A stretch of DNA of 64,000 nt from NCBI GenBank assembly GCA_024231695.1, contig JAAEQF010000587.1, forward strand, positions 28,744 to 92,743. The letters run 5' to 3'. A model generated the notes under the pieces. That model did no database searches, was not told the DNA's origin, and saw only the letters and a program-made list of their open reading frames with translations. Shown here piece after piece: positions 1 through 64,000 of this stretch (positions within the stretch are counted from its first letter, which is position 1; each line of letters begins with the position of its first letter). The position numbers were made by a program, and so were the translations under genes. This DNA is from FCB group bacterium (GTDB lineage Bacteria > Zixibacteria > MSB-5A5 > GN15 > JAAZOE01).

Positions 1-1
1 G

Positions 2-1153
2 TCCACGTTTGATTCTTTTGAGTGGACAAGCGTTGTGGATAGCCTGGACAGGGCAACAACGTTTGAAGCGGCGGTCAAGAGCTGGGCGGAATGGTTACAC
101 CGTGGGGCTATCAATTCAGTGACGATTGGATCCAAAACATTCGTTTTTGCGGGGTTAAAAGAGGATTATTTCTATGTCGGTGTTAAATGCCTCGTTCAGG
201 GATCGACTGGAAACGATAAGGAATATACCGTTGCAACCGTGTCTCAGGGCGGGGGTGGAACTACCATCACAGTTGTTGAGGACATACCGGACTCGACGGC
301 TGATGGGGAAATTTATCCGCTGATTTTTCCAAACGGAATCGAAGATTTCGACCAAGGGTGGGATTGTACTTTCTTGAGCAACCCGGACGACCAGCCACAC
401 TGGTTTTTTGATGGCGTTTTAGTTGGCGACACGGTGGATTTTCCGCTCAACGTTGCGTCTAACCGAGATGAGATGTGGATATATGTTGGCTCTGAGACAA
501 ACTTGGTACACATCACTATTGCCGCTGGCATTTACGACGACGCTGGCGCTTTAGTATCCGAGATGAACGCTAGATTTTCGGCGGCGTCTAGTGCACAGCT
601 TGAATTTTCGGTGCGTGATGAGAGCACAGATAATACGAGTGCTAAAATAGCGTTTGGATGGAGTGGCTCAGGGACAGCTGCAGAAGAATTCTTTTTCGTC
701 AACCGTCACGGCCAATATGAAGGGTTGGACATTCGCGAAACTATCGGAATGCTTAATTTTGTGAGTGGGATTATTTTAAGAATTAAAGTTCCGTCTCATT
801 GGTTTGAACATGTTGGCGGCGTTCCCCACGGGACGACACCAAATCAATGGGCAGATGATACGGAATTATTTGAAGTTGATCCGGATAGTCGGTTTTCATA
901 TACAATCCAAACCACTCCAGCTGGTGAAACTGTTGTTATCCCGGAGGGTTCGGATTTCGCGCTATTTAACAAGGACGTTGCACAAGCCAATTCGGCGTAC
1001 GAGGCGTTTATTCCGGAGGCGTGGGGCGGTGAATTACTTGAGACGGCCGCAGCAGATCCGTCTACATTTTCGGATACATTGACCGTAGCAATATTTGATA
1101 CAGACCAACCGACGCCAGAAGACGTCGAGGATTTTGAAGAAGGGTGGCCATAA
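2..1153 (+). CDS. Phage structural (tail-region) protein, 5' end outside window
   Basis: Frame is open to the left edge (codons from base 2); listed ORF begins at GTG 35; followed directly by structural-type genes. Confidence 0.6.
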   Translation, partial: STFDSFEWTSVVDSLDRATTFEAAVKSWAEWLHRGAINSVTIGSKTFVFAGLKEDYFYVGVKCLVQGSTGNDKEYTVATVSQGGGGTTITVVEDIPDSTADGEIYPLIFPNGIEDFDQGWDCTFLSNPDDQPHWFFDGVLVGDTVDFPLNVASNRDEMWIYVGSETNLVHITIAAGIYDDAGALVSEMNARFSAASSAQLEFSVRDESTDNTSAKIAFGWSGSGTAAEEFFFVNRHGQYEGLDIRETIGMLNFVSGIILRIKVPSHWFEHVGGVPHGTTPNQWADDTELFEVDPDSRFSYTIQTTPAGETVVIPEGSDFALFNKDVAQANSAYEAFIPEAWGGELLETAAADPSTFSDTLTVAIFDTDQPTPEDVEDFEEGWP

Positions 1154-1154
1154 A

Positions 1155-1847
1155 ATGAGTGCAACAGACTGGGCAGAGCTTGACGATAGTTTAGCTGGAG
1201 TACATGCGAGTGAGACAAATGGTCTTGGTGTCCCTAACGGGGGTGGTTCGCAGATTTTTGCGTTTAATTCGTTTGACGCCAACCAAATTGGCGCAGCGGG
1301 GAGACGGTGCACGATTGATGACTTTGTTCCGATGGCGTCTGGCGGTCGCATATCGGGGTGTGTTGCTAGGCTTCCAAGTGGCGCGAACACCGGTTTTTCT
1401 CCGTTGTTATTTATGAGTCTTTCGGGGACGTCCGTTAACGACAATGCATATATTTTAGGTCTGGAGGATGCAGATCCTTACCGAATTGTTCTACTGAAAG
1501 GATCACCAAATGACGGTATCCCCGACGGCACATATTTGGCTAGGTCGTCAACTCAGTACAATATGAGCGACAATCTCTGGCATCATATAAGATTGGACGT
1601 CATTCATCAGGGATCAGGTGCAGTGACGCTTGAAGCGTTCCATAGCGATTTAATTGCAAACCCGTGCACAGCTCCAGTTTGGACGGCGATCGATGGGTTG
1701 GCCCAATTCGTAGACGATGCAGTTGGAGCCAATACCGGAACAGTTCCCCTTATCGGCGGATACACTGGCTTTGCATGTGCGTATATGCAATCAATTGCGA
1801 CACGCGGAGGCTTTGACCATATTCGAATAGAGAGACAGGTACCTTAA
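1155..1847 (+). CDS. Hypothetical phage structural protein
   Basis: ATG 1155 just after the previous stop; operon-like packing in tail region. Confidence 0.65.
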   Translation: MSATDWAELDDSLAGVHASETNGLGVPNGGGSQIFAFNSFDANQIGAAGRRCTIDDFVPMASGGRISGCVARLPSGANTGFSPLLFMSLSGTSVNDNAYILGLEDADPYRIVLLKGSPNDGIPDGTYLARSSTQYNMSDNLWHHIRLDVIHQGSGAVTLEAFHSDLIANPCTAPVWTAIDGLAQFVDDAVGANTGTVPLIGGYTGFACAYMQSIATRGGFDHIRIERQVP

Positions 1848-2284
1848 TGGCGTTGACTCCCACGTTGCCGGATAAACCGGATTATCCAGATGCTGTAGTG
1901 CGCGAGAATGGATCGTGGTTCGAGCTATCCCTTGGTGTGCTATCAGGTCGGGTACAAGTCGGTGCCGATTACCACATGATACTCGGTCAGTTGATTTCGA
2001 CAGAACCTGGAACTATGCTGACGGGAGACTATATTGAAGTCACGCAGGAAAACGTCAATTTAACCGGCGTTGATTATATCACGTTTCCAGCGCAAGTTGT
2101 CGGACGTGCGATCGAAAATCCAAGTGTTGCGTGGTCTAGTACAATAATAGTAAATAGTACTGTCTACGGCAGCAAAGAAATTAAAACAGATAAAATTATG
2201 AATTGGGCAGACTTTCGTGTGCCTGTATCATTGGTAACAGGTATGGTGGATGTCACAGTCCGCCTGACTCTAATAGAGGTGTAA
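1847..2284 (+). CDS. Hypothetical phage structural protein
   Basis: 145 aa ORF overlapping the previous stop, syntenic with tail genes. Confidence 0.65.
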   Translation: MALTPTLPDKPDYPDAVVRENGSWFELSLGVLSGRVQVGADYHMILGQLISTEPGTMLTGDYIEVTQENVNLTGVDYITFPAQVVGRAIENPSVAWSSTIIVNSTVYGSKEIKTDKIMNWADFRVPVSLVTGMVDVTVRLTLIEV

Positions 2285-2285
2285 C

Positions 2286-5138
2286 GTGGCAGTAATAATA
2301 ACACCAATGGGGGTTTCGTGGCCGGCCGAATGGACCGACCCTTTTATTGACGAAATAACACTCACCATCAATTCAATCGACGCTATGAGGGAAGACGAAG
2401 ACCTCATGCTGATTGGCGGTGGAGATGTCACATTAGTAGGTGATTTATTCTCCTGGGCCGCCCCGATATATTTATATTCGACTAGAACCGGAAACTACGC
2501 AACAATTGCTATTGGTTCTGTGACGGTTCTAGACGGTCATTCAATTTATTTCACCCCGGTATCAAGGCCGATGCCGACGGCAGCAGTTTCATTATTATCA
2601 GCTGTATCCATACCGGCGGCAGCAATTAGAATAGGTGTTCGAAAAGGAGCAACTGTCGTTTTGCGTGATAGAGGTGCTGGCGAAATTTCGCCCACATTGG
2701 ATGACGCCTACAACAACGATGGCGGCGCAGCAACTATCGATGTGGACGCGGGCGATATCAATTGGGACGTCACCGGAGCATACTCATTTATCGTTGATTT
2801 GACGGCCGCGACTGGCGACGTTGACGGTTTTATTGTTCAAAACACTATGCCTCCTAACGGTCAGTCAACGTTATTTCAAGTTATTAAAAACTCGACAAAT
2901 GATGAAGTCGATTTGTGGGCACGGGTGGGAGACGCGACGGTTAGATCTAAAAACGACATGTTATTAGAAGCGGACGCCGATATGACGCTCGATGCTCGCG
3001 GCGTTTCAAAAACGCTTAATGATGCGTCGAACACAACTTTTACAGGTTTAATATCGGCAGAAACGTCGATTTTTGGGGCACTGAACACCCTGGCCGGTGG
3101 CGTTACGTCATTGACTCTCGACGACGCTTACAATAATGACGGCGGCGCAGCGACTATCGATGTTGACGCGGGCGATGTCAATTGGGACGTTACTGGGGCG
3201 TACTCATTTATAGTTGATCTAACGGCCGCAACTGGTGACGTTGACGGTTTTATTGTCCAAAACGTCGACCCTCCGAACGGCCAATCGACAATGTTTCGAG
3301 TTCTAAAAAATTCGACAAATGACGAAGTCGATCTATGGGCCAAGGTAGGAGACGCGACGGTCGAATCTCTAAATGATATGTCGCTAAAAGCGGCAGTTGA
3401 TATAACGCTCGACGCCCGTGGAGTTTCAAAAACGCTTAACGATGCGTCAAACACAACTTTTACGGGTTCGATCTCGGCTCAAACATCAATTTTTGGGGCA
3501 CTGAACACCCTGGCCGGTGGCGTTACGTCATTGACTCTCGACGACGCTTACAATAATGATGGCGGCGCAGCGACTATCGATGTTGACGCGGGCGATGTCA
3601 ATTGGGACGTTACTGGGGCGTACTCATTTATCATTGATTTGACGGCCGCGACTGGCGACGTTGACGGATTTATTGTTCAAAATACCGTTTCACCAAACGG
3701 CCAATCAACCATATTTCGAGTTCTGAAAAACTCAACAAATGATGAATTAGATCTGTGGGCAAAGGTGGGAGACGCGACGGTTGAATCTCTAAATGACATG
3801 TCGTTAAAAGCGGCCGTCGATATAACACTCGACGCTCGCGGTGTATCGAAAACGCTTAACGACGCGTCGAACACAACTTTTACAGGATCGATCTCGGCTC
3901 AAACATCGATTTTTGGAGCACTAAATACCTTGGCAGGCGGCGTTACGTCATTGACTCTCGACGACGCTTACAATAATGACGGCGGCGCAGCGACTATCGA
4001 TGTTGACGCGGGCGATGTTAATTGGGACGTCACTGGAGCGTATTCATTTATCATTGATTTGACGGCCGCAACTGGCGACGTTGACGGTTTTATTGTTCAA
4101 AATACCGTTTCGCCGAACGGCCAATCAACGCTATTTAAAGTTCTGAAAAATTCGACGAATGACGAGGTCGATCTGTGGGCCAAGGTAGGAGACGCGACGG
4201 TCGAATCTCTGAATGATATGTCGCTAAAAGCGGCAGTTGATATAACGCTCGACGCCCGTGGAGTTTCAAAGACGCTTAACGACGCGTCAAACACAACTTT
4301 TACGGGTTCGATCTCGGCTCAAACGTCAATATTTGGAGCACTAAACACCCTAGCCGGCGGCGCCGCTGGAGAAGTCAATACAGCGAGCAATGCTGGTTCT
4401 ACCGGAGTGGGGCCGTTCGATAATAAAAACGGTGTAGATTTAGAGTTTAGAAACACAAAATCTGCTAATAATATTTTAACGGTAACATTAGACGGCTCAA
4501 ATAAAGACGTACTGCACACTATCGTCGAGGGAAATATAGATCATGACGCGTTAGATAATTATGTTGCCAACAAACATATCGATTGGACCATTAGCCAAGA
4601 TCCACCTGTTATCCATACCGATAACTACGAGCATGGTGGTTATACATACGGTATCATAGCGACAGCCGCTGCAATGCAAGCGATATCGTCTCCATCAGAC
4701 GGCGAGTCGTGTTTTTGCACAGAGTTGGGGAGTCCATTTCATTGGCAGGGCAATACTTGGCAGACGGATAAAAGTATTGAGGTTGTCAATAATTCTGGAT
4801 ATACGGTTTCGGAGGGAGATGTTGTTGTACCTTCGACATCTACCGCAAATTCTGTGACTATGACCACGTCATCTAATTATAAATTTGTTGCCGGGACCGT
4901 TTTATTGGGCGGGACCAACGGCAGCTATATAACTGTTGCCATAGGTGGTTTTTGGTTAGTTTATGTTTTAAACGCTTGTAGTCCAGGTCATATGCTAGTC
5001 ACTTCGACCACGTTGGGAGCTGCGAATAGTGTAGGTGTGACCAATCAGGCGGGATCATTTGCCTGCTGTTTTGGATCAAAAAGTAGCTCGCCGGGATATG
5101 TTTTGGCGCTAGTTGGTATTCCTAGCGAATTGTTATAA
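2286..5138 (+). CDS. Large repetitive tail-fibre/adhesin-like structural protein
   Basis: 950 aa, GTG start; four ~140-aa internal repeats LDDAYNNDGGAATIDVDAGD(I/V)NWDVTGAYSF... Confidence 0.65.
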   Translation: MAVIITPMGVSWPAEWTDPFIDEITLTINSIDAMREDEDLMLIGGGDVTLVGDLFSWAAPIYLYSTRTGNYATIAIGSVTVLDGHSIYFTPVSRPMPTAAVSLLSAVSIPAAAIRIGVRKGATVVLRDRGAGEISPTLDDAYNNDGGAATIDVDAGDINWDVTGAYSFIVDLTAATGDVDGFIVQNTMPPNGQSTLFQVIKNSTNDEVDLWARVGDATVRSKNDMLLEADADMTLDARGVSKTLNDASNTTFTGLISAETSIFGALNTLAGGVTSLTLDDAYNNDGGAATIDVDAGDVNWDVTGAYSFIVDLTAATGDVDGFIVQNVDPPNGQSTMFRVLKNSTNDEVDLWAKVGDATVESLNDMSLKAAVDITLDARGVSKTLNDASNTTFTGSISAQTSIFGALNTLAGGVTSLTLDDAYNNDGGAATIDVDAGDVNWDVTGAYSFIIDLTAATGDVDGFIVQNTVSPNGQSTIFRVLKNSTNDELDLWAKVGDATVESLNDMSLKAAVDITLDARGVSKTLNDASNTTFTGSISAQTSIFGALNTLAGGVTSLTLDDAYNNDGGAATIDVDAGDVNWDVTGAYSFIIDLTAATGDVDGFIVQNTVSPNGQSTLFKVLKNSTNDEVDLWAKVGDATVESLNDMSLKAAVDITLDARGVSKTLNDASNTTFTGSISAQTSIFGALNTLAGGAAGEVNTASNAGSTGVGPFDNKNGVDLEFRNTKSANNILTVTLDGSNKDVLHTIVEGNIDHDALDNYVANKHIDWTISQDPPVIHTDNYEHGGYTYGIIATAAAMQAISSPSDGESCFCTELGSPFHWQGNTWQTDKSIEVVNNSGYTVSEGDVVVPSTSTANSVTMTTSSNYKFVAGTVLLGGTNGSYITVAIGGFWLVYVLNACSPGHMLVTSTTLGAANSVGVTNQAGSFACCFGSKSSSPGYVLALVGIPSELL
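2697..4376 (+). repeat. Four tandem ~420 bp repeats inside CDS 2286-5138
   Basis: LDDAYNN-start units at 2697, 3117, 3537, 3957; period exactly 420 bp. Confidence 0.9.
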
Positions 5139-5148
5139 GGAGTAAAAA

Positions 5149-5793
5149 ATGGGACGTGAAAATAATTTGATAAATTGGACACGATTGAATGGTTTCACCA
5201 GTCAATGGGTGGCAAAAGAATCAATTAGTTCTCCAGATTGGTGTGATGCTAATAGCTGGCCACTAGGAACAACAGACAGCACGTGGAAGGTCACCGCTCA
5301 AAGTGTTACGGGGCGTGATAACGATGACAGAATCGTTGTTATGACTAAAGCTATTGTGACTTTTTGCGGTGCTATTATTCACGATGAGGGGGGAATGTCA
5401 GTTGACTATTATGTCGGCGACACAGAAGTTGAAAGTACATTATATTCATCAAGAAAAGATTTCGAAAAACGAGCGACAAAAGTTTCAATCCAAAATGCGT
5501 CTGACGAAAAATCAGGGGTGATAGGCGATGTGTGGCGGTTTGAAATGGATTTTCTAGAGGAATCAACGCCGTTGATTTTATGGCCTATTTCCATGGGGGC
5601 GGCAGATGATGACCCAGTAAAATTGACATCATTTTCTCTAAAAATTGGAGACGATAAGGCTTACAAAGCAAAAGTTGAACCAAACGGTGAATATGCATTT
5701 GTGAGGTATCCTGACATAAGAATTTTCGAATTGCCGTTGACTGACGAAGAACTACAAGCTCAGCGTGATGCAAAACCAGAAATTATTAAATAA
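5149..5793 (+). CDS. Hypothetical phage structural protein
   Basis: 214 aa; upstream 'aaggagtaaaaaATG'; tail region. Confidence 0.65.
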   Translation: MGRENNLINWTRLNGFTSQWVAKESISSPDWCDANSWPLGTTDSTWKVTAQSVTGRDNDDRIVVMTKAIVTFCGAIIHDEGGMSVDYYVGDTEVESTLYSSRKDFEKRATKVSIQNASDEKSGVIGDVWRFEMDFLEESTPLILWPISMGAADDDPVKLTSFSLKIGDDKAYKAKVEPNGEYAFVRYPDIRIFELPLTDEELQAQRDAKPEIIK

Positions 5794-7934
5794 TGTCAAT
5801 TCAGGTCACACAACTAATACCATCTCTCGGAATCGTCGAAGCGCAAACGGCAGAAACTAGTTCGCCATACCTTTTCATTTTACGTGATCCCGAAGATGGC
5901 GAGATTGAAATCCCACAAGATGGGCTGATTTCGTTAATCGTTGTTGATTTGACTAAGAGCCCAGAAATAACCACTCCCTACTATATTAATTGTGGGTTGG
6001 ATATTAGTTTGGACGGTGGGGAAAATTGGGTGTCTGCGTATTTGACAGGTTCGTTTTTCGCACCCTACAACGGGACGTCCAGCGCGGTAGTGCAGCACTC
6101 ACTATCTGACCCATTTGTTTACAACAAAATAACGATCGATTACACCGGTCTTTATGACGACAGTTCAACCGTGATGGTTCGGGCGGCGGCCTCTGTTTCC
6201 GGTTGGGGGCATAGCCCATGGGGGCAATTTCCGTGGGGGCATCCGAGCGCGACGGATGTGTTGTTAGAGCAGTGGTCGTTTGTAATTGAGGACAAAACGG
6301 CACCACGGCTGATTTTTGCCGAGGCTATCGACAGAAAAATATGCCGGCTGACCTATGACGATGACATGCGCGCAGGGACACCGGACGGACGAGCACGCGT
6401 CCAAACAGGGACGCCAGGCACGTGGGATCTATACGTCGCCCCCCTTGATGATCCGTATACACTTACGGTCGTTGTGAACGGAGGGGGGACGCAGGAAATT
6501 ATCTTCCAAAATTACATGTGGTTAGATCCGCATGCGGTGACAGCTGACGAACTCGCAACCGCTTTATCGGCTTTGGTCGTTGGCGGGGTGTCCGCCGTCG
6601 ATGGTTCTAGCGGCGTGTATATTTATTCAGATACGGTCGGTGACTCGTCAAAAATAAAGGTTAACGGTGGTACCTCAAACGCCCTATTTGGTTTTGAGAC
6701 GACAGAAAAAACGGGCTCCAGCGAAGGAGTTTTGGACAAAGAAAATTATACAATTGAGCGAAACAACGTCTATCCGGCGGTTGCTGTCCATCTCGATGTC
6801 GAGGAGGTTGAATTTGTTGAGGGATCTTTGACGCAGGTTGACCTTACTTTTCAATGGGAGATGACACCGCGTGCACCATACACCGTGATTGTTGACGGTG
6901 ATGTTGCTGACACTTCTCACAACGACATCGATCCAGACTACAAAACGGCGCAATTTCTCGGATTTAATCCAGTGTGGCCAGAGGACAGGGACGCCGAGAT
7001 AAAAATGCCTCATTCCCTTTGGGAAGATGGGGATCCGTTGGACGTGGCGCGGGCTGTGGTCAACATGTACCAGGAAATTGAAGAACTCAAAATTACCGAC
7101 GTCGACGAACTATGGGACACGTGGAACATCGACGTTTGTAACGATCCAACCGTCGAATTGATGTTATACGATGCCGGGAACCCGTTTACAGATTTTGATC
7201 TCACCTCGATCCAAAAACGGAAATTAGTTGAACTACTACCGTTTATTTATCAACAAAAAGGCTTGTCATCCGGGCTGACATCAACGGTTTTAGTTATCCT
7301 CGGTATACCGGTGACGATTGTGTCGTACACTGCTGATTCATGGCGGCTAGGTATCGATATTTTGGGGAGCGAATACCCATCAAATCTATGGTCTTCGAAT
7401 GCGGAGCCGTTCAACATGATCGGCGGCGGAACATTAAACATAATTATCGACGGAGGACTCCAGCAAACGGTTACTTTTGTCGATACTGATTTTGCAATAC
7501 CTGGCGCAGCAAGTGCCGAGGAAGTGGCAATTGTAATAAACGATCAACTCACCGACGGCGGGGCGAATATTTTTGACGATGGCGGTGGGCGAAGGGTAGA
7601 GATACTCTCTTTTAAATGGGGCCCCGGGGCATCGATCCAGGTCACAGGGGGAACAGTTGCCAGTGCAATAGGGTTTGACACAGCAATAGTTTCTGGCGGC
7701 GGTGGGTGCATGCTGGCGCCGTCTTCGGAACGAATGCAGAGAACGTTCGATCTTGAATATTCGACGGTCGTGCCGTCGGACGAAGAAATTGAAAAAATTA
7801 GGAAAATTGCAATTTATATGAAGCCTGTAAACAAGCATCTTGGTAGGATAAGGGCAGCTAAGATTATTCCTACGTCTGAATATTGGCAATTGGGATTTGA
7901 TTACCTAGGAGTTGACACCGATCTAGGAGTTTAA
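5793..7934 (+). CDS. Phage tail protein with P2 gpI/Tail_P2_I-like segment
   Basis: 713 aa; 'KRKLVELLPFIYQQKGLSSGLTSTVLVILGIPVTIV' resembles the tail-protein-I region; WG-rich stretch GWGHSPWGQFPWGHP. Confidence 0.6.
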   Translation: MSIQVTQLIPSLGIVEAQTAETSSPYLFILRDPEDGEIEIPQDGLISLIVVDLTKSPEITTPYYINCGLDISLDGGENWVSAYLTGSFFAPYNGTSSAVVQHSLSDPFVYNKITIDYTGLYDDSSTVMVRAAASVSGWGHSPWGQFPWGHPSATDVLLEQWSFVIEDKTAPRLIFAEAIDRKICRLTYDDDMRAGTPDGRARVQTGTPGTWDLYVAPLDDPYTLTVVVNGGGTQEIIFQNYMWLDPHAVTADELATALSALVVGGVSAVDGSSGVYIYSDTVGDSSKIKVNGGTSNALFGFETTEKTGSSEGVLDKENYTIERNNVYPAVAVHLDVEEVEFVEGSLTQVDLTFQWEMTPRAPYTVIVDGDVADTSHNDIDPDYKTAQFLGFNPVWPEDRDAEIKMPHSLWEDGDPLDVARAVVNMYQEIEELKITDVDELWDTWNIDVCNDPTVELMLYDAGNPFTDFDLTSIQKRKLVELLPFIYQQKGLSSGLTSTVLVILGIPVTIVSYTADSWRLGIDILGSEYPSNLWSSNAEPFNMIGGGTLNIIIDGGLQQTVTFVDTDFAIPGAASAEEVAIVINDQLTDGGANIFDDGGGRRVEILSFKWGPGASIQVTGGTVASAIGFDTAIVSGGGGCMLAPSSERMQRTFDLEYSTVVPSDEEIEKIRKIAIYMKPVNKHLGRIRAAKIIPTSEYWQLGFDYLGVDTDLGV

Positions 7935-8136
7935 GGAAGATTAGCGTTGTTATGGATATTCATATGACACGGACGACAGACAACAATAAGGTTTTCAGGA
8001 AGAAACAGGAGGGATTCGTCTCTTTTACACAGTTTTCACATTGTTTAATCAATCTTCGCCTTCCTTCCTATACGGCAGAATTGCCACATTCTGGAAGTAT
8101 TAAGAACGGGAAGCACCCGAAAGATAAGGATACATC

Positions 8137-11043
8137 ATGAATCGATACAATTTCTACTTTGAGCAGTTAGTAACAGAGGCCCAAATGGATCAGTCTTTTT
8201 CCTGGGCGGAGGAAGCAGATTGGCGCGCTATGACTACCGCTATACTCGGGAAGGTTTCCGGACAAACGGCACGGGGAGCGATTCACTGGGGCGCGACGGT
8301 AACGGAGAATGCATCGCCAAGCATGAGCGTTATTGTAACCCCTGGCGCGTGTTCTGACCCGACGGGTAGGCATGTTTCGTGGGATTTAAACCAGTCTGTA
8401 GATTGCTCTTTTGATTATCAGGCGGCGGCAACGGACGTTGTAGCTCCAGGGAACGAAAAGTATTTAGGGCTTTTTGCTCTTTGGAAACGAGATCTTACCA
8501 ACGCAGTGTCGGATGGTAACGGGCTGACCGTGTATTTCGAGCAGTACGATTCTTTCGAATTACAGATACACCAAGGGGTTGAGGCTTCGGCCGGGGCGGC
8601 TGTTCCACCGTCGACACCTGCGGACTCGATCAGACTCACAAATATATTAATAGCGTACGCGGAAACCCAAATTCTGAACGCTAATATTGAAGACAATATT
8701 GCAGGGCGTCTTAGGGACGACTATGTGCGGGTAATAGGTGTTAATCTGCCGAATTTTGTATATGGAAATCCGTCGGACGCTATCGCTGATTTATTCGATA
8801 AAATCGATACATATTCATCTAGCGGATCCGTCACGTTTCTCGGCACGTCAGATTGGCACGATAGTTCTGGGCCACTGAGTTCGGTCAACGTTCAGAATGC
8901 GATAAATGAAATTGTGGCAGATCTTGCCGAGGATAATGTTGGTTCTGGCGGGCAATGGGGTTCTGATAAAATTGGTTCTGATGCCTACGCTACAGCCGGA
9001 AACTATGCCGACCTTGCAAGAGGGTCTGTGTCTGATCAGTTAAGGGAATTGGCTGATTATATCGACGATAAATTCACTTTTTCTTTCACCTCTACATGGT
9101 GGGGGGGACAACCTGTTTCTGGGACTTCACCGCCTCCCACTAATGTTTTTGAGGCATTAGATGCTATCGTGCATGATTTAGCATCTACGAGCGGAGCGGA
9201 GCGTGTGGGAATGCAAGGATGGACATCAATTAATGGCTATGTCAGTTGGACTGCTGATAGGATCGGGGATGTCTTAACTGAGATTGGTACGGCTTTAGAC
9301 GGCCATATTAATGGCGATCCACCGCAGCACCCAACAGCATCAATTAGTGCTACAGATTATGATGATTGGGCATTTCTGAATTTTGAGGATAATTCAGCGC
9401 TGGCATCAAGTGGGTTAATTACAAATGCAGCCGGCGGGCAAGCTGCGGTATTTATAAAATATAGCTCAACTGATTTCGGAGATTTAGTATTAGTACACAG
9501 TTTAACTGGCACATGGATACCTCTTTCAAAAGTTAAAAATGGAGCTTCTTATTCTGACCCACCCGATGGTTATTTTTTGGGCAAAACGGGATCCCAGGAC
9601 CTTTTAGAAGGTGCCAACCTCGAACTACAATTGCAAAACATAGCAAAACGCCTTGCTGAGAGACCGGGCGACGAGGATAGTATCGTAAGGGGTGAACATT
9701 CGTGGGAAAAGAATCAATATTTATTACAAGGTGCGCATACTAATTGCTTAACGGAGGGAGGGGGGAGCCCGAATCTTTCCCCCCCTTCTCAGTTAAAGGA
9801 AGGTGTTAATCTTTCCGACACCTCACAAAAAACGTGGGGGCACGGCGAAAACAATACTATTGCTACTATTTCTGATGATTTAGTGGACATATGCAAAGGC
9901 TGGGCATACGATCAAAATAAACATTGCGTATATGCAGTTGGTGATCGTTATAGTGGTGACTGTGTTGTGGTACGTACTTTCGTTGATAATCACGATAATT
10001 TCTTAACAACTCATTATGGTATTTGTACAGCCGACGCGTCTGGAACGCCGTTAACCACGGCTAATGCAAATGCAGAATTGTATGGTGTTTGTTCGGACGG
10101 CGAACGTATTTATGTGCTTGCACAAAGATCTGCAAGCGGTGCTGCTGCTGCTGTGCATTGTTATGACGCGAAACTATGGGATGATGGAGGGTTGCTTAAA
10201 TGGATATGGTCAACAGACATTCCTGTTACGACAGGTTCATTAGGGACAAGAAAAACCGATAGTAGGATCAGATGTTCGACGAATAAAATTTGGGTTCTCC
10301 AGGGGGCTGAGAATGTCGACTTGGCTGGAACGGGAACACCTATTGCAAGCATGTCTTCTGTTGATGGTAGTGGCGTTATCCAGGATAAAGGAGATCCGCT
10401 CTCCACTGGCGGTACCCCATGTTATCCCCAGGGGGGATTGACAATATCAAAAGATAATGAAGTTTTTTTCTCCGTAGGAATAAGCGGAGCAGGCAGTTGG
10501 CTTGTGCCTGCTGATAGTGTTGGCGCATCGACGGGTAAGGGGACGATGGGGTTCACAGCTACTCAGTGTAGAGAAGTATTAATTCCGGGATATCGTAATG
10601 TCGTGGGGATCGGTGATGGTGAGCCCAATACAATAGTGTACCCGAACGATTGTTTTGGAACGATTAAATGGTGGGATTGGAATAACAATACTAAGGACTA
10701 TCAGTTTTTTATTCCGGTTTATCAGGAAGAGTTTGTAGACAAGCCAATGGTCGGAGATTTCGACGGCGTGTCGATGTGGATAAAAGTTTGCATGAATACA
10801 ACAGGAGATGCCAGGCTAGGGGATAATTATGGTGTTTTCGCAATTCACGGCGCCGAACTCGCGGGCAAAAAAGATCATATCTATACCCCCCAAAGAGTTT
10901 ATCAAATCAATGAAGCAAGGGTGACAACTTCGGGAAAAGAACCTGGCAGAATTTGCGCTTGGGGACCTGGGATCTGGAACATCCCTTATGAAAACGATGA
11001 TTCCAAAATAGGATTTATGCCATTTTCTAAATTATCCGGTTAA
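8137..11043 (+). CDS. Large tail-fibre/tail-spike-like structural protein
   Basis: 968 aa, follows the gpI-like gene; Gly/Ser/Asp-rich, beta-rich composition. Confidence 0.55.
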   Translation: MNRYNFYFEQLVTEAQMDQSFSWAEEADWRAMTTAILGKVSGQTARGAIHWGATVTENASPSMSVIVTPGACSDPTGRHVSWDLNQSVDCSFDYQAAATDVVAPGNEKYLGLFALWKRDLTNAVSDGNGLTVYFEQYDSFELQIHQGVEASAGAAVPPSTPADSIRLTNILIAYAETQILNANIEDNIAGRLRDDYVRVIGVNLPNFVYGNPSDAIADLFDKIDTYSSSGSVTFLGTSDWHDSSGPLSSVNVQNAINEIVADLAEDNVGSGGQWGSDKIGSDAYATAGNYADLARGSVSDQLRELADYIDDKFTFSFTSTWWGGQPVSGTSPPPTNVFEALDAIVHDLASTSGAERVGMQGWTSINGYVSWTADRIGDVLTEIGTALDGHINGDPPQHPTASISATDYDDWAFLNFEDNSALASSGLITNAAGGQAAVFIKYSSTDFGDLVLVHSLTGTWIPLSKVKNGASYSDPPDGYFLGKTGSQDLLEGANLELQLQNIAKRLAERPGDEDSIVRGEHSWEKNQYLLQGAHTNCLTEGGGSPNLSPPSQLKEGVNLSDTSQKTWGHGENNTIATISDDLVDICKGWAYDQNKHCVYAVGDRYSGDCVVVRTFVDNHDNFLTTHYGICTADASGTPLTTANANAELYGVCSDGERIYVLAQRSASGAAAAVHCYDAKLWDDGGLLKWIWSTDIPVTTGSLGTRKTDSRIRCSTNKIWVLQGAENVDLAGTGTPIASMSSVDGSGVIQDKGDPLSTGGTPCYPQGGLTISKDNEVFFSVGISGAGSWLVPADSVGASTGKGTMGFTATQCREVLIPGYRNVVGIGDGEPNTIVYPNDCFGTIKWWDWNNNTKDYQFFIPVYQEEFVDKPMVGDFDGVSMWIKVCMNTTGDARLGDNYGVFAIHGAELAGKKDHIYTPQRVYQINEARVTTSGKEPGRICAWGPGIWNIPYENDDSKIGFMPFSKLSG

Positions 11044-11047
11044 TAAT

Positions 11048-11599
11048 ATGGAGGAGGATGTGGGGAAGCTTATACAGGAGGAACTAGTGAGTCATGATAC
11101 AGATCCACTTCGAACAGAATGCGCAGTTAAATTTGCTAAATCTGATACTATTGTTGAAGGATTTACCGAAGCTATCAAAGAATTTAGGAAGTCCAGATTA
11201 GAATCAGAAAAACGTCTTACCGCCGTTGAAGCATCGACCAAATCAGCGTGGCACGAGCTTAGAAATGATGTAATCCCAGATTTAAAACAAATACCGGAAC
11301 AAGTGAGGACCGAGCTAAAACAAATCAGAAATGAGATTAGTGATGCAATGGTGCAACACAAAAACGATTGCCCTGCTTATGCCAACGCGATGGATCGTGC
11401 TCGTAGACATATCAAAACGACTCCTCCGTCAGGTTCCTTCCGAAAACCTAAATCAGATGAGAAATTTTTCACTAATACCCGTCTAAAATGGTTGGTATAT
11501 CTTGGGTTTATTTTTGGTGGAGCAATCGCAGGAGCTGGCGTGACTCTCGGCTATTGGCAGGGAGTGCCAGAACTACCCGAAGTATCAGAGAGTAAATAA
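11048..11599 (+). CDS. Hypothetical membrane-anchored phage protein
   Basis: 183 aa; C-terminal hydrophobic helix WLVYLGFIFGGAIAGAGVTLGYW. Confidence 0.6.
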   Translation: MEEDVGKLIQEELVSHDTDPLRTECAVKFAKSDTIVEGFTEAIKEFRKSRLESEKRLTAVEASTKSAWHELRNDVIPDLKQIPEQVRTELKQIRNEISDAMVQHKNDCPAYANAMDRARRHIKTTPPSGSFRKPKSDEKFFTNTRLKWLVYLGFIFGGAIAGAGVTLGYWQGVPELPEVSESK

Positions 11600-11615
11600 T
11601 ATTTTTGAAACCTGC

Positions 11616-12731
11616 TTAGCGAAAATCTACAAAAACATAATTGCCGTCGATGTGCAGTCCAATTTCCTGAAATTGAGAATCATTAGATTTAGGTGCCGAC
11701 AATGCAAATCTGATTTCTCTAACACCAGTATAATCCACGTCGAACGTGTGATCGGAGTTTATCCATTTGTCCCAATACGGATCACATCGGGGAGGTGTTC
11801 CGGAGTCGGACCAAATCTCTATTTTGCCAAATTTTCCGTCAGGCCTTATTCCGTTTAGCCTTACTTCCATCGAAAAATCGTCCAACCTACCCTTGCTGCA
11901 GAACCACGTTCCGACTGTTACATTCATATTTCCAGAATCAAGTTGTTCTTCGGTGAAGTGGTCCAACAAATTAATGTATTGTACTAGTCCGCACGCGGTT
12001 CCGTTATTCGCGAACACCGCTCTACCGTCTGGGGCGTTTGGGTTATACGCTGATACGGTGAAACAATCATCAAAGACTCCTTTTACGGTCCAGTTGTCCA
12101 TCCCTTGTTCGGCTCCGGGGTTCATGAGTAGATTCACGGGCGGCGGTATTTCCGTGTCGGTATCCGTATCGGTATCGGTATCCGTATCCGTGTCGGTATC
12201 GGTATCCGTATCAGTGTCGGTATCTGTATCTGTATCTGTATCTGTATCTGTATCTGTATCTGTATCAGTATCCGTATCGGTATCCGAGTCTGTGTCGGTA
12301 TCTGTGTCTGTATCGGTGTCGGAATCCGAATCAATATCTGTGTCAGTGTCAGTATCTGTGTCAGTATCAGTGTCAGTATCTGTGTCAGTGTCAGTATCTG
12401 TGTCAGTATCAGTATCTGTATCGGTGTCTGTGTCGACATCCGTATCCGTATCTGTATCCGTGTCGGAATCCGTGTCGGTATCAGTATCTGTATCAGTGTC
12501 CGTATCGGTGTCCGCGTCCGCATCACTATCTGAATCACTATCGCCGTCAGAGTCACCATCGGAGCCAGTGTCGACATCGATGTCGGTGTCACCTCCATTA
12601 TCAATATTGTCAGCGTCAGAATCGAATTCAATATTTTTAGGTTCTACATAAAAAGCATCATCGTAATCATGCACCGAACAACTCAACACCCAAGCGCATA
12701 TCACTAATAAAAAAACATTTTTTCGTTTCAT
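11616..12731 (-). CDS. Putative lipoprotein with (DT)n linker and C-terminal beta-sandwich/carbohydrate-binding-like domain
   Basis: GGAGG before ATG (12731, minus); signal peptide MKRKNVFLLVICAWVLSC; ~150 aa DTDTDT repeat; C-terminal 'NLLMNPGAEQGMDNWT' typical of CBM-like modules. Confidence 0.75.
   Translation of the reverse strand: MKRKNVFLLVICAWVLSCSVHDYDDAFYVEPKNIEFDSDADNIDNGGDTDIDVDTGSDGDSDGDSDSDSDADADTDTDTDTDTDTDTDSDTDTDTDTDVDTDTDTDTDTDTDTDTDTDTDTDTDTDTDTDTDIDSDSDTDTDTDTDTDSDTDTDTDTDTDTDTDTDTDTDTDTDTDTDTDTDTDTDTDTDTDTEIPPPVNLLMNPGAEQGMDNWTVKGVFDDCFTVSAYNPNAPDGRAVFANNGTACGLVQYINLLDHFTEEQLDSGNMNVTVGTWFCSKGRLDDFSMEVRLNGIRPDGKFGKIEIWSDSGTPPRCDPYWDKWINSDHTFDVDYTGVREIRFALSAPKSNDSQFQEIGLHIDGNYVFVDFR
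12140..12600 (-). repeat. Low-complexity hexanucleotide-type repeat encoding DTDTDT/DSDS
   Basis: GTATCNGTATCN runs on + strand. Confidence 0.9.
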
Positions 12732-12852
12732 GGTTCCTCCATAGCTACTATATAAAAAATAATCCATGAAGGTCAGGTGTCAAGTCATTCATCTGGAATA
12801 GATGGAAATCATATTAACTAGTAAATGCATAAACTCATGATTACCGGGCAGT

Positions 12853-12909
12853 CAATAATGACAATTATTGAACAATACATATTGACAGCAACGCCGGAAA
12901 TGCTAATAT
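12853..12909 (+). promoter_or_regulatory. Candidate promoter plus palindromic operators for the tandem-HTH gene
   Basis: CAATAAT-GACA-ATTATTG (12853-12870), CAATA-CA-TATTG (12873-12884), TTGACA 12882-12887, 16 bp, TAATAT 12904-12909. Confidence 0.55.
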
Positions 12910-12953
12910 ATTAAATAGCTTTAGGGTAAAATTCAACCTCCAAGGAGTAAAAA

Positions 12954-13502
12954 ATGTCGGCCAAAAAGATGCTGAATATTCGCACGATCAATGTCAAAAC
13001 CAATTTCGATAAAGCTCTTAAAAAACTAAATTTTTCAAAATGTTCTGTCGCTAAGCGTGCGGGGATGCCTTCCGGAAGTCTTGGCAGCGTTTTGCTTCAC
13101 AACAATCCTACAATGCGCCAGCTTTACAAAATATCATGTGGTATTGGCGTGTCTATTAGATACCTCATGGAGGGTGGTGATGTAGAGGAAGAACTGAAAA
13201 AAAATTACATTTTCGAGGCGATGTGCGAGCCGCAATTAAAAAAAGGCTGGGAACCAAAAAAACCGAATGTGTCAGCCAGAGTCCAAATGATTCTTAGAGA
13301 AAAAGGAATAAGAAAACTCGAAGCGGCACATAGGATCAACGCGCTACCGTCATGGTGGTCGCCTATCTTAAAGATGAACAATCCCACCATCCTTGTACTA
13401 GAACGGATTGCATACGCGTTAGAGGTCAAGCCTTTTGAGTTGGTGGATCCAGTGTCTCCAGTTGATTATGCTGAGATCATCATGCCCCCAATTTCATTCT
13501 AG
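12954..13502 (+). CDS. Putative transcriptional regulator with two tandem HTH (XRE-like) domains
   Basis: RBS aaggag; two similar halves: '...KRAGMPSGSLGSVLLHNNPTMRQLYKISCGIGVSIRYLMEG' and '...HRINALPSWWSPILKMNNPTILVLERIAYALEVKPFELVD'. Confidence 0.6.
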   Translation: MSAKKMLNIRTINVKTNFDKALKKLNFSKCSVAKRAGMPSGSLGSVLLHNNPTMRQLYKISCGIGVSIRYLMEGGDVEEELKKNYIFEAMCEPQLKKGWEPKKPNVSARVQMILREKGIRKLEAAHRINALPSWWSPILKMNNPTILVLERIAYALEVKPFELVDPVSPVDYAEIIMPPISF

Positions 13503-13627
13503 TAGAAAATCTTCACATAAAAAAATACAAAGAAAATAAATAAAACATCTTGCAACGATGGCGGAGTGTGCTATTATAGCAGAATAACGGCCGTCGAAAC
13601 GGTCATAAAAAAAGGGGAACGGATAAC

Positions 13628-14449
13628 GTGAATTTAAGAATATCGCCCACACAAGTGTCAATGTTTTTCGGTTGTGCAGCAGCCTATTATCAGCGCTACA
13701 TCCTGGGGCGTAAAATACCGCCTGGTATTGCTCTTGCGATGGGTACAGGGTTGGATGAGGCGGCAAATGTAAATTTTATCCAAAAGCAGGCCACTCGGAA
13801 AGACCTACCACTCGATATGTTTGAAGACGCGGCGGCAACGGCGTTTACTGAACGAGTAAGAAAAGAAGGATTATTGCTTACAAAGGAGAACGCGAGCCGG
13901 TCTGAACAGTTCATCGCAGAATCGAAGGATAAAACCGTTGAGTTGGCCCGGAAGCTTGGGGAGTCTGTTGCCCCGTTGATCCAACCGGTAGCGGTACAGA
14001 CAACGATTGAATTCATAAGAGATGCAAACCCGGAAGTTATCCACACCGGAAAAATTGATGTACTGGACGAAACACACGACGTGATTGACGTTAAGAGTTC
14101 AAAAAATCGTTGGTCTAAGGTTAAAGCGACGGCGCAAGTCCAGCCAACGTTTTATATCCCAGGCGTCAAAGAGACGTTGAACGCGAGCCCTAAACGGTTT
14201 GTTTACCATATAATCACCAAGGCAAAAAAACCGGTTCATCAAATGGTGGAAACGTTCCGTGATGAAAGCGATTTGATTGAACTCGACTATCGGATAGAAA
14301 TAATAGTAAAGATGCGCAAAGCTGGATTATTTCAACCATGTGACCCCGATCATTGGCGCTGTAGTCCAGAATGGTGCGCCTTTTATTTGGCGGGGTGCAA
14401 GTACATTTCTACACGCAAAAAAATTACCTATATCAACAGGGAGGTATGA
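13628..14449 (+). CDS. PD-(D/E)XK nuclease, RecB/Cas4-like exonuclease family
   Basis: GTG start; SPTQVSMFFGC..., 'HTGKIDVLDETHDVIDVKSSKNRWS' = GxIDxxD...DxKss motif. Confidence 0.75.
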   Translation: MNLRISPTQVSMFFGCAAAYYQRYILGRKIPPGIALAMGTGLDEAANVNFIQKQATRKDLPLDMFEDAAATAFTERVRKEGLLLTKENASRSEQFIAESKDKTVELARKLGESVAPLIQPVAVQTTIEFIRDANPEVIHTGKIDVLDETHDVIDVKSSKNRWSKVKATAQVQPTFYIPGVKETLNASPKRFVYHIITKAKKPVHQMVETFRDESDLIELDYRIEIIVKMRKAGLFQPCDPDHWRCSPEWCAFYLAGCKYISTRKKITYINREV

Positions 14450-14859
14450 CCATGAAATTGTCAGAGTTTCTTAAAATTACTAATGCGCAGGAATCATCCA
14501 TTAAAAATATTACTGCGGATGATGCTATGGCGGCGGTGAAGCAAGATGGCTACGAGATCCGGCACGTTAAGGAACAGACACCTAATATTTGTATGGCGGC
14601 GGTGAAGAAAGATAGCTACGCGCTCCAGTACGTGAAGGAGCAAACGCCCGAAATATGTATGGCGGCGGTGAAACAAAGTGGCTACGCGCTCCGGTATGTG
14701 AAGGAGCAGACGCCCGAAATATGTATGGCGTCGGTGAAGAAAGATGGCTACGCGCTCCAGTACGTGAAGGAGCAAACGCCCGAAATATGTATGGCGTCGG
14801 TGAAGAAAAATGGCTACGCGATTGAGTTTGTTGACAAGTCAATTTTTGAGCCAGAATAA
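14446..14859 (+). CDS. Short-repeat protein resembling DUF4116 repeats
   Basis: 22-aa repeats VK(Q/K)xGYALxYVKEQTPEICMA(A/S). Confidence 0.65.
   Translation: MTMKLSEFLKITNAQESSIKNITADDAMAAVKQDGYEIRHVKEQTPNICMAAVKKDSYALQYVKEQTPEICMAAVKQSGYALRYVKEQTPEICMASVKKDGYALQYVKEQTPEICMASVKKNGYAIEFVDKSIFEPE
14527..14822 (+). repeat. 66 bp tandem repeats in CDS 14446-14859
   Basis: Units begin at 14527, 14593, 14659, 14725, 14791 (last partial). Confidence 0.9.
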
Positions 14860-14895
14860 CAACAAAACGCGCATAGCGCGGGAAAGATTAATACA

Positions 14896-16029
14896 ATGGT
14901 AGACACACAAATTTATACTCCGGAATCTTTAGCAACAAATGGACATTCCGACACGGGCGAAATCATGAGCGCTCAGGGTGGAATGGACGTAGAATCTAGC
15001 CGAGCGATTGCAAGCGTTCAAGCATCGATGGTGATGGCGGCAAAGAGGCCTCGGCGGGAAATCGCTTCTTGGAAAAGAATGAAGGCTGCCTGTAGCCGTC
15101 TTCGTTTTGCAGAAAAGGCATTGTTTGCATATCGGCGTGGCGGGACGCTTGTTTCTGGTCCAACGATTCGCTTGGCAGAATCCCTTGCCTCGGCCTGGGG
15201 AAATCTCGATATGGGGTTTAAGGTTATTGAAAAGCTTGAAGGTGGTCACCTTGTCCAAGTTTTCTGCCATGATCTCGAATCGAATTTGAGGGTATCAAGA
15301 GAACTCATTATAAGCAAAAATAGATATATGGGCGGTGATCTATTGAAAGCAGAGCGGGACATCGCAGAAAATATTTCCTCGGTAGCTCAACGAAACGTAA
15401 GGAACGTCGTCCTTCAATGCTTGCCGGCGGATTTAGTAGAAGATGCGATCTCACAATGCCAAAAAACAATGGCGAAAGGAGATGGCCGGCCGTTGCAAAC
15501 ACGCATTCGTGACGCCGTTGTAAGTTTTGAGGAGATAGGCATTAGTGTTGCGATGCTGGAGGATTTTCTGGGGCACAATATGGAAGCAACTGAACCGCTT
15601 GAGATCCCCAAATTGCAGGGCGCTTATCAATCGATCACATCAGGAATGGCAAAGCGAGAAGAGCTATTCAATATTGCTGCGGATCTACCGGCGCCGGTGG
15701 AAAAAAAGAAAAAAGTTCAAACCGTAGAGCCGAGCAAAACCGAAAAAAGCACCAACGACAAAATACGAGACGCACTACAAGCAGAAAAAGAAGGGCGAAC
15801 ACCGTCCGGAAAAGATCCGTCAGCGCATGTGCCCACAACGGACGAGATTAATGAAGAAGAGTTGGTAGCAATTCAACAACGCGAGATGGAAGAATATGAA
15901 GCGGCACAATATGAGCGTGGACGGGGAAAAGAAGACAACAACGATAATGGTGAATTACCACTCGATTACACACCAAAAACGGCAAGGAAACCACGGCAAG
16001 CCAGAGGCATGAAGACAAAGGGGGTGTGA
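14896..16029 (+). CDS. Conserved phage protein, possibly recombination-associated
   Basis: 377 aa; FAYRRGGTLVSGPTIRLAESLASAWGN motif; lies between PD-(D/E)XK and SbcC-like genes. Confidence 0.55.
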   Translation: MVDTQIYTPESLATNGHSDTGEIMSAQGGMDVESSRAIASVQASMVMAAKRPRREIASWKRMKAACSRLRFAEKALFAYRRGGTLVSGPTIRLAESLASAWGNLDMGFKVIEKLEGGHLVQVFCHDLESNLRVSRELIISKNRYMGGDLLKAERDIAENISSVAQRNVRNVVLQCLPADLVEDAISQCQKTMAKGDGRPLQTRIRDAVVSFEEIGISVAMLEDFLGHNMEATEPLEIPKLQGAYQSITSGMAKREELFNIAADLPAPVEKKKKVQTVEPSKTEKSTNDKIRDALQAEKEGRTPSGKDPSAHVPTTDEINEEELVAIQQREMEEYEAAQYERGRGKEDNNDNGELPLDYTPKTARKPRQARGMKTKGV

Positions 16030-16589
16030 TGCCCAAACGTAATATTATAGATGCTCTTTCGCAATTAATTTTTTGCAAAAATACGAATCCACCACCGTCG
16101 CGTATTGATAAAGGGCTTCCTCCTTATCTGAAAGCACCACCGAGATCTACGCATAGATCCAAACAATTAAGGAGTGTGGACGAGCTAATGGAAGGCGTTG
16201 ATGGATGGAGAACAGAGTTGGTAGAGGATCGATACCAAATCCAAAAATGCATAGGCTTTTCGTCAGCAGTAGATTTGAGATTAAATAATAGTTGTTCAAA
16301 TTGTCCAAATTATGCCTTAGAAATTAAGGATGTCGCTTTAGGAATAAATTACAATCGTGGTTGTCGTTTGGTAGATTGGATGCCATTTCCAGTACGGACT
16401 TATAAAAACGTTTGTATGTTACATTCTTTGCTTCCGTTTAGGATGTCATTCGAAAATACTTATTTAGATTATTGGAATTTGGACAAAAAACAAGTTTTGG
16501 CAGTGGAAGAGGTTATTAAAATACTTTATAGCAATAAATATTTTATAGAAAAAGTGAAACAAAAAGAAGGGAACGGCAAAAATGAATAG
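16029..16589 (+). CDS. Hypothetical Cys-containing protein
   Basis: 187 aa ORF, overlaps neighbours by a few nt. Confidence 0.6.
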   Translation: MPKRNIIDALSQLIFCKNTNPPPSRIDKGLPPYLKAPPRSTHRSKQLRSVDELMEGVDGWRTELVEDRYQIQKCIGFSSAVDLRLNNSCSNCPNYALEIKDVALGINYNRGCRLVDWMPFPVRTYKNVCMLHSLLPFRMSFENTYLDYWNLDKKQVLAVEEVIKILYSNKYFIEKVKQKEGNGKNE

Positions 16590-17853
16590 TGAAAAAGCAA
16601 AATTAGTAAAATTTGAGGTCAACAATATAGCATGTATCAGATTTGCAGAAGTCGAATTCACTGAAAATGACAATCTTGTTGTGGTCGGTGGTAAAAACGG
16701 TTCAGGGAAATCATCCCTTTTACAGGCTTTAATGTTTGCCTTTGAGGGTAAAAAAGGGATGGAGAAAGACCCGCTTAGATATGGCGCAGACAAGGGATTC
16801 GTAAAAGTGACTTTAGGGGGAAACGAATTTCAGATCCGCCGTGCGATAACAGAAAAAAGCGAGACATTGACCGTTAAGGGGCCCGACGGAAAAAACATCA
16901 CATCCCCGCAAAAAGTGTTGAACGAAATTATAGGTTCAATAGGTATCGACCCAAGTATCATCTGGCAGATGAGCGGCCCCCAAATTTCACAGACGTTGCG
17001 TGATTCGATGGGGATAGATTTATCAGAATTGGATACCAAGGAAAAAAAGGCTGTCGACGCCAGAAAAATAGCGAATGCAAAGACCAAAAAAATTGCTGCT
17101 ATTGTTGAGGCTGCCGAATACCATGAGGGTGTGCCGGATGAAAAACAATCGGCGTCGGAACTTGTATCTGAGTTCAGTGATGCTGAGAAGTACAACAAAA
17201 CTATCGATAATGCTAGAAATGCATTTGATGGCGGTATCAAACGATACAATGAGATCGACGTTGAAATAAATAATTTGCAGGAACGGATAAATGCACTTTG
17301 TGCTGAGTCAGAACAACTCAAAGTGGAATCTGAAAAAGCTAATGAATTTTTAGCATCAAACGAATATGTTGATTTGGAATCTATCCGAATAAAAATGGTA
17401 AACGTCGAAGCTATCAACGAAAAAGTAGAGGCAAACAAGCGTCATTTAGAATTGACAAAAGAGCTTTCCGATTCTAAATCGAAAGCGACTGTTTTAGACA
17501 AAGAAGTAAAGGCGGTTCGACAGGATAAACTTGACTTGATCGCTTCGTCTCAATTCCCTCTAGATGGTGTTGAGTTTGACTCGGACGGCCAGTTGATACT
17601 TGACGAAAAGCCGTGGCACGCTTGGTCTGATGGGGAGCGCCTCCTTGCATCTTTTGAGATAGCGGCGGCCATGTCCCCGGGGGTTAATGCCGTAGTATTA
17701 AGGCAGGGGGCTTTATTTGACGAGGATGCAAAAAAGGTCATAGCCGATATTGCGAAAGAAAAAGGATATATCGTTCTGATGGAGGTCGTTGGTGAAAGTA
17801 ACGACGTTCAGATTATAATGGATAACGGCCAGGTGAAAGACCAAAGGGGATAA
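16582..17853 (+). CDS. SbcC/Rad50/RecF-like SMC-type ATPase
   Basis: Walker A VVGGKNGSGKSSLLQAL, coiled-coil centre, C-terminal SDGERLLASFEIAAAMSPG signature-like motif. Confidence 0.75.
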   Translation: MNSEKAKLVKFEVNNIACIRFAEVEFTENDNLVVVGGKNGSGKSSLLQALMFAFEGKKGMEKDPLRYGADKGFVKVTLGGNEFQIRRAITEKSETLTVKGPDGKNITSPQKVLNEIIGSIGIDPSIIWQMSGPQISQTLRDSMGIDLSELDTKEKKAVDARKIANAKTKKIAAIVEAAEYHEGVPDEKQSASELVSEFSDAEKYNKTIDNARNAFDGGIKRYNEIDVEINNLQERINALCAESEQLKVESEKANEFLASNEYVDLESIRIKMVNVEAINEKVEANKRHLELTKELSDSKSKATVLDKEVKAVRQDKLDLIASSQFPLDGVEFDSDGQLILDEKPWHAWSDGERLLASFEIAAAMSPGVNAVVLRQGALFDEDAKKVIADIAKEKGYIVLMEVVGESNDVQIIMDNGQVKDQRG

Positions 17854-17908
17854 CCGGTTTGACAATTTTAAATTGTTCAGTAGTACTTTAAATAGAAAGG
17901 AAAAGGCA

Positions 17909-18331
17909 ATGGTTGAAGCAGTGGAATTTGCACGTAAATACAAGGGAAAACTGACTGTCATCAAGGCAGACGGCGACAGAGTGGAATTGGTTCTAAACAA
18001 ACTCGACGAACTCCGGATCGAGCCTAACAAAAAAGGCGTCATGGAGTTTAAAAAGATGACTGCCAGATGCGCCGTTAGAAGGGGACGGAAGTTGTTAGTT
18101 GATGAGTTCAATGGAGTATCGAACAAGGTGACGCTGGAATTGGAGTTATTCGACATCGACGATGAACCTGCTGGCGTTGTCGTTGTCGACCCGGCAACCA
18201 TCGAAAGCGCTGCGTCTGGTTCCGCACTTATCGGAGAAGTGAAACAAGACATGGTTGATTGCAACCACGAAGGTCTTGTATGGGAGGAAATCACCTTCCT
18301 GCCTAAAAGTGCCAGTATGCGCAACGATTAA
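17909..18331 (+). CDS. Hypothetical phage protein
   Basis: ATG 17909 preceded by agaaaggaaaagg. Confidence 0.6.
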   Translation: MVEAVEFARKYKGKLTVIKADGDRVELVLNKLDELRIEPNKKGVMEFKKMTARCAVRRGRKLLVDEFNGVSNKVTLELELFDIDDEPAGVVVVDPATIESAASGSALIGEVKQDMVDCNHEGLVWEEITFLPKSASMRND

Positions 18332-18391
18332 ACATAATAATCCAAATACAAAACGTTAAATTATTGGTTTGGGCGAGAAAGACGTGCTATA

Positions 18392-18416
18392 AAAAGAGTA
18401 CTCTAGCTACTCTTTT
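18392..18416. other. Perfect hairpin AAAAGAGTA-CTCTAGC-TACTCTTTT
   Basis: 9 bp arms at 18392-18400 and 18408-18416. Confidence 0.6.
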
Positions 18417-18502
18417 CGTAGTGCTTAAAGTCACGATGGCAGTCGTGGCCCTTTTCGTTCAGCTTCACGCCAACTATCGATTCTTTTTCATGTACACATA
18501 AA

Positions 18503-18533
18503 AAAAGGCCGCTACTTGCAATAGCGACCTTTT
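18503..18533. terminator. Bidirectional rho-independent terminator candidate
   Basis: AAAAGGCCGCTA-cttgcaa-TAGCGACCTTTT, 11 of 12 bp paired, between convergent genes. Confidence 0.65.
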
Positions 18534-18623
18534 ACGCGTTGGCTATTCACCTTGACGACACCGTATAATCATCCTTTTTATAAATAAAGGTCGGAATGCC
18601 GTCAAGCATTCATTTTTTTATAT

Positions 18624-19001
18624 TTAGTATCCCATTTGTTTTTTCATAGATCTGCGGTGGGTCTCGTATTCTTGGTCAATTTTAGCGGACTCTTTTTCAG
18701 TTTTTAGTTTTTCTTGCCATTCCTCGGTAGATTCGATTTCCGCGATAGCGGCTTCGATTTTATCAAGGATTTCTTGTTTCATCGCCAGGCATCCAATTTT
18801 GGCGGCGAATACGGGATGGTTTAGTTTTTCGGGTTTGCCATAACCAATATGTGAGTTATCGACATATGCATCAATGTCGAAGTCACAACATTTTACTGTG
18901 ATTTGATCTCCATCTACGTTGATATTTTCTTTGGTGTTTAAAGTTAGTTTTACTTCGGCGTTTTGGTTGTTGCTAGTTTTCCATGTGATTATTTTTTTCA
19001 T
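18624..19001 (-). CDS. Hypothetical small protein
   Basis: ATG at 19001 (minus) in the same leader context (GGGGAACACAATG) as + strand genes near 50.9 kb. Confidence 0.6.
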   Translation of the reverse strand: MKKIITWKTSNNQNAEVKLTLNTKENINVDGDQITVKCCDFDIDAYVDNSHIGYGKPEKLNHPVFAAKIGCLAMKQEILDKIEAAIAEIESTEEWQEKLKTEKESAKIDQEYETHRRSMKKQMGY

Positions 19002-19082
19002 TGTGTTCCCCGTTTCGTTGTTTGTTTTGTGTGTTGCGTTGTTCATGAGTATCAACTTATAGCACATTGTGTATAGTGTCAA
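19002..19082 (-). promoter_or_regulatory. Promoter-operator-leader cassette (minus-strand copy)
   Basis: TTGACA (19082-19077), ACACAATGTGC (19072-19062), TAAGTT-like -10, leader ACTCATGAACAACGCAACACACAAAACAAACAACGAAACGGGGAACACAATG. Confidence 0.65.
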
Positions 19083-19130
19083 CCTTTTTTTGTAGTTCCT
19101 ACTTATTTTTTTGTGTTTTTTAGAAAAACC

Positions 19131-19158
19131 TTGACGGAAGTATCTGATTCGGTAATCT
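19131..19158 (+). promoter_or_regulatory. Candidate sigma70-type promoter of antirepressor leader
   Basis: TTGACG, 16 bp, TAATCT (19153-19158). Confidence 0.5.
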
Positions 19159-19164
19159 AGAACA

Positions 19165-19285
19165 GTGCAGCCCGCAAAACTGCGCAACTTTGAAATTTTA
19201 AGATCTTCCGATGAGTTACCGAGTTTTCCCTACCTTTGCGGGCTGTACGTTGAGCTCGGTGGCTCATCGGAGGATCCTATTTTTA
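19165..19285 (+). ncRNA. Structured leader / attenuator candidate upstream of antirepressor
   Basis: Interleaved pairings 19165-19178:19235-19248 (14 bp) and 19202-19223:19255-19276 (22 bp); second hairpin followed by ctaTTTTT. Confidence 0.65.
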
Positions 19286-19298
19286 AGGAGGTATTAAA

Positions 19299-20177
19299 AT
19301 GACAGACATTGTAAAATTCAATTTCTATGGTGATGAGCTTGAATGTGTGAAGGACGACGAGGATCTTTGGGTCTCTGTCCGGCGGATGTGTGAACCACTT
19401 GGAATTGATCACGACAATCAACGCGTCAAGCTGAAAAAAAAATCTTGGGCACGCACGGTGCTAATCACCGCGCACGATGCAAACAACCGAAAACAATCAC
19501 AATTTTTTATTCATGTTGATAGTGTGCCAATGTGGTTGGCGACTATTGACGAAAAACGCGTATCAGAACATGTTCAGCTTAAACTAATCAAGTTTCAACT
19601 CGAGGCTGCCAAAGCCTTGCGGGATCATTTCTTCGATCACAAGATTTCAATTCCAGACAACCTCGAGGATGCTTTATTGCTGGCAGCGTCTCTTGAGGGC
19701 GAACGAAAGAAACTGAAGGCCCGCGTCGAAGCCGACCGGCCAAAGGTAGAGTTCGCCAAACGGATCGAGACATCGGAACAAACCTATTCATTGTCGGCGG
19801 CGTCCAAGGTGCTCAACAACGAAGGTATTGGATTCGGCCGTCAGCAGCTCTGCAACTTTCTTCGGTACATGGGGCACCTGTTCCGCAACTCAAGGAAAGA
19901 ACTTGAGCCGATGCAGGATTGTATTGACCGAGGATATTTCGAATATAAATTTGGCGAACGTTACGAATTCAAGAATAACGTTAAAACAGGTCGCAAGCTA
20001 CGATATGGGGCGACAACGGTGACCGGCAAGGGGTTAGTGTGGATAAAAAGCCTCATGGAACGTTACCCGGACTTGGTTGATTCTGTGTTGAATCAGAGCG
20101 CTATCATCCACAAATCAGCGCATAAAAATCGTGAATGCCGAAGGGCTAGTATCCATTCTGTGAGAAAAAAACGTTGA
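19299..20177 (+). CDS. Phage antirepressor protein (P22-AR-N-like N-terminus, KilA-C/ANT-like C-terminus)
   Basis: RBS aaggagg; WVSVRRMCEPLGIDHDNQRVKLKKKSWA; C-terminal 'SAASKVLNNEGIGFGRQQLCNFLRYMGHLF...GATTVTGKGLVWI'. Confidence 0.8.
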   Translation: MTDIVKFNFYGDELECVKDDEDLWVSVRRMCEPLGIDHDNQRVKLKKKSWARTVLITAHDANNRKQSQFFIHVDSVPMWLATIDEKRVSEHVQLKLIKFQLEAAKALRDHFFDHKISIPDNLEDALLLAASLEGERKKLKARVEADRPKVEFAKRIETSEQTYSLSAASKVLNNEGIGFGRQQLCNFLRYMGHLFRNSRKELEPMQDCIDRGYFEYKFGERYEFKNNVKTGRKLRYGATTVTGKGLVWIKSLMERYPDLVDSVLNQSAIIHKSAHKNRECRRASIHSVRKKR

Positions 20178-20252
20178 CAGCGTTGCATTGCGTAATACAT
20201 AATGCCGCAACGAAATAACAACGCGACAGCGTCGCATAGCAAAGGTTTTGGC

Positions 20253-20657
20253 ATGAATGAATACATTTTTATTCCTACTTCGATTTTGGACTCTTCTGTA
20301 TGGCAAGAACCACCTCATATCCGGTTAACGTGGATTACAATGATGTTGATGGAAAACAAAAAAGGCGTTGTTGAGGCGTCAATACCAGGCCTTGCCAGGC
20401 GCGTAGGGGTTACCGTGGCAGAATGTATTGAGTCATTAGATTTTTTAAAAAATCCTGACGAATACAATATTTCTAAGAACTTCGAAGGACGGCGAATAAA
20501 AGAAACGTCTGAGGGGTGGATTATTTTAGAACACGATAAACATTCTGCGAAGTTGCAAAAGCAACGAACCCAGAGTGCAGAAAGGGGCCGGCGTTTTCGT
20601 GAACGAAAAAAGGAACGTGAAAAAGAGCGAATGCAAAGTGGAAAGTGTGAAAAATGA
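20253..20657 (+). CDS. Putative winged-helix replication-associated protein
   Basis: FIPTSILDSSVWQEPPHIRLTWITMMLM... resembles phage replisome-organizer N-termini. Confidence 0.5.
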   Translation: MNEYIFIPTSILDSSVWQEPPHIRLTWITMMLMENKKGVVEASIPGLARRVGVTVAECIESLDFLKNPDEYNISKNFEGRRIKETSEGWIILEHDKHSAKLQKQRTQSAERGRRFRERKKEREKERMQSGKCEK

Positions 20658-21703
20658 GACCACCTTACACATGCGTATATCGCGAGATTTGGGATGATGA
20701 ATCATTTTGGGTGATGTCAGAGATTGGAAGGCTGGTTTATTTTTACGTTTTAACAGCACCTATGGGGAATGGATTAGGATGTTTTAAGGCCGGTATGGCC
20801 GCGATGATAGAGGAATCTAGAATTCCAGAAAAACGATTTGTGGAAGGGTTCAACGAAGGGTTGACGAAAGGGTTATTCAAATACGATAATCGGCACAGAG
20901 TAATTCTCATCCCTAAATATTTTGAACGAAATCCACCAATCAATCCGAATGGGATCGTAGCGATGAGTAAAGAGTATGTTAAAATTCCTGATTGTGGGCT
21001 TAAACATGAATGTTACCATATAGTTAGGGTATTTGTTGAGTCAAAAAGTGAAGGTTTCTCAATGCAATTTGAAAGCCGATTTGATGTACCTTCAGCGAAC
21101 CCTTCGGTAAATGATTCGGCGAATGATTCAGCAAATGATTCGGGCAATGATTCGGGTAATCATTCAGCGAATGATTCGGCAAATGATTCAGGTAATCATT
21201 CGGGTAATGATTCGGCGAATCACCTGGTAACGTATTCCCCTTCCCCTTCCCCTTCCCTGTCCCCTTCCCTGTCCCCTTCCCTGTCCGATCCCCTGTCCGA
21301 TCCCAATAAAAATATTAAAAAGAAAATTGCCGATTGTGACGCCGATTTTAATTTTTTCTGGGCAATTTACCCCAAAAAAGTAGGCAAGAAAGCAGCGATC
21401 AACGCGTGGAAAAAATCAAAAAAAGAAAAAAAGAAAAAAGATCGATTGCCAGACGCCAACACCGTTGTCGATACAATAAGAAACCAAATAGAAGCAAAAA
21501 AAGCTATCCGAGCAGCAGGGCAATTTGATGCAGAATGGCCCAATCCTGCCACATGGTTAAACGAAGGACGGTGGATGGATGAAATTAGCCCACCAGCAAC
21601 GCAAATAGGTAGGGCTAGACAAAGCGTGGCTTTGAATCAAATAGAACAAGGAAAACAGGCTTTACAAGAAGCAAGAAGAAAGAGATTAAAACGTGACGAA
21701 TGA
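20654..21703 (+). CDS. Phage replication O/DnaD-like protein
   Basis: N-terminal WHD-like region, C-terminal 'FFWAIYPKKVGKKAAINAWKK...WPNPATWLNEGRWMDE' typical of phage replication proteins; low-complexity linker. Confidence 0.65.
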   Translation: MRPPYTCVYREIWDDESFWVMSEIGRLVYFYVLTAPMGNGLGCFKAGMAAMIEESRIPEKRFVEGFNEGLTKGLFKYDNRHRVILIPKYFERNPPINPNGIVAMSKEYVKIPDCGLKHECYHIVRVFVESKSEGFSMQFESRFDVPSANPSVNDSANDSANDSGNDSGNHSANDSANDSGNHSGNDSANHLVTYSPSPSPSLSPSLSPSLSDPLSDPNKNIKKKIADCDADFNFFWAIYPKKVGKKAAINAWKKSKKEKKKKDRLPDANTVVDTIRNQIEAKKAIRAAGQFDAEWPNPATWLNEGRWMDEISPPATQIGRARQSVALNQIEQGKQALQEARRKRLKRDE

Positions 21704-22511
21704 AATCAAAACAAGTGCCGATACGATTGATGCCGTCATGGCAACATTCTGCACCGAATATTCACCCCATTTCGCAATCACAATTGAAAGATCCAACTTG
21801 TGGCAACGGATGCTATCAAAATTTGCACCTAAAGTTATACAATCCGCTGCACACATATTGATGAGTTTGCCCAACGAATTCCCACCACGGATAGGAATGA
21901 TGCATGATAAATGCGCAAGTATTTCAGAAGGAGAACTGTTTGAGCCTACTAGCAGCGATGCATGGGGGAACATTTTGAAAGCCGTCGCTTCGAACTCTCG
22001 AGGAGATGACATCAACTTAACCGACATGGAGCGAGCCGCTTACAAAAAAACAGGTGACGGAACCCTTGCCGGAATTGGGAAATCCCAAAACATCGACGCA
22101 ACACGTGCAAATTTTGAAAGGGCGTTCAACGCATTGGTTAAAAAGCAGCGGTTAGAGCGTGCCATTTCACCTGATATACTGGCATTTGCGAATAGTTGCT
22201 CTAAATCGCAAAAGTCGAGACTCACGTCCGGGAACAATGCGATGGAAAGTCAACCCGAACCACATAGGGATAGGTTTAAGAAGGAAGATATTTTAAAAGA
22301 AATCGCAAAGTTTAAAGAAACCGCCCAATTCAAACAAGCCGCTGAGGTTCCTCCATTTGCCACTCAAGAGCCCTCAATCAAGAATGCGACCAATGACGGC
22401 AATAAGTTAACCGAAGAGCAAATAACGGCATTTTTCGGAGGCGATGGGCTATCTAAGATAGAGGACATGTTGGGTAAGTCCCTTAACAAAATGAGAAAGG
22501 ATAATTTATGA
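21693..22511 (+). CDS. Putative helicase-loader-like replication protein
   Basis: Immediately after O-like gene; alpha-helical, W/P pattern 'LPNEFPPRIG'; position-based. Confidence 0.35.
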   Translation: MTNEIKTSADTIDAVMATFCTEYSPHFAITIERSNLWQRMLSKFAPKVIQSAAHILMSLPNEFPPRIGMMHDKCASISEGELFEPTSSDAWGNILKAVASNSRGDDINLTDMERAAYKKTGDGTLAGIGKSQNIDATRANFERAFNALVKKQRLERAISPDILAFANSCSKSQKSRLTSGNNAMESQPEPHRDRFKKEDILKEIAKFKETAQFKQAAEVPPFATQEPSIKNATNDGNKLTEEQITAFFGGDGLSKIEDMLGKSLNKMRKDNL

Positions 22512-23518
22512 AATTTAACGAATTTTACGATGCATCAAAAAAATTTATCGACCCTAGAATACGGGTCAAATACAAAGAAGAAAGCAAATTTTGGAAGTTG
22601 TTTCCCTTAAAAATGCGGTCATATTGGACCACGTTGGGAAAAACCATCTGGGCACCAAATAGGGAACGCGTTTTGAGTCCAAACCGGGTTGCGTCTGCGG
22701 TTGCCGTGTATCTACACGAATGCCGGCACGTGGCCGACTCGTTGGACCGTCCAATTATGTATTATATTGATTACTGCTTCCCGCAAATTCTGGCGCCGTT
22801 TTTGGCAATCGCTGCGGTTGTACTACACCTCGTTTTCGATATCCCTTGGCACCTCGGTTGGAGCCTTGGGGCGTCATGCATTGCATTATTTCCGTGGCCA
22901 TCTTCTACCAGGTTAAATATTGAGGATCATGCTTATGCAATAAGCACATGGATTAGGTTTAGAAGATACAAGAATTTTGATGATCCAAAGCTCATTGCTG
23001 AGGCGACGGAATCACTATCAAAGGTCATAAATTCCTGGGTTTATTACAAGATGACGTGGAGGAATAAGACTGCGGATATTGAAGCGAAAGAAATCATAAT
23101 TAAAGCGGTAGGTTGGTGCAGAGAAGAAAGACATGGATTGTTTTATCCAGATCCATTTGAAAATGCCGATTTAAACGGCACTTTAGTAAAATTATTGGAT
23201 GAACCATTTTCTACAACATGGTATCCGCGCTCAATTCGCGACTTACATGGATTGTTTTATCCAGATCCATTTGAAAATGCCGATTTAAACGGCACCTTAG
23301 TAAAATTATTGGATGAACCATTTTCTACAACATGGTATCCGCGCTCAATTCGCGACTTAGATCCGGCGATACCTGCCGATGTTGCCCGGGTAGTAGGCGG
23401 CTACATGTTGGCAATAGACGAACAGGATGAAAAACCAACGATTGAGGCCAAAGGGTTTGGGGTATCCGTCAACACGGCCAGACGTGGGATCAACTTCAAG
23501 AAAGGTAGTAAAAAATGA
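22508..23518 (+). CDS. Membrane-associated zincin-like protein (HExxH)
   Basis: VAVYLHECRHVADSLDRP, hydrophobic segments ILAPFLAIAAVVLHLVF / LGWSLGASCIALF, IEDHAYAIS. Confidence 0.6.
   Translation: MKFNEFYDASKKFIDPRIRVKYKEESKFWKLFPLKMRSYWTTLGKTIWAPNRERVLSPNRVASAVAVYLHECRHVADSLDRPIMYYIDYCFPQILAPFLAIAAVVLHLVFDIPWHLGWSLGASCIALFPWPSSTRLNIEDHAYAISTWIRFRRYKNFDDPKLIAEATESLSKVINSWVYYKMTWRNKTADIEAKEIIIKAVGWCREERHGLFYPDPFENADLNGTLVKLLDEPFSTTWYPRSIRDLHGLFYPDPFENADLNGTLVKLLDEPFSTTWYPRSIRDLDPAIPADVARVVGGYMLAIDEQDEKPTIEAKGFGVSVNTARRGINFKKGSKK
23131..23358 (+). repeat. Recent 114 bp tandem duplication (2 copies)
   Basis: 23131-23244 and 23245-23358 differ at one base (cactttag/caccttag). Confidence 0.95.
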
Positions 23519-24189
23519 AACGGAAATTGAAGAAATTAGAATTGATAAGCTATTATATCGTGGACGGTGAAAAGGTTACTGACAGACCGGACAGCGAGGA
23601 TGAAATTTATCATTACGTCGGTCCTGCGTCTCCGACACAGAATAAAATTATCGGTCCACCGCCAGACGTGACTGGCGACCTGACCGGAGTGCGAGGCAAT
23701 CTGAGAGGTGTATACGGCGATTTAACGGGATTGTCCGGCGACCTGACCGATATAATGGGCAACCTAACTAATGTGACGGGAGACCTAACCGGTGTATCCG
23801 GCGACCTGACCGACGTGTCTGGCGATCTGACCGACGTGTCTGGCGACCTAGGCGGCGTGAGAGGAAAAATTGACGGCTTACGAGGTCACTTAATAGCAAT
23901 GTCTGGAGACATAACTGATGTGTGGGGTTCCGTAAACGGAGTTTCAGGAAATATGTCAGGATTGTCCGGCGACCTGAATCTAGTTCACGGAGACATGACT
24001 AACGTCCGTGGCGACCTAACCGGTGTATCCGGTGACCTAACCGACGTGTCTGGCGATCTAACCAATGTGCGTGGCGACATGGCCAGAATGCGTGGCAACT
24101 TGACCGGTGTGTTCGGCGATATTAACGAGTGCGATATTACCAATGAAGAACGTAGAAAAAGCATAAATATCGAGGACTTGTTGAAGTGA
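23515..24189 (+). CDS. Heptad-repeat (GDLTxVS) protein, predicted beta-solenoid
   Basis: More than 20 tandem 7-aa repeats GDLTGVS/GDLTDVS/GDLTNVR. Confidence 0.7.
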   Translation: MKRKLKKLELISYYIVDGEKVTDRPDSEDEIYHYVGPASPTQNKIIGPPPDVTGDLTGVRGNLRGVYGDLTGLSGDLTDIMGNLTNVTGDLTGVSGDLTDVSGDLTDVSGDLGGVRGKIDGLRGHLIAMSGDITDVWGSVNGVSGNMSGLSGDLNLVHGDMTNVRGDLTGVSGDLTDVSGDLTNVRGDMARMRGNLTGVFGDINECDITNEERRKSINIEDLLK

Positions 24190-24267
24190 GCGATTTCTCA
24201 CTGACAATCCTTAGTATAAAAAGCTGAACATATATCGGCAATTATAGAAAAAAAGAAAATAAAAAAC

Positions 24268-24296
24268 TTGCGCGGAGTTTTAACACGTGTTAGTTT
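24268..24296 (+). promoter_or_regulatory. Promoter with 12 bp palindromic operator
   Basis: TTGCGC, 17 bp, TAGTTT; palindrome TAACACGTGTTA at 24281-24292. Confidence 0.5.
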
Positions 24297-24322
24297 TTCA
24301 ACAGCGAAAGGGGAACGGTACA

Positions 24323-24616
24323 ATGGAAAATATAAAAGAATTAATAGAGTGTGCCCGTTTTAGTGCTGCAATAATATCTAGCGACCGTGCTACCAACAAG
24401 ACATTGGCAAAAGTTCTAAAAGTAAGTCATCTCAAGGTTGAGAGATGGTACAAAGAACATGATAAACCAAATGACGAATGTAAAGAGAAAATTAGATTAT
24501 TGGCTAGTCATTGGAGAAAATTTTCTTCTATGACGGCTAATTTGATTAAAAAACTAGAGTTCGAGAGTCTCGATCAAGTACGCGATATCGAAAGGGCCGC
24601 TAAAAATGGCAACTAA
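24323..24616 (+). CDS. Small HTH-like regulator
   Basis: ATG 24323 after aaggggaacgg; 'NKTLAKVLKVSHLKVERWYKEHDKP' HTH-like. Confidence 0.55.
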   Translation: MENIKELIECARFSAAIISSDRATNKTLAKVLKVSHLKVERWYKEHDKPNDECKEKIRLLASHWRKFSSMTANLIKKLEFESLDQVRDIERAAKNGN

Positions 24617-25754
24617 AATTGAATGGGCTGATTCGAGTTGGAATCCAATTTCCGGCTGTTCGCCTATGTCTGCCGGCTGCGCGAATTGCTATGCAAGTTC
24701 GATGTCAAAACGCCTAAAAGGTCGGTTTGGATACCCTCAAAATGATCCGTTCAAGGTGACTTTTCACAAAGATAAAATTAACGAGCCGGACAAGTGGAAA
24801 AAACCTCGGAGGGTATTTACCTGTTCGATGGGTGATCTATTTCACGATGACGTAACTGACGGTCAGATTATGTGGGTGTTCTGGAAAATGGCCCGCGCCA
24901 AACAACACACATTCATTGTATTGACTAAAAGACCAAAGCGAATGAGACGATGGTTTTCTAAATGGTTGCAGAAACATTTAAAAGGAATTGACTACACAAA
25001 ATATAGTTTTGTCCGTGATCCAGATGGAATTCGAAAAACGCACAAAGTTGGTCGCGCCCTCCTTCTAGCTGAGATGTTGGAATTATGGGGAGAAAAACCA
25101 ATATGGCATGTCTTACCTACCTACGACAGTTTATATGGTATTGTTCATTGGCCGGACGTTTTCCCGAACGTCCATATCGGTGTGAGCGTCGAGGATCAAA
25201 AGACAGCGGATGAACGGATTCCTCATTTGCTTCGTTGCCAGGCGGCGGTTCGTTTTGTGAGCGTCGAACCTCTTTTAGGACCGATAAATTTATCACCATT
25301 TTTGCCACACAAATTTAATTGCGAACCACATTGTACATGGTGCGAGGACTGCATTCATTCTGGGAAAGACGATGGATGGAAGGAAACGACAAAACATAAT
25401 CATTCGCCATTTTTGGATGGCGTTATTACAGGCGGAGAAACCGGTCCACGTGCTCGGCCAATGCATCCAGATTGGGTGCGATCTATCCGTGATCAGTGTG
25501 TCGATTGCGGAACTAATTTTTTCTTTAAATCTTGGGGCCAGTGGCAAAACGGAAGCGATTTCAGCCGACCGTTGAAAAGTCATATTGTGCTATCCGATGG
25601 ACGCCACGCCATTAACGCCGGCGAACTTGGATTTCGACAGTGTGACGGTCCTGAATGGAATGCACTTAATCCGACTATGATGGCGAAGGTAGGCAAGAAG
25701 CGTTCGGGGCGCACACTTGACGGCCGGACGTGGGATCAACTTCCTAAAAGATAA
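24606..25754 (+). CDS. DUF5131 / phage Gp37-Gp68 family protein
   Basis: KIEWADSSWNPISGCSPMSAGCANCYA..., 'VTGGETGPRARPMHPDWVRSIRDQCVDCG'. Confidence 0.85.
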   Translation: MATKIEWADSSWNPISGCSPMSAGCANCYASSMSKRLKGRFGYPQNDPFKVTFHKDKINEPDKWKKPRRVFTCSMGDLFHDDVTDGQIMWVFWKMARAKQHTFIVLTKRPKRMRRWFSKWLQKHLKGIDYTKYSFVRDPDGIRKTHKVGRALLLAEMLELWGEKPIWHVLPTYDSLYGIVHWPDVFPNVHIGVSVEDQKTADERIPHLLRCQAAVRFVSVEPLLGPINLSPFLPHKFNCEPHCTWCEDCIHSGKDDGWKETTKHNHSPFLDGVITGGETGPRARPMHPDWVRSIRDQCVDCGTNFFFKSWGQWQNGSDFSRPLKSHIVLSDGRHAINAGELGFRQCDGPEWNALNPTMMAKVGKKRSGRTLDGRTWDQLPKR

Positions 25755-25767
25755 ATAGAGGTAAATC

Positions 25768-26088
25768 ATGGTTTTTAAGGGACTAAATAAATCAGCTGAA
25801 AACGAATTGAAGAAAATAATCGACTCACCCGGTGGCTTGCCACTTATTAAAACTACAAAATCAGAATCTGAATTGTCACTTACAAGGAGACCAATTAATG
25901 CAACATGGTCTATATCTTTAGATTGCAATTGCCCAGAATGCAAAGAAGATATTGATTTACTTGACGGGCCAGATTTTTGGGAAATGCATGATTTTGAGAT
26001 TGGCGAACACGAGACAAAACGAACTCAAAATGTAGAAGTCATTTGTCCAAATTGCGAGCATGAATTCTCAGTAAATTTGTCATATTAA
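25768..26088 (+). CDS. Small zinc-ribbon-like protein
   Basis: CNCPEC...CPNC. Confidence 0.55.
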   Translation: MVFKGLNKSAENELKKIIDSPGGLPLIKTTKSESELSLTRRPINATWSISLDCNCPECKEDIDLLDGPDFWEMHDFEIGEHETKRTQNVEVICPNCEHEFSVNLSY

Positions 26089-26141
26089 AATGATTATTTT
26101 AACCAAAGATCTAGTTGGTAGGAGAGTTATTTGGAGGTACT

Positions 26142-26570
26142 ATGAGTGAACAAAAAAAACTGATTAATTTTGATGAATTTAAACGGTTGATGTTTGGCCC
26201 GGCTGATGAATGCAACGATTGTTTGCACATGGACGGATGTTATTGCCAGGATGAGCCTCACCCAAACTGCCCGATATGGGCAAGCTTAGAATGTGAGCCT
26301 TCCAAGGAATTATCTATACAATCCACAGCCCGAAGACATGCGCCAGGGAGAGGAAGTCATTTGGCTGATATTTTCAAAAAATGTCCATCTGTTGAGGATG
26401 TACGTTTAACAGAGATGTACAATGAAAACAGGCACCCTATTTATAAAGTTGAAATAAAACCAGCCAATAATAAAACTTTCAATGAAACCGTTAATCATAT
26501 TATTGCCGGCCTTGGTCAACATGTAATCAGAGACTGTTTTTGGGCGAAGTGGGGATCAGCTAATGAGTAA
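26142..26570 (+). CDS. Hypothetical Cys-rich protein
   Basis: ggaggtactATG; CNDCLHMDGCYC. Confidence 0.6.
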   Translation: MSEQKKLINFDEFKRLMFGPADECNDCLHMDGCYCQDEPHPNCPIWASLECEPSKELSIQSTARRHAPGRGSHLADIFKKCPSVEDVRLTEMYNENRHPIYKVEIKPANNKTFNETVNHIIAGLGQHVIRDCFWAKWGSANE

Positions 26571-26814
26571 ACAAAAAAAACTAGATAACGAAAGCAGTAA
26601 GGCCATTTTGGATGCGATGGGATACACCGTTGAACGGTGTGATAAATGCAAGTATTTCTTAGGTTGTGATGGTGATTCAGCAGACGATAAACCATCTCGT
26701 TGCACGATTCTTACCATTTTTTATATTGAAGTTGAACATGATGGTTCTGGGCATTGCAGAAATTTTGAGCCTAATGATGACAGCCAATCAACCAGAGCAA
26801 TAATGGTGATTTAG
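26563..26814 (+). CDS. Hypothetical Cys-rich protein
   Basis: 83 aa, overlaps previous gene; CDKCKYFLGC. Confidence 0.55.
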   Translation: MSKQKKLDNESSKAILDAMGYTVERCDKCKYFLGCDGDSADDKPSRCTILTIFYIEVEHDGSGHCRNFEPNDDSQSTRAIMVI

Positions 26815-26879
26815 CCGGAGGCTGGTGCCCATGCTGATAGCAAGGTGTGAAATGGGTTCGATTCCCATTCGTGGCTGCA
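26813..26879 (+). other. Degenerate tRNA-like element
   Basis: Perfect T-arm ATGGG-TTCGATT-CCCAT (26852-26868); AGCCG/TGGCT terminal pairing; no canonical D or anticodon arm. Confidence 0.4.
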
Positions 26880-26932
26880 AGCCTGGAACAACCATGAGCA
26901 TGACATGGCCAGGTAGCAGGCTCGCTTTTTTG
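26880..26932 (+). terminator. Terminator-like hairpin with T run
   Basis: AGCCTG (26880) ... CAGGCT, then cgcTTTTTT; inner CCATG-agcatga-CATGG. Confidence 0.45.
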
Positions 26933-26939
26933 CGGGGAT

Positions 26940-27200
26940 TGCGTAATTGCATGACGGGTTATGGGGTTGACCGACCTTCCCAACCTCTGACAGTCCGGAA
27001 AGACGGCGGGCGATTGTATGACGCCTAAGTTAATACTTAAAGGTGAGGTTTTATTATCCATATATGACAGCCGGGAAAGACCGGCACGGCGGAACGTTGG
27101 TAACCAATCCATCGCTGGCCGGTACCTTGGGAGACACGTGACACCGAGCAGGCGTGTTTCCGACAAAGACCTAAACGTGGTACCGGTCGCTCGCCGCCAC
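26940..27200 (+). ncRNA. Candidate structured non-coding RNA
   Basis: GGCCGGTACC (27117-27126):GGTACCGGTC (27179-27188); GGAGACACG (27130-27138):CGTGTTTCC (27153-27161); GCCGG-GAAAGA-CCGGC hairpin; no convincing ORF. Confidence 0.4.
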
Positions 27201-27203
27201 TAT

Positions 27204-27277
27204 GGGCCAATAGCTCCAACTGGTAGAGCGCCGGATTCCAGTCCCGGATGTTGGGGGTTCGAATCCCTCTTGGCCTG
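27204..27277 (+). tRNA. tRNA-Trp (anticodon CCA)
   Basis: Acceptor GGGCCAA/TTGGCCT, D-arm GCTC-CAACTGGTA-GAGC, anticodon loop TTCCAGT, T-arm GGGGG-TTCGAAT-CCCTC, discriminator G; no encoded CCA. Confidence 0.9.
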
Positions 27278-27300
27278 TCGCTCTTAAAAAGGAATCAATC

Positions 27301-27732
27301 ATGCAATATTTAGAGAAGTGGCAAATAGAACAGATAATGACCGAGGCAAAAAGGTGCAATATTGTCGATGTTCAAAGCAGTCCACTTGTACGCGGACATA
27401 TTGAAACTGTGTATCAACAGATATGCCCGATAGATGATTGGCGTAATTTTGTGGCATATATGCATCCACGTGTATGGGATTATTTTGTGTGTTCACTTAG
27501 GAACACTTGGGATCTTGATTTTTCATATTCTCAGAATAATAAAAGCATTAACTCTGTTTTGTTTGAAAAGATAAAATTGTTCACTCAACGGTGGATTCCG
27601 ACAACATGTGTATTAATAACGGAACCAGATAATTTAACAATACGGCCTTTGGGATGCGAAGATGGCAAACATAATTTTGCTAGGTTCGAGGAACCTCAAA
27701 AGGTTTGGTTGATCACTAATTTAGTGGTGTGA
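27301..27732 (+). CDS. Hypothetical protein
   Basis: 143 aa; aaaaaggaatcaatcATG. Confidence 0.6.
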   Translation: MQYLEKWQIEQIMTEAKRCNIVDVQSSPLVRGHIETVYQQICPIDDWRNFVAYMHPRVWDYFVCSLRNTWDLDFSYSQNNKSINSVLFEKIKLFTQRWIPTTCVLITEPDNLTIRPLGCEDGKHNFARFEEPQKVWLITNLVV

Positions 27733-27738
27733 GGTTAT

Positions 27739-27863
27739 GGGGCTCACTTGGTTGGAAGATGATAAACGGCAGGTTGTTTTGTTCGTCCCTCCATGTTTCT
27801 GGTCTTTCGTTTTTTCGAACAAACAATTTGCTACATGCGGGTTCGATCCCCGCTGAGCCCCCA
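27739..27863 (+). tRNA. tRNA-like gene with expanded anticodon-loop hairpin
   Basis: Acceptor GGGCTCA (27740-27746)/TGAGCCC (27854-27860); T-arm GCGGG-TTCGATC-CCCGC; anticodon-stem-like GGCAG/TTGCT; inserted hairpin TTGTTTTGTTCG...CGAACAAACAA. Confidence 0.5.
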
Positions 27864-27901
27864 ATTCAAGTTTGGTATAACGTGATCAAAAAGGAGACAA
27901 C

Positions 27902-28408
27902 GTGATGACGGACGAAGGTATCATAGTGAAGGGCGAAAACTTAACGACTGACGAGATCATCGAACAATTGAATAAACAGGATAGGGATCGCAAGTGGTAC
28001 AAGGTAGATGACGGAGTAATCAGCTGGGATACCCTTGAAGCTAAACAGGTCTCGTCGGTTCAGATAGTAGCGGGCTGCCGAGCTGATAACGGTGGCCCGT
28101 TGAAGTGTCGTGAATGTAAAAGGATGGTTGGTCGTGATGAGAAGGAAATCCACCTTATCGAGGATGGCTGGTGCAATTGCAAGGAATGCTATGATAAATA
28201 TATGGACATGTGGGGCGACGACGAAGACGACGACGAGACGACTGAAACCGTATTCAAAAACTGTCTTCGGTGCGGAATGCGAATAGAGGTGAGCGTCGAG
28301 AATTCCTGCATATCTCAGTACTGCGAACACTGTCTAGATTACAAAAGCGTTTACGCGAGAATGGAAAAGGCAGAGGCTTTTATAGCAAACTTAAATGAAA
28401 GGAAATAG
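27902..28408 (+). CDS. Zinc-ribbon-containing hypothetical protein
   Basis: CREC...CKEC, CLRC...CEHC; aaaaaggagacaacGTGATG. Confidence 0.65.
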   Translation: MMTDEGIIVKGENLTTDEIIEQLNKQDRDRKWYKVDDGVISWDTLEAKQVSSVQIVAGCRADNGGPLKCRECKRMVGRDEKEIHLIEDGWCNCKECYDKYMDMWGDDEDDDETTETVFKNCLRCGMRIEVSVENSCISQYCEHCLDYKSVYARMEKAEAFIANLNERK

Positions 28409-28409
28409 A

Positions 28410-29039
28410 ATGCTAATACTTCCAAAACGAATCACTGAAAACGGCGTCAGGATGCCATGCACAGACAGCATGATAAGGGCGATTGACAAAGGGATAAAGA
28501 CCGAGACTCGCCGGCCGGTGAAATATAACGCAGCTGGCAAATTGCAAAAATGCCGATACGGAAAACCTGGTGATTATTTGCTTATTACCGGTGCCCACAT
28601 TCTAGTCGATAGTGACGGCAACAACACCGAGCCAGACCGAAAAGGTGACAGGTCTCATGCGATTTATCGTGCGGACTACGAAGGCGACGCAAGTAGTATC
28701 GAATGGCGCCCCCCGATGTTTATGCCGAAATGGATACCGAACAGGGTTGTTCGCAACGTCGGCGTTTTTGTTGAGCATCTGCATGACATAACGGAAAGAC
28801 AGTCCATCGCGGAGGGGATACTTGACTTTTGGGGTTATAAAAACGAGGGACAGGAGTCTCCCATTATTATCGGGCATCATTGGGACAAGAACGCAACGAA
28901 AGAAAAGTTTTTTAGTAGTGCGCTATCCGCATACGAGGATCTGTGGAACAAAATCTACAAAGATAGAGGCCTCTTTTTCAACACGAATCCCGAAGTCTGG
29001 CGAATCAAATTTGAGACGGTTGATTTGAGTTCGTTATGA
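28410..29039 (+). CDS. ASCH-like phage protein
   Basis: 'MIRAIDKGIKTETRRPVK' motif and GDYLLITG as in phage ASCH/PUA-like proteins. Confidence 0.6.
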   Translation: MLILPKRITENGVRMPCTDSMIRAIDKGIKTETRRPVKYNAAGKLQKCRYGKPGDYLLITGAHILVDSDGNNTEPDRKGDRSHAIYRADYEGDASSIEWRPPMFMPKWIPNRVVRNVGVFVEHLHDITERQSIAEGILDFWGYKNEGQESPIIIGHHWDKNATKEKFFSSALSAYEDLWNKIYKDRGLFFNTNPEVWRIKFETVDLSSL

Positions 29040-29314
29040 TAGGTTTTTTTTCATTTCTATTTGTTATTTTGGTAATAGCGCTGCTTGTTTGTTGGGTTAT
29101 CGAAAAGGTGATTCACCTTTTATATCTTCATAATGATATAAAAAATGAGCAACTCCAAAATGAATTATTAAAAAGTGAGATCGCCCTTAAAGAAGAGGCG
29201 GCGGCGATGTGCAAGGTTAAGATATGGTCAGAACTTCGCGGTAGTAGGGGGAAACGTAGTTATGTTACCAACGATGAACTTTATAATATGGGGTTATCTA
29301 AATACATCGGTTAG
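29036..29314 (+). CDS. Small membrane protein
   Basis: N-terminal TM helix FFSFLFVILVIALLVCWVI. Confidence 0.6.
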   Translation: MIGFFSFLFVILVIALLVCWVIEKVIHLLYLHNDIKNEQLQNELLKSEIALKEEAAAMCKVKIWSELRGSRGKRSYVTNDELYNMGLSKYIG

Positions 29315-29331
29315 TCGATAAAGGTGCACAA

Positions 29332-29550
29332 ATGAGTAGGCGAAAAATCAAAATCAAAATGCCGGTAGACGAAAAGCCTCAAAAAAAGGGTGTACCAAAA
29401 AGGGGTTCTCACGCAGAAAAAAGGGCACAGAAAATAGGAGATCTGAATATAAGGCGCAAACATTCAATTTTAATGCGTGAGATGGAAGAAAAAAAGGCTC
29501 AAGAAGCTGAGGCAGAGGCGGCTAGGATTGCGGAGGATTCAGATGGTTGA
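29332..29550 (+). CDS. Small basic hypothetical protein
   Basis: 72 aa Lys/Arg-rich ORF, overlaps next gene. Confidence 0.5.
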   Translation: MSRRKIKIKMPVDEKPQKKGVPKRGSHAEKRAQKIGDLNIRRKHSILMREMEEKKAQEAEAEAARIAEDSDG

Positions 29551-30139
29551 AAAAAAGAAAAAAATCATAACGGACAAGCAAAAACTTAAAGCAGCTGGAA
29601 TTGAAATTTTGAAGTTGAAAAAACAGTGTCAGGTTTTGATGAAATGGAAAAGGAAAGCAGAACCAGTGCTGCACTATAATAGCCGTCAACTGGGCGAGGA
29701 TAATATAGGCGATCATCTCCGAATGTTTGATTTCTACTGGAAAGATCTTGTCACTAATGAGGACGGTTCCTGGAATTTTGATCAGGTAAAAAAGGAACTC
29801 CACGATTATGCGATATGTCTTGATGAGGTGCCCAAGGTCTATATGCACGTAACTGGCGGCATGCTGTCAAAGCCGAATACTTGCGCGTTTTACGTGATAG
29901 ATGCTTTCGATAGGTCTGTTGACGATGACATCCAGGAAGAAATGGACGTTCTCCGTGAGAAAATCAAACGACGTGATCAAGTGTTCAGTAAACTTGCTGC
30001 TCTTACAATGGATAACGAAGACACAGACGGCAAATCGAACCCGTGTATTGATAAATCGACCGTATTGAGGTTGATCAGGGAGTTTATTCCTAGTGATGAG
30101 GCCGTTGATATCGAGGTTAGGAATGCTGCAGCGAAATAA
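29543..30139 (+). CDS. Hypothetical protein
   Basis: ATG 29543 after gcggagg. Confidence 0.6.
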   Translation: MVEKKKKIITDKQKLKAAGIEILKLKKQCQVLMKWKRKAEPVLHYNSRQLGEDNIGDHLRMFDFYWKDLVTNEDGSWNFDQVKKELHDYAICLDEVPKVYMHVTGGMLSKPNTCAFYVIDAFDRSVDDDIQEEMDVLREKIKRRDQVFSKLAALTMDNEDTDGKSNPCIDKSTVLRLIREFIPSDEAVDIEVRNAAAK

Positions 30140-30303
30140 GCAACCGTCGCAACACCACGGTATGAGAAGGCGGCACAGATAATTTGAGTGCTGCAGCAGA
30201 CGTGTCACGGTGGATTTTGCAGAAAAAACTTGCAACACCAAAGCAGTTAGTTTATAAATAAAAACGCAATGTCAACAACGCAAATAGAAAGGATTGAATT
30301 GAA

Positions 30304-30681
30304 ATGCCTGATGGATTTAGAAAATTGACGGCCGAAACACTCGGGAATGGTGAGGCGATAAGCCAACTGAACGAGGAGCTAGACCGTGCTGTCGAGAACA
30401 TTCTCGATATCAATAAGGATCCTAGCGTTACAAGAAAAGTGACGTTGGTGGTCAAAATCACGCCGGTAAAGGGCAAGGAGCGCCAAGAGTACATGATTGA
30501 GTACCAGGCAGACTCTAAGCTGCCGTCGGACGCTGCGGGCGTTCAGCCTCTATTTCTGAATAGGGAAACGGGATACGTCCCAAACATGGAGCAAATGTCT
30601 TTTGAGGAGTCATTTGACGAGGAGACGGGCGAAGTGACCCGTATAAATGCGTCCAACGGTGGCGCGGAAGGAACAAAGTAA
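30304..30681 (+). CDS. Conserved phage hypothetical protein
   Basis: agaaaggattgaattgaaATG; 125 aa, paired with next gene. Confidence 0.6.
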   Translation: MPDGFRKLTAETLGNGEAISQLNEELDRAVENILDINKDPSVTRKVTLVVKITPVKGKERQEYMIEYQADSKLPSDAAGVQPLFLNRETGYVPNMEQMSFEESFDEETGEVTRINASNGGAEGTK

Positions 30682-30682
30682 A

Positions 30683-31408
30683 ATGTGGAAAGATCTCAAT
30701 GATGATTTTGTCCAGTCAATCGCGAAATTGGCAACTGACAACAAAGTCCAGCAGCTGACAGACGACGGAGGACGAGGGTATTTTTCGAAAAGCGTAACCC
30801 CTATGGCTCCGGCTATAGCAGTCGAACAGAAACTAAGCACACTGGACGGCCTAATCGATATGATAAAGGCCGAAAAGCTGTCGTGCTCAATTTACATTGC
30901 AGGCCCAAACAACGTGTATTTGCGCTCAACACTTGATGATAAGTGGCGGAATCGTGAGACTTTTGCGGTGTCCACTATTGACGGGTGCTCGTTTCCATTC
31001 GAAAGGGAGATGAGTATTGAGGATTTTATCATTCGGTTGCAGTGCAACTTTGTCGACACGGACAACAAAAAGAAGATTATCGATTTGGTGTCGTCCATAA
31101 CGGTCGGGGGAGTCACCACGGCCGATGACGATGGTATTGCTCAAGAGGTTGTCACCAAGGCGAGTATCGGGCACAAGAAAAGCAAGGTAAAACTAGATCC
31201 GATTGTAGGGCTGAAACCCTATCGAACTTTCCCAGAGGTAGAACAACCGACGGACAAGTTCTTACTCCGTATACACCATGCTGAAGGTTGCCTCCCCCGT
31301 GTGTCCCTACGTTCCGCCGGTGGTCATATGTGGAAATTGGCAGCCGTCAATTCGATTTACGAATATCTCAAGGAAAAAGCGCCAGAAGGTATCGCTGTAA
31401 TTCGTTGA
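30683..31408 (+). CDS. Conserved phage protein, possibly DUF2303/YfdQ-like
   Basis: 'LRSTLDDKWRNRETFAVSTID...KPYRTFPEVEQPTDKFLLRI' phage-type motif. Confidence 0.5.
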   Translation: MWKDLNDDFVQSIAKLATDNKVQQLTDDGGRGYFSKSVTPMAPAIAVEQKLSTLDGLIDMIKAEKLSCSIYIAGPNNVYLRSTLDDKWRNRETFAVSTIDGCSFPFEREMSIEDFIIRLQCNFVDTDNKKKIIDLVSSITVGGVTTADDDGIAQEVVTKASIGHKKSKVKLDPIVGLKPYRTFPEVEQPTDKFLLRIHHAEGCLPRVSLRSAGGHMWKLAAVNSIYEYLKEKAPEGIAVIR

Positions 31409-31450
31409 GGAGGTAAATCACCTCGGGGCGGGGCGAGCGTAAGATCTGTT

Positions 31451-31699
31451 TTGAACAATATGGGGAAACATTCGCGTGCTGTCGCTACCGCTTTTGCCAT
31501 GACTTCAGCCGCTATCGCCATGGAGGGTGCAACCAAGTTTTTGGAACAAACACTCAACAAGTGTGTTTGTGATTCTCCGTTGCCGGACATTTTTACTCGT
31601 AGCGCTAGTTTAACTTTTTCATGTGCCTTTATCTGCCTGAATTGCGGCAAGGTGTTAGAGGAAAAAGAGCTCTATGAAAGGCGGGCAGTAAGAAGATGA
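31451..31699 (+). CDS. Hypothetical protein
   Basis: 82 aa, overlaps next start. Confidence 0.45.
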   Translation: MNNMGKHSRAVATAFAMTSAAIAMEGATKFLEQTLNKCVCDSPLPDIFTRSASLTFSCAFICLNCGKVLEEKELYERRAVRR

Positions 31700-31959
31700 A
31701 GAACACTAAATTTATTGTCACTTATGTGATATTGTCTCCTCGAAAAGGCATGAAGAGTACCCGTGATTTTATGTTAAAAACGGTTGTCCACGAAAACAAC
31801 CATATAACAGATGCTGTATTGATGTTTTGGTCAGACGAGATAGTAGAAAAGTATACAGGTCCAAAAGATTTAAAGCATATCGCTAAATGGATGAATGCGC
31901 AATTAAATACTCGATTCTCTATATATAACCCGGATTCAGGCAACATCTATAGTTTTTAA
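31696..31959 (+). CDS. Hypothetical protein
   Basis: 87 aa ORF. Confidence 0.5.
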   Translation: MKNTKFIVTYVILSPRKGMKSTRDFMLKTVVHENNHITDAVLMFWSDEIVEKYTGPKDLKHIAKWMNAQLNTRFSIYNPDSGNIYSF

Positions 31960-31999
31960 TGGAAAATATACCAAAAAGTCGGACCAAAAGGCGAACGAA

Positions 32000-32440
32000 T
32001 TGAATAGAGAAGAACGCAGAAAAGATGAGACCGACGACGGTGAATGTCTCCGCTGCGGTGAGTGTTGCATGGTCCTCACTTTAGCACGTCTCAGCGATGA
32101 AGAAGCAGCACTTTTAGGGAAAAATTCTTGTGTTGATATAGAAAGCAATCCTAACAAGTACGAGATTAAGAAGGTGCATAGGGAATGGGAACCGGAATTT
32201 GCGGTTGATGGCGTCTGCGTGTTTTTGTCTCAAGGGGAGGACGGCTATACTTGTACGGCAAGGAATGAACGCCCTCGAATATGTTCCGAGTTTCAGTGCA
32301 CGTCAGAACGTTGGGCACCCAAAATGGATTTCTTGATATTACAAGGGTACTTCTATGCGGACAAAGAAGGCATGAAAGAAGAAGAACGAAAACGACGTCT
32401 CGAAGAGCTTACTGTGTACAGAAAAAAGGCTGGTGTTTGA
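32000..32440 (+). CDS. YkgJ-like CxxCxxCC metal-cluster protein
   Basis: CLRCGECCMVLT ... CVFLS...YTCTARNERPRICSEFQC. Confidence 0.7.
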   Translation: MNREERRKDETDDGECLRCGECCMVLTLARLSDEEAALLGKNSCVDIESNPNKYEIKKVHREWEPEFAVDGVCVFLSQGEDGYTCTARNERPRICSEFQCTSERWAPKMDFLILQGYFYADKEGMKEEERKRRLEELTVYRKKAGV

Positions 32441-32682
32441 TGCCGATATTTTTTATTTGTGAAGAGTGTGGTGAAGTAAATGAGGGGGTACACGTGAAAG
32501 ACTATTTATTCACAAAACCCAGAGACTGGTTCCAACGTTCGTTTTTTGAAGATGGACCAAAGCCCGGTAAAAGAATCGAATCAGCCGTACTATTTGCTTG
32601 TAGCCACGAGTGCATGGAAAAACTGAACGCCAAATATCCAAACGACACGAAAGTAGAAATCAACCTGAAAGTGGTAAAATGA
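32440..32682 (+). CDS. Small Cys-containing protein
   Basis: ATGA overlap with previous stop; CEECGE. Confidence 0.55.
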   Translation: MPIFFICEECGEVNEGVHVKDYLFTKPRDWFQRSFFEDGPKPGKRIESAVLFACSHECMEKLNAKYPNDTKVEINLKVVK

Positions 32683-32828
32683 ATCAATCCGAAGAGGTGA
32701 TATTCGAACAACCGATGACTTATTTTAAGTATTGGGTAGAACTCACGGCCCCATTCCTTTTTGGGCATGTCGGTCAACATCTATTCATGGAATTTTGGGA
32801 CAGGGAACAAGAAGGGGTGGAGGCGTGA
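32679..32828 (+). CDS. Small hypothetical protein
   Basis: ATGA-type overlap. Confidence 0.45.
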   Translation: MNQSEEVIFEQPMTYFKYWVELTAPFLFGHVGQHLFMEFWDREQEGVEA

Positions 32829-33037
32829 TGACGAATGATGAAAAAGAACTCATTGAAATGAACGAAGGGCTAATTGAGTTAAACAAAAAACTTATCAAGG
32901 ATTGTGATAAATTGGCGGAATTAAATTTAGACTTACTTGACCTAAATACCGTGCTAAAACAGCGAATTATCGACATAGAGGATGAAAAGGGGATAATACC
33001 GGAGAATCAAAAAAAGAAACCGAAGTACTTAAACTGA
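32828..33037 (+). CDS. Small coiled-coil hypothetical protein
   Basis: Leu/Asn heptad-like 70 aa ORF. Confidence 0.5.
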   Translation: MTNDEKELIEMNEGLIELNKKLIKDCDKLAELNLDLLDLNTVLKQRIIDIEDEKGIIPENQKKKPKYLN

Positions 33038-33072
33038 TGCAACTACGCAAAATTATTACTAAAAAAGTAGAC

Positions 33073-33089
33073 TGTGGAACGATTCCACA
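33073..33089. promoter_or_regulatory. Palindromic operator candidate
   Basis: TGTGGAA-CGA-TTCCACA. Confidence 0.45.
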
Positions 33090-33143
33090 ATAGCCCATTT
33101 GTAATCGAAATAGTACCAACGCGTGAACAAAAGGAGAATCGCA

Positions 33144-33497
33144 ATGTGTAAAGAGGATAAGGCAAAAAAAATAGAGGAACGAGGGGCAGAGACAGAAATC
33201 GTTCACAAGACTTCTCTCAAAGAAGTCACGAAAAAGGACTCTGACAAAAAAATGGACACCAACCAAGTGCTTGGAATCATGGCGGAGCTGGCTAAACGTG
33301 CGGCGTTGACTATGATACAAGACGAGCTGGAACTTTACAAAGGGCTCATTGATGACGCCGAAATGACGGACGAAAAACTAAAAATCATAAGGGAAGTGGC
33401 AGATTTGAAATTGCGTTCAGTTGGTGTTTGTCTGGCAGGAATGAGGATGACAGGTAAGATGGAGGTGCCGAATGGTGGAGACGTATCCAGTAAATGA
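33144..33497 (+). CDS. Hypothetical protein
   Basis: aaaggagaatcgcaATG; helical. Confidence 0.6.
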   Translation: MCKEDKAKKIEERGAETEIVHKTSLKEVTKKDSDKKMDTNQVLGIMAELAKRAALTMIQDELELYKGLIDDAEMTDEKLKIIREVADLKLRSVGVCLAGMRMTGKMEVPNGGDVSSK

Positions 33498-34323
33498 ATA
33501 TCAACCGGACGTAAACCACGATAACAGCATCGTATTTTTTGGCCAACTTTTTGACATCGGTGTCAGGGTGGTAAAATGGTACGAGTACCGTGGTTTAAAC
33601 GGATACTTGAAGAAAAAGAAGGTCATTCGTGAGGAGGATCGGAAAACAGGAAAAATGAAGACCGTAAGGGTCATCAAGGGGAAGCGATACGGCGGAAGGT
33701 TTCCGCGTACCGGGCGCAAGGCGGTAGATATCAGGCAGTTCATGATCCACCACACTGGAGGGTACTTACCCGGTGTGTGTTTCAACACTCTCCACAACGA
33801 GCGCCGTCTATCGGTACAATTTATCCAGGCCGACAACGGAACTATTTATCAAACCATGGATGCCAAAGAAATCGCCTGGCATGGTGGGAAACAAAACAGG
33901 TGTTCGATTGGTGTGGAGTGCTGCTTGTATCCGCGTGCGTTGAGAAACCCAGAAGCGTATAGGCCAGAGAAGTGCCGGCGTCTTGGGTTGACACCGCATG
34001 AAACAGGGAATGTGTACACCCAGGGAAAACATAGGACTGTGTTCATGATGCCTAACAACCAGGTGGAGGCATTGGCACATCTAGCCGCTGGCGTGTGGTT
34101 TGCTCGTAACAAAGTCGCTGGGTTTATCAATAGAGCTCCAGGCTTTCCAACTCGTGTAGACGAGGTCCTACCAGATCCGGATTTCGATACTAAATACCGA
34201 AAACATAATGGATTGGTCATCCACGCCAATGTTGCCCCTAAAAAATGGGATGCAACGGGGCTAGACTTGGAACCATTTGAGGATCGAGTCGGCGATATTT
34301 ATTACTCGATGAAAGCAGAATAA
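33472..34323 (+). CDS. N-acetylmuramoyl-L-alanine amidase (Amidase_2) endolysin
   Basis: FMIHHTGGYLPGVCFNTL...AWHGGKQNRCSIGVECC...NQVEALAHLA. Confidence 0.75.
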   Translation: MVETYPVNEYQPDVNHDNSIVFFGQLFDIGVRVVKWYEYRGLNGYLKKKKVIREEDRKTGKMKTVRVIKGKRYGGRFPRTGRKAVDIRQFMIHHTGGYLPGVCFNTLHNERRLSVQFIQADNGTIYQTMDAKEIAWHGGKQNRCSIGVECCLYPRALRNPEAYRPEKCRRLGLTPHETGNVYTQGKHRTVFMMPNNQVEALAHLAAGVWFARNKVAGFINRAPGFPTRVDEVLPDPDFDTKYRKHNGLVIHANVAPKKWDATGLDLEPFEDRVGDIYYSMKAE

Positions 34324-34905
34324 ATGAACGATTTAACTGTAAAAAAAGAATTAAGATTTATGCTGCCTGAAATTAGGATTCAACACCCTAAAACAGGCGA
34401 ACCGTTGTGCATCGTGACGCCGGCGGCAGGCTCTGTGTTTGACATTCGTATCCCCGAAGGCATCACCTCTGAAGAATTGCTTATAGTAGTGTCAGATTTC
34501 GCGCAGTTTTGTTATCGGTCAACCATGGCGGTACAAAAGCGGCTAATGAATAGGGGGTGGACACATGAGCAGCTAGGAGAATTGTTTTTTCCTGAAGCCG
34601 AAAAAGTCGATGCAGATGCCCCTCCTGAAGTTTTGTACCAGAAGTTAGCTGACGCGATGAAGGTGGCGATGGCTGGCTCTGAAAAATGGCAAGGGCTGTT
34701 GTCCAAAATTCCGATGTCAAAGCTTTCCGAGGTAGGGATGATCGATTCTTCCGGTTGGGAGCGCACCGACTATGAACAAGTGTTGCTTTGGCTGATGGAC
34801 GAGCAGGAAGAAATGCCAAAATGTATTTCTGACTACTTAAAACGTTTTGACGATGGTAGTGCGATTGACGCGTTCCTTTACCCTAATGAAGGCGCGAAAG
34901 AATAA
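34324..34905 (+). CDS. Hypothetical protein
   Basis: 193 aa ORF directly after endolysin. Confidence 0.6.
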   Translation: MNDLTVKKELRFMLPEIRIQHPKTGEPLCIVTPAAGSVFDIRIPEGITSEELLIVVSDFAQFCYRSTMAVQKRLMNRGWTHEQLGELFFPEAEKVDADAPPEVLYQKLADAMKVAMAGSEKWQGLLSKIPMSKLSEVGMIDSSGWERTDYEQVLLWLMDEQEEMPKCISDYLKRFDDGSAIDAFLYPNEGAKE

Positions 34906-34911
34906 AAATGG

Positions 34912-35109
34912 ATGAAAAAACCAAAATGTTCAACTGAACCTTGCGAAGAGTGTGGAGCAACGCGTTGGAGTTATATAAAACCACAAATAGTGATGGGGAC
35001 ATTTCGAAAAAAAGTCACGCAGGAAAAAGTTTGTAGAGAGTGTGGAGGCGAAAGCTATGTTGAAAATGTCCCACAATTTTGCCCATGCTGTGATCAAGCG
35101 ATGGAATAA
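34912..35109 (+). CDS. Zinc-ribbon-like small protein
   Basis: CEECG...CRECGG...CPCC. Confidence 0.55.
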   Translation: MKKPKCSTEPCEECGATRWSYIKPQIVMGTFRKKVTQEKVCRECGGESYVENVPQFCPCCDQAME

Positions 35110-35138
35110 TTTTTGATTCCGAAAGAAAGGTACACAAT

Positions 35139-35561
35139 ATGAATTTTTTAAACGTAGGAACAAAAGCATTTATAATGTATGCAGATTTAGATCCGTGGGA
35201 GGTGTCTAAGGCCAAAAACAATTTTACTAAATTGAGAGACGCTAAGATTGTCGAAGTAATGATTTGTGACCGACATCTAAATGCGAAGACTAGTAAAACG
35301 ACAGAACGAGACTTTAACCTCTATAGCGTATGTTTTACGAGTGAAGTAGAGGCAAATGAAGTGCTTGAAACGCCTCGCCAACTTCCAGATAGGTGGGATA
35401 AACCATTCGACTGGGATGGCCCGATTGCAGCCGATGTCGAAACGCTTTGTAGCACAGTGATGGAAGAACTTAACGCATTAAGAAACGGTTATAAAACGAT
35501 GATTGGAGATGCAGGTAGAGCGTTTGACGAGTTCCTCTCCTCCAGCGAAGAGGGGGATTAA
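35139..35561 (+). CDS. Hypothetical protein
   Basis: 140 aa; aaaggtacacaatATG. Confidence 0.6.
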   Translation: MNFLNVGTKAFIMYADLDPWEVSKAKNNFTKLRDAKIVEVMICDRHLNAKTSKTTERDFNLYSVCFTSEVEANEVLETPRQLPDRWDKPFDWDGPIAADVETLCSTVMEELNALRNGYKTMIGDAGRAFDEFLSSSEEGD

Positions 35562-35562
35562 T

Positions 35563-35820
35563 ATGCCTACTTTTTGTCAAATTGATTTAATGTTTCATAC
35601 ACTTGGTGGAAACGCTTCAGCTCAATGGAATAGAAATCATTTTGCTGCTAGTCCCGGCCATAATGATTACGAAGACTTAGAGATTTTAGAAAAAAACGGA
35701 TATATGGAACGTATAAAAAGCCCGCCATTTATGCCGGAAACAAGCATCACTTTTATAGTCACAGAAAAAGGAAAAGTGTTTTTAAGACAGCTAGAGCAAA
35801 AAGGACAAAGTACCAAATAA
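35563..35820 (+). CDS. Hypothetical protein (WHD-like C-terminus)
   Basis: 'LEKNGYMERI...FIVTEKGKVFLRQL' wing-like. Confidence 0.5.
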   Translation: MPTFCQIDLMFHTLGGNASAQWNRNHFAASPGHNDYEDLEILEKNGYMERIKSPPFMPETSITFIVTEKGKVFLRQLEQKGQSTK

Positions 35821-35839
35821 ATAGAAGGATGGTGAGAAA

Positions 35840-36100
35840 ATGACAATCGAATATTCAAAGGTGAAGGATGCTTTTCTTAGTGAATATCTTAAAGACGGCA
35901 CTCAAATCCATATTGAGAGAATTTATCAAAATGATCCGCGAATCCAAGTTAAGACTGATGGACATAGAGAGATATGGCACAGGGTTCCAGACGAAATTTG
36001 TGAAATCGATAAAGTCATAGATTGGTATATCGAAAACTTCAAAGATTGCACCGTCGATAATCGCAATAAGACCAACCGAACAGAGATATTTTTTCGATAA
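35840..36100 (+). CDS. Hypothetical protein
   Basis: 86 aa ORF, aggatggtgagaaaATG. Confidence 0.5.
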   Translation: MTIEYSKVKDAFLSEYLKDGTQIHIERIYQNDPRIQVKTDGHREIWHRVPDEICEIDKVIDWYIENFKDCTVDNRNKTNRTEIFFR

Positions 36101-36152
36101 TGAACCCAAAAACGAGACGGGATATTTTCCGTCACTCGAAAGGGGGTAAAAT

Positions 36153-37016
36153 ATGCACGAGTTACTTAATAAATTAAAATTAGTTGCACTTTTAGTGTTC
36201 GCTTGCGTAGCGTTTTTAACACTGGGGTATATGATCTTTTTGAAGGACATAGGCGCAGAACAAAGCGGTGTGGTGCCATCACAACAATTGATTATTGAAA
36301 GCGACGATATTTTAGAAACGTGTGAATCCCAAGCGTTGTTTTCTGACACCGAGTATACAACCGAGCTTCCGGTTGAATTTATAGGGGCAAGGGGGGAACC
36401 AGACCGGGCTGAATATGAGCCAGATTTGGCGCTCATGCGGTGGGAAGTGATCAAACTCTGGGAATTATTTTTTGACGACGACGGCGCTAAACAGACTGAC
36501 CCACGGCGGGAAATGTCCAGCAAATATGCTGAGTACGTTATCGACGCTGTGACAATGTATCAAGATAGCCCCACGGATATTGGGGGACAACTACCGACAC
36601 ACAAAAATGTCCATCTGCTCGTGGCGTGGATGATCGCCAAAGAAAGTTCTGTTACCAACGGAGTAGTCGGGAAACTCGGCGAGGTTGGTATGATGCAGAT
36701 TATGCCTACTAACAAGGCTGCGTTGGCGGGATACTCACCAAAAAAAATCAAAAACAATCCAAAATTGAGTATAATGCTCGGTGTGCGGTGGATGGCGTAT
36801 ACCACGTCAGAGTGTCCTAACACGGACATTTTCGACACCGACTGGAATGATCTAGACTGGGTCAAGCCGCTATCTGCTTACGCCGGCGGCCAGAATGCAA
36901 AGCGTGAAAATGGCACTTGCAAATCATTCACTGTGGCCAAGGAACGCGTGCAAAGAACAATGATGTATCGAACGCGCATTGACCAATTGGTTGATACTGA
37001 ATATTTGACTGATTAA
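36153..37016 (+). CDS. Membrane-anchored lytic transglycosylase (SLT-like)
   Basis: N-terminal TM; 'MIAKESSVTNGVVGKLGEVGMMQIMPTNKAAL...LGVRWM...PLSAYAGG'. Confidence 0.75.
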   Translation: MHELLNKLKLVALLVFACVAFLTLGYMIFLKDIGAEQSGVVPSQQLIIESDDILETCESQALFSDTEYTTELPVEFIGARGEPDRAEYEPDLALMRWEVIKLWELFFDDDGAKQTDPRREMSSKYAEYVIDAVTMYQDSPTDIGGQLPTHKNVHLLVAWMIAKESSVTNGVVGKLGEVGMMQIMPTNKAALAGYSPKKIKNNPKLSIMLGVRWMAYTTSECPNTDIFDTDWNDLDWVKPLSAYAGGQNAKRENGTCKSFTVAKERVQRTMMYRTRIDQLVDTEYLTD

Positions 37017-37038
37017 ACAAAAACTATAGTATAAAAAC

Positions 37039-37347
37039 ATGACAACTGGAAATAACCTCTTGGACAGGATAGATAATTTATGCGAACACTTTCGAAAAAC
37101 GCAGAGTCCAGGATGGGAAACAAACACAAAAAAACTGACCAAAATCCGAGAACACGTTGTTGATGGCGTGGTACTAGGAGCTCCTGAATACATTTTTATG
37201 GATTCGATCCAGCCTAGAATTTTAAACAAATGCATATCCATGAAACCGCTTGGCGGCTGCAAAATTGGATTAATGGAATGGTGCAGTCACCGTGGAGAGT
37301 GGGAGCATGGTATTTGTAAGTGCAAAAAGTACATAGAAAGGGCTTAA
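37039..37347 (+). CDS. Hypothetical protein
   Basis: 102 aa ORF. Confidence 0.5.
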   Translation: MTTGNNLLDRIDNLCEHFRKTQSPGWETNTKKLTKIREHVVDGVVLGAPEYIFMDSIQPRILNKCISMKPLGGCKIGLMEWCSHRGEWEHGICKCKKYIERA

Positions 37348-37348
37348 T

Positions 37349-37678
37349 ATGATTTGCTCAGTATATGAACGAAGACCGCGAACAACCAGAACCGTAACCG
37401 ATCCACGAGCGGCGAGGCCTGTAGAACAATTTGAATTTGTTGATAGAGGTAGGCATCACTGGAATGTCGAAGAAATCAGTAATGTAGCTATAGAGAAAGG
37501 TTATAAATTGGCATCGGCACCCAGCGCGACGACGACTCCAGGCGTCGATTTTGTGTTGTACGTCGAACCGTCGCCGGCGAAATCTCCGATGGAAGCGTTT
37601 AAAGGTGGGGGAAAAGGCGGGGGGGGAAATCGACCTGTCACGGTACGTCGAAAAATGCCGCTGCCTAGGAAAGTTTAG
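37349..37678 (+). CDS. Hypothetical protein
   Basis: 109 aa, Gly-rich C-terminus. Confidence 0.55.
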   Translation: MICSVYERRPRTTRTVTDPRAARPVEQFEFVDRGRHHWNVEEISNVAIEKGYKLASAPSATTTPGVDFVLYVEPSPAKSPMEAFKGGGKGGGGNRPVTVRRKMPLPRKV

Positions 37679-38086
37679 ATGAGCGCTTTTGAAAGTCGGT
37701 TGGAAGGGGCAAAATCTCCATATTTTGGCAAAATCACATTGGGTGCTGAATCCGGCCAAATAATCACCGGTGAAAATAAAGATGACCCACCGTTACAGAT
37801 TTTAGAGTCAGATATAAGCGATGTGGAATCATTGCACGTCCAGGTCGTGAAGGTGACCGATCACGAGACTGGTGAGGCAGCATACGTAAGAAGGATCGTA
37901 GCCAAAATAGGAGAAGATCGCGAGTTCGACATTGTTGACCCCGTGGCAATCAGCGCAGACGTCGCCGAATTAGGTATTGACACATCGAAGTGTGAGGCGT
38001 GTACGATGCCGCTAGACGGCTTTGACCTTGTGTTTCACGAAGGCGCCGCTTACCACAAATATTGTTTAGACGAGGGTGGTGATTGA
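37679..38086 (+). CDS. Hypothetical protein
   Basis: 135 aa; C-terminal CEAC...H..C. Confidence 0.55.
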   Translation: MSAFESRLEGAKSPYFGKITLGAESGQIITGENKDDPPLQILESDISDVESLHVQVVKVTDHETGEAAYVRRIVAKIGEDREFDIVDPVAISADVAELGIDTSKCEACTMPLDGFDLVFHEGAAYHKYCLDEGGD

Positions 38087-38397
38087 TGGCCACCGTTGAC
38101 GATATTAAATTGCTCATTCAAGCGATTGCTGACGGTATAGATGACAATGGATCCTTGGGGCTCAGGACTCCAGGACCGGCGGTTGTAGTTGCCCCTAACG
38201 TCGAAGTCAAGCCAGGGGAATCGTGGGGAGAAGCGAAGGCTTTTGAGATATATCTGGGAGGAATAGCCGAATATATTGACGGCATTAGTGCTAAAGACAA
38301 GATTAACGAATTAATTGCTCAATATAATCAATTGAGGGTAGATTACAACAATGGAGTGGTTCCGACATCGGCGGCCCAGGTGGATCCAATACCATAA
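38086..38397 (+). CDS. Hypothetical protein
   Basis: 104 aa ORF, overlapping starts/stops. Confidence 0.55.
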   Translation: MATVDDIKLLIQAIADGIDDNGSLGLRTPGPAVVVAPNVEVKPGESWGEAKAFEIYLGGIAEYIDGISAKDKINELIAQYNQLRVDYNNGVVPTSAAQVDPIP

Positions 38398-38921
38398 TGT
38401 TTTTCGAGGGTACAAGTTCAGATGTAAGTGCAATATTGTTCTCGGTTATCGACGGCAACAGAACAATTACGCTAGAAGATCCAGGCGAACAAATTGAAGG
38501 TGTCAGCGCTATCATCGTCGAAAAAATGGGGATTGCCACAGTCAAACATTTGGAGAAAGATCAGTTCGAGGTTCACGCCTTGCATTGTTTTGCCCCCTCC
38601 CATGGGGCGCATCCAAAATTCGCGAATATTACAAAACAGCTAGAGAAGCACAATATCAGACAGAATAAAAACATCACCTGCCCCATGTGTTCTGGCGGAG
38701 GGTGGTTACCAGCTGACGGAGACGATGCAAAAACAGCGGCGGGTTTAGCCGTGTCGTTTGGTTTTTTTAGGGGCGTAGAGTTACCAAAAACAGAAGAATT
38801 GGCGAGGGCGCAGGAAAAGGCCGGCGAAAGCGCTTTTTCTGGTGTGCTTAACCATCCCCTAGTTACTCGTATCCGTTCGGAGTTGGAGAATCGAGAACCC
38901 GGGGCAGATGCTAAGAAATGA
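38397..38921 (+). CDS. Hypothetical protein with CxxC
   Basis: 174 aa, 'NITCPMCSGGGWLP'. Confidence 0.55.
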   Translation: MFFEGTSSDVSAILFSVIDGNRTITLEDPGEQIEGVSAIIVEKMGIATVKHLEKDQFEVHALHCFAPSHGAHPKFANITKQLEKHNIRQNKNITCPMCSGGGWLPADGDDAKTAAGLAVSFGFFRGVELPKTEELARAQEKAGESAFSGVLNHPLVTRIRSELENREPGADAKK

Positions 38922-39387
38922 ACGTACAAAGATATTCTACTCGATAGTGATTTCTCTATGCTGGATGCAAAGGCGTCCAGTTACTCTCCTTGATCTAAAC
39001 AAATTTCTAAAAATTACCAAAAAGCAAGTTCGCAAAGAACTCAAAATACTCGAGGACGACGGCCGCATTGCGAAAGTTCAAATTCGCCAGGGAAGATTGT
39101 GCGCTGCGTGGGTCATTGCCGATAACGACAGGCTGCCGTCTGAAATACGTGATGTTTGTCAGGTGTGCGGGATTCAGAAGGCTGACGAGAATTACGGCGC
39201 AGAGCGGGTATGTCATCCGTGTTTCCTAGCGGCAAAGTCTGACCGCGGGCGGCTGTATCTAAACGAATGTATCGAGGCTGATTACTCGTTGTGGTTGGCT
39301 ACCGTTTACACAATTCCAATCGAACACACACTACGCCTCCCCCATGATAATTATAGCGAAAAAATAAAAATAGTTGACACCGACTGA
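38908..39387 (+). CDS. Putative winged-helix/zinc-ribbon protein
   Basis: 'KQVRKELKILEDDGRIAKVQIRQGRLCAAWVI' WHD; CQVCG...CHPC. Confidence 0.55.
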   Translation: MLRNERTKIFYSIVISLCWMQRRPVTLLDLNKFLKITKKQVRKELKILEDDGRIAKVQIRQGRLCAAWVIADNDRLPSEIRDVCQVCGIQKADENYGAERVCHPCFLAAKSDRGRLYLNECIEADYSLWLATVYTIPIEHTLRLPHDNYSEKIKIVDTD

Positions 39388-39402
39388 GTGATAGTTTAAG
39401 GT
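39374..39402 (+). promoter_or_regulatory. Promoter candidate
   Basis: TTGACA, 17 bp, TAAGGT. Confidence 0.5.
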
Positions 39403-39457
39403 TACTCAGAACGACGGGGAACGGCGCAAAAAAACGCCATAAAAAAGAGAGTAGAAT

Positions 39458-39736
39458 ATGCCAAAAAAGGTGAGTGCATGGCAGTGTTCATTTGGGTGCG
39501 GGATAATTCTCAAGGCCAAAGCAACAATCGATGAGCACGAAAAGAAATGTTTTGAAAATCCAAAACGAAGATCATGTCCGACCTGTAAACATTTTTCGCC
39601 GAAATATAGGACTTGTTATGATTTAACTAGCGAACATCCATACTGTAAAAGACTGATGAAAATTATGTATAACCAATACTGTGATTGTACTTTGTGGAGG
39701 CCAAAACCGACTGATGGAAGGAATGATTATGCCTAA
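39458..39736 (+). CDS. Cys-rich zinc-finger-like protein (paralog of next)
   Basis: MPKKVSAWQCSFGCG...HEKKCFENPKRRSCPTC. Confidence 0.6.
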   Translation: MPKKVSAWQCSFGCGIILKAKATIDEHEKKCFENPKRRSCPTCKHFSPKYRTCYDLTSEHPYCKRLMKIMYNQYCDCTLWRPKPTDGRNDYA

Positions 39737-40031
39737 AAAAGTAGAAGCATGGCAGTGTTCGTTTTGTGGGAAGACTCGCAAGGCCAAAGGAACAATCGTT
39801 AAGCACGAAAAGACGTGTTTTAAAAATCCAAAGCGAAAAGCATGTCAAACTTGCAATAATAGATCAGAGGAAAGAGAGACCTTTTATAACCGGTATAATG
39901 GTGGAGATCCAGGTAGTACCGACACAGAATACTTCTTTGAATATTGCGGAGCCAAAGAGGAGGAGCTGTGTGAATACGAATATAACTGCAAACAGTGGCG
40001 GCCTATACCACGGTCAATACTAAAAAAATAA
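39729..40031 (+). CDS. Cys-rich zinc-finger-like protein (paralog of previous)
   Basis: MPKKVEAWQCSFCGK...HEKTCFKNPKRKACQTC. Confidence 0.6.
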   Translation: MPKKVEAWQCSFCGKTRKAKGTIVKHEKTCFKNPKRKACQTCNNRSEERETFYNRYNGGDPGSTDTEYFFEYCGAKEEELCEYEYNCKQWRPIPRSILKK

Positions 40032-40040
40032 GGAGGTAAA

Positions 40041-40544
40041 ATGAAAATCAATATTGAGAATTGTGTTGCTCAGATTGGAAAAGATGACGGATTTGACGAG
40101 GGACGGATTCATGCTATCGGAGAAATGGTCGGACACTTGAAATGGTTGCGAGACCGGTTGATCAATGCTGATTATACGGCGATTGATGAGTTTTTTGCTA
40201 TCTATCAATTCAGCGATAATGTGAAATTCCATAAGGCTCTCCCACCAGGCACCGAGACGGGTGAAGAATGGGGCGAAACAATAAAACAGTGTGGATGCTT
40301 ACCAACTGAGATGTGCGCTTGCGAACAGCTTTGTCTTGGATGTAGTGCCAGGGACGAAGAAATAGCCAAACTTATCCATGAACGCGATCAATACGATGCT
40401 CGGCGCCGGGAATTGGTTGAGACGTATGAGAAACGGCGTGCTGAGTTTCAGGACGCTAAAAATAGGATAGACACTAAAAAACAGGATCAAGATGTGAACG
40501 AAATGATTCAGGCATTTAAAGAACTGCAGGAATGCAAAGAATGA
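40041..40544 (+). CDS. Hypothetical protein
   Basis: ataaggaggtaaaATG. Confidence 0.6.
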   Translation: MKINIENCVAQIGKDDGFDEGRIHAIGEMVGHLKWLRDRLINADYTAIDEFFAIYQFSDNVKFHKALPPGTETGEEWGETIKQCGCLPTEMCACEQLCLGCSARDEEIAKLIHERDQYDARRRELVETYEKRRAEFQDAKNRIDTKKQDQDVNEMIQAFKELQECKE

Positions 40545-40864
40545 AAAATAAAGATCAAAAAAGACGTGTAAGGGTATACAAAAATACCCCTTATAAATCT
40601 CATTTAGTATGTGAAGCCTGGTTTCATAGATTCTATTGGAGTAATGAAGAGGATAGACTAAACCACTATGACTATGGGTTATGCTGTGTTTTAGAAAAAG
40701 AAGATGGTAGCCCGTTTGTTGTGTCTTATTCTAGAGTGCAATTTATAAATGCACTTGATGGAAGCGAGACGGCTCCAAGGATAGATCCAGATAAAGAACA
40801 AAAAAAGGATCTAGGAACTGTGTCATTTAGAGGTGCTGTAAAGCAATGGGAACGGGGAGTATAA
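40532..40864 (+). CDS. Hypothetical protein
   Basis: 110 aa. Confidence 0.55.
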   Translation: MQRMKNKDQKRRVRVYKNTPYKSHLVCEAWFHRFYWSNEEDRLNHYDYGLCCVLEKEDGSPFVVSYSRVQFINALDGSETAPRIDPDKEQKKDLGTVSFRGAVKQWERGV

Positions 40865-41068
40865 TGAAATTAACGCTTGCTGGGTTTGGTCACAATCAAA
40901 ATAATTGATTTTATTAAATCATTTATACGACGTCGTTCAGGGAAAATTTTGTTTATTAAAATGAAAATAGAAGATCCAGAACTTTTCCAAAGAATAAAGA
41001 ATGGAGAATTTTCTGCCGTTTCGTTGGGTAGTAGAGCGCCTATACGAAGAAAAAAAGGAGGATTATAA
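40864..41068 (+). pseudogene. Possible frameshifted/decayed small gene
   Basis: ATG 40864 opens a 14-codon frame ending TGA; the overlapping frame 40877-41068 has 'MKIEDPELFQRIKNGEFSAVSLG'. Confidence 0.3.
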
Positions 41069-41069
41069 A

Positions 41070-41558
41070 ATGAAAACGAACATCCATGGAATGCAAGTCA
41101 ACATGACATGCACAAACGATGATGGCGACATTTTTTCTGTTACGGAACATTTTGTAGCAAGTGAAAATCGTAAGTTTTATGCTATTGGGAAAGGTTACGA
41201 AGGTAGCTTTGCAACCTACCCTGTTCCCAGCGAATTAACCCGTTTAGATGAGGCAATTGCATGGTTTAAACGCGTTGGTGAAGGTAAAGTCATAGCGTGG
41301 CAAAAAGCCCGTAAAGACAACCCAGTGTTGAGTTTTGAAGATTTTAAAAATTCAGAGGCAGAGGATACTTCAGAACATGTCGAAGTCAAACTCGTCACCG
41401 AAAATCAACGGTTTGTCGATATAATTAAGATCCCTCGGTTTTATGCCCCTCCAAAGATTATACTGTGGAAAGACCGTTCTTTCATTTTTGCAGAAGAAGA
41501 GCCTTATGGCGGCTACAAAATTTACGCAGAGGTTTTCGCCCATAATGCGGTTGAATAA
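41070..41558 (+). CDS. Hypothetical protein sharing C-terminal domain with 42597-43154
   Basis: aaaaaaggaggattataaaATG; VEVKLVTENQ...PPKIILWKDRSF. Confidence 0.6.
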   Translation: MKTNIHGMQVNMTCTNDDGDIFSVTEHFVASENRKFYAIGKGYEGSFATYPVPSELTRLDEAIAWFKRVGEGKVIAWQKARKDNPVLSFEDFKNSEAEDTSEHVEVKLVTENQRFVDIIKIPRFYAPPKIILWKDRSFIFAEEEPYGGYKIYAEVFAHNAVE

Positions 41559-41623
41559 GGAGTCTAAAAATGGGCGATAGAAAACTTTCGTTTGATGAAC
41601 ATTTTCATAAGAAAGGATGAACA

Positions 41624-41974
41624 GTGAGCGAAATAGAAATCAAAATGGTTAAAAAAATCAGAGAGGATTTGGGTATGACCCACCTCGTTATATTTGGCGT
41701 CGACTTAGACGGCGTGCAACACGTCGCAACCCACGGGAGATCAAAATTAAATGCGGTGCACGCAGCAAAAATGGGGGACGATTTGAAAAAAGCTTTGGGG
41801 TGGCCGCCCAGTAAACCGTCAACGCCCACAGAAAGAATTTGCGGGTATTGTGATTATGTCAGTGATTCGGTATCCGGGTCAGGATCACATTGGTATCAAT
41901 GTATGTTTGAGCGAAAGCCGGTCTCCGTCGAATTTTACAGAGTGGCGTGCGGCGAGTTCGTTCCAAAATATTAG
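41624..41974 (+). CDS. Hypothetical protein
   Basis: 116 aa; C-terminal CGYC...C. Confidence 0.55.
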   Translation: MSEIEIKMVKKIREDLGMTHLVIFGVDLDGVQHVATHGRSKLNAVHAAKMGDDLKKALGWPPSKPSTPTERICGYCDYVSDSVSGSGSHWYQCMFERKPVSVEFYRVACGEFVPKY

Positions 41975-41991
41975 GGTTATAGGGGTAATGT

Positions 41992-42546
41992 ATGACAATA
42001 TGTAACGCATTTGCGATTGATGAACTGCAACTTAGAATAATATATTCCATAATTGTTGCTGGCAAAAGTGCCTCATTTGCAAAGAAGGCTATTCACCGTC
42101 TTTTTCCCGTAGAAACAGGCGAAACACCGTTTGAAGTTATCCGTTCTTTTGTCCGTTCAGGTCATCTAAGGAGTCATCTAGAGTCGTCACGAACTGGGAA
42201 TTATACCAAAATTGAACGTGCGCTTGAGGAACTTTCAACGTCTGAAATCGATTTGGCGACATGCACGGTTGATGAACTTGAGGCTGTCCATGGTATCGGC
42301 CCCAAAACAGCTCGTTTCTTTATATTGTGGACACGGCCAGATTCTCGCTATGCTGCACTTGATGTGCACATTTTAAGATGGCTTAGGAAACAAGGTTATG
42401 ATGTACCAAAATCAACACCGAGTGGTAAAAAATATGCAGAGATAGAAAAATTGTTTTTGTCCTTGGCCGACAGGATCGGAATGAAACCGTCAGAACTTGA
42501 CGCAAAGATTTGGGCGGACAGCTCACAAAAACGAAGAACAACGTAA
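41992..42546 (+). CDS. HhH-GPD (EndoIII/OGG-type) DNA glycosylase-like protein
   Basis: 'VDELEAVHGIGPKTARFFILWTRPDSRYAALDVHILRWLR': HhH with Lys plus downstream Asp as in bifunctional glycosylases. Confidence 0.6.
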   Translation: MTICNAFAIDELQLRIIYSIIVAGKSASFAKKAIHRLFPVETGETPFEVIRSFVRSGHLRSHLESSRTGNYTKIERALEELSTSEIDLATCTVDELEAVHGIGPKTARFFILWTRPDSRYAALDVHILRWLRKQGYDVPKSTPSGKKYAEIEKLFLSLADRIGMKPSELDAKIWADSSQKRRTT

Positions 42547-42596
42547 AATAATAGGGATGTGCGAAGAATGCCGCACAGCGTAAGAAAGGAATAAAA

Positions 42597-43154
42597 ATGC
42601 AAAACGAAATTAAAAATCCAATTGGTTTAGAGGTTGAGGCCGACACGGGAGACGTGGAGGTTGAACTCGTCACTGCCCAAAACAAAAAAATTACGAGGGT
42701 GGATGTTCCTCCGTTTATCGACATGCCCCATGTGGTCGTATGGGGAGATCGTTTTTTTCGACTCACCGACGACGAGACAGATGACGGTTGCTACGTTTAC
42801 ATGGAGTGTTTTGCCTACGTAGTTACGAGTGCAATGGCGGATTTTGATAGATCCAAAGTGGCAAGATGGAAAACCAAAAAAGACGTCGTTTATGGTGAAA
42901 GAACTACGGGTGGACAAGATCACGGCGACAAAAAGAAACTGGAATGCCTACATTGCGGGAAGACTTACAATGGTGGCGAATACAGGCCAGCGACGATCAC
43001 AGTTTTGAGCGAAACGTTCTACGATAGAGACGGAAACGCTTTAGCGACTAATAGAATCAATAGCGAGCCGGAAACTATTGAGGCGTGCCCCCATGAAGGA
43101 TGCGACGGCTCCGTATTTGCTGACGGAATGCCAGTGGAAAACAAACAAGAATAA
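42597..43154 (+). CDS. Hypothetical protein sharing domain with 41070-41558
   Basis: VEVELVTAQN...MPHVVVWGDRFF; CLHCG. Confidence 0.6.
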   Translation: MQNEIKNPIGLEVEADTGDVEVELVTAQNKKITRVDVPPFIDMPHVVVWGDRFFRLTDDETDDGCYVYMECFAYVVTSAMADFDRSKVARWKTKKDVVYGERTTGGQDHGDKKKLECLHCGKTYNGGEYRPATITVLSETFYDRDGNALATNRINSEPETIEACPHEGCDGSVFADGMPVENKQE

Positions 43155-43215
43155 ACAACACAAAAAATTAAAAAATTAGTAGGGGAACAGTATTCATGAC
43201 AAAGAGCAGCTTTTG

Positions 43216-43428
43216 ATGAAACTTACAGATGAGGAGGACGAGGCGGATCTCGTCGAGATTGTCGATTATATTTGGGAGAATGACTACGCTCATGATTATA
43301 ACAATTCGCCAGTCAACAACGCTCCATTATGTGGACGATGTGGACAACCACCGGGAAAACACAATTGGGATTGTTCTAGGAGAAAAATGTTCGCACTCAG
43401 AAAGGCGCTGCACAAGGCTGCCAAATAG
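43216..43428 (+). CDS. Small acidic Cys-containing protein
   Basis: CGRCGQPPGKHNWDC. Confidence 0.45.
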   Translation: MKLTDEEDEADLVEIVDYIWENDYAHDYNNSPVNNAPLCGRCGQPPGKHNWDCSRRKMFALRKALHKAAK

Positions 43429-43501
43429 GAGGATAAGTGAAACGTAAGATCACAGAGCCAGGCTTGGACAAGAACCGACGAAGTGAAAAGGACACAAAAT
43501 A

Positions 43502-43690
43502 ATGAAAGCTATAGACCCTATTGGGAAAACAGTTTCAGTAACGATTATATCTCAAGACAATCTACCACCCGATTTGCGGATATTTGCTGAAATTGTGGAA
43601 ATAGAAGGTGATGTCCTACTAGCAGAGGGGGATATTAATCTGGATAATTTTACAATAGTTGAAAAAAACGGAATAAATGGGACACCCTAA
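43502..43690 (+). CDS. Hypothetical small protein
   Basis: 62 aa. Confidence 0.45.
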   Translation: MKAIDPIGKTVSVTIISQDNLPPDLRIFAEIVEIEGDVLLAEGDINLDNFTIVEKNGINGTP

Positions 43691-43850
43691 AAAATCTTGC
43701 CGTATGTGCGGATTTTACATCCGGGGCGGAGGCAAACAGTATTCAGCTCCTCCAGGCTACGGCGGCTGTCACCGAAAGAAACAGGCGACCCATGCCAATC
43801 AGACCGCGTGCAAGGATGATTTTGAGGAAAATCGACTATCCCGGCGATAG
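43677..43850 (+). CDS. 57-aa Cys-rich protein (below ORF-track cutoff)
   Basis: MGHPKKSCRMCGFYIRGGGKQYSAPPGYGGCHRKKQATHANQTACKDDFEENRLSRR*. Confidence 0.45.
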   Translation: MGHPKKSCRMCGFYIRGGGKQYSAPPGYGGCHRKKQATHANQTACKDDFEENRLSRR

Positions 43851-43881
43851 CGAAAAAATAAACTAACAATGCAGAAAAGTG

Positions 43882-43910
43882 TTGACGCTACACACAAAGT
43901 GATTTAAGTT
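43882..43910 (+). promoter_or_regulatory. Promoter candidate, degenerate member of the ACACA-N-TGTGT group
   Basis: TTGACG, 17 bp containing ACACACAAAGTGA, TAAGTT. Confidence 0.45.
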
Positions 43911-43945
43911 TGTACAGCGAACGGGGAACAACGAAAGGATTAACC

Positions 43946-44728
43946 ATGAATGATATTTTGACGGAAAAACAAACGGGGGGCCCGTCGGATGGGAGTATAG
44001 AACAAGCTGAGAAAATCGTGTCGCAAATGGATCTCCGACGTTCACTAGAACGACGATTTGCGAGGTTTGAAGAGGTACCCAAAATTTGGGTTCCCCAGGA
44101 AAACAAAGGGGCGAAGTCGACCGGTGGTGTTTTTGGTCACCTGAAGGCCCAAGGCAAGCAAGCTCATACTGAGGCACCAGAAAAAAGATGCACATGGAAG
44201 TGGTTTGCAAAAGAAGTTCTCCCAGAAGCTATAGGTATTGACGTTGAACTTTGTCATTATTTTCGCAGTAATTTTTCGGCGTTGGTTACATCGGCACATG
44301 ACGACTCACCGTGTATTTTTCAATGGAAGAATAATTTTTCTCATTATCTTTATCACGGAGGGAGTACCCCCGACGATTGGAATTTGCATGAAAATACCGC
44401 CAAGGTTACCGGTATTTCACTGCCAGTGCACAAGTGGGAAGGTGCTATTTATAATGGTAACAACTCGGATTCAGTGCTGTTAATCCTTGAAGGATGTAGG
44501 GATTTACGTTCGAATAGTCTTGCGATTTTTCCGGGAACGTTGATCCCAGAACTTAGAACGGTTCGAAAGGTAATCGAATCGTATTCGAGGAGTAAAAAAA
44601 TAGAGGGGGATGAACAAGCGACGGCTTGCGGTCTCATGATTTCTCAATCTTCCCAAAATGCGGGGACCAAACTCATAGTGACGACAAAAACGGGTGTCGC
44701 AATATTCTCGATCGATTTGTGGGAATAG
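43946..44728 (+). CDS. Conserved phage protein of unknown function
   Basis: 272 aa; 'SHYLYHGGSTPDDWNL...LLILEGCRDLRSNSLAIFPGTLIPELRTVRKVIESYSRSKKIEG'. Confidence 0.55.
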   Translation: MNDILTEKQTGGPSDGSIEQAEKIVSQMDLRRSLERRFARFEEVPKIWVPQENKGAKSTGGVFGHLKAQGKQAHTEAPEKRCTWKWFAKEVLPEAIGIDVELCHYFRSNFSALVTSAHDDSPCIFQWKNNFSHYLYHGGSTPDDWNLHENTAKVTGISLPVHKWEGAIYNGNNSDSVLLILEGCRDLRSNSLAIFPGTLIPELRTVRKVIESYSRSKKIEGDEQATACGLMISQSSQNAGTKLIVTTKTGVAIFSIDLWE

Positions 44729-44777
44729 ATTAGAGTGAATGGAAGGATAATGATTAAATAGAAACTGGAGGTAAAGA

Positions 44778-45245
44778 GTGCTATTTTATGATTTCCACTG
44801 GGCCGTGTTATTAATATTCATCCCAGCGTATTATTATCAACTGTTCGTCCACGAGTATAGTCATGCATTCGTGGCGAAGGCGTTGTATTATCAAGACGTC
44901 AAAATAAAGATATATGCCTGGCCTAAAAAGTGGGATGGTACGCTGATGATGTCTTATTTTTCTTATAGAAAAGAATCTTTTAAGGGCTGTATCAAAGGGG
45001 AACCACAAGTAGTACAGACGCTGATACATCCAGATGAATATCTTATGTGGATCGCGCCGTTTGGGGCTGCCTTTATACTATCGATCTTATCCGGGATTTG
45101 TTTTATTTTTATATCGTGGGCATTTATGCCGGTCGTAGTGGTCGCAGCGGTTGATGCCCTATGGTTTTGGAAAGGGTATTTTTTCGGTTCAGAGTTCCAT
45201 GACGGGGCCAGATACCGATCACGAATAAGGAGACGAAATGGTTAA
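44778..45245 (+). CDS. Integral-membrane metalloprotease-like protein (HExxH, M50/DUF3267-like)
   Basis: 'YYQLFVHEYSHAFVAKAL' in TM context, additional TM helices, later 'EFHDGARYR'. Confidence 0.5.
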   Translation: MLFYDFHWAVLLIFIPAYYYQLFVHEYSHAFVAKALYYQDVKIKIYAWPKKWDGTLMMSYFSYRKESFKGCIKGEPQVVQTLIHPDEYLMWIAPFGAAFILSILSGICFIFISWAFMPVVVVAAVDALWFWKGYFFGSEFHDGARYRSRIRRRNG

Positions 45246-45480
45246 AAAATCAGTAAAAGACTATGTGGAATTCCACGAGGTGGAGGTTATCGATGTTGTC
45301 AAAAATAAAGGCATCGAGACAGGGATCAAAATTAAAATCAATCCAAACGGGCTGATCGCAACAGTCCCCTACAGCGCGATCCACAAAAAAACCAAGGTGA
45401 AAAAAATTGGTGACAAGGGTGAGTTTTTTGTGACGCTAGAATTTGCGGAGAAAAAGGGGTGGAATAAAGCAAAGAGTTAG
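45238..45480 (+). CDS. Small hypothetical protein, paralog of 45808-46032
   Basis: YVEF...IPNG..PYSAIH...GDKGEFFVTLEFAEKKGWNK. Confidence 0.55.
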   Translation: MVKKSVKDYVEFHEVEVIDVVKNKGIETGIKIKINPNGLIATVPYSAIHKKTKVKKIGDKGEFFVTLEFAEKKGWNKAKS

Positions 45481-45571
45481 ACAATTCTTCACCTCCGTCC
45501 GCGAAATAAACAAGAAATAAAAGGGGCAGCTACATTATAATAACAGCAGAGCTGAAAGGACATAACACATT

Positions 45572-45802
45572 ATGCCAATGATAGATAAAAAAGAATCAAA
45601 GAAATGGGGAAAGTATCGCCCAAACTGTTTTGTTTGCGGACAATTTGTTGGTATCGGAGGATATTTTGAATTGGATTATGGTATCGACGGTTATGGAGGC
45701 CCTACTACAGTCGATCTTGTTCTTTGCAAAAAACATAACAATTATAAAGACGATGATATTTCTGACATCGTAGAACCCGGCAAACCGCTGGCGAGTTGGT
45801 GA
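45572..45802 (+). CDS. Small hypothetical protein
   Basis: 76 aa; CxxC. Confidence 0.5.
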   Translation: MPMIDKKESKKWGKYRPNCFVCGQFVGIGGYFELDYGIDGYGGPTTVDLVLCKKHNNYKDDDISDIVEPGKPLASW

Positions 45803-45807
45803 TCGGC

Positions 45808-46032
45808 ATGTCTGGAAGTTACGTTGAATTTAACAACGCAAATTGCGTACACCAAACAAAAACGTCGATGGGGGAGATTAAAGCTATCCGTGTTATGTGC
45901 GAAGAAATAGGAGGGTTGCAGTGGATTCCGTTTTTTGCGATTCACACGGATTCACCTGTCTGGCACCTTGGCGACACGGGAAAACTCATAGTCAGTTATA
46001 AATTCGCCAGCGATCAGGGGTGGGTGAAATGA
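45808..46032 (+). CDS. Small hypothetical protein, paralog of 45238-45480
   Basis: YVEF...IPFFAIH...GDTGKLIVSYKFASDQGWVK. Confidence 0.5.
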   Translation: MSGSYVEFNNANCVHQTKTSMGEIKAIRVMCEEIGGLQWIPFFAIHTDSPVWHLGDTGKLIVSYKFASDQGWVK

Positions 46033-46055
46033 GAATCCACAAAAGATGATGAATA

Positions 46056-46403
46056 ATGCAAAAAGTAAATAGAAAAGACCCTGTTTTTTTGAGGTGGGCA
46101 AAACGGCGGGGTGGGGCATGCTGTCTATGCCGGGCTCTACATGGTGAATCTACTCCGGCGGCTGAGAATCACCACTTTGGTGAGGGCGGCATGGGAATCC
46201 GTGGAAAAGATCACATGTTGGCCCGTCTATGTAGAAAACATCATGAGGCATATCAGGGGAAATATAGAAGCTGGTTTGTAAGGAATAACCAGTTAGAAGT
46301 GTGGACCGCATTTCTCGAAGATGGGCTCAATCTACTCTCTGATTTTCGTTTCGAAACGATGGGTAAAACCCAGAAAACCACGGATGACGAAGATGTCTTC
46401 TAA
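46056..46403 (+). CDS. HNH-like nuclease (Ref/DUF968-like)
   Basis: CCLCRALHG...ENHHFGEGGMGIRGKDHMLARLCRKHHEAYQGK. Confidence 0.65.
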   Translation: MQKVNRKDPVFLRWAKRRGGACCLCRALHGESTPAAENHHFGEGGMGIRGKDHMLARLCRKHHEAYQGKYRSWFVRNNQLEVWTAFLEDGLNLLSDFRFETMGKTQKTTDDEDVF

Positions 46404-46668
46404 AAATGAAGAATGTTGCAGAGATGAACTATTTATGAGGTTGATTGAATATGGGGTTGATGGGTTGCCCGATTTCGAAATCAACGACGAAATTGAGTTT
46501 TTTTTGGACTGGGCCCGGCGCCGTGAAGAACAGGTAGCAGGGTGGTTGGCTGAGACGCTGAATGCCGTCGCAACTGGTGAGTTCGAAAATACTGACGAGA
46601 TTCAGAGATTTGCGTCAAGGATGCTCACGCGTTACCGTGGAAAAGAGGTGAAAGTTGCCAAGACGTAA
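46393..46668 (+). CDS. Hypothetical protein
   Basis: ATG 46393 overlapping HNH gene. Confidence 0.5.
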   Translation: MSSKNEECCRDELFMRLIEYGVDGLPDFEINDEIEFFLDWARRREEQVAGWLAETLNAVATGEFENTDEIQRFASRMLTRYRGKEVKVAKT

Positions 46669-47110
46669 CCAGGTTGAAGAACAATTCCACATCCAATTTA
46701 TTGATTGGTGTTTTGCCAACGCTGGCCGCTGGCCGGATGCCTCCATCGAAGTTCCAAGGCGGATTAGAGCTGGTCGTGGGACCATCGAAGTTAGGGCAAA
46801 GACCTTAGCTTTTTTTCATCCTCCGAACGGGGGCGCACGTGACGCGGTGACAGGCTCAATAATGCATAAAATGGGGGTTCGGCGTGGAGTTTTTGATCTA
46901 TGGCTGCCGGTGCCAAACAAAAAATATATTGGGCTCGCTTTAGAACTCAAAGCCCCCCAAAAATATATGTCAAAGGAACAGAAAAACTGGAGTAATTTTC
47001 TGGAACTCATGGGGTGGAGGGTTGAGGTCTGCCGTTCTTTGGCGGAATGTATAGACGTTACCACCACATATCTAAATTCAAGGGAAAAATGTGGTATTGT
47101 TAAAGACTAA
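46655..47110 (+). CDS. VRR-NUC domain nuclease
   Basis: FHPPNGGARD...KMGVRRGVFDLWLPVPNKKYIGLALELKAPQKYMSKEQKNWSNFLELMGWRVEVCRS. Confidence 0.8.
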   Translation: MPRRNQVEEQFHIQFIDWCFANAGRWPDASIEVPRRIRAGRGTIEVRAKTLAFFHPPNGGARDAVTGSIMHKMGVRRGVFDLWLPVPNKKYIGLALELKAPQKYMSKEQKNWSNFLELMGWRVEVCRSLAECIDVTTTYLNSREKCGIVKD

Positions 47111-47143
47111 ATTGCTTTAAACAGCTTCAACGAAAGGCAAAAA

Positions 47144-47512
47144 ATGGATGAAATTATCAACCAAGCAATGCAGGATAGTTCTATTGTTCAAATATTCACA
47201 AGCTTAAATACGTGGCTTGTTTGTTTGGCGACAGGTACTCTCTTGTGGGCGGTTCAGCAGATTGTGTCGGAATCATTCGTAAATAAAGCGTGGTGGAAAA
47301 AAATCATGAAAATTTCACCGCTAGTGGTAGGTGCACTTTTGGCACTCATACCTGATTTGAACCCGGTTTCCGGCAACCTAACGCACAGCGCTATTGTGGG
47401 GTTTATCGTTGGTTCACTTGCTCAATCTGCTTATGACCTACTTCGAGAGTATGGACCAGATAGAATGAGACAGCTACTCGGTGCCAGAGCGAAGCGGAAC
47501 GGGAACGGGTAA
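47144..47512 (+). CDS. Holin-like membrane protein
   Basis: Two to three TM segments, charged C-terminus, next to TM genes. Confidence 0.45.
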   Translation: MDEIINQAMQDSSIVQIFTSLNTWLVCLATGTLLWAVQQIVSESFVNKAWWKKIMKISPLVVGALLALIPDLNPVSGNLTHSAIVGFIVGSLAQSAYDLLREYGPDRMRQLLGARAKRNGNG

Positions 47513-47516
47513 ACTT

Positions 47517-47840
47517 ATGAACTGGTTTCTCGTTGCCATTGTTGGAGCAGTTTTAGTTATTGCCGTTCTTATTTTCTTGGTGTTTAGACGGAAAGAAACA
47601 CCGGCCGCCGGCGGGGTGGATGAGGTGACCAATGGGGATGGTCATGTAGAAGCATATTTGAAAAAACAGGAGGAAACTGCCGATAAGGTGATCGACTCGT
47701 CCAAAAAAAAAATAACTAAGATTGAAGATGAGGCCGCTCATGTTGTCGGCCAAAGAAAGGAGGATCATGATGCGATTTCTGGCGCTACTAATTGGAATGA
47801 TCTTAATGACATTGCCAAAGATATCGAAAACAGACGATAA
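47517..47840 (+). CDS. Inner-membrane spanin/Rz-like candidate
   Basis: N-terminal TM then helical charged domain. Confidence 0.4.
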   Translation: MNWFLVAIVGAVLVIAVLIFLVFRRKETPAAGGVDEVTNGDGHVEAYLKKQEETADKVIDSSKKKITKIEDEAAHVVGQRKEDHDAISGATNWNDLNDIAKDIENRR

Positions 47841-48285
47841 CGCTGGACCTCCTCAAGTCGCCCCCAAAAGCGCGATTGAACAGCTTAGGGTTTGGGAGCC
47901 GCCGGCTGTCGTCTATTCCTTGAGTACCATCGGGCGAAATATAGAACATAATGGCGAGTCTCTACGGTGTTACACCGTTCAAGAGGGTAAGCAAGTACTC
48001 ATGCCAATGTTTGCGGACTACCGGTCGCTGTCCCGTGTCGCGTGGCTTGCCAAGGCGGCAATAGCCGAACATAAAGCGCTGGTTGCGGGGATGAACACAA
48101 AACTGGAGTTGAAAGAAGGAATGATCGCCTTTTACAAAGACGAGTCCGCTCAATGGTACAATGTCGCCCAATTCAAAAAAAAGCGGTTAGAACTCAAGGA
48201 GCGTTGGTCGTGGGTGCCGTGGTCGTTGTTGGTTGCGGGATCGTTCGCCGTTGGAATTGCCGGGATCACAAACGTATCAAAATAA
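47767..48285 (+). CDS. Membrane protein partly nested in previous gene (lysis-associated candidate)
   Basis: aaaggagg before ATG 47767; N-terminal signal-like helix, C-terminal TM SLLVAGSFAVGIAG. Confidence 0.5.
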   Translation: MMRFLALLIGMILMTLPKISKTDDNAGPPQVAPKSAIEQLRVWEPPAVVYSLSTIGRNIEHNGESLRCYTVQEGKQVLMPMFADYRSLSRVAWLAKAAIAEHKALVAGMNTKLELKEGMIAFYKDESAQWYNVAQFKKKRLELKERWSWVPWSLLVAGSFAVGIAGITNVSK

Positions 48286-48412
48286 TATTTTCCCCTTGTC
48301 AGTGAATCATAATAATGCAATATTATCATTGTCCGTCGCATCCTTTCGTCTTTTCGTTCCCCAACGTTTGAGTGTCTGATTGCGGCGGATTTTTTTGTCT
48401 ACACCTCCCATG

Positions 48413-48441
48413 TTTGACAAATAGTCAAATCAGAATTACCA
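48413..48441 (+). promoter_or_regulatory. Promoter with inverted repeat operator
   Basis: TTTGAC-AAATA-GTCAAA (48413-48429) overlapping TTGACA -35. Confidence 0.45.
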
Positions 48442-48483
48442 TACAAGAAGAAACGGCTATAATAGAAACAGAGAGGTGACAAT

Positions 48484-48684
48484 ATGCAAGCCGTGACGAA
48501 AAAAATAAACGGGTTAAAACTACAGGATTTAATACGACTACAACATGATGAGCTAATGATAAAAAATCAGGTTATTGCCAGGATGGAAAATATGTTGGAG
48601 AAACAGGCTAACGCTCTAATCCGTAGCCGTGGAGAATTAACCGTTTGCCGTGCGCAATTGGAAGCATCGGCGCCGGTGGCATAG
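48484..48684 (+). CDS. Small coiled-coil hypothetical protein
   Basis: 66 aa; gagaggtgacaatATG. Confidence 0.5.
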   Translation: MQAVTKKINGLKLQDLIRLQHDELMIKNQVIARMENMLEKQANALIRSRGELTVCRAQLEASAPVA

Positions 48685-49268
48685 TGGTGGAGAAAGATAA
48701 AAAAAAGGCAGGTAGTGGCGGTCGTACTATCTCTATGACCACGTATCGAAAAATACGTGCAGCCTACCTTGAGCGTCCGTCCATCAATTCTGCGGCAAAG
48801 GCGGCTGGGGTTAAATTCGAGACCGCGAGGCGATACATTTTCGAAGGGCGTCCAGAAAAAAACATGCCGGCAATCCAAGGGCTGGCGAAGCGAGAAGCAC
48901 AGAAGGAACAGGCAGAGCTTGAACTCGATATGCGGGCGTTTAGGATACGATACCGAAAAGAATTATTAGAAGCGATGAGCGGCTCACTTATAGAAATACG
49001 CTTGCACAATGCGCGCACAAAGAAACTGGCGGAGAAGGTTGCCGCCGAACAGAGAAAAGGCCCAAAAGGCGAGATTGTTAAACCGTCGTCAAAATTTGTC
49101 GAGCAGATAAAAGCACATGATATGATGGTCCGTTTGTTGGAGCGTTCGCTTGGAGGGGCTGACGAAACAGTTTCAGTCACTGAACAGACAGACTTCGTTG
49201 CCAAAATGACCCCAGAAGAATTAGTCAAATACATACGATATAACGAAATTCCAGAGCATCTCAGATAG
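48684..49268 (+). CDS. HTH-containing protein, terminase small-subunit candidate
   Basis: N-terminal 'SINSAAKAAGVKFETARRYIFEG' HTH, helical C-terminal domain. Confidence 0.4.
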   Translation: MVEKDKKKAGSGGRTISMTTYRKIRAAYLERPSINSAAKAAGVKFETARRYIFEGRPEKNMPAIQGLAKREAQKEQAELELDMRAFRIRYRKELLEAMSGSLIEIRLHNARTKKLAEKVAAEQRKGPKGEIVKPSSKFVEQIKAHDMMVRLLERSLGGADETVSVTEQTDFVAKMTPEELVKYIRYNEIPEHLR

Positions 49269-49315
49269 ACCACAACTCCGCTAGAAAAAAAATAATATAA
49301 AACTGCGTTGGATTC

Positions 49316-49390
49316 TTGACATTGTGCACAATGTGTTTTAATGTTCCCTTATGCACGGCGGGGAAGCCGACAAACAAGGAGGACACAGTG
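49316..49390 (+). promoter_or_regulatory. Promoter-operator cassette copy
   Basis: TTGACA 49316-49321, GCACAATGTGT 49326-49336, TAATGT 49339-49344. Confidence 0.6.
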
Positions 49391-49690
49391 CCAGCAGTAG
49401 AAATCGTCAAGGTTTATGCAGATACCGTTTATGTTTATAGGCTGACCAATATGGCCCATAGTTCGGCTAAATTTGGCAATTGCCAGGTATGTAACAAACA
49501 TGTCAGTGAAGTTCATTTACAAACCAAATATGGTCAGTGCAAGAAAGCCAACGGGAAATATTTCTGGGCAGATCAGGGCGCGTTATGGGGGCACAAAGAT
49601 TGCGTGATTGGAAAACGGGAAACGGGCAAGAAAATGAATCTCAAAAAGTTCACATTTGGCAATAATTCGTGGGAGGTCGAAGAACAATAG
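49388..49690 (+). CDS. Hypothetical protein
   Basis: caaggaggacacaGTG; CQVC. Confidence 0.6.
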   Translation: MPAVEIVKVYADTVYVYRLTNMAHSSAKFGNCQVCNKHVSEVHLQTKYGQCKKANGKYFWADQGALWGHKDCVIGKRETGKKMNLKKFTFGNNSWEVEEQ

Positions 49691-49701
49691 TTTTTATACC
49701 T

Positions 49702-49725
49702 GCCGTCGTTGTGACGGCGGTTTTT
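49702..49725 (+). terminator. Rho-independent terminator
   Basis: GCCGTC-gttgt-GACGGC-ggTTTTT. Confidence 0.75.
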
Positions 49726-49742
49726 GATTTAGGGGGGCAATT

Positions 49743-50015
49743 ATGCAAAAGACAAGGGTTGACGAATGCATGCGTTCTTATGCCGGCGGGGTAGTCACCG
49801 AAAAACAGTGGCTTAGCCTCGGGAGATTGGCAAGGTCGCCTCAGAAAACGATGATTATTGCTTCGTCGTTGAGTGAAAAATACACAATGACTGAGTCTGA
49901 CGCACTAGCGCTGATCAATGTCGGTGTTGCAAAATTTGCAAAGAATAGAAAGCTTGTTGTTACAACCGAATACGGCCTTGAGTTGGTTTCAGCTCACGGC
50001 ATAGAGGGGAGATAA
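49743..50015 (+). CDS. Hypothetical protein
   Basis: 90 aa, after terminator. Confidence 0.6.
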   Translation: MQKTRVDECMRSYAGGVVTEKQWLSLGRLARSPQKTMIIASSLSEKYTMTESDALALINVGVAKFAKNRKLVVTTEYGLELVSAHGIEGR

Positions 50016-50019
50016 GCAT

Positions 50020-50223
50020 ATGGATGAAAAATTAAAACAACAAATTATCGATGCGGTACAGTCGGAAAACGCGCAAGAACTGAACCTTATAATTGAGATG
50101 TTTAAGGATGCGGGGAATGATTACCCGTCAATTTTTAGTGTCTTCAAAATGGCGTGTCCGTGGATTGATACTGCGGACTATAAGCGGCTAATAGGAATAG
50201 CCGAGAAAGGTGTATCGCGATGA
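50020..50223 (+). CDS. Hypothetical protein
   Basis: 67 aa. Confidence 0.5.
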   Translation: MDEKLKQQIIDAVQSENAQELNLIIEMFKDAGNDYPSIFSVFKMACPWIDTADYKRLIGIAEKGVSR

Positions 50224-50498
50224 ATTGTGAAGAACAGCTCCGCTTGTGGGTGTCCGGTGAACCGATGCATAACGATGAAGGGGACGAGTGCACGCCAGAC
50301 CTAGCTTGTTGCCGAGGTAAAAAAGTGATGGCGCCAGAGTCAGAACGTCAGGCTTTTCTTGACGCCTATCTGGCCGGCGACCGTCCTACGTGTAAAACAT
50401 TGATTTCAAAGTTCCTCACGGCTATCTTATCCGTTGATTTTCCAGACCTTGATATCCAGGTTAACGGGTTCGAATGGGGTAAAGATGCTGACCAATAA
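50220..50498 (+). CDS. Hypothetical protein
   Basis: 92 aa, ATGA overlap. Confidence 0.55.
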   Translation: MNCEEQLRLWVSGEPMHNDEGDECTPDLACCRGKKVMAPESERQAFLDAYLAGDRPTCKTLISKFLTAILSVDFPDLDIQVNGFEWGKDADQ

Positions 50499-50838
50499 GA
50501 TGCTCGATGAATTACACCGTAGGATTAAGCAGTATTATTATATTTTTGGAACGGAAAACAATATTGACTGGAGGTATACCAAAGCTATCAGAGCAGCATT
50601 TAGTGCCCTACAGGGCTTTAAGCTTACATGCTTTTGGGGACAGTATGAACAAATAGATCTTATATTTAGAGCATTGCATATACAAATTGAAGGGTACACA
50701 AAGGAAGTTTTCGAATATCGTGCACTGTCCTTACAATACCAATCTTATAACGAAATAGTTTTAGATAATATAGTCCGTCGAGACGTACTTTTGGATTTGC
50801 ATGATGCGTTTATGGGCATAGAAAAAAACAAAAAGTAA
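50485..50838 (+). CDS. Hypothetical helical protein
   Basis: ATG 50485 overlapping previous. Confidence 0.5.
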   Translation: MLTNKMLDELHRRIKQYYYIFGTENNIDWRYTKAIRAAFSALQGFKLTCFWGQYEQIDLIFRALHIQIEGYTKEVFEYRALSLQYQSYNEIVLDNIVRRDVLLDLHDAFMGIEKNKK

Positions 50839-50866
50839 AAAAATAAGTTAAAACTGCAAAAAAAAC

Positions 50867-50943
50867 TTGACCCATACACATTGTGTGATAAGGTATTACT
50901 CATGACGACGCAACACACAAACAACGGAACGGGGAACACAATG
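50867..50943 (+). promoter_or_regulatory. Promoter-operator-leader cassette copy
   Basis: TTGACC, ACACATTGTGT 50876-50886, TAAGGT, leader ACTCATGACGACGCAACACACAAACAACGGAACGGGGAACACAATG. Confidence 0.7.
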
Positions 50944-51210
50944 ACAAACGCACAAATCAAAAAAACAATCAAAAAAGCTCTTGGTAATGACTGTAAAAAA
51001 ATTGGCGTAGCGATTTCCGCTACAACTAGAAGCCCGAAAATGAATTGGAGAAATATTTCTGTGCTAATCGAAACCGATGGACAACGCGAAAAAGCCTTTG
51101 AAATTGTCAACAGTGTCGTTAGTTCATGCGGTTTTAAAATGGTTAAATATTCTGAATATGAAGGTCTTTATGGCCAGACAAAAACGGCAATTGTTACTGT
51201 AAACCACTAA
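50941..51210 (+). CDS. Hypothetical protein
   Basis: ATG after GGGGAACACA. Confidence 0.6.
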   Translation: MTNAQIKKTIKKALGNDCKKIGVAISATTRSPKMNWRNISVLIETDGQREKAFEIVNSVVSSCGFKMVKYSEYEGLYGQTKTAIVTVNH

Positions 51211-51240
51211 ACGGCGGTTTGATCATAAGGAGTATAAAAA

Positions 51241-51516
51241 ATGTTTTTAAAACAAATCAAATGCGTAGAAACAGGAAGAAAAACAAGTATCTTCAAAAGC
51301 CAAGATGAGGATTTTATTGAGTTATCAGAAGACCTAGAAGACGCGATCAATAGGGTCATCAGAAGAACTTATCCCGGTGAGTATGGAGACTGGAGTTCGT
51401 GCAATTCTTGGGAGCCTGGGGATACCACAATCACTGTCACACGTGCCAGAAGCGTTGGCGGTATGCGCGAGATGAACCCAGCTGACACAATGAGCTTTGA
51501 AATAACCTACAAATAA
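51241..51516 (+). CDS. Hypothetical protein
   Basis: ataaggagtataaaaaATG. Confidence 0.6.
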   Translation: MFLKQIKCVETGRKTSIFKSQDEDFIELSEDLEDAINRVIRRTYPGEYGDWSSCNSWEPGDTTITVTRARSVGGMREMNPADTMSFEITYK

Positions 51517-51521
51517 AAGGA

Positions 51522-51737
51522 ATGACACAAATGGATGATCGATTTTTCTATGCATTACAGATCTACGCGTTAGGTGTAGTGACTGTATTTTTCGGAGCAT
51601 TTTTGGGTATAAAATTAAATACTTTTATAACGAATCTAACTGGTAAAAAAGACAAAACTGGTAAAAGAACAGTACATATTACAATAGGATCGATGCTTAT
51701 TTTTGCAGCGATCTTTGCAGCAGTCATGTTCTTCTAG
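51522..51737 (+). CDS. Small two-TM membrane protein
   Basis: YALQIYALGVVTVFFGAFLGI ... GSMLIFAAIFAAVMFF. Confidence 0.55.
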   Translation: MTQMDDRFFYALQIYALGVVTVFFGAFLGIKLNTFITNLTGKKDKTGKRTVHITIGSMLIFAAIFAAVMFF

Positions 51738-51812
51738 GGTGAGGGGCAATGAATAGAAAATAGCCAAAGGAAACACATCGCCGGGGGCCGGCGGTAGTAG
51801 AAAGGATTTATT

Positions 51813-52166
51813 ATGAAACCGAAATTTTATGAAGGTGATCCTAAACCTTATTGCAACGATGATCATTGTGATGAATTTGACGGCAAGCGGTGTGGCAAAC
51901 AGGGATGTAGACCAGGCTCACTTTGCGCACCGGCCATTCTTGAAAAAATTAAAAAGGAAACGAAATCAATACTCATCGTCTGTGCGAATGATAGCATGGA
52001 GGCGATTGTCATTGGCGACACTATCAAGGCTGACGGTGTAATGAAAAGACTGAGGGAAGAACATTCAGCGCTGTTTATCAAAGAACGTCGTTTCTCTAAC
52101 ATACAAGAATACGATAACGCGATTTTTTGGCACATTCACGATGATGTTCAAATTTTGGATGAATAA
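51813..52166 (+). CDS. Hypothetical protein
   Basis: 117 aa. Confidence 0.55.
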   Translation: MKPKFYEGDPKPYCNDDHCDEFDGKRCGKQGCRPGSLCAPAILEKIKKETKSILIVCANDSMEAIVIGDTIKADGVMKRLREEHSALFIKERRFSNIQEYDNAIFWHIHDDVQILDE

Positions 52167-52180
52167 GGAAGGAAGAAACA

Positions 52181-52552
52181 ATGATTGAATTTGTAGCGGC
52201 GGCCGCAATTGCGGTTGTAATTATTATTTGTGTTGTGTTTCGTCGGAAAAAGAAACAAGGATCGGAGTCAAAAAGCTCGGAGTTAAAAAGAATTGTGCTT
52301 GAATTCGCCGAAGAAGAACGCCAAAAGGCAGACAAAGAACTTGAACAGCGAAAAAAACGTATTGGGTTTAAGTTGAAAAGTTATAAAACCGATGTGGTGT
52401 GTTATCGATGTTATTTTTCAAAGCTATTTCAAGGGGGGTGCGTTTGTAGTCTTTATCCTCAGACCAGGTTTTCGATGGACGTCAATATAGGCAGCACTTG
52501 TGATTATTTTGCGCCCAAAGGCACCCCAAGAAGCGAATTGAAACAGCCGTAA
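52181..52552 (+). CDS. Membrane-anchored Cys-containing protein
   Basis: N-terminal TM FVAAAAIAVVIIICVVF; C-terminal CYRCYF...CVCSLYP. Confidence 0.55.
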   Translation: MIEFVAAAAIAVVIIICVVFRRKKKQGSESKSSELKRIVLEFAEEERQKADKELEQRKKRIGFKLKSYKTDVVCYRCYFSKLFQGGCVCSLYPQTRFSMDVNIGSTCDYFAPKGTPRSELKQP

Positions 52553-52607
52553 TCCTCTCCATCTTGATATTCTGAAAAAAATAAATAGGAAACGCAAAAA
52601 AAAGAAG

Positions 52608-52682
52608 TTGACACTCTACACAATGTGTAATACAACAATACTCATGAACGGCGCAACACAAACAAAAAAAGGAAACACAATG
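52608..52682 (+). promoter_or_regulatory. Promoter-operator-leader cassette copy
   Basis: TTGACA 52608-52613, ACACAATGTGT 52618-52628, TACAAC, leader ACTCATGAACGGCGCAACACAAACAAAAAAAGGAAACACAATG. Confidence 0.7.
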
Positions 52683-52916
52683 CAAATCACAACAGAAATA
52701 ATTGACGGCGTTATCTATTACGGGACAGTTCTTCGCGGCGTAACGTACACAATTTTTCAACAGGATGCTGAATGGTGTGTTTTAAGTCGCCGTAATGCAC
52801 TCATGAACCAAGGCACTTGCCGCTATTTCGAAACCTTGGCGGCCGTCGAAAAGAAAATCAAAGGACTATTTGGAATTAGTGCACTACTTCAACCAATGAC
52901 AGACGTGCAAGCGTAG
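52680..52916 (+). CDS. Hypothetical protein
   Basis: ATG 52680 after GGAAACACA. Confidence 0.6.
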   Translation: MQITTEIIDGVIYYGTVLRGVTYTIFQQDAEWCVLSRRNALMNQGTCRYFETLAAVEKKIKGLFGISALLQPMTDVQA

Positions 52917-52921
52917 GGGGG

Positions 52922-53296
52922 ATGATGTCTTTTAATAATGTACCCGATGATTGGAACCAATACTGGGAAGCGTGTCCGTCTTGTGGCAGTAGCTATCACG
53001 CCAGCGAGGGCGGTTGTAGTTGTGGCGGGCTTGAGGTTTTTTGTGATAATTGCGGTGATTCACTAGGCGCAGAGGACGATGACGAGTTTGAAACACGGGG
53101 AGACGAACGGTTTTGTAAGGATTGCGCCGATAAACACGATCACACGTGTGAATATTGCGCAGAGGTTAAGGACGTTGAATTAGTTCGGTGTGAGATTGAA
53201 AGCACCGATTATGAGCCGTTTATGGTTTGCCCCGCGTGCTCTGACAAAATTAGCAAAGAAGTAGCAAAGGGATTGCAAAATGATAGCAACAATTGA
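52922..53296 (+). CDS. Zinc-ribbon protein
   Basis: CPSCGSSYHASEGGCSCGG...CDNCGD...CKDC...CEYC. Confidence 0.6.
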   Translation: MMSFNNVPDDWNQYWEACPSCGSSYHASEGGCSCGGLEVFCDNCGDSLGAEDDDEFETRGDERFCKDCADKHDHTCEYCAEVKDVELVRCEIESTDYEPFMVCPACSDKISKEVAKGLQNDSNN

Positions 53297-53822
53297 TGAT
53301 GTAATGAGTTGGGAGCCTTGCGAAGAATATTCGAGAGAACGGATAGAAGAATTAGGTGACGGAAAAGGTGCTCTGACCGGGTTAGAAATTTCAGGACTCA
53401 AAAAGGTTTCTATTGAAGACCGGCTATGGCTTATTCTGCGAGAACATTTTTTCAAAAAATCTGATTTATTAATGATGAAAACAGCTTTTGCGGAATCGGT
53501 CGTGCATTTGAATCAAGATCCAAGAGTTGCGAATGCAATAAAATTTATCCGGTTGTATGCGTTCGGTGAAGTAGATAAAGCAGACTATCTTGCTGCTAGG
53601 GACGCTGCCGGGGCCGATGCTTGGGCCGATGCTTGGACCGCTGCTTGGACCGCTGCTTGGACCGCTGCTTGGGCCGCTGGGGACACTGGGGATGCTGGGG
53701 ATGCTGGGGACGCTGCCAAAAATGCTGTTTGGGAGAACCATTTAGAGATCGTTCGAATCTACCTAAAAGACCAACAAGGAGGAAATAATGATTATCCGAA
53801 GAGACTGGATCGAAGCTCTTAA
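53280..53822 (+). CDS. Conserved phage-type repeat protein (AAWxAAW C-terminal repeats)
   Basis: MSWEPCEEYSRERIEEL... DAWADAWTAAWTAAWTAAWAAG. Confidence 0.6.
   Translation: MIATIDDVMSWEPCEEYSRERIEELGDGKGALTGLEISGLKKVSIEDRLWLILREHFFKKSDLLMMKTAFAESVVHLNQDPRVANAIKFIRLYAFGEVDKADYLAARDAAGADAWADAWTAAWTAAWTAAWAAGDTGDAGDAGDAAKNAVWENHLEIVRIYLKDQQGGNNDYPKRLDRSS
53620..53712 (+). repeat. 12 bp and 9 bp tandem microrepeats
   Basis: (g)ccg(a/c)tgcttgg x5 then ctggggatg/c x4. Confidence 0.8.
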
Positions 53823-54144
53823 AGAATCCGAAGAAAAGTGGGAAACCATCCTGAATGACTCTTCTCGCGTATTCGAATTTAAAGAGGACTGTGCCTTATG
53901 CTCTTTAGATCAATATACCGAAGAAAATGCTTGCATCGAATGCCCTTTAGAAAAAGAGGATATAGGGTGCGATAAAGCTCCCTGGCGTCGTATAGCTACA
54001 AGCTTTAGAAAAAATCGCCTTATTGCCGCTCCTTATTTCCACAAGAAACATCTAGAAGACATTAAACAAATGCTCGCCAATATAAGAAGCGTCCGTGAAA
54101 AATATGAGAAAGAAGAGGAAGATTATGAAGAAAACGGAATTTAA
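53788..54144 (+). CDS. Hypothetical protein with Cys cluster
   Basis: CALCSLDQYTEENACIECPLEKEDIGC. Confidence 0.55.
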   Translation: MIIRRDWIEALKESEEKWETILNDSSRVFEFKEDCALCSLDQYTEENACIECPLEKEDIGCDKAPWRRIATSFRKNRLIAAPYFHKKHLEDIKQMLANIRSVREKYEKEEEDYEENGI

Positions 54145-54391
54145 AGGAGAACAAAAAATACAATCATCAGAGGTAGAAGACTTAGCAAAGAAGATTGCTA
54201 CAAGCACTGTTCATTCTTACGAAGAGGCTCTTAAGATGGCCGGGTTATTATTACAGAGAGGTATTTCAAGTAAGGATATAATGAAGATTTCTGAGTTATT
54301 GTCCAATGCAAATCTTTGTGGTTCAAACTTGAACTTGTTTGATATTTTGAATGTCAGTTCATGTTTCAGTAAAGTATCTAAGGAGAAATAA
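54125..54391 (+). CDS. Hypothetical helical protein
   Basis: ATG 54125. Confidence 0.5.
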   Translation: MKKTEFKGEQKIQSSEVEDLAKKIATSTVHSYEEALKMAGLLLQRGISSKDIMKISELLSNANLCGSNLNLFDILNVSSCFSKVSKEK

Positions 54392-54754
54392 ATGAGTAAA
54401 CCAAGCGATTTTGCAGAGATATTCCCTAGTTGTAGCGTATCTTTTGATGGTGTCTTCGAAGGGATAGTACGTGACTTAATGAAGTTATTGGCAGATACAG
54501 GTGATGAGTGGGTCCTTATAGATCGTAAATGGTTAGCTGCAGTAGAAGATACCGGAACAACATTACCGAATTTTATTAAGTGCATACAACACGACCTATT
54601 CCGATATGCTCAATGGTGTCAAGACGAAGAAAGCGCACGCAGTTTCAGCCATGACTGGGCAAATGTCCCTAAGACAGCGTTTGAAGATTTTACTGATGAA
54701 TTCGAAAAAAAATTAGTTTGGTCTTCTCGGTTGCCTAGCCATCTTTTGAAGTAA
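54392..54754 (+). CDS. Hypothetical protein
   Basis: aaggagaaataaATG. Confidence 0.55.
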   Translation: MSKPSDFAEIFPSCSVSFDGVFEGIVRDLMKLLADTGDEWVLIDRKWLAAVEDTGTTLPNFIKCIQHDLFRYAQWCQDEESARSFSHDWANVPKTAFEDFTDEFEKKLVWSSRLPSHLLK

Positions 54755-54790
54755 AGAAAAAAATAAAAAGAAAATTGAAAAGAAGGGGGA

Positions 54791-54866
54791 TTGACGCGGT
54801 GCACAATGTGCGCTAGTTTAATACTCATGACAACGCAACACACAAACAACAAAAGGGGATAGGATG
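54791..54866 (+). promoter_or_regulatory. Promoter-operator-leader cassette copy
   Basis: TTGACG, GCACAATGTGC 54801-54811 (perfect palindrome), TAGTTT, leader ACTCATGACAACGCAACACACAAACAACAAAAGGGGATAGGATG. Confidence 0.7.
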
Positions 54867-55070
54867 ACAGGACCACAACTTAATGAACTCAGAAAAACGC
54901 TTAGATTTTCACAGAAAGATTTTGCGGCTCAATTGAAATTATCGTTGAAGGGCTATTTATCAATAAAACGGTTGACTAAAAAACCGTTGCCCCTAATGCC
55001 CTGGCAAGTCGCACTTTTGCGCGCGCAGTGTATCACCATCGGTTGCCGACCTAAAGACTTTGGATTTTAA
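54864..55070 (+). CDS. Small XRE-like HTH protein
   Basis: LNELRKTLRFSQKDFAAQLKLSLKGYLSIKR. Confidence 0.6.
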   Translation: MTGPQLNELRKTLRFSQKDFAAQLKLSLKGYLSIKRLTKKPLPLMPWQVALLRAQCITIGCRPKDFGF

Positions 55071-55097
55071 AAACACCATGATTTTAAACGAGGTATT

Positions 55098-55334
55098 ATG
55101 AAAAAATCACAGTTGCGCCCGATCAAGGGCGTTAAATTTGCGAATGGAGCTTTGAGCCGTAGTGATTTTAAAAAAATCCAAAAGGCGTTTGGCTTTACGA
55201 GTTTTGAAATGGCCGATGCACTGGCAATGAAACGACGAACTATTATTGCAATGCGGTCCGGAGAACGAAACATTGCCCCGTGGACGGTAAAGCTCATGCA
55301 GTATGTTGCGAAAGAAAGGGGATTCATTTTCTGA
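55098..55334 (+). CDS. Small XRE-like HTH protein
   Basis: FKKIQKAFGFTSFEMADALAMKRRTIIAMRSGERNIAPWTVKLM. Confidence 0.65.
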   Translation: MKKSQLRPIKGVKFANGALSRSDFKKIQKAFGFTSFEMADALAMKRRTIIAMRSGERNIAPWTVKLMQYVAKERGFIF

Positions 55335-56674
55335 TGGCTAAAGCAAAAAAAACAACCAAAAAAGTGACCAAAAAGGCACCTAAAAAAACAACGAAAAAAA
55401 ACACTCCTAAAAAAAAGGATTTGACCGTTGCAGATGGGATTCCGGTGCACTGTGCATGCGACGATATTGTCCCGATTGCTAAGATAAAACCGTACCCACA
55501 AAACGCCAACATGCACCCATATGATCAGGTTTTATTGTTGGCAAAATTGATCCACGGCAACGGGTGGAGGGGGCCGATCACTATCTCGAACCAGTCAGGT
55601 TTTGTGGTGCGTGGTCATGGCCGGCTGGCGGCGGCAAAAAAACTGGAAGCGATGGTAGTCCCGGTCGATTATCAGGACTACGAAAATGAGGAATTAGAGC
55701 GAGCAGATCGGCTGGCTGACAACAAAATCCAGGAATTATCAGAGTGGGATCGTTCTCTTTTAAAAGATGAACTGAGCGATCTAGACAGTGGCGTTTTGGG
55801 GGATATGGATTTAACCGGATTCATGGAGCCAGACCTTGAGGAACTGATGACCGCAGCCCCACCGCCTGAGTTAAATGATGGCGGAGGTGAGTCACAACCT
55901 CGTATAGAAGAGGCCGAAGAATTACAAAAGAAATGGAACGTCAAAAAAGGTCAATTATGGGAGATGGGGAATCACATGTTGCTGTGCGGTGATTGTTCCG
56001 AAAAATCAGATATTGATAAATTATTAAATGGTGAAAAAGCGTCTATGATGTTTACTGATCCACCCTATGGGGTGTCTTATTCCGGAAAAGGGAAGACAAA
56101 AAGAGCAATAATAAAAAACGATGACATAACGGAGTCGACATTGGTATCAATGAGTAGGCAATGGTTTGACGGTGCATTTTACGCAACGTCGGACAGTGCG
56201 TATTGGCTTTCAACGATTCCACAGGGGCCACTGGGAAATATTTTTATGTCGGATTGGATAGAAAGGGGAATATTGCGCCAAGTTTTAATTTGGGTGAAAA
56301 ACAATTTTGTTATTGGACACCAAGAGTATCATTATCAACATGAGCCGATATTATTTGGATGGAAAGATGGCGGTGATAGATTAAAAAATAGCGATCGGAC
56401 GAAAACATCTTTATGGTGTTATGACAAACCCCACAAGTCCGATATTCATCCGACGATGAAACCTGTTGATATGTGGAAATATGGGATAGAAAATCACAGC
56501 GTCAAAAATGATTTAATATACGAGCCATTTTCAGGATCAGGGACAAGCATAATTGCGTGTGAAGATAGCGGTAGAAGATGCATGGCTATTGAAATCGATC
56601 CTAAATATGTGGCCGTAACACTTCAGAGATACCATGACGAAACCGGCAACATGCCGACGTTGAAAAAAAATTAA
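55334..56674 (+). CDS. ParB-N / DNA methyltransferase (N6_N4 type) fusion with Lys-rich N-terminus
   Basis: KAKKTTKKVTKKAPKKTTKK; KIKPYPQNANMH...VVRGHGRLAAAKKL; TDPPYGVSYSGK; YEPFSGSGTSIIA. Confidence 0.85.
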   Translation: MAKAKKTTKKVTKKAPKKTTKKNTPKKKDLTVADGIPVHCACDDIVPIAKIKPYPQNANMHPYDQVLLLAKLIHGNGWRGPITISNQSGFVVRGHGRLAAAKKLEAMVVPVDYQDYENEELERADRLADNKIQELSEWDRSLLKDELSDLDSGVLGDMDLTGFMEPDLEELMTAAPPPELNDGGGESQPRIEEAEELQKKWNVKKGQLWEMGNHMLLCGDCSEKSDIDKLLNGEKASMMFTDPPYGVSYSGKGKTKRAIIKNDDITESTLVSMSRQWFDGAFYATSDSAYWLSTIPQGPLGNIFMSDWIERGILRQVLIWVKNNFVIGHQEYHYQHEPILFGWKDGGDRLKNSDRTKTSLWCYDKPHKSDIHPTMKPVDMWKYGIENHSVKNDLIYEPFSGSGTSIIACEDSGRRCMAIEIDPKYVAVTLQRYHDETGNMPTLKKN

Positions 56675-56713
56675 ACCATGGATTATACCGGTTTAAAAAT
56701 TAAGGGGTAAAGC

Positions 56714-57478
56714 ATGAAATTAAAAATCGAAAGACCTATTCTGTTTTTTGATCTTGAAACAACTGGAACCGACACAGAAAATGATCGGATTGTGCAAATT
56801 GCTTGCGTTAGAATTAGTGAGTCGGGTCATCGCTACGAATATGTCCAGCTAGTCAATCCTTGTCGGCCGATACCGAAGGAAGCAACAGAGGTTCACGGCA
56901 TCACAGACGAGATGGTTTCCAATAAACCACAATTTAGGGAGATTTCACAAACCGTTTGCGAAATTTTTGACGGTGCTAACATCGGCGGATACAACATAAA
57001 ACGATTTGACATACCGCTTTTAATGAATGAACTGCAAAGATGCGGAGCACAGATTGATGTAAATGTGGCAATCGTCGACGTGATGGAAGTTTTTCACCAG
57101 CGAGAACCACGTGATCTGGAAGCGGCTTTGAAATTTTATTGCGGCAAAACATACGACAACGCCCATGATGCGCTTGCAGATGTCGTCGCGACTATCGATG
57201 TACTTGAGGGACAGCTTAAACGGTACGACGATTTGCCGCACACCGCAGCCGGAATTCACAACGAAACAAGAGACCCGGATGCCGTTGATCTTGCCGGTAA
57301 ACTTCGTTTTGATGAAAATGGAGAAATGACAATTACATTTGGCAAGCACAAGGGACAGAAATTGAGGGATATTCCAACATCGTATTTGTCTTGGATGATG
57401 AATAATAATGTAATTGGTCCAGACGCAAGCAACGTGATTGATAGTGCGCTGAGTGGGCATTTTTACAAAAAAAACTAG
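56714..57478 (+). CDS. DnaQ/epsilon-like 3'-5' exonuclease
   Basis: FFDLETTGTDTENDRIVQIA (ExoI), GGYNIKRFDIPLL (ExoII), NAHDALADV (ExoIII). Confidence 0.8.
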   Translation: MKLKIERPILFFDLETTGTDTENDRIVQIACVRISESGHRYEYVQLVNPCRPIPKEATEVHGITDEMVSNKPQFREISQTVCEIFDGANIGGYNIKRFDIPLLMNELQRCGAQIDVNVAIVDVMEVFHQREPRDLEAALKFYCGKTYDNAHDALADVVATIDVLEGQLKRYDDLPHTAAGIHNETRDPDAVDLAGKLRFDENGEMTITFGKHKGQKLRDIPTSYLSWMMNNNVIGPDASNVIDSALSGHFYKKN

Positions 57479-59077
57479 ATGGGCGAAGCTGCAGTAAAAA
57501 TAGTTGAACCTAAACCTCGGTATCCAGACGGGCATTACGACAACGTTGGTAACCTACATCCAGATTTTCGCCCACCAATGCGCCATCTGGCAACGTTTAA
57601 CGATTTAGATCTACCTACACCTAGTAAAGATAATGTCGTTGAGCTACGCGGTGTAGCTAACCGCCTAAAACAAATCCAAATACAGCAGGCACGGGACGAC
57701 TATCTGTGCTTCGTTGAGTATTGTTTTAAAGATCCAGTTACCAAGCGGATGTTCGAGCCTCAGTGGTTTCACGATGACTGGTCAATTTCGTTTGATGAGG
57801 AAAAACGCTGTATTGTTATTGCTCCTCGTGGTCACGGCAAAACATCAATTGTCTTGCCATACGTGATTTGGAGAATAGGCCGCAACGTAGATCTTCGCGT
57901 CAAAATCGTTTGCGCCGATGACCCGACAGCGATAAAACGCCTGAAAGTCATAAAAAAAACAATTGAACTCAATCCGCGTGTGCGGGAAGTGTTCCCAGAA
58001 CTTGAGCCGGACAAAAAAACTGGTTGGACCGACCACGCAATATTCGTCAAGCGCTCAATTATCGACCCAGAGCCAACGATTGAGGCCAAGGGGATCGGGT
58101 CGTCCATCGTTGGATCCCGTGTTGATCTAGTTATCGCTGATGATATTGTCTCGATTCAGAATTCAGTGGCAAGACCGGCCGAGCGAAAGAAGGTTATAGA
58201 CGCATGGGAAAACGATTGGATGAACTTGGTTCACGATGATTCCCAAGTGATATATATTTGTACGCTCTACCATCGAGACGACAACAGCCATAAAGTCATG
58301 AAGTCTGGCGCGTATAAAAAACTATTTTACGCGATTGATAGCCAATACGGGGCGATGTGGCCGGACAAAATTTCGGAGTTATCTCTTAGGGATAAGCGAT
58401 CAACGATGTCAGAGAGTGCCTGGGCTCGTGGATATCGAAATGAACCAAAGGCAGACGAAGATCGAATCATAAGAGAAGTGTGGTTCCAGTACTGCGATAT
58501 TGACATAAACGAGATGGTTCAGAGTGGTTGGGTGTTTTTCACATCGTACGATGTTGCCACAAAAAAAGGCGTCAAAAACGACTATTTCGCCAGCGTCACG
58601 AGCGCTGTAAATATAGTCACGAAAGACATCATAATTGTTGATGCATGGCACGATAAATTGACAAAAGCGCAACAGGCGAAAATGGTTTTTGTAGAGTACA
58701 AACGTTACAATCCGTTCCGGATTTTTGTGGAAATCGTCGGGAACGAAGCGCTTGATCAGCGCATATTGGAGAATTACCCGGAACTCGCGGGGATACTAGA
58801 ACCGATAAATCCGCATAATTCCAAAGGGCAGAGGCTGGACGCTATCACACCATTTCTGGAAAATGGCCACGTCTGGTTTGCAAGTCATCTTGATCCTGAT
58901 AACCCTAAATTCAAAAAACACAGAGGCAATCTATATTATGAATTAGTCGAATTCCCTAGTGATCACGATGATTTGGCGGATTCATTTAGTCAAAATTTGG
59001 ATGGTGTGCGCCGGTATCATCTAGATACTTACCAATGGAATAAAGAGAATCAGGATGTTGAGGTTTTGACGTTCTGA
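57479..59077 (+). CDS. Terminase large subunit
   Basis: Walker A APRGHGKTS, VDLVIADDIV Walker B-like, C-terminal nuclease-like segment 'FTSYDVATKKG...DIIIVDAWHDK'. Confidence 0.8.
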   Translation: MGEAAVKIVEPKPRYPDGHYDNVGNLHPDFRPPMRHLATFNDLDLPTPSKDNVVELRGVANRLKQIQIQQARDDYLCFVEYCFKDPVTKRMFEPQWFHDDWSISFDEEKRCIVIAPRGHGKTSIVLPYVIWRIGRNVDLRVKIVCADDPTAIKRLKVIKKTIELNPRVREVFPELEPDKKTGWTDHAIFVKRSIIDPEPTIEAKGIGSSIVGSRVDLVIADDIVSIQNSVARPAERKKVIDAWENDWMNLVHDDSQVIYICTLYHRDDNSHKVMKSGAYKKLFYAIDSQYGAMWPDKISELSLRDKRSTMSESAWARGYRNEPKADEDRIIREVWFQYCDIDINEMVQSGWVFFTSYDVATKKGVKNDYFASVTSAVNIVTKDIIIVDAWHDKLTKAQQAKMVFVEYKRYNPFRIFVEIVGNEALDQRILENYPELAGILEPINPHNSKGQRLDAITPFLENGHVWFASHLDPDNPKFKKHRGNLYYELVEFPSDHDDLADSFSQNLDGVRRYHLDTYQWNKENQDVEVLTF

Positions 59078-59163
59078 TGAAAGTTGTGTTGACCTAAAAC
59101 AGGGTATCATTGACAATCATGGAGTAAAATTACTCGCATTTTAAAGGCGAAAGGCAGTGAAAA

Positions 59164-61104
59164 ATGGGAAATAAAAAATCAGTTAAGGGCGCAGGCGGTG
59201 AGGTAAATGTCGGTATCGAGGCGATAGATACACCATCGGCTCCAACGACGGTAAAACAAGCATTGGTAAAGGCTTTAGTTATAACAGGTCGTGCTGACAA
59301 TATTGATGAAGCAATTAAGACATTGGATGAACATGATGGTATCTGGGAGGATGCAGAAGCTGTTGATCCTCTTCTTGATCTAGAATCACTGATGAGCCTT
59401 TATGAGATAAGCGATTCCTTGCGTCAAAATGTCGATGCCTACGTAACCAATATTGAGGCCAACGGCCATGTGTTAGAGCCAAAGATCGATCTGAATAAAA
59501 AGGGCGTAGATAATACGGTCGCAGTCAAAACTGCCATGGACGCAGCCAACTGGGCTGACGCCGTCACAGCCGCACTTTCCGACCTTAACGAAGAGGCAGA
59601 AGCGGAAGGCGTCGACGTTACCGACGAGATGCGCACAGAAGCCATCAATTCGATTACGGTTGCGGAGCCAACTGACGAACAGGTACGTGCAAGAACGGAA
59701 GAATTGCGGCTTCAAATGCAGCGCGAAATGCATATGGCTAAGGCCTGGTTTAGGAATGTGCACCCAAGTTTATCGTTTATAGATCTTCGTGAACGAAAGA
59801 GGGTGGATGAGGAAACAATTGGGCACGCTGCCTGGGAAGTACGTAGAGACGACAACAACATGATCCGCCGGCTTGAACCAATGCCAGGCTATACGATTCT
59901 GCCTGTCAAGGCGAGTGATCAACACATTGAAGTCAAAAACGAGGAGTGGGTCTCAGACATCGATACTAGGCCGGTGATTGAAAGTGTAAAATTTCGTAGG
60001 TATGTTCAGCTAGCAAATGGAAGATCCGTTTATTATAAAGATTTAAACGATCCACGGCTCGTTTCAGACCGAACAGGCAAGGTCTATATGAAGGTCGATG
60101 GGGAGGGGGGGATGAAACCTGACCCAGCTAAAATGAAAGAGGATGAACCACAAGCAAATCCCGCGAACGAGGTAATTTACTTCGCAATTTATCACCCAAA
60201 AACCACGGCGGGGATGATTCGATGGGCGGGGCTCATCACCGCAGTGATCGGTAGCCGAGCCGCTGCCGAGGCCAATTTGGCCTATTTTGAGAACCACGCT
60301 GTGCCGGATGCAGTGCTGTTGGTGTCCGGTGGTCAGCTCAACAACGAGTCGGTACAACGCATACAAGAGGCACTACGATCGAAGGCTAAGGGGCCTGGAA
60401 ATCATCATAGAACGCTAGTAATACAAGCCACGGCAAAAGGGAGTCAACCGAATCAAGAGGTAAACAACCCAGATATGGAATGGGTGAATCTATCTGACTT
60501 TCAGAACGGGGATGCACTATTTCAAGGGTATACCGAAAACAACAAAGTCGGTGTGTCATCGGCGTTTCGTCAAGCTCTTCTTCTTATCGGCCATATCCCA
60601 TCCGATCTAAATCGTGCAACGGCTTATGCTGTTCTTTCGTTGATTGAGAAACAGGTTTATGGGCCGCTACGTAACAAATTCGATTGGTGGGTAAACAATA
60701 CCTTGCTGCCGTCGATTGGGATAAAACTAATTAGGTTTATAAGTTTGAGCCCAGAGGCAACAAATATTGAAGAAATGTCCAAAGCTCTTGAACAGGGCAT
60801 AAAAGGTGGTGCGTTTACGCCAAACGACTTACGAGCATTTTATAGTAAGTGGCTAAACGTTGACTTGCCACGTATCGACGCCCCATGGGCAGATGTCCCC
60901 TTGAGTACGACACTTTCACAACTCAACCTCGGCGCCGAGCCACCATCCGATGAGGACGGGGGAGGGGATGACGAGGACGACGACAACAAGCCTGCCAAAA
61001 ATGAAAAGCTTGCAAGCCGCTTGACAGAGTTAGAGAGTAATGTATCTAAACTCTTGAAAAGACTGGAGAAAGACGACGCTTTCGCCGAAACATTTGGACA
61101 ATAA
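59164..61104 (+). CDS. Phage portal protein
   Basis: 646 aa directly after terminase, acidic C-terminus; synteny. Confidence 0.65.
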   Translation: MGNKKSVKGAGGEVNVGIEAIDTPSAPTTVKQALVKALVITGRADNIDEAIKTLDEHDGIWEDAEAVDPLLDLESLMSLYEISDSLRQNVDAYVTNIEANGHVLEPKIDLNKKGVDNTVAVKTAMDAANWADAVTAALSDLNEEAEAEGVDVTDEMRTEAINSITVAEPTDEQVRARTEELRLQMQREMHMAKAWFRNVHPSLSFIDLRERKRVDEETIGHAAWEVRRDDNNMIRRLEPMPGYTILPVKASDQHIEVKNEEWVSDIDTRPVIESVKFRRYVQLANGRSVYYKDLNDPRLVSDRTGKVYMKVDGEGGMKPDPAKMKEDEPQANPANEVIYFAIYHPKTTAGMIRWAGLITAVIGSRAAAEANLAYFENHAVPDAVLLVSGGQLNNESVQRIQEALRSKAKGPGNHHRTLVIQATAKGSQPNQEVNNPDMEWVNLSDFQNGDALFQGYTENNKVGVSSAFRQALLLIGHIPSDLNRATAYAVLSLIEKQVYGPLRNKFDWWVNNTLLPSIGIKLIRFISLSPEATNIEEMSKALEQGIKGGAFTPNDLRAFYSKWLNVDLPRIDAPWADVPLSTTLSQLNLGAEPPSDEDGGGDDEDDDNKPAKNEKLASRLTELESNVSKLLKRLEKDDAFAETFGQ

Positions 61105-61105
61105 A

Positions 61106-61480
61106 ATGGGGCAAACTGAACAAAAGTATAGGGTAGTCAGAACGGGCAGGGCTAGGGGCGCGTTTCCGAGGGGCGGCGATATAATAATCCACGTCTACCC
61201 GAACGACGGCACACCGTCCGGTGCAATCATCGTTCGATGTCCGGTTTGTAGTGGGCTTCAATACACTAACTCCAAAGTTAATGGTCCGGACGACGCGCCA
61301 ACGATTGCAAAGCCGATCAAATGCGGATGTGTCAGATGTGGTAAAACGTTTAGAATTAAAGGGGGGCGAGCGTTAATCGTCGATCCAGAACCAAAAAAAC
61401 AGTCACCTGAACTAGATGACAACATGATCGGCGCCGGTGTTTTTTACCCGTCGCAAAATAGGGGTTGGAAAAAAAAATGA
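61106..61480 (+). CDS. Zinc-ribbon-like hypothetical protein
   Basis: CPVC...CGCVRCGKTF. Confidence 0.55.
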   Translation: MGQTEQKYRVVRTGRARGAFPRGGDIIIHVYPNDGTPSGAIIVRCPVCSGLQYTNSKVNGPDDAPTIAKPIKCGCVRCGKTFRIKGGRALIVDPEPKKQSPELDDNMIGAGVFYPSQNRGWKKK

Positions 61481-61788
61481 CGTTTGGATCTCGTAGACGC
61501 AAAAAAATAATAGTTGACCCAACTGATCCGTTTGCTATGGGGTGGGAACGAGCAGCTAGGACCATCCCAGACAGCAATATTAAAAATGGGCCAGACCAAG
61601 TTCTGCTGTTGAGAGAAGAAAAATTTGGATGCTTAATACCGATTCAGTCGATTGAGGTTGACCCTACTAATCCGCTGCGGGCTCAGGTTGAGGCGTGGGC
61701 AAATTATAACGGTTACGAATTATCCGAACACAACGAATCTGGGGGGAAATGGGCCGCTATATCGAAGCTTAAAAAGCGCAACGCTTAG
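61477..61788 (+). CDS. Hypothetical protein
   Basis: ORF between portal and head protein. Confidence 0.55.
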   Translation: MTFGSRRRKKIIVDPTDPFAMGWERAARTIPDSNIKNGPDQVLLLREEKFGCLIPIQSIEVDPTNPLRAQVEAWANYNGYELSEHNESGGKWAAISKLKKRNA

Positions 61789-61862
61789 CGGTCGCCCTGT
61801 CACAACACTAGAACTATTCAAACAGCTGGCGTGAACGTCCTAAACGATCTATAACCAAATAG

Positions 61863-64000
61863 ATGTGTGAGTTTTGTAGAGGCTACCACGCCAAGCCAGC
61901 AGAAGGATATTTTAGTCTGTCCCCCGGACAGCCAATTATCACAGATCCAATTGAAAGACTTTGGAAAGGCGACACGTTCAAAGATGACTTGACGCCTGCT
62001 AGCGGTTACGCCGTGATCGTTGACGGGAAAATGCGTCATCTTGGCAAAGTTCCGCTGGCACGGGCTAGGCAAATTGCGATGAAAAGCGGGGACACCGCAA
62101 CGATTGCAGCTGCCGTTGGTTTTAGTGATTTAGATGTGCTAGTTTGGCGAAACGTTGAGATAATCGACCGGACCAAGGGCGGCTTGTTTGTAGGTGACGA
62201 CGGGGAACTAATGCGCAAAATGTCTCCGTTCGAACAGATCGAAGACATGACAGACGTCTATGCCGACAAACTCAAAACGGAATATTCGAAATGGGCCAAG
62301 GGCCAAATGGATGAGTATTTTTCTCACCTCGACGTAAATTGGTACGACGTTGACGATGTCGAAGCCGTGTTTGCTTCCGCTGGCGACGAAGCAATCACAG
62401 ACAAAAAAGACGTTGACCGGCTTTCTAATGCGTGGGGTGCATCGGCTCTAATTTATACAACCATGGCGGCGTCACAGGCCCGAGAGTTCACAAAATCCGC
62501 GTTCCTTCCGAAAATCGGATCGTCTATATCCACCGGTGATCGCCAGGCGATGAAGTTTCTGTCTGACCAACCAGGTTTTTTCGTTCGCGATCACCTCGGA
62601 AGGGTTGACGCAGGCCTCACCAAAGCCGGGAAAGCGATTGTCAACCGTGGTATTCGTGACGGCATAGGGTACCAGGAAATTGGTAAGGAACTCCGCGAAC
62701 AGCTGCCAGGTATGTGGGGGAAGTACGGCGCCAACTATTCCAACGTTGTAGCCAACGCCGGAGTGCAACGTTCTAGGGCGTTCGCTGAGATCACATCGTA
62801 CGTTGAAGCTGGGATAGAATTCGCTGAACTTATCGCAGTGCTAGACCAAAGGACGACAGATACATGTTTTTTGGGTGAGACGATGGTGTCTACACCAACA
62901 GGTCAAAAACGCATAGATAGCATCAAAATAGGCGATTTGGTAGTAACAGCGAGCGGGCTTGAGCGAAAAGTCATTGGAACACAACGCAGATGGGCAAACA
63001 ACCTATGTGAAATCATTTTTTCAAACGGTCTTAAGTTATTTGTGACAGGAAATCATTCTATAGTCACGGAGGGTGGATGGAAAAAATCTGAAGAGTTAAA
63101 AGAAAATGATCGGGTCGCAGTTTTGCAGGCAACGACCCCTAAAAAAAAGGCACCATCTACGATTGCGGATACCGTTGGAATTTCTCAACAGGAACAAGGA
63201 AAAGAGGGAAGAAGACCTGCTGAATTTTATCTCAAAAAAACTACCGATTTTATTACAGTCAAAAGCACAATGCGTCTCGGTAGATATTATGAAGTTTTTA
63301 ATTTAGAGGTCGACGAGGATCATACTTATCTAGCCGAAAACATTCAGGTTTCTAACTGCCGTATGCTAGACGGCCAGATCATACGAGTTGATAGCATTGT
63401 TGATATTCTCAATCAAACGCTGGAAATCGAAAATCCAGAGGAAATAAGGGAAGTGTCACCGTGGATTTCGACTAAGAAAAATCCTTCTACCGGGGTGCCG
63501 CAGCTCGTAACAAGGAACGGAGTTGTTCTGGCAGATATTGTTCGAAGTGGATATGGGAAAATTGACGATCGGGGCCAGTTCGCAGCGCGATTAATGGGTG
63601 ACCAACTCGCCGTCGATGCGAGTATCGGACCTCCCCCGTATCACGCTTACTGCAGGACGACGATGAACCCAGTTGTAAAAACGTTTCAGGTCCCGCCGAA
63701 AACGTGGAGGGTCGCAATTCCGACCACACCACTGAACCCGAAAGAGGCAAACCCGATTACTACTCCAAGTTTTCTTCGTGGGCTCACCGCAGCTGCATAT
63801 GTCAATTCGATTGGTGCCGCTGACCGAGGGTACATGACCGGACGAAATCCAACCGTATCTCGCCACGTCTCCCTCGGCATGCCTGGGGATCCGGAGGCGG
63901 GCGTTTGGGGTGAGGATGGTTGGATTGATTCGATGGACGCGCGAGAACAAGTGGAACGTCGTGTTTCAAACTCGCTATCTCGGTTATCGAATGCGTTAAA
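61863..64000 (+). CDS. Phage head morphogenesis protein (Mu F / SPP1 gp7-like) with in-frame intein; 3' end outside window
   Basis: Hand translation open from ATG 61863 to window end; spliced extein gives LDQRTTDT-CRMLDGQI; later PPPYHAYCRTTMNP; absent from ORF track because no stop in window. Confidence 0.8.
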   Translation, partial: MCEFCRGYHAKPAEGYFSLSPGQPIITDPIERLWKGDTFKDDLTPASGYAVIVDGKMRHLGKVPLARARQIAMKSGDTATIAAAVGFSDLDVLVWRNVEIIDRTKGGLFVGDDGELMRKMSPFEQIEDMTDVYADKLKTEYSKWAKGQMDEYFSHLDVNWYDVDDVEAVFASAGDEAITDKKDVDRLSNAWGASALIYTTMAASQAREFTKSAFLPKIGSSISTGDRQAMKFLSDQPGFFVRDHLGRVDAGLTKAGKAIVNRGIRDGIGYQEIGKELREQLPGMWGKYGANYSNVVANAGVQRSRAFAEITSYVEAGIEFAELIAVLDQRTTDTCFLGETMVSTPTGQKRIDSIKIGDLVVTASGLERKVIGTQRRWANNLCEIIFSNGLKLFVTGNHSIVTEGGWKKSEELKENDRVAVLQATTPKKKAPSTIADTVGISQQEQGKEGRRPAEFYLKKTTDFITVKSTMRLGRYYEVFNLEVDEDHTYLAENIQVSNCRMLDGQIIRVDSIVDILNQTLEIENPEEIREVSPWISTKKNPSTGVPQLVTRNGVVLADIVRSGYGKIDDRGQFAARLMGDQLAVDASIGPPPYHAYCRTTMNPVVKTFQVPPKTWRVAIPTTPLNPKEANPITTPSFLRGLTAAAYVNSIGAADRGYMTGRNPTVSRHVSLGMPGDPEAGVWGEDGWIDSMDAREQVERRVSNSLSRLSNAL
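62865..63356 (+). mobile_element. Mini-intein (Hint domain), 164 aa, no homing endonuclease
   Basis: Starts CFLGETMVSTPTGQKRIDSIKIGDLV, block B-like VTGNHSIVT, block F VFNLEVDEDHTYLAENIQVSN, +1 Cys. Confidence 0.85.

Follow-up and report, generated by a model that had tools for sequence, protein, structure and literature searches.

Six promoter cassettes of an uncultivated phage share an Aca1-type operator and may answer to one Aca1-like repressor

Six cassettes of common build lie in the window, the 64-kb stretch of DNA analysed here, which is part of the circular 92.6-kb contig of an uncultivated phage. They are found at 43882, 49316, 50867, 52608 and 54791 on the + strand and at 19082 on the - strand. 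We consider it probable that they are strong sigma70-type early promoters carrying an Aca1-type operator, and that they are shut off by the Aca1-like protein encoded at 55098, its own promoter included. An earlier note on this DNA had proposed a coordinately repressed regulon, and at the level of sequence this is the best-supported reading of the cassettes.

Each cassette consists of an upstream A-tract, TTGAC, a spacer of 16–17 bp enclosing the palindrome RCACAWTGTGY, and a -10 box. The -35/-10 spacer measures 17 bp, or 16 bp in the 50867 copy, and the operator stands 2 bp from the -10 in every cassette. All six have an inverted repeat between -35 and -10, which is imperfect at 43882. The four + strand copies listed in the earlier note are all present and share TTGAC, a palindrome inside the spacer and a -10, as it had described: 49316 (49286–49390; operator GCACAATGTGT, 49326–49336; GTG start at 49388), 50867 (50837–50943; operator ACACATTGTGT, 50876–50886), 52608 (52575–52682; operator ACACAATGTGT, 52618–52628) and 54791 (54757–54866; operator GCACAATGTGC, 54801–54811). 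That census was, however, short by two, and both the A-tract and the likeness to the Aca1 operator had gone unnoticed in it. A fifth full cassette lies on the - strand at 19082 (19001–19112), with an A-tract, TTGACA, an operator at 19062–19072, TAAGTT and the same leader. The sixth, at 43882 (43853–43948, +), came from a PWM scan and an A-tract scan; it has a degenerate operator, ACACAAAGTGA, at 43892–43902 and a partial leader, CGAACGGGGAACA, and precedes an ORF at 43946–44728. The leader opening ACTCATGA is common to four copies (19082, 50867, 52608 and 54791), so the conserved leader claimed earlier is full in three of the listed copies but only partial in 49316, as it is in 43882.

Recurrence of this arrangement by chance was assessed with shuffled sequences. 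In the 64-kb window CACAWTGTG occurs 5 times against 0.68 expected, a count reached by 0/100 shuffles. The 92.6-kb contig has 5 matches to the longer pattern TTGAC-N(3-12)-CACAWTGTG, where 200 Markov shuffles average 0.02 and never exceed 1; the rest of the 5.14-Mb bin has none, and the reversed control gave 0 matches. The upstream A-tract is present in 6/6 cassettes, and A6-9-TAA-N8-25-TTGAC matches exactly these six sites in 92.6 kb. The cassettes are not among the promoters listed by a generic promoter scan, because their -10 boxes fall under its threshold. A structured RNA search returned nothing besides the tRNA. The full cassette pattern with leader had no match in viral contigs, and seven matches there to a leader-only pattern were judged to be chance. 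The phage terminase has a relative in one viral contig (75 percent identity), the examined part of which holds no cassette; terminase relatives were found neither in genome_contigs nor in 132 genomes of the phylum.

The 19082 cassette would drive a 125-aa ORF with no family match (18624–19001, -). Direct reading places an intrinsic terminator (GGTCGCTA..TAGCGGCC followed by a T-run; 18500–18529, -) 3' of this gene, which makes 19082 a promoter-gene-terminator unit. The 19082 unit resembles lambdoid morons in having its own promoter and terminator flanking a putative accessory gene and in being inverted relative to its surroundings, but differs in that its promoter sequence and operator are common to five other units. 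Behind the 49316 cassette lies a 100-aa ORF (49388–49690, +) and then an intrinsic-terminator-like hairpin (CTGCCGTC GTTGT GACGGCGG followed by TTTTT; 49700–49720, +), which tops the hairpin list in a region whose count of terminator-like hairpins is not above that of shuffles. The 50867 and 52608 cassettes are each followed by an operon of small ORFs (50941–52552 and 52680–54754, both +); family search assigned no function to the former, and the latter is mostly without assigned function. In the libraries searched, none of them an Acr library, no gene behind a cassette matched a family known for anti-CRISPR or defence-related functions. Sixty small ORFs were searched for regulators, ribbon-helix-helix proteins included, and gave only weak matches of other kinds. 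Cas1 was not detectable in the host bin, and a RecA search aimed at the host turned up no close relative.

Aca1 represses anti-CRISPR genes in Pseudomonas phages. Over all of its 11 bp the 54791 operator has the same sequence as the core of the inverted repeat bound by Aca1 of Pseudomonas phage JBD30, GGCACAATGTGCC (PMC9410881). In JBD30 this repeat lies within the 17-bp spacer that separates TTGCGA from TAATCT, and the 54791 operator takes the same position in its promoter. When the cassettes are compared with the Aca1 site GGCACANTGTGCC, the core RCACAWTGTGY matches, whereas the outer GG..CC arms are absent from the phage operators. CATG stands 5 nt past the -10 in four Aca1-type Pseudomonas promoters (JBD30, VB_EV13, Ab31 and viral contig L216) and 6 nt past it in the four full-leader cassettes of the window. 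The likeness to the acr-aca1 operon of JBD30 (Aca1: PDB 7C0G/7FA3/7VJM) takes in the sigma70-type promoter, the 17-bp spacer, the identical core between the -35 and -10 boxes, a CATG where the transcript is expected to begin and a small HTH protein in the same operon. JBD30 differs in having a single promoter, the outer arms and a second upstream repeat, where the phage has six dispersed cassettes with a shorter palindrome and no known acr gene behind them.

The promoter-operator recurs in other viruses. In viral contigs the pattern TTGACN{5,7}RCACAWTGTGYN{1,3}TA matches at least 120 stretches, whereas a control palindrome gave a total of 49. Among the matches listed, a 17-bp spacer is the most frequent (28/66 non-redundant cases; control 4/37), and a small HTH gene lies 0–1 kb downstream in 17/66 non-redundant cases, against 0/37 for the control palindrome; elsewhere in those 66 loci a matching HTH was found once. 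The operator-linked HTH of contig L216 is a true Aca1 homologue. Starting from the operator, the search yielded, among the matches listed, about 16 other viral mini-operons that combine small genes with an Aca-like HTH.

Comparison with these operator-linked proteins points to the 78-aa HTH protein 55098 (55098–55334, +) as the strongest candidate for a repressor acting on the six cassettes. Of the three binders suggested in the earlier note it alone is backed, while 54864 and 12954 compare poorly. Its gene comes second after the 54791 cassette and so lies, as in the Aca class, in an operon headed by the operator. A profile of 14 operator-linked HTHs puts it at the top of the 949 ORFs of the contig (E=1.5e-8, 30 bits; left-out members, 26–76 bits), and with Arg47 it keeps the recognition-helix arginine common to Aca1 and the operator-linked HTHs. 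The first profile was seeded partly via 55098; one restarted from Aca1 gave the same proteins, recovering all 14 among the matches listed. A narrow profile of Aca1-found proteins again placed 55098 first but weakly (E=0.05), and a stricter subset of it did not find the protein. As 55098 gives no BLAST alignment with Aca1 and its PHROG families differ from the Aca1 family phrog_3865, we call it Aca1-like and not Aca1, the tie between them running only through the wider profile. Pan3_22 is a similar HTH whose promoter carries another palindrome, and it too scores 24 bits with the operator-linked profile, which therefore shows HTH class and not DNA specificity. Neither 55098 nor 54864 has protein relatives in viral contigs; a protein search gave two weak phage matches for 55098 and none for 54864. 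Their AlphaFold models are of low confidence (pLDDT 58 and 66, respectively), and Foldseek with the 55098 model returned nothing usable.

The first gene behind the 54791 cassette encodes a 68-aa HTH-like protein (54864–55070, +) that could itself be the binder, either on its own or joined with 55098 in a heteromer, in the manner of a Cro-like autorepressor. It has weak HTH_19 and PHROG regulator matches and shares phrog_14076 with 55098, but the operator-linked profile gives it 7 bits (E 0.19) and it has a lysine where those HTHs carry the recognition-helix arginine, so that we find this rather unlikely. The palindrome might also be the immunity operator of the two-HTH, CI-like regulator at 12954–13502 (+), bound at many dispersed sites in a lysogen in the way of P1 C1 or the stoperators of mycobacteriophages. 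That protein does resemble a phage repressor, and a P22-type antirepressor at 19299 adjoins the 19082 cassette. However, a different 18-bp palindrome (CAATAATGACAATTATTG, at 12853) lies upstream of its own promoter, no cassette is found there, and it has no match (-1 bit) with the profile of HTHs linked to RCACAWTGTGY elsewhere. The cassette sites are moreover palindromic, whereas the repressor sites of P1 C1 and stoperator systems are asymmetric (PMC9283540, PMC1934351). We therefore disfavour 12954 as the binder and hold its immunity role at these sites to be improbable.

Copies of one ancestral cassette would have a palindrome in common anyway, and it could then be a by-product of promoter copying with no repressor, or a site for a host or other phage regulator. 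We give this a small chance only: the spacer bases outside the operator diverge between copies, with identities of 41 and 33 percent, whereas operator (94 percent) and leader (92–100 percent) are kept, the strict operator site occurs only twice outside the phage contig in the 5.1-Mb bin, and none of 132 further genomes from the phylum has the promoter-operator. Leader conservation, close to that of the operator, could instead mark the leader as the main control element, for instance as a leaderless mini-ORF that begins at ACTC-ATG, or as an RNA site where a translational repressor or enhancer acts. In four copies the ATG lies 7 nt past the -10, at the expected transcription start. As the earlier note had stated, this ATG is in frame in some copies and its frame runs into TAG in 54791. 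The copies in frame with their gene are 19082, 50867 and 52608; in 49316 the frames differ, and 43882 has no such ATG. Indels between leader copies shift the frame, and conservation is therefore at the nucleotide level. With the frame not kept and two cassettes lacking most of the leader, control mainly through this element seems very unlikely, and the leader may have an additional role beside operator control. MerR-type activated promoters hold a dyad in an over-long spacer of 19–20 bp; the spacer length here does not fit such activation.

Repression by 55098, as we infer it, would run as follows. The six cassettes would be copies of one strong sigma70-type phage promoter, each holding in its -35/-10 spacer an operator to which a small HTH repressor of the Aca1 type would bind, 55098 being the likeliest. 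Once infection begins, the host's RNA polymerase would fire all cassette promoters at once, and about twenty small, putatively accessory proteins would be expressed from them. 55098, made from the 54791 copy, would then bind RCACAWTGTGY and block polymerase at every copy. Being encoded behind one of the cassettes, it would shut off itself together with the whole gene set, as Aca1 does for the anti-CRISPR operon. The shared Aca1-type operator and the matching candidate repressor encoded by the phage thus make the small genes look like one jointly switched early set.

Aca families have an inverted repeat in the core promoter and autorepression by a small HTH protein, and are described with one operon per regulator (Shehreen et al. 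2022, PMC9410906), whereas in this phage several operons go with a single candidate regulator. For one repressor to have six cassettes under it would be unusual. In mycobacteriophages of the L5 type one repressor serves many dispersed genome sites (PMC9283540, PMC6550527), but these stoperators are asymmetric and also stop elongation, while the cassette sites are symmetric and lie inside promoters. In archaeal viruses, anti-defence genes stand behind conserved early promoters (Bhoobalan-Chitty et al. 2024, PMC11065993); those promoters are archaeal, and the cassettes would be their bacterial counterpart, of sigma70 type and carried by a tailed phage.

The descriptions of bacterial Aca proteins known so far have each repress only the operon that encodes it, and one operator across six phage promoters suggests that an early regulon spanning the genome can be run by proteins of the Aca-like kind. 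We advance more tentatively, as a possibility short of an even chance, that in a bacterial tailed phage a dispersed regulon for counter-defence is under a single Aca1-like repressor, with six portable cassettes that release a single burst of about twenty small anti-defence proteins and are jointly shut off. Most cassette genes have no known-family match, and the shared promoter is therefore a first handle on their role; as one jointly switched early set they can be tested for counter-defence functions. The other viral mini-operons, about 16 among the matches listed, form a directly testable list for anti-defence activity. Searching from the operator carries the regulatory-sequence approach from archaeal viruses (PMC11065993) to bacterial phages and, if our reading is true, an operator found across many viruses would serve as bait for anti-defence genes without a known Acr or Aca.

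The phage carries six promoter-like cassettes of one design, with the operator (RCACAWTGTGY) in the -35/-10 spacer; this operator recurs with HTH genes in other viruses, and the best encoded match to the operator-linked HTH proteins is the 78-aa HTH protein 55098. The four plus-strand copies of the earlier note (49316, 50867, 52608 and 54791) are present as it described. A fifth, with the full leader, lies on the minus strand at 19082, and a weight-matrix scan gave a sixth at 43882 (+), whose operator, ACACAAAGTGA, scored 24.8 (next site, 15.6; maximum across eight shuffles, 16.0). This copy was confirmed by an independent A-tract feature: A(6-9)TAA followed after 8-25 bases by TTGAC matches at only the six cassettes in 92.6 kb (shuffles: mean 0.19, maximum 4). 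In the window we counted five CACAWTGTG sites where 0.68 were expected. The contig has five matches to TTGAC-N(3-12)-CACAWTGTG (mean of 200 shuffles, 0.02), a combination not found in the rest of the 5.14-Mb bin.

The contig (C587; 92,743 bases, the window being 28744-92743) belongs to this metagenomic bin. An exact 141-bp repeat common to both contig ends (window end 64000 is the right end) indicates that the assembly closes into a circle of about 92,602 bp. We identified the contig as a phage because it encodes a terminase, a portal, replication and recombination proteins, a CI-like two-HTH protein (12954) and a P22-type antirepressor (19299). Its relatives are few, and the bin as host is an assumption of binning. 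The phage also has a tRNA-Trp (cca) gene at 27203-27279. Only two of its genes were called on the minus strand, one being the ORF at 11616-12767, whose start is lipoprotein-like and which contains a long Asp/Thr repeat. The bin also has a second, distant terminase-like frame (L021, G000:C793) that contains an internal TGA and is likely another prophage.

Each cassette spans about 95-125 bp, ends 3' at a start codon and comprises, in order, an A-tract, TTGAC(A/C/G), a 17-bp spacer (16 in 50867) with the operator, a -10 box (TAAGTT, TAAGTT, TAATGT, TAAGGT, TACAAC or TAGTTT) and the leader. The leader of four copies has the form ACTCATGA-(n)-CGCAACACA, with a Shine-Dalgarno-like GGGG or AGGA at its end. 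Comparing these four gave 41 and 33 percent identity for spacer bases outside the operator, against 94 percent for the operator, 100 for ACTCATGA and 92 for the CGCAACACA block. This pattern is more in line with selection on operator and leader than with recent copying. The leader ATG, which the earlier note had seen in frame in some copies and considered as a possible leader-peptide start, shares the reading frame of the gene in three copies but not in others; as indels between copies also shift the frame, a conserved peptide appears unlikely.

The 19082 unit (-) is inverted relative to its surroundings and has a terminator at 18529-18500; divergent from it lies the P22_AR_N + KilAC antirepressor gene (19299-20177). 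The 49316 unit (+) consists of one gene, with a terminator-like hairpin at 49700. Cassettes 50867 and 52608 (both +) head operons of small ORFs without assigned function, and 54791 (+) heads a set that starts with 54864 (a 68-aa HTH-like protein) and 55098 and includes a DNA methyltransferase and other genes. Tandem 12-bp repeats at 53592-53739, in ORF 53280-53822 (phrog_18326, a family without assigned function), encode an Ala/Trp-rich stretch.

A full-text search with the operator letters pointed to Pseudomonas phage JBD30, whose Aca1-bound DNA contains GGCACAATGTGCC (PMC9410881). In JBD30 (NC_020198) a 17-bp spacer between TTGCGA and TAATCT holds the repeat, and CATG follows at the expected transcript start; the 54791 copy has an identical 11-bp core at the same promoter position. 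The CATG leader is also present in two other Aca1-type Pseudomonas phages, which lack the GGCACAATGTGCC-type repeat.

Searching viral contigs with TTGACN{5,7}RCACAWTGTGYN{1,3}TA gave at least 120 stretches, compared with 49 in a complete scan for a control palindrome of equal composition, so that the two scans are not equally complete. Among the matches listed, with near-duplicates removed, 28/66 operator sites had a 17-bp spacer (control, 4/37) and 20/66 a -10 box agreeing with TATAAT at five or six positions (control, 2/37). Many operators among these matches precede mini-operons (one to four small ORFs) whose last gene encodes a 57-123 aa HTH protein; in L216 this protein is a plain Aca1 homologue. 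A profile of these proteins matched (E<1e-5) within 1 kb downstream of 17 of the 66 non-redundant sites listed, once elsewhere across these loci and never in control loci, a comparison tilted in its favour by training on operator loci. Independently of this, a search started from Aca1 alone and iterated once recovered the same 14 operator-linked HTH proteins. Sixteen viral mini-operons that combine an Aca1-type operator with one to four small ORFs without assigned function and an Aca-like HTH are candidate acr-aca-like loci (L114, L116, L131, L132, L133, L138, L139, L145, L162, L173, L184, L189, L216, L217, L224 and L228). In L170, a 150-kb viral contig, divergent promoter-operators overlap at 4263-4296 and have one palindrome in common.

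JBD30 and 21 other viral records with the operator have one or two strict sites each; as many of the 21 are fragments, their counts are lower bounds. Paired sites are twins 30-31 bp apart or lie about 850 bp apart. Our phage has five strict sites and one degenerate site in six separate promoters, which is unusual.

The earlier note had proposed 54864, 55098 and 12954 as candidate binders, and the profile singled out 55098, ranked first among 949 contig ORFs (E=1.5e-8, 30 bits; members left out of training, 26-76 bits). 54864 scored 7 bits and 12954 -1 bit, and 12954 has a different palindrome of its own, the 18-bp CAATAATGACAATTATTG at 12853-12870 directly upstream of its TTGACA promoter, which is probably its operator. 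All operator-linked HTHs, Aca1 and 55098 carry an Arg near the recognition-helix start at the same alignment position, which is Lys in 54864 and Trp in Pan3_22 of Pseudanabaena phage Pan3. Pan3_22 still scores 24 bits with TAGGGGCTGCCCCTA in its promoter spacer, so the profile identifies the repressor class, not DNA specificity. That promoter (L109 2103-2117, TTGACA-N16-TATGTT with the palindrome in the spacer) heads a two-gene operon, inverted relative to its neighbours and ending in a 67-aa HTH gene, which looks like another acr-aca-like unit. In pairwise search 55098 does not qualify as an Aca1; we therefore call it Aca1-like by mechanism and claim no membership of the Aca1 family. Structure models were of low confidence.

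We propose that 55098 dimers would bind to RCACAWTGTGY, blocking polymerase. Since the 55098 gene itself follows one of these cassettes, the set would turn itself off once an initial burst had passed. Such repression is the way in which Aca proteins control acr operons (PMC9410906); for many genes under one such sequence, archaeal viruses offer the nearest parallel (PMC11065993). As the cassette proteins tested matched no known-function family and no Cas1 was found in the bin, an anti-CRISPR role of the cassette genes in this host is not favoured; they may have other host-takeover or anti-defence roles.
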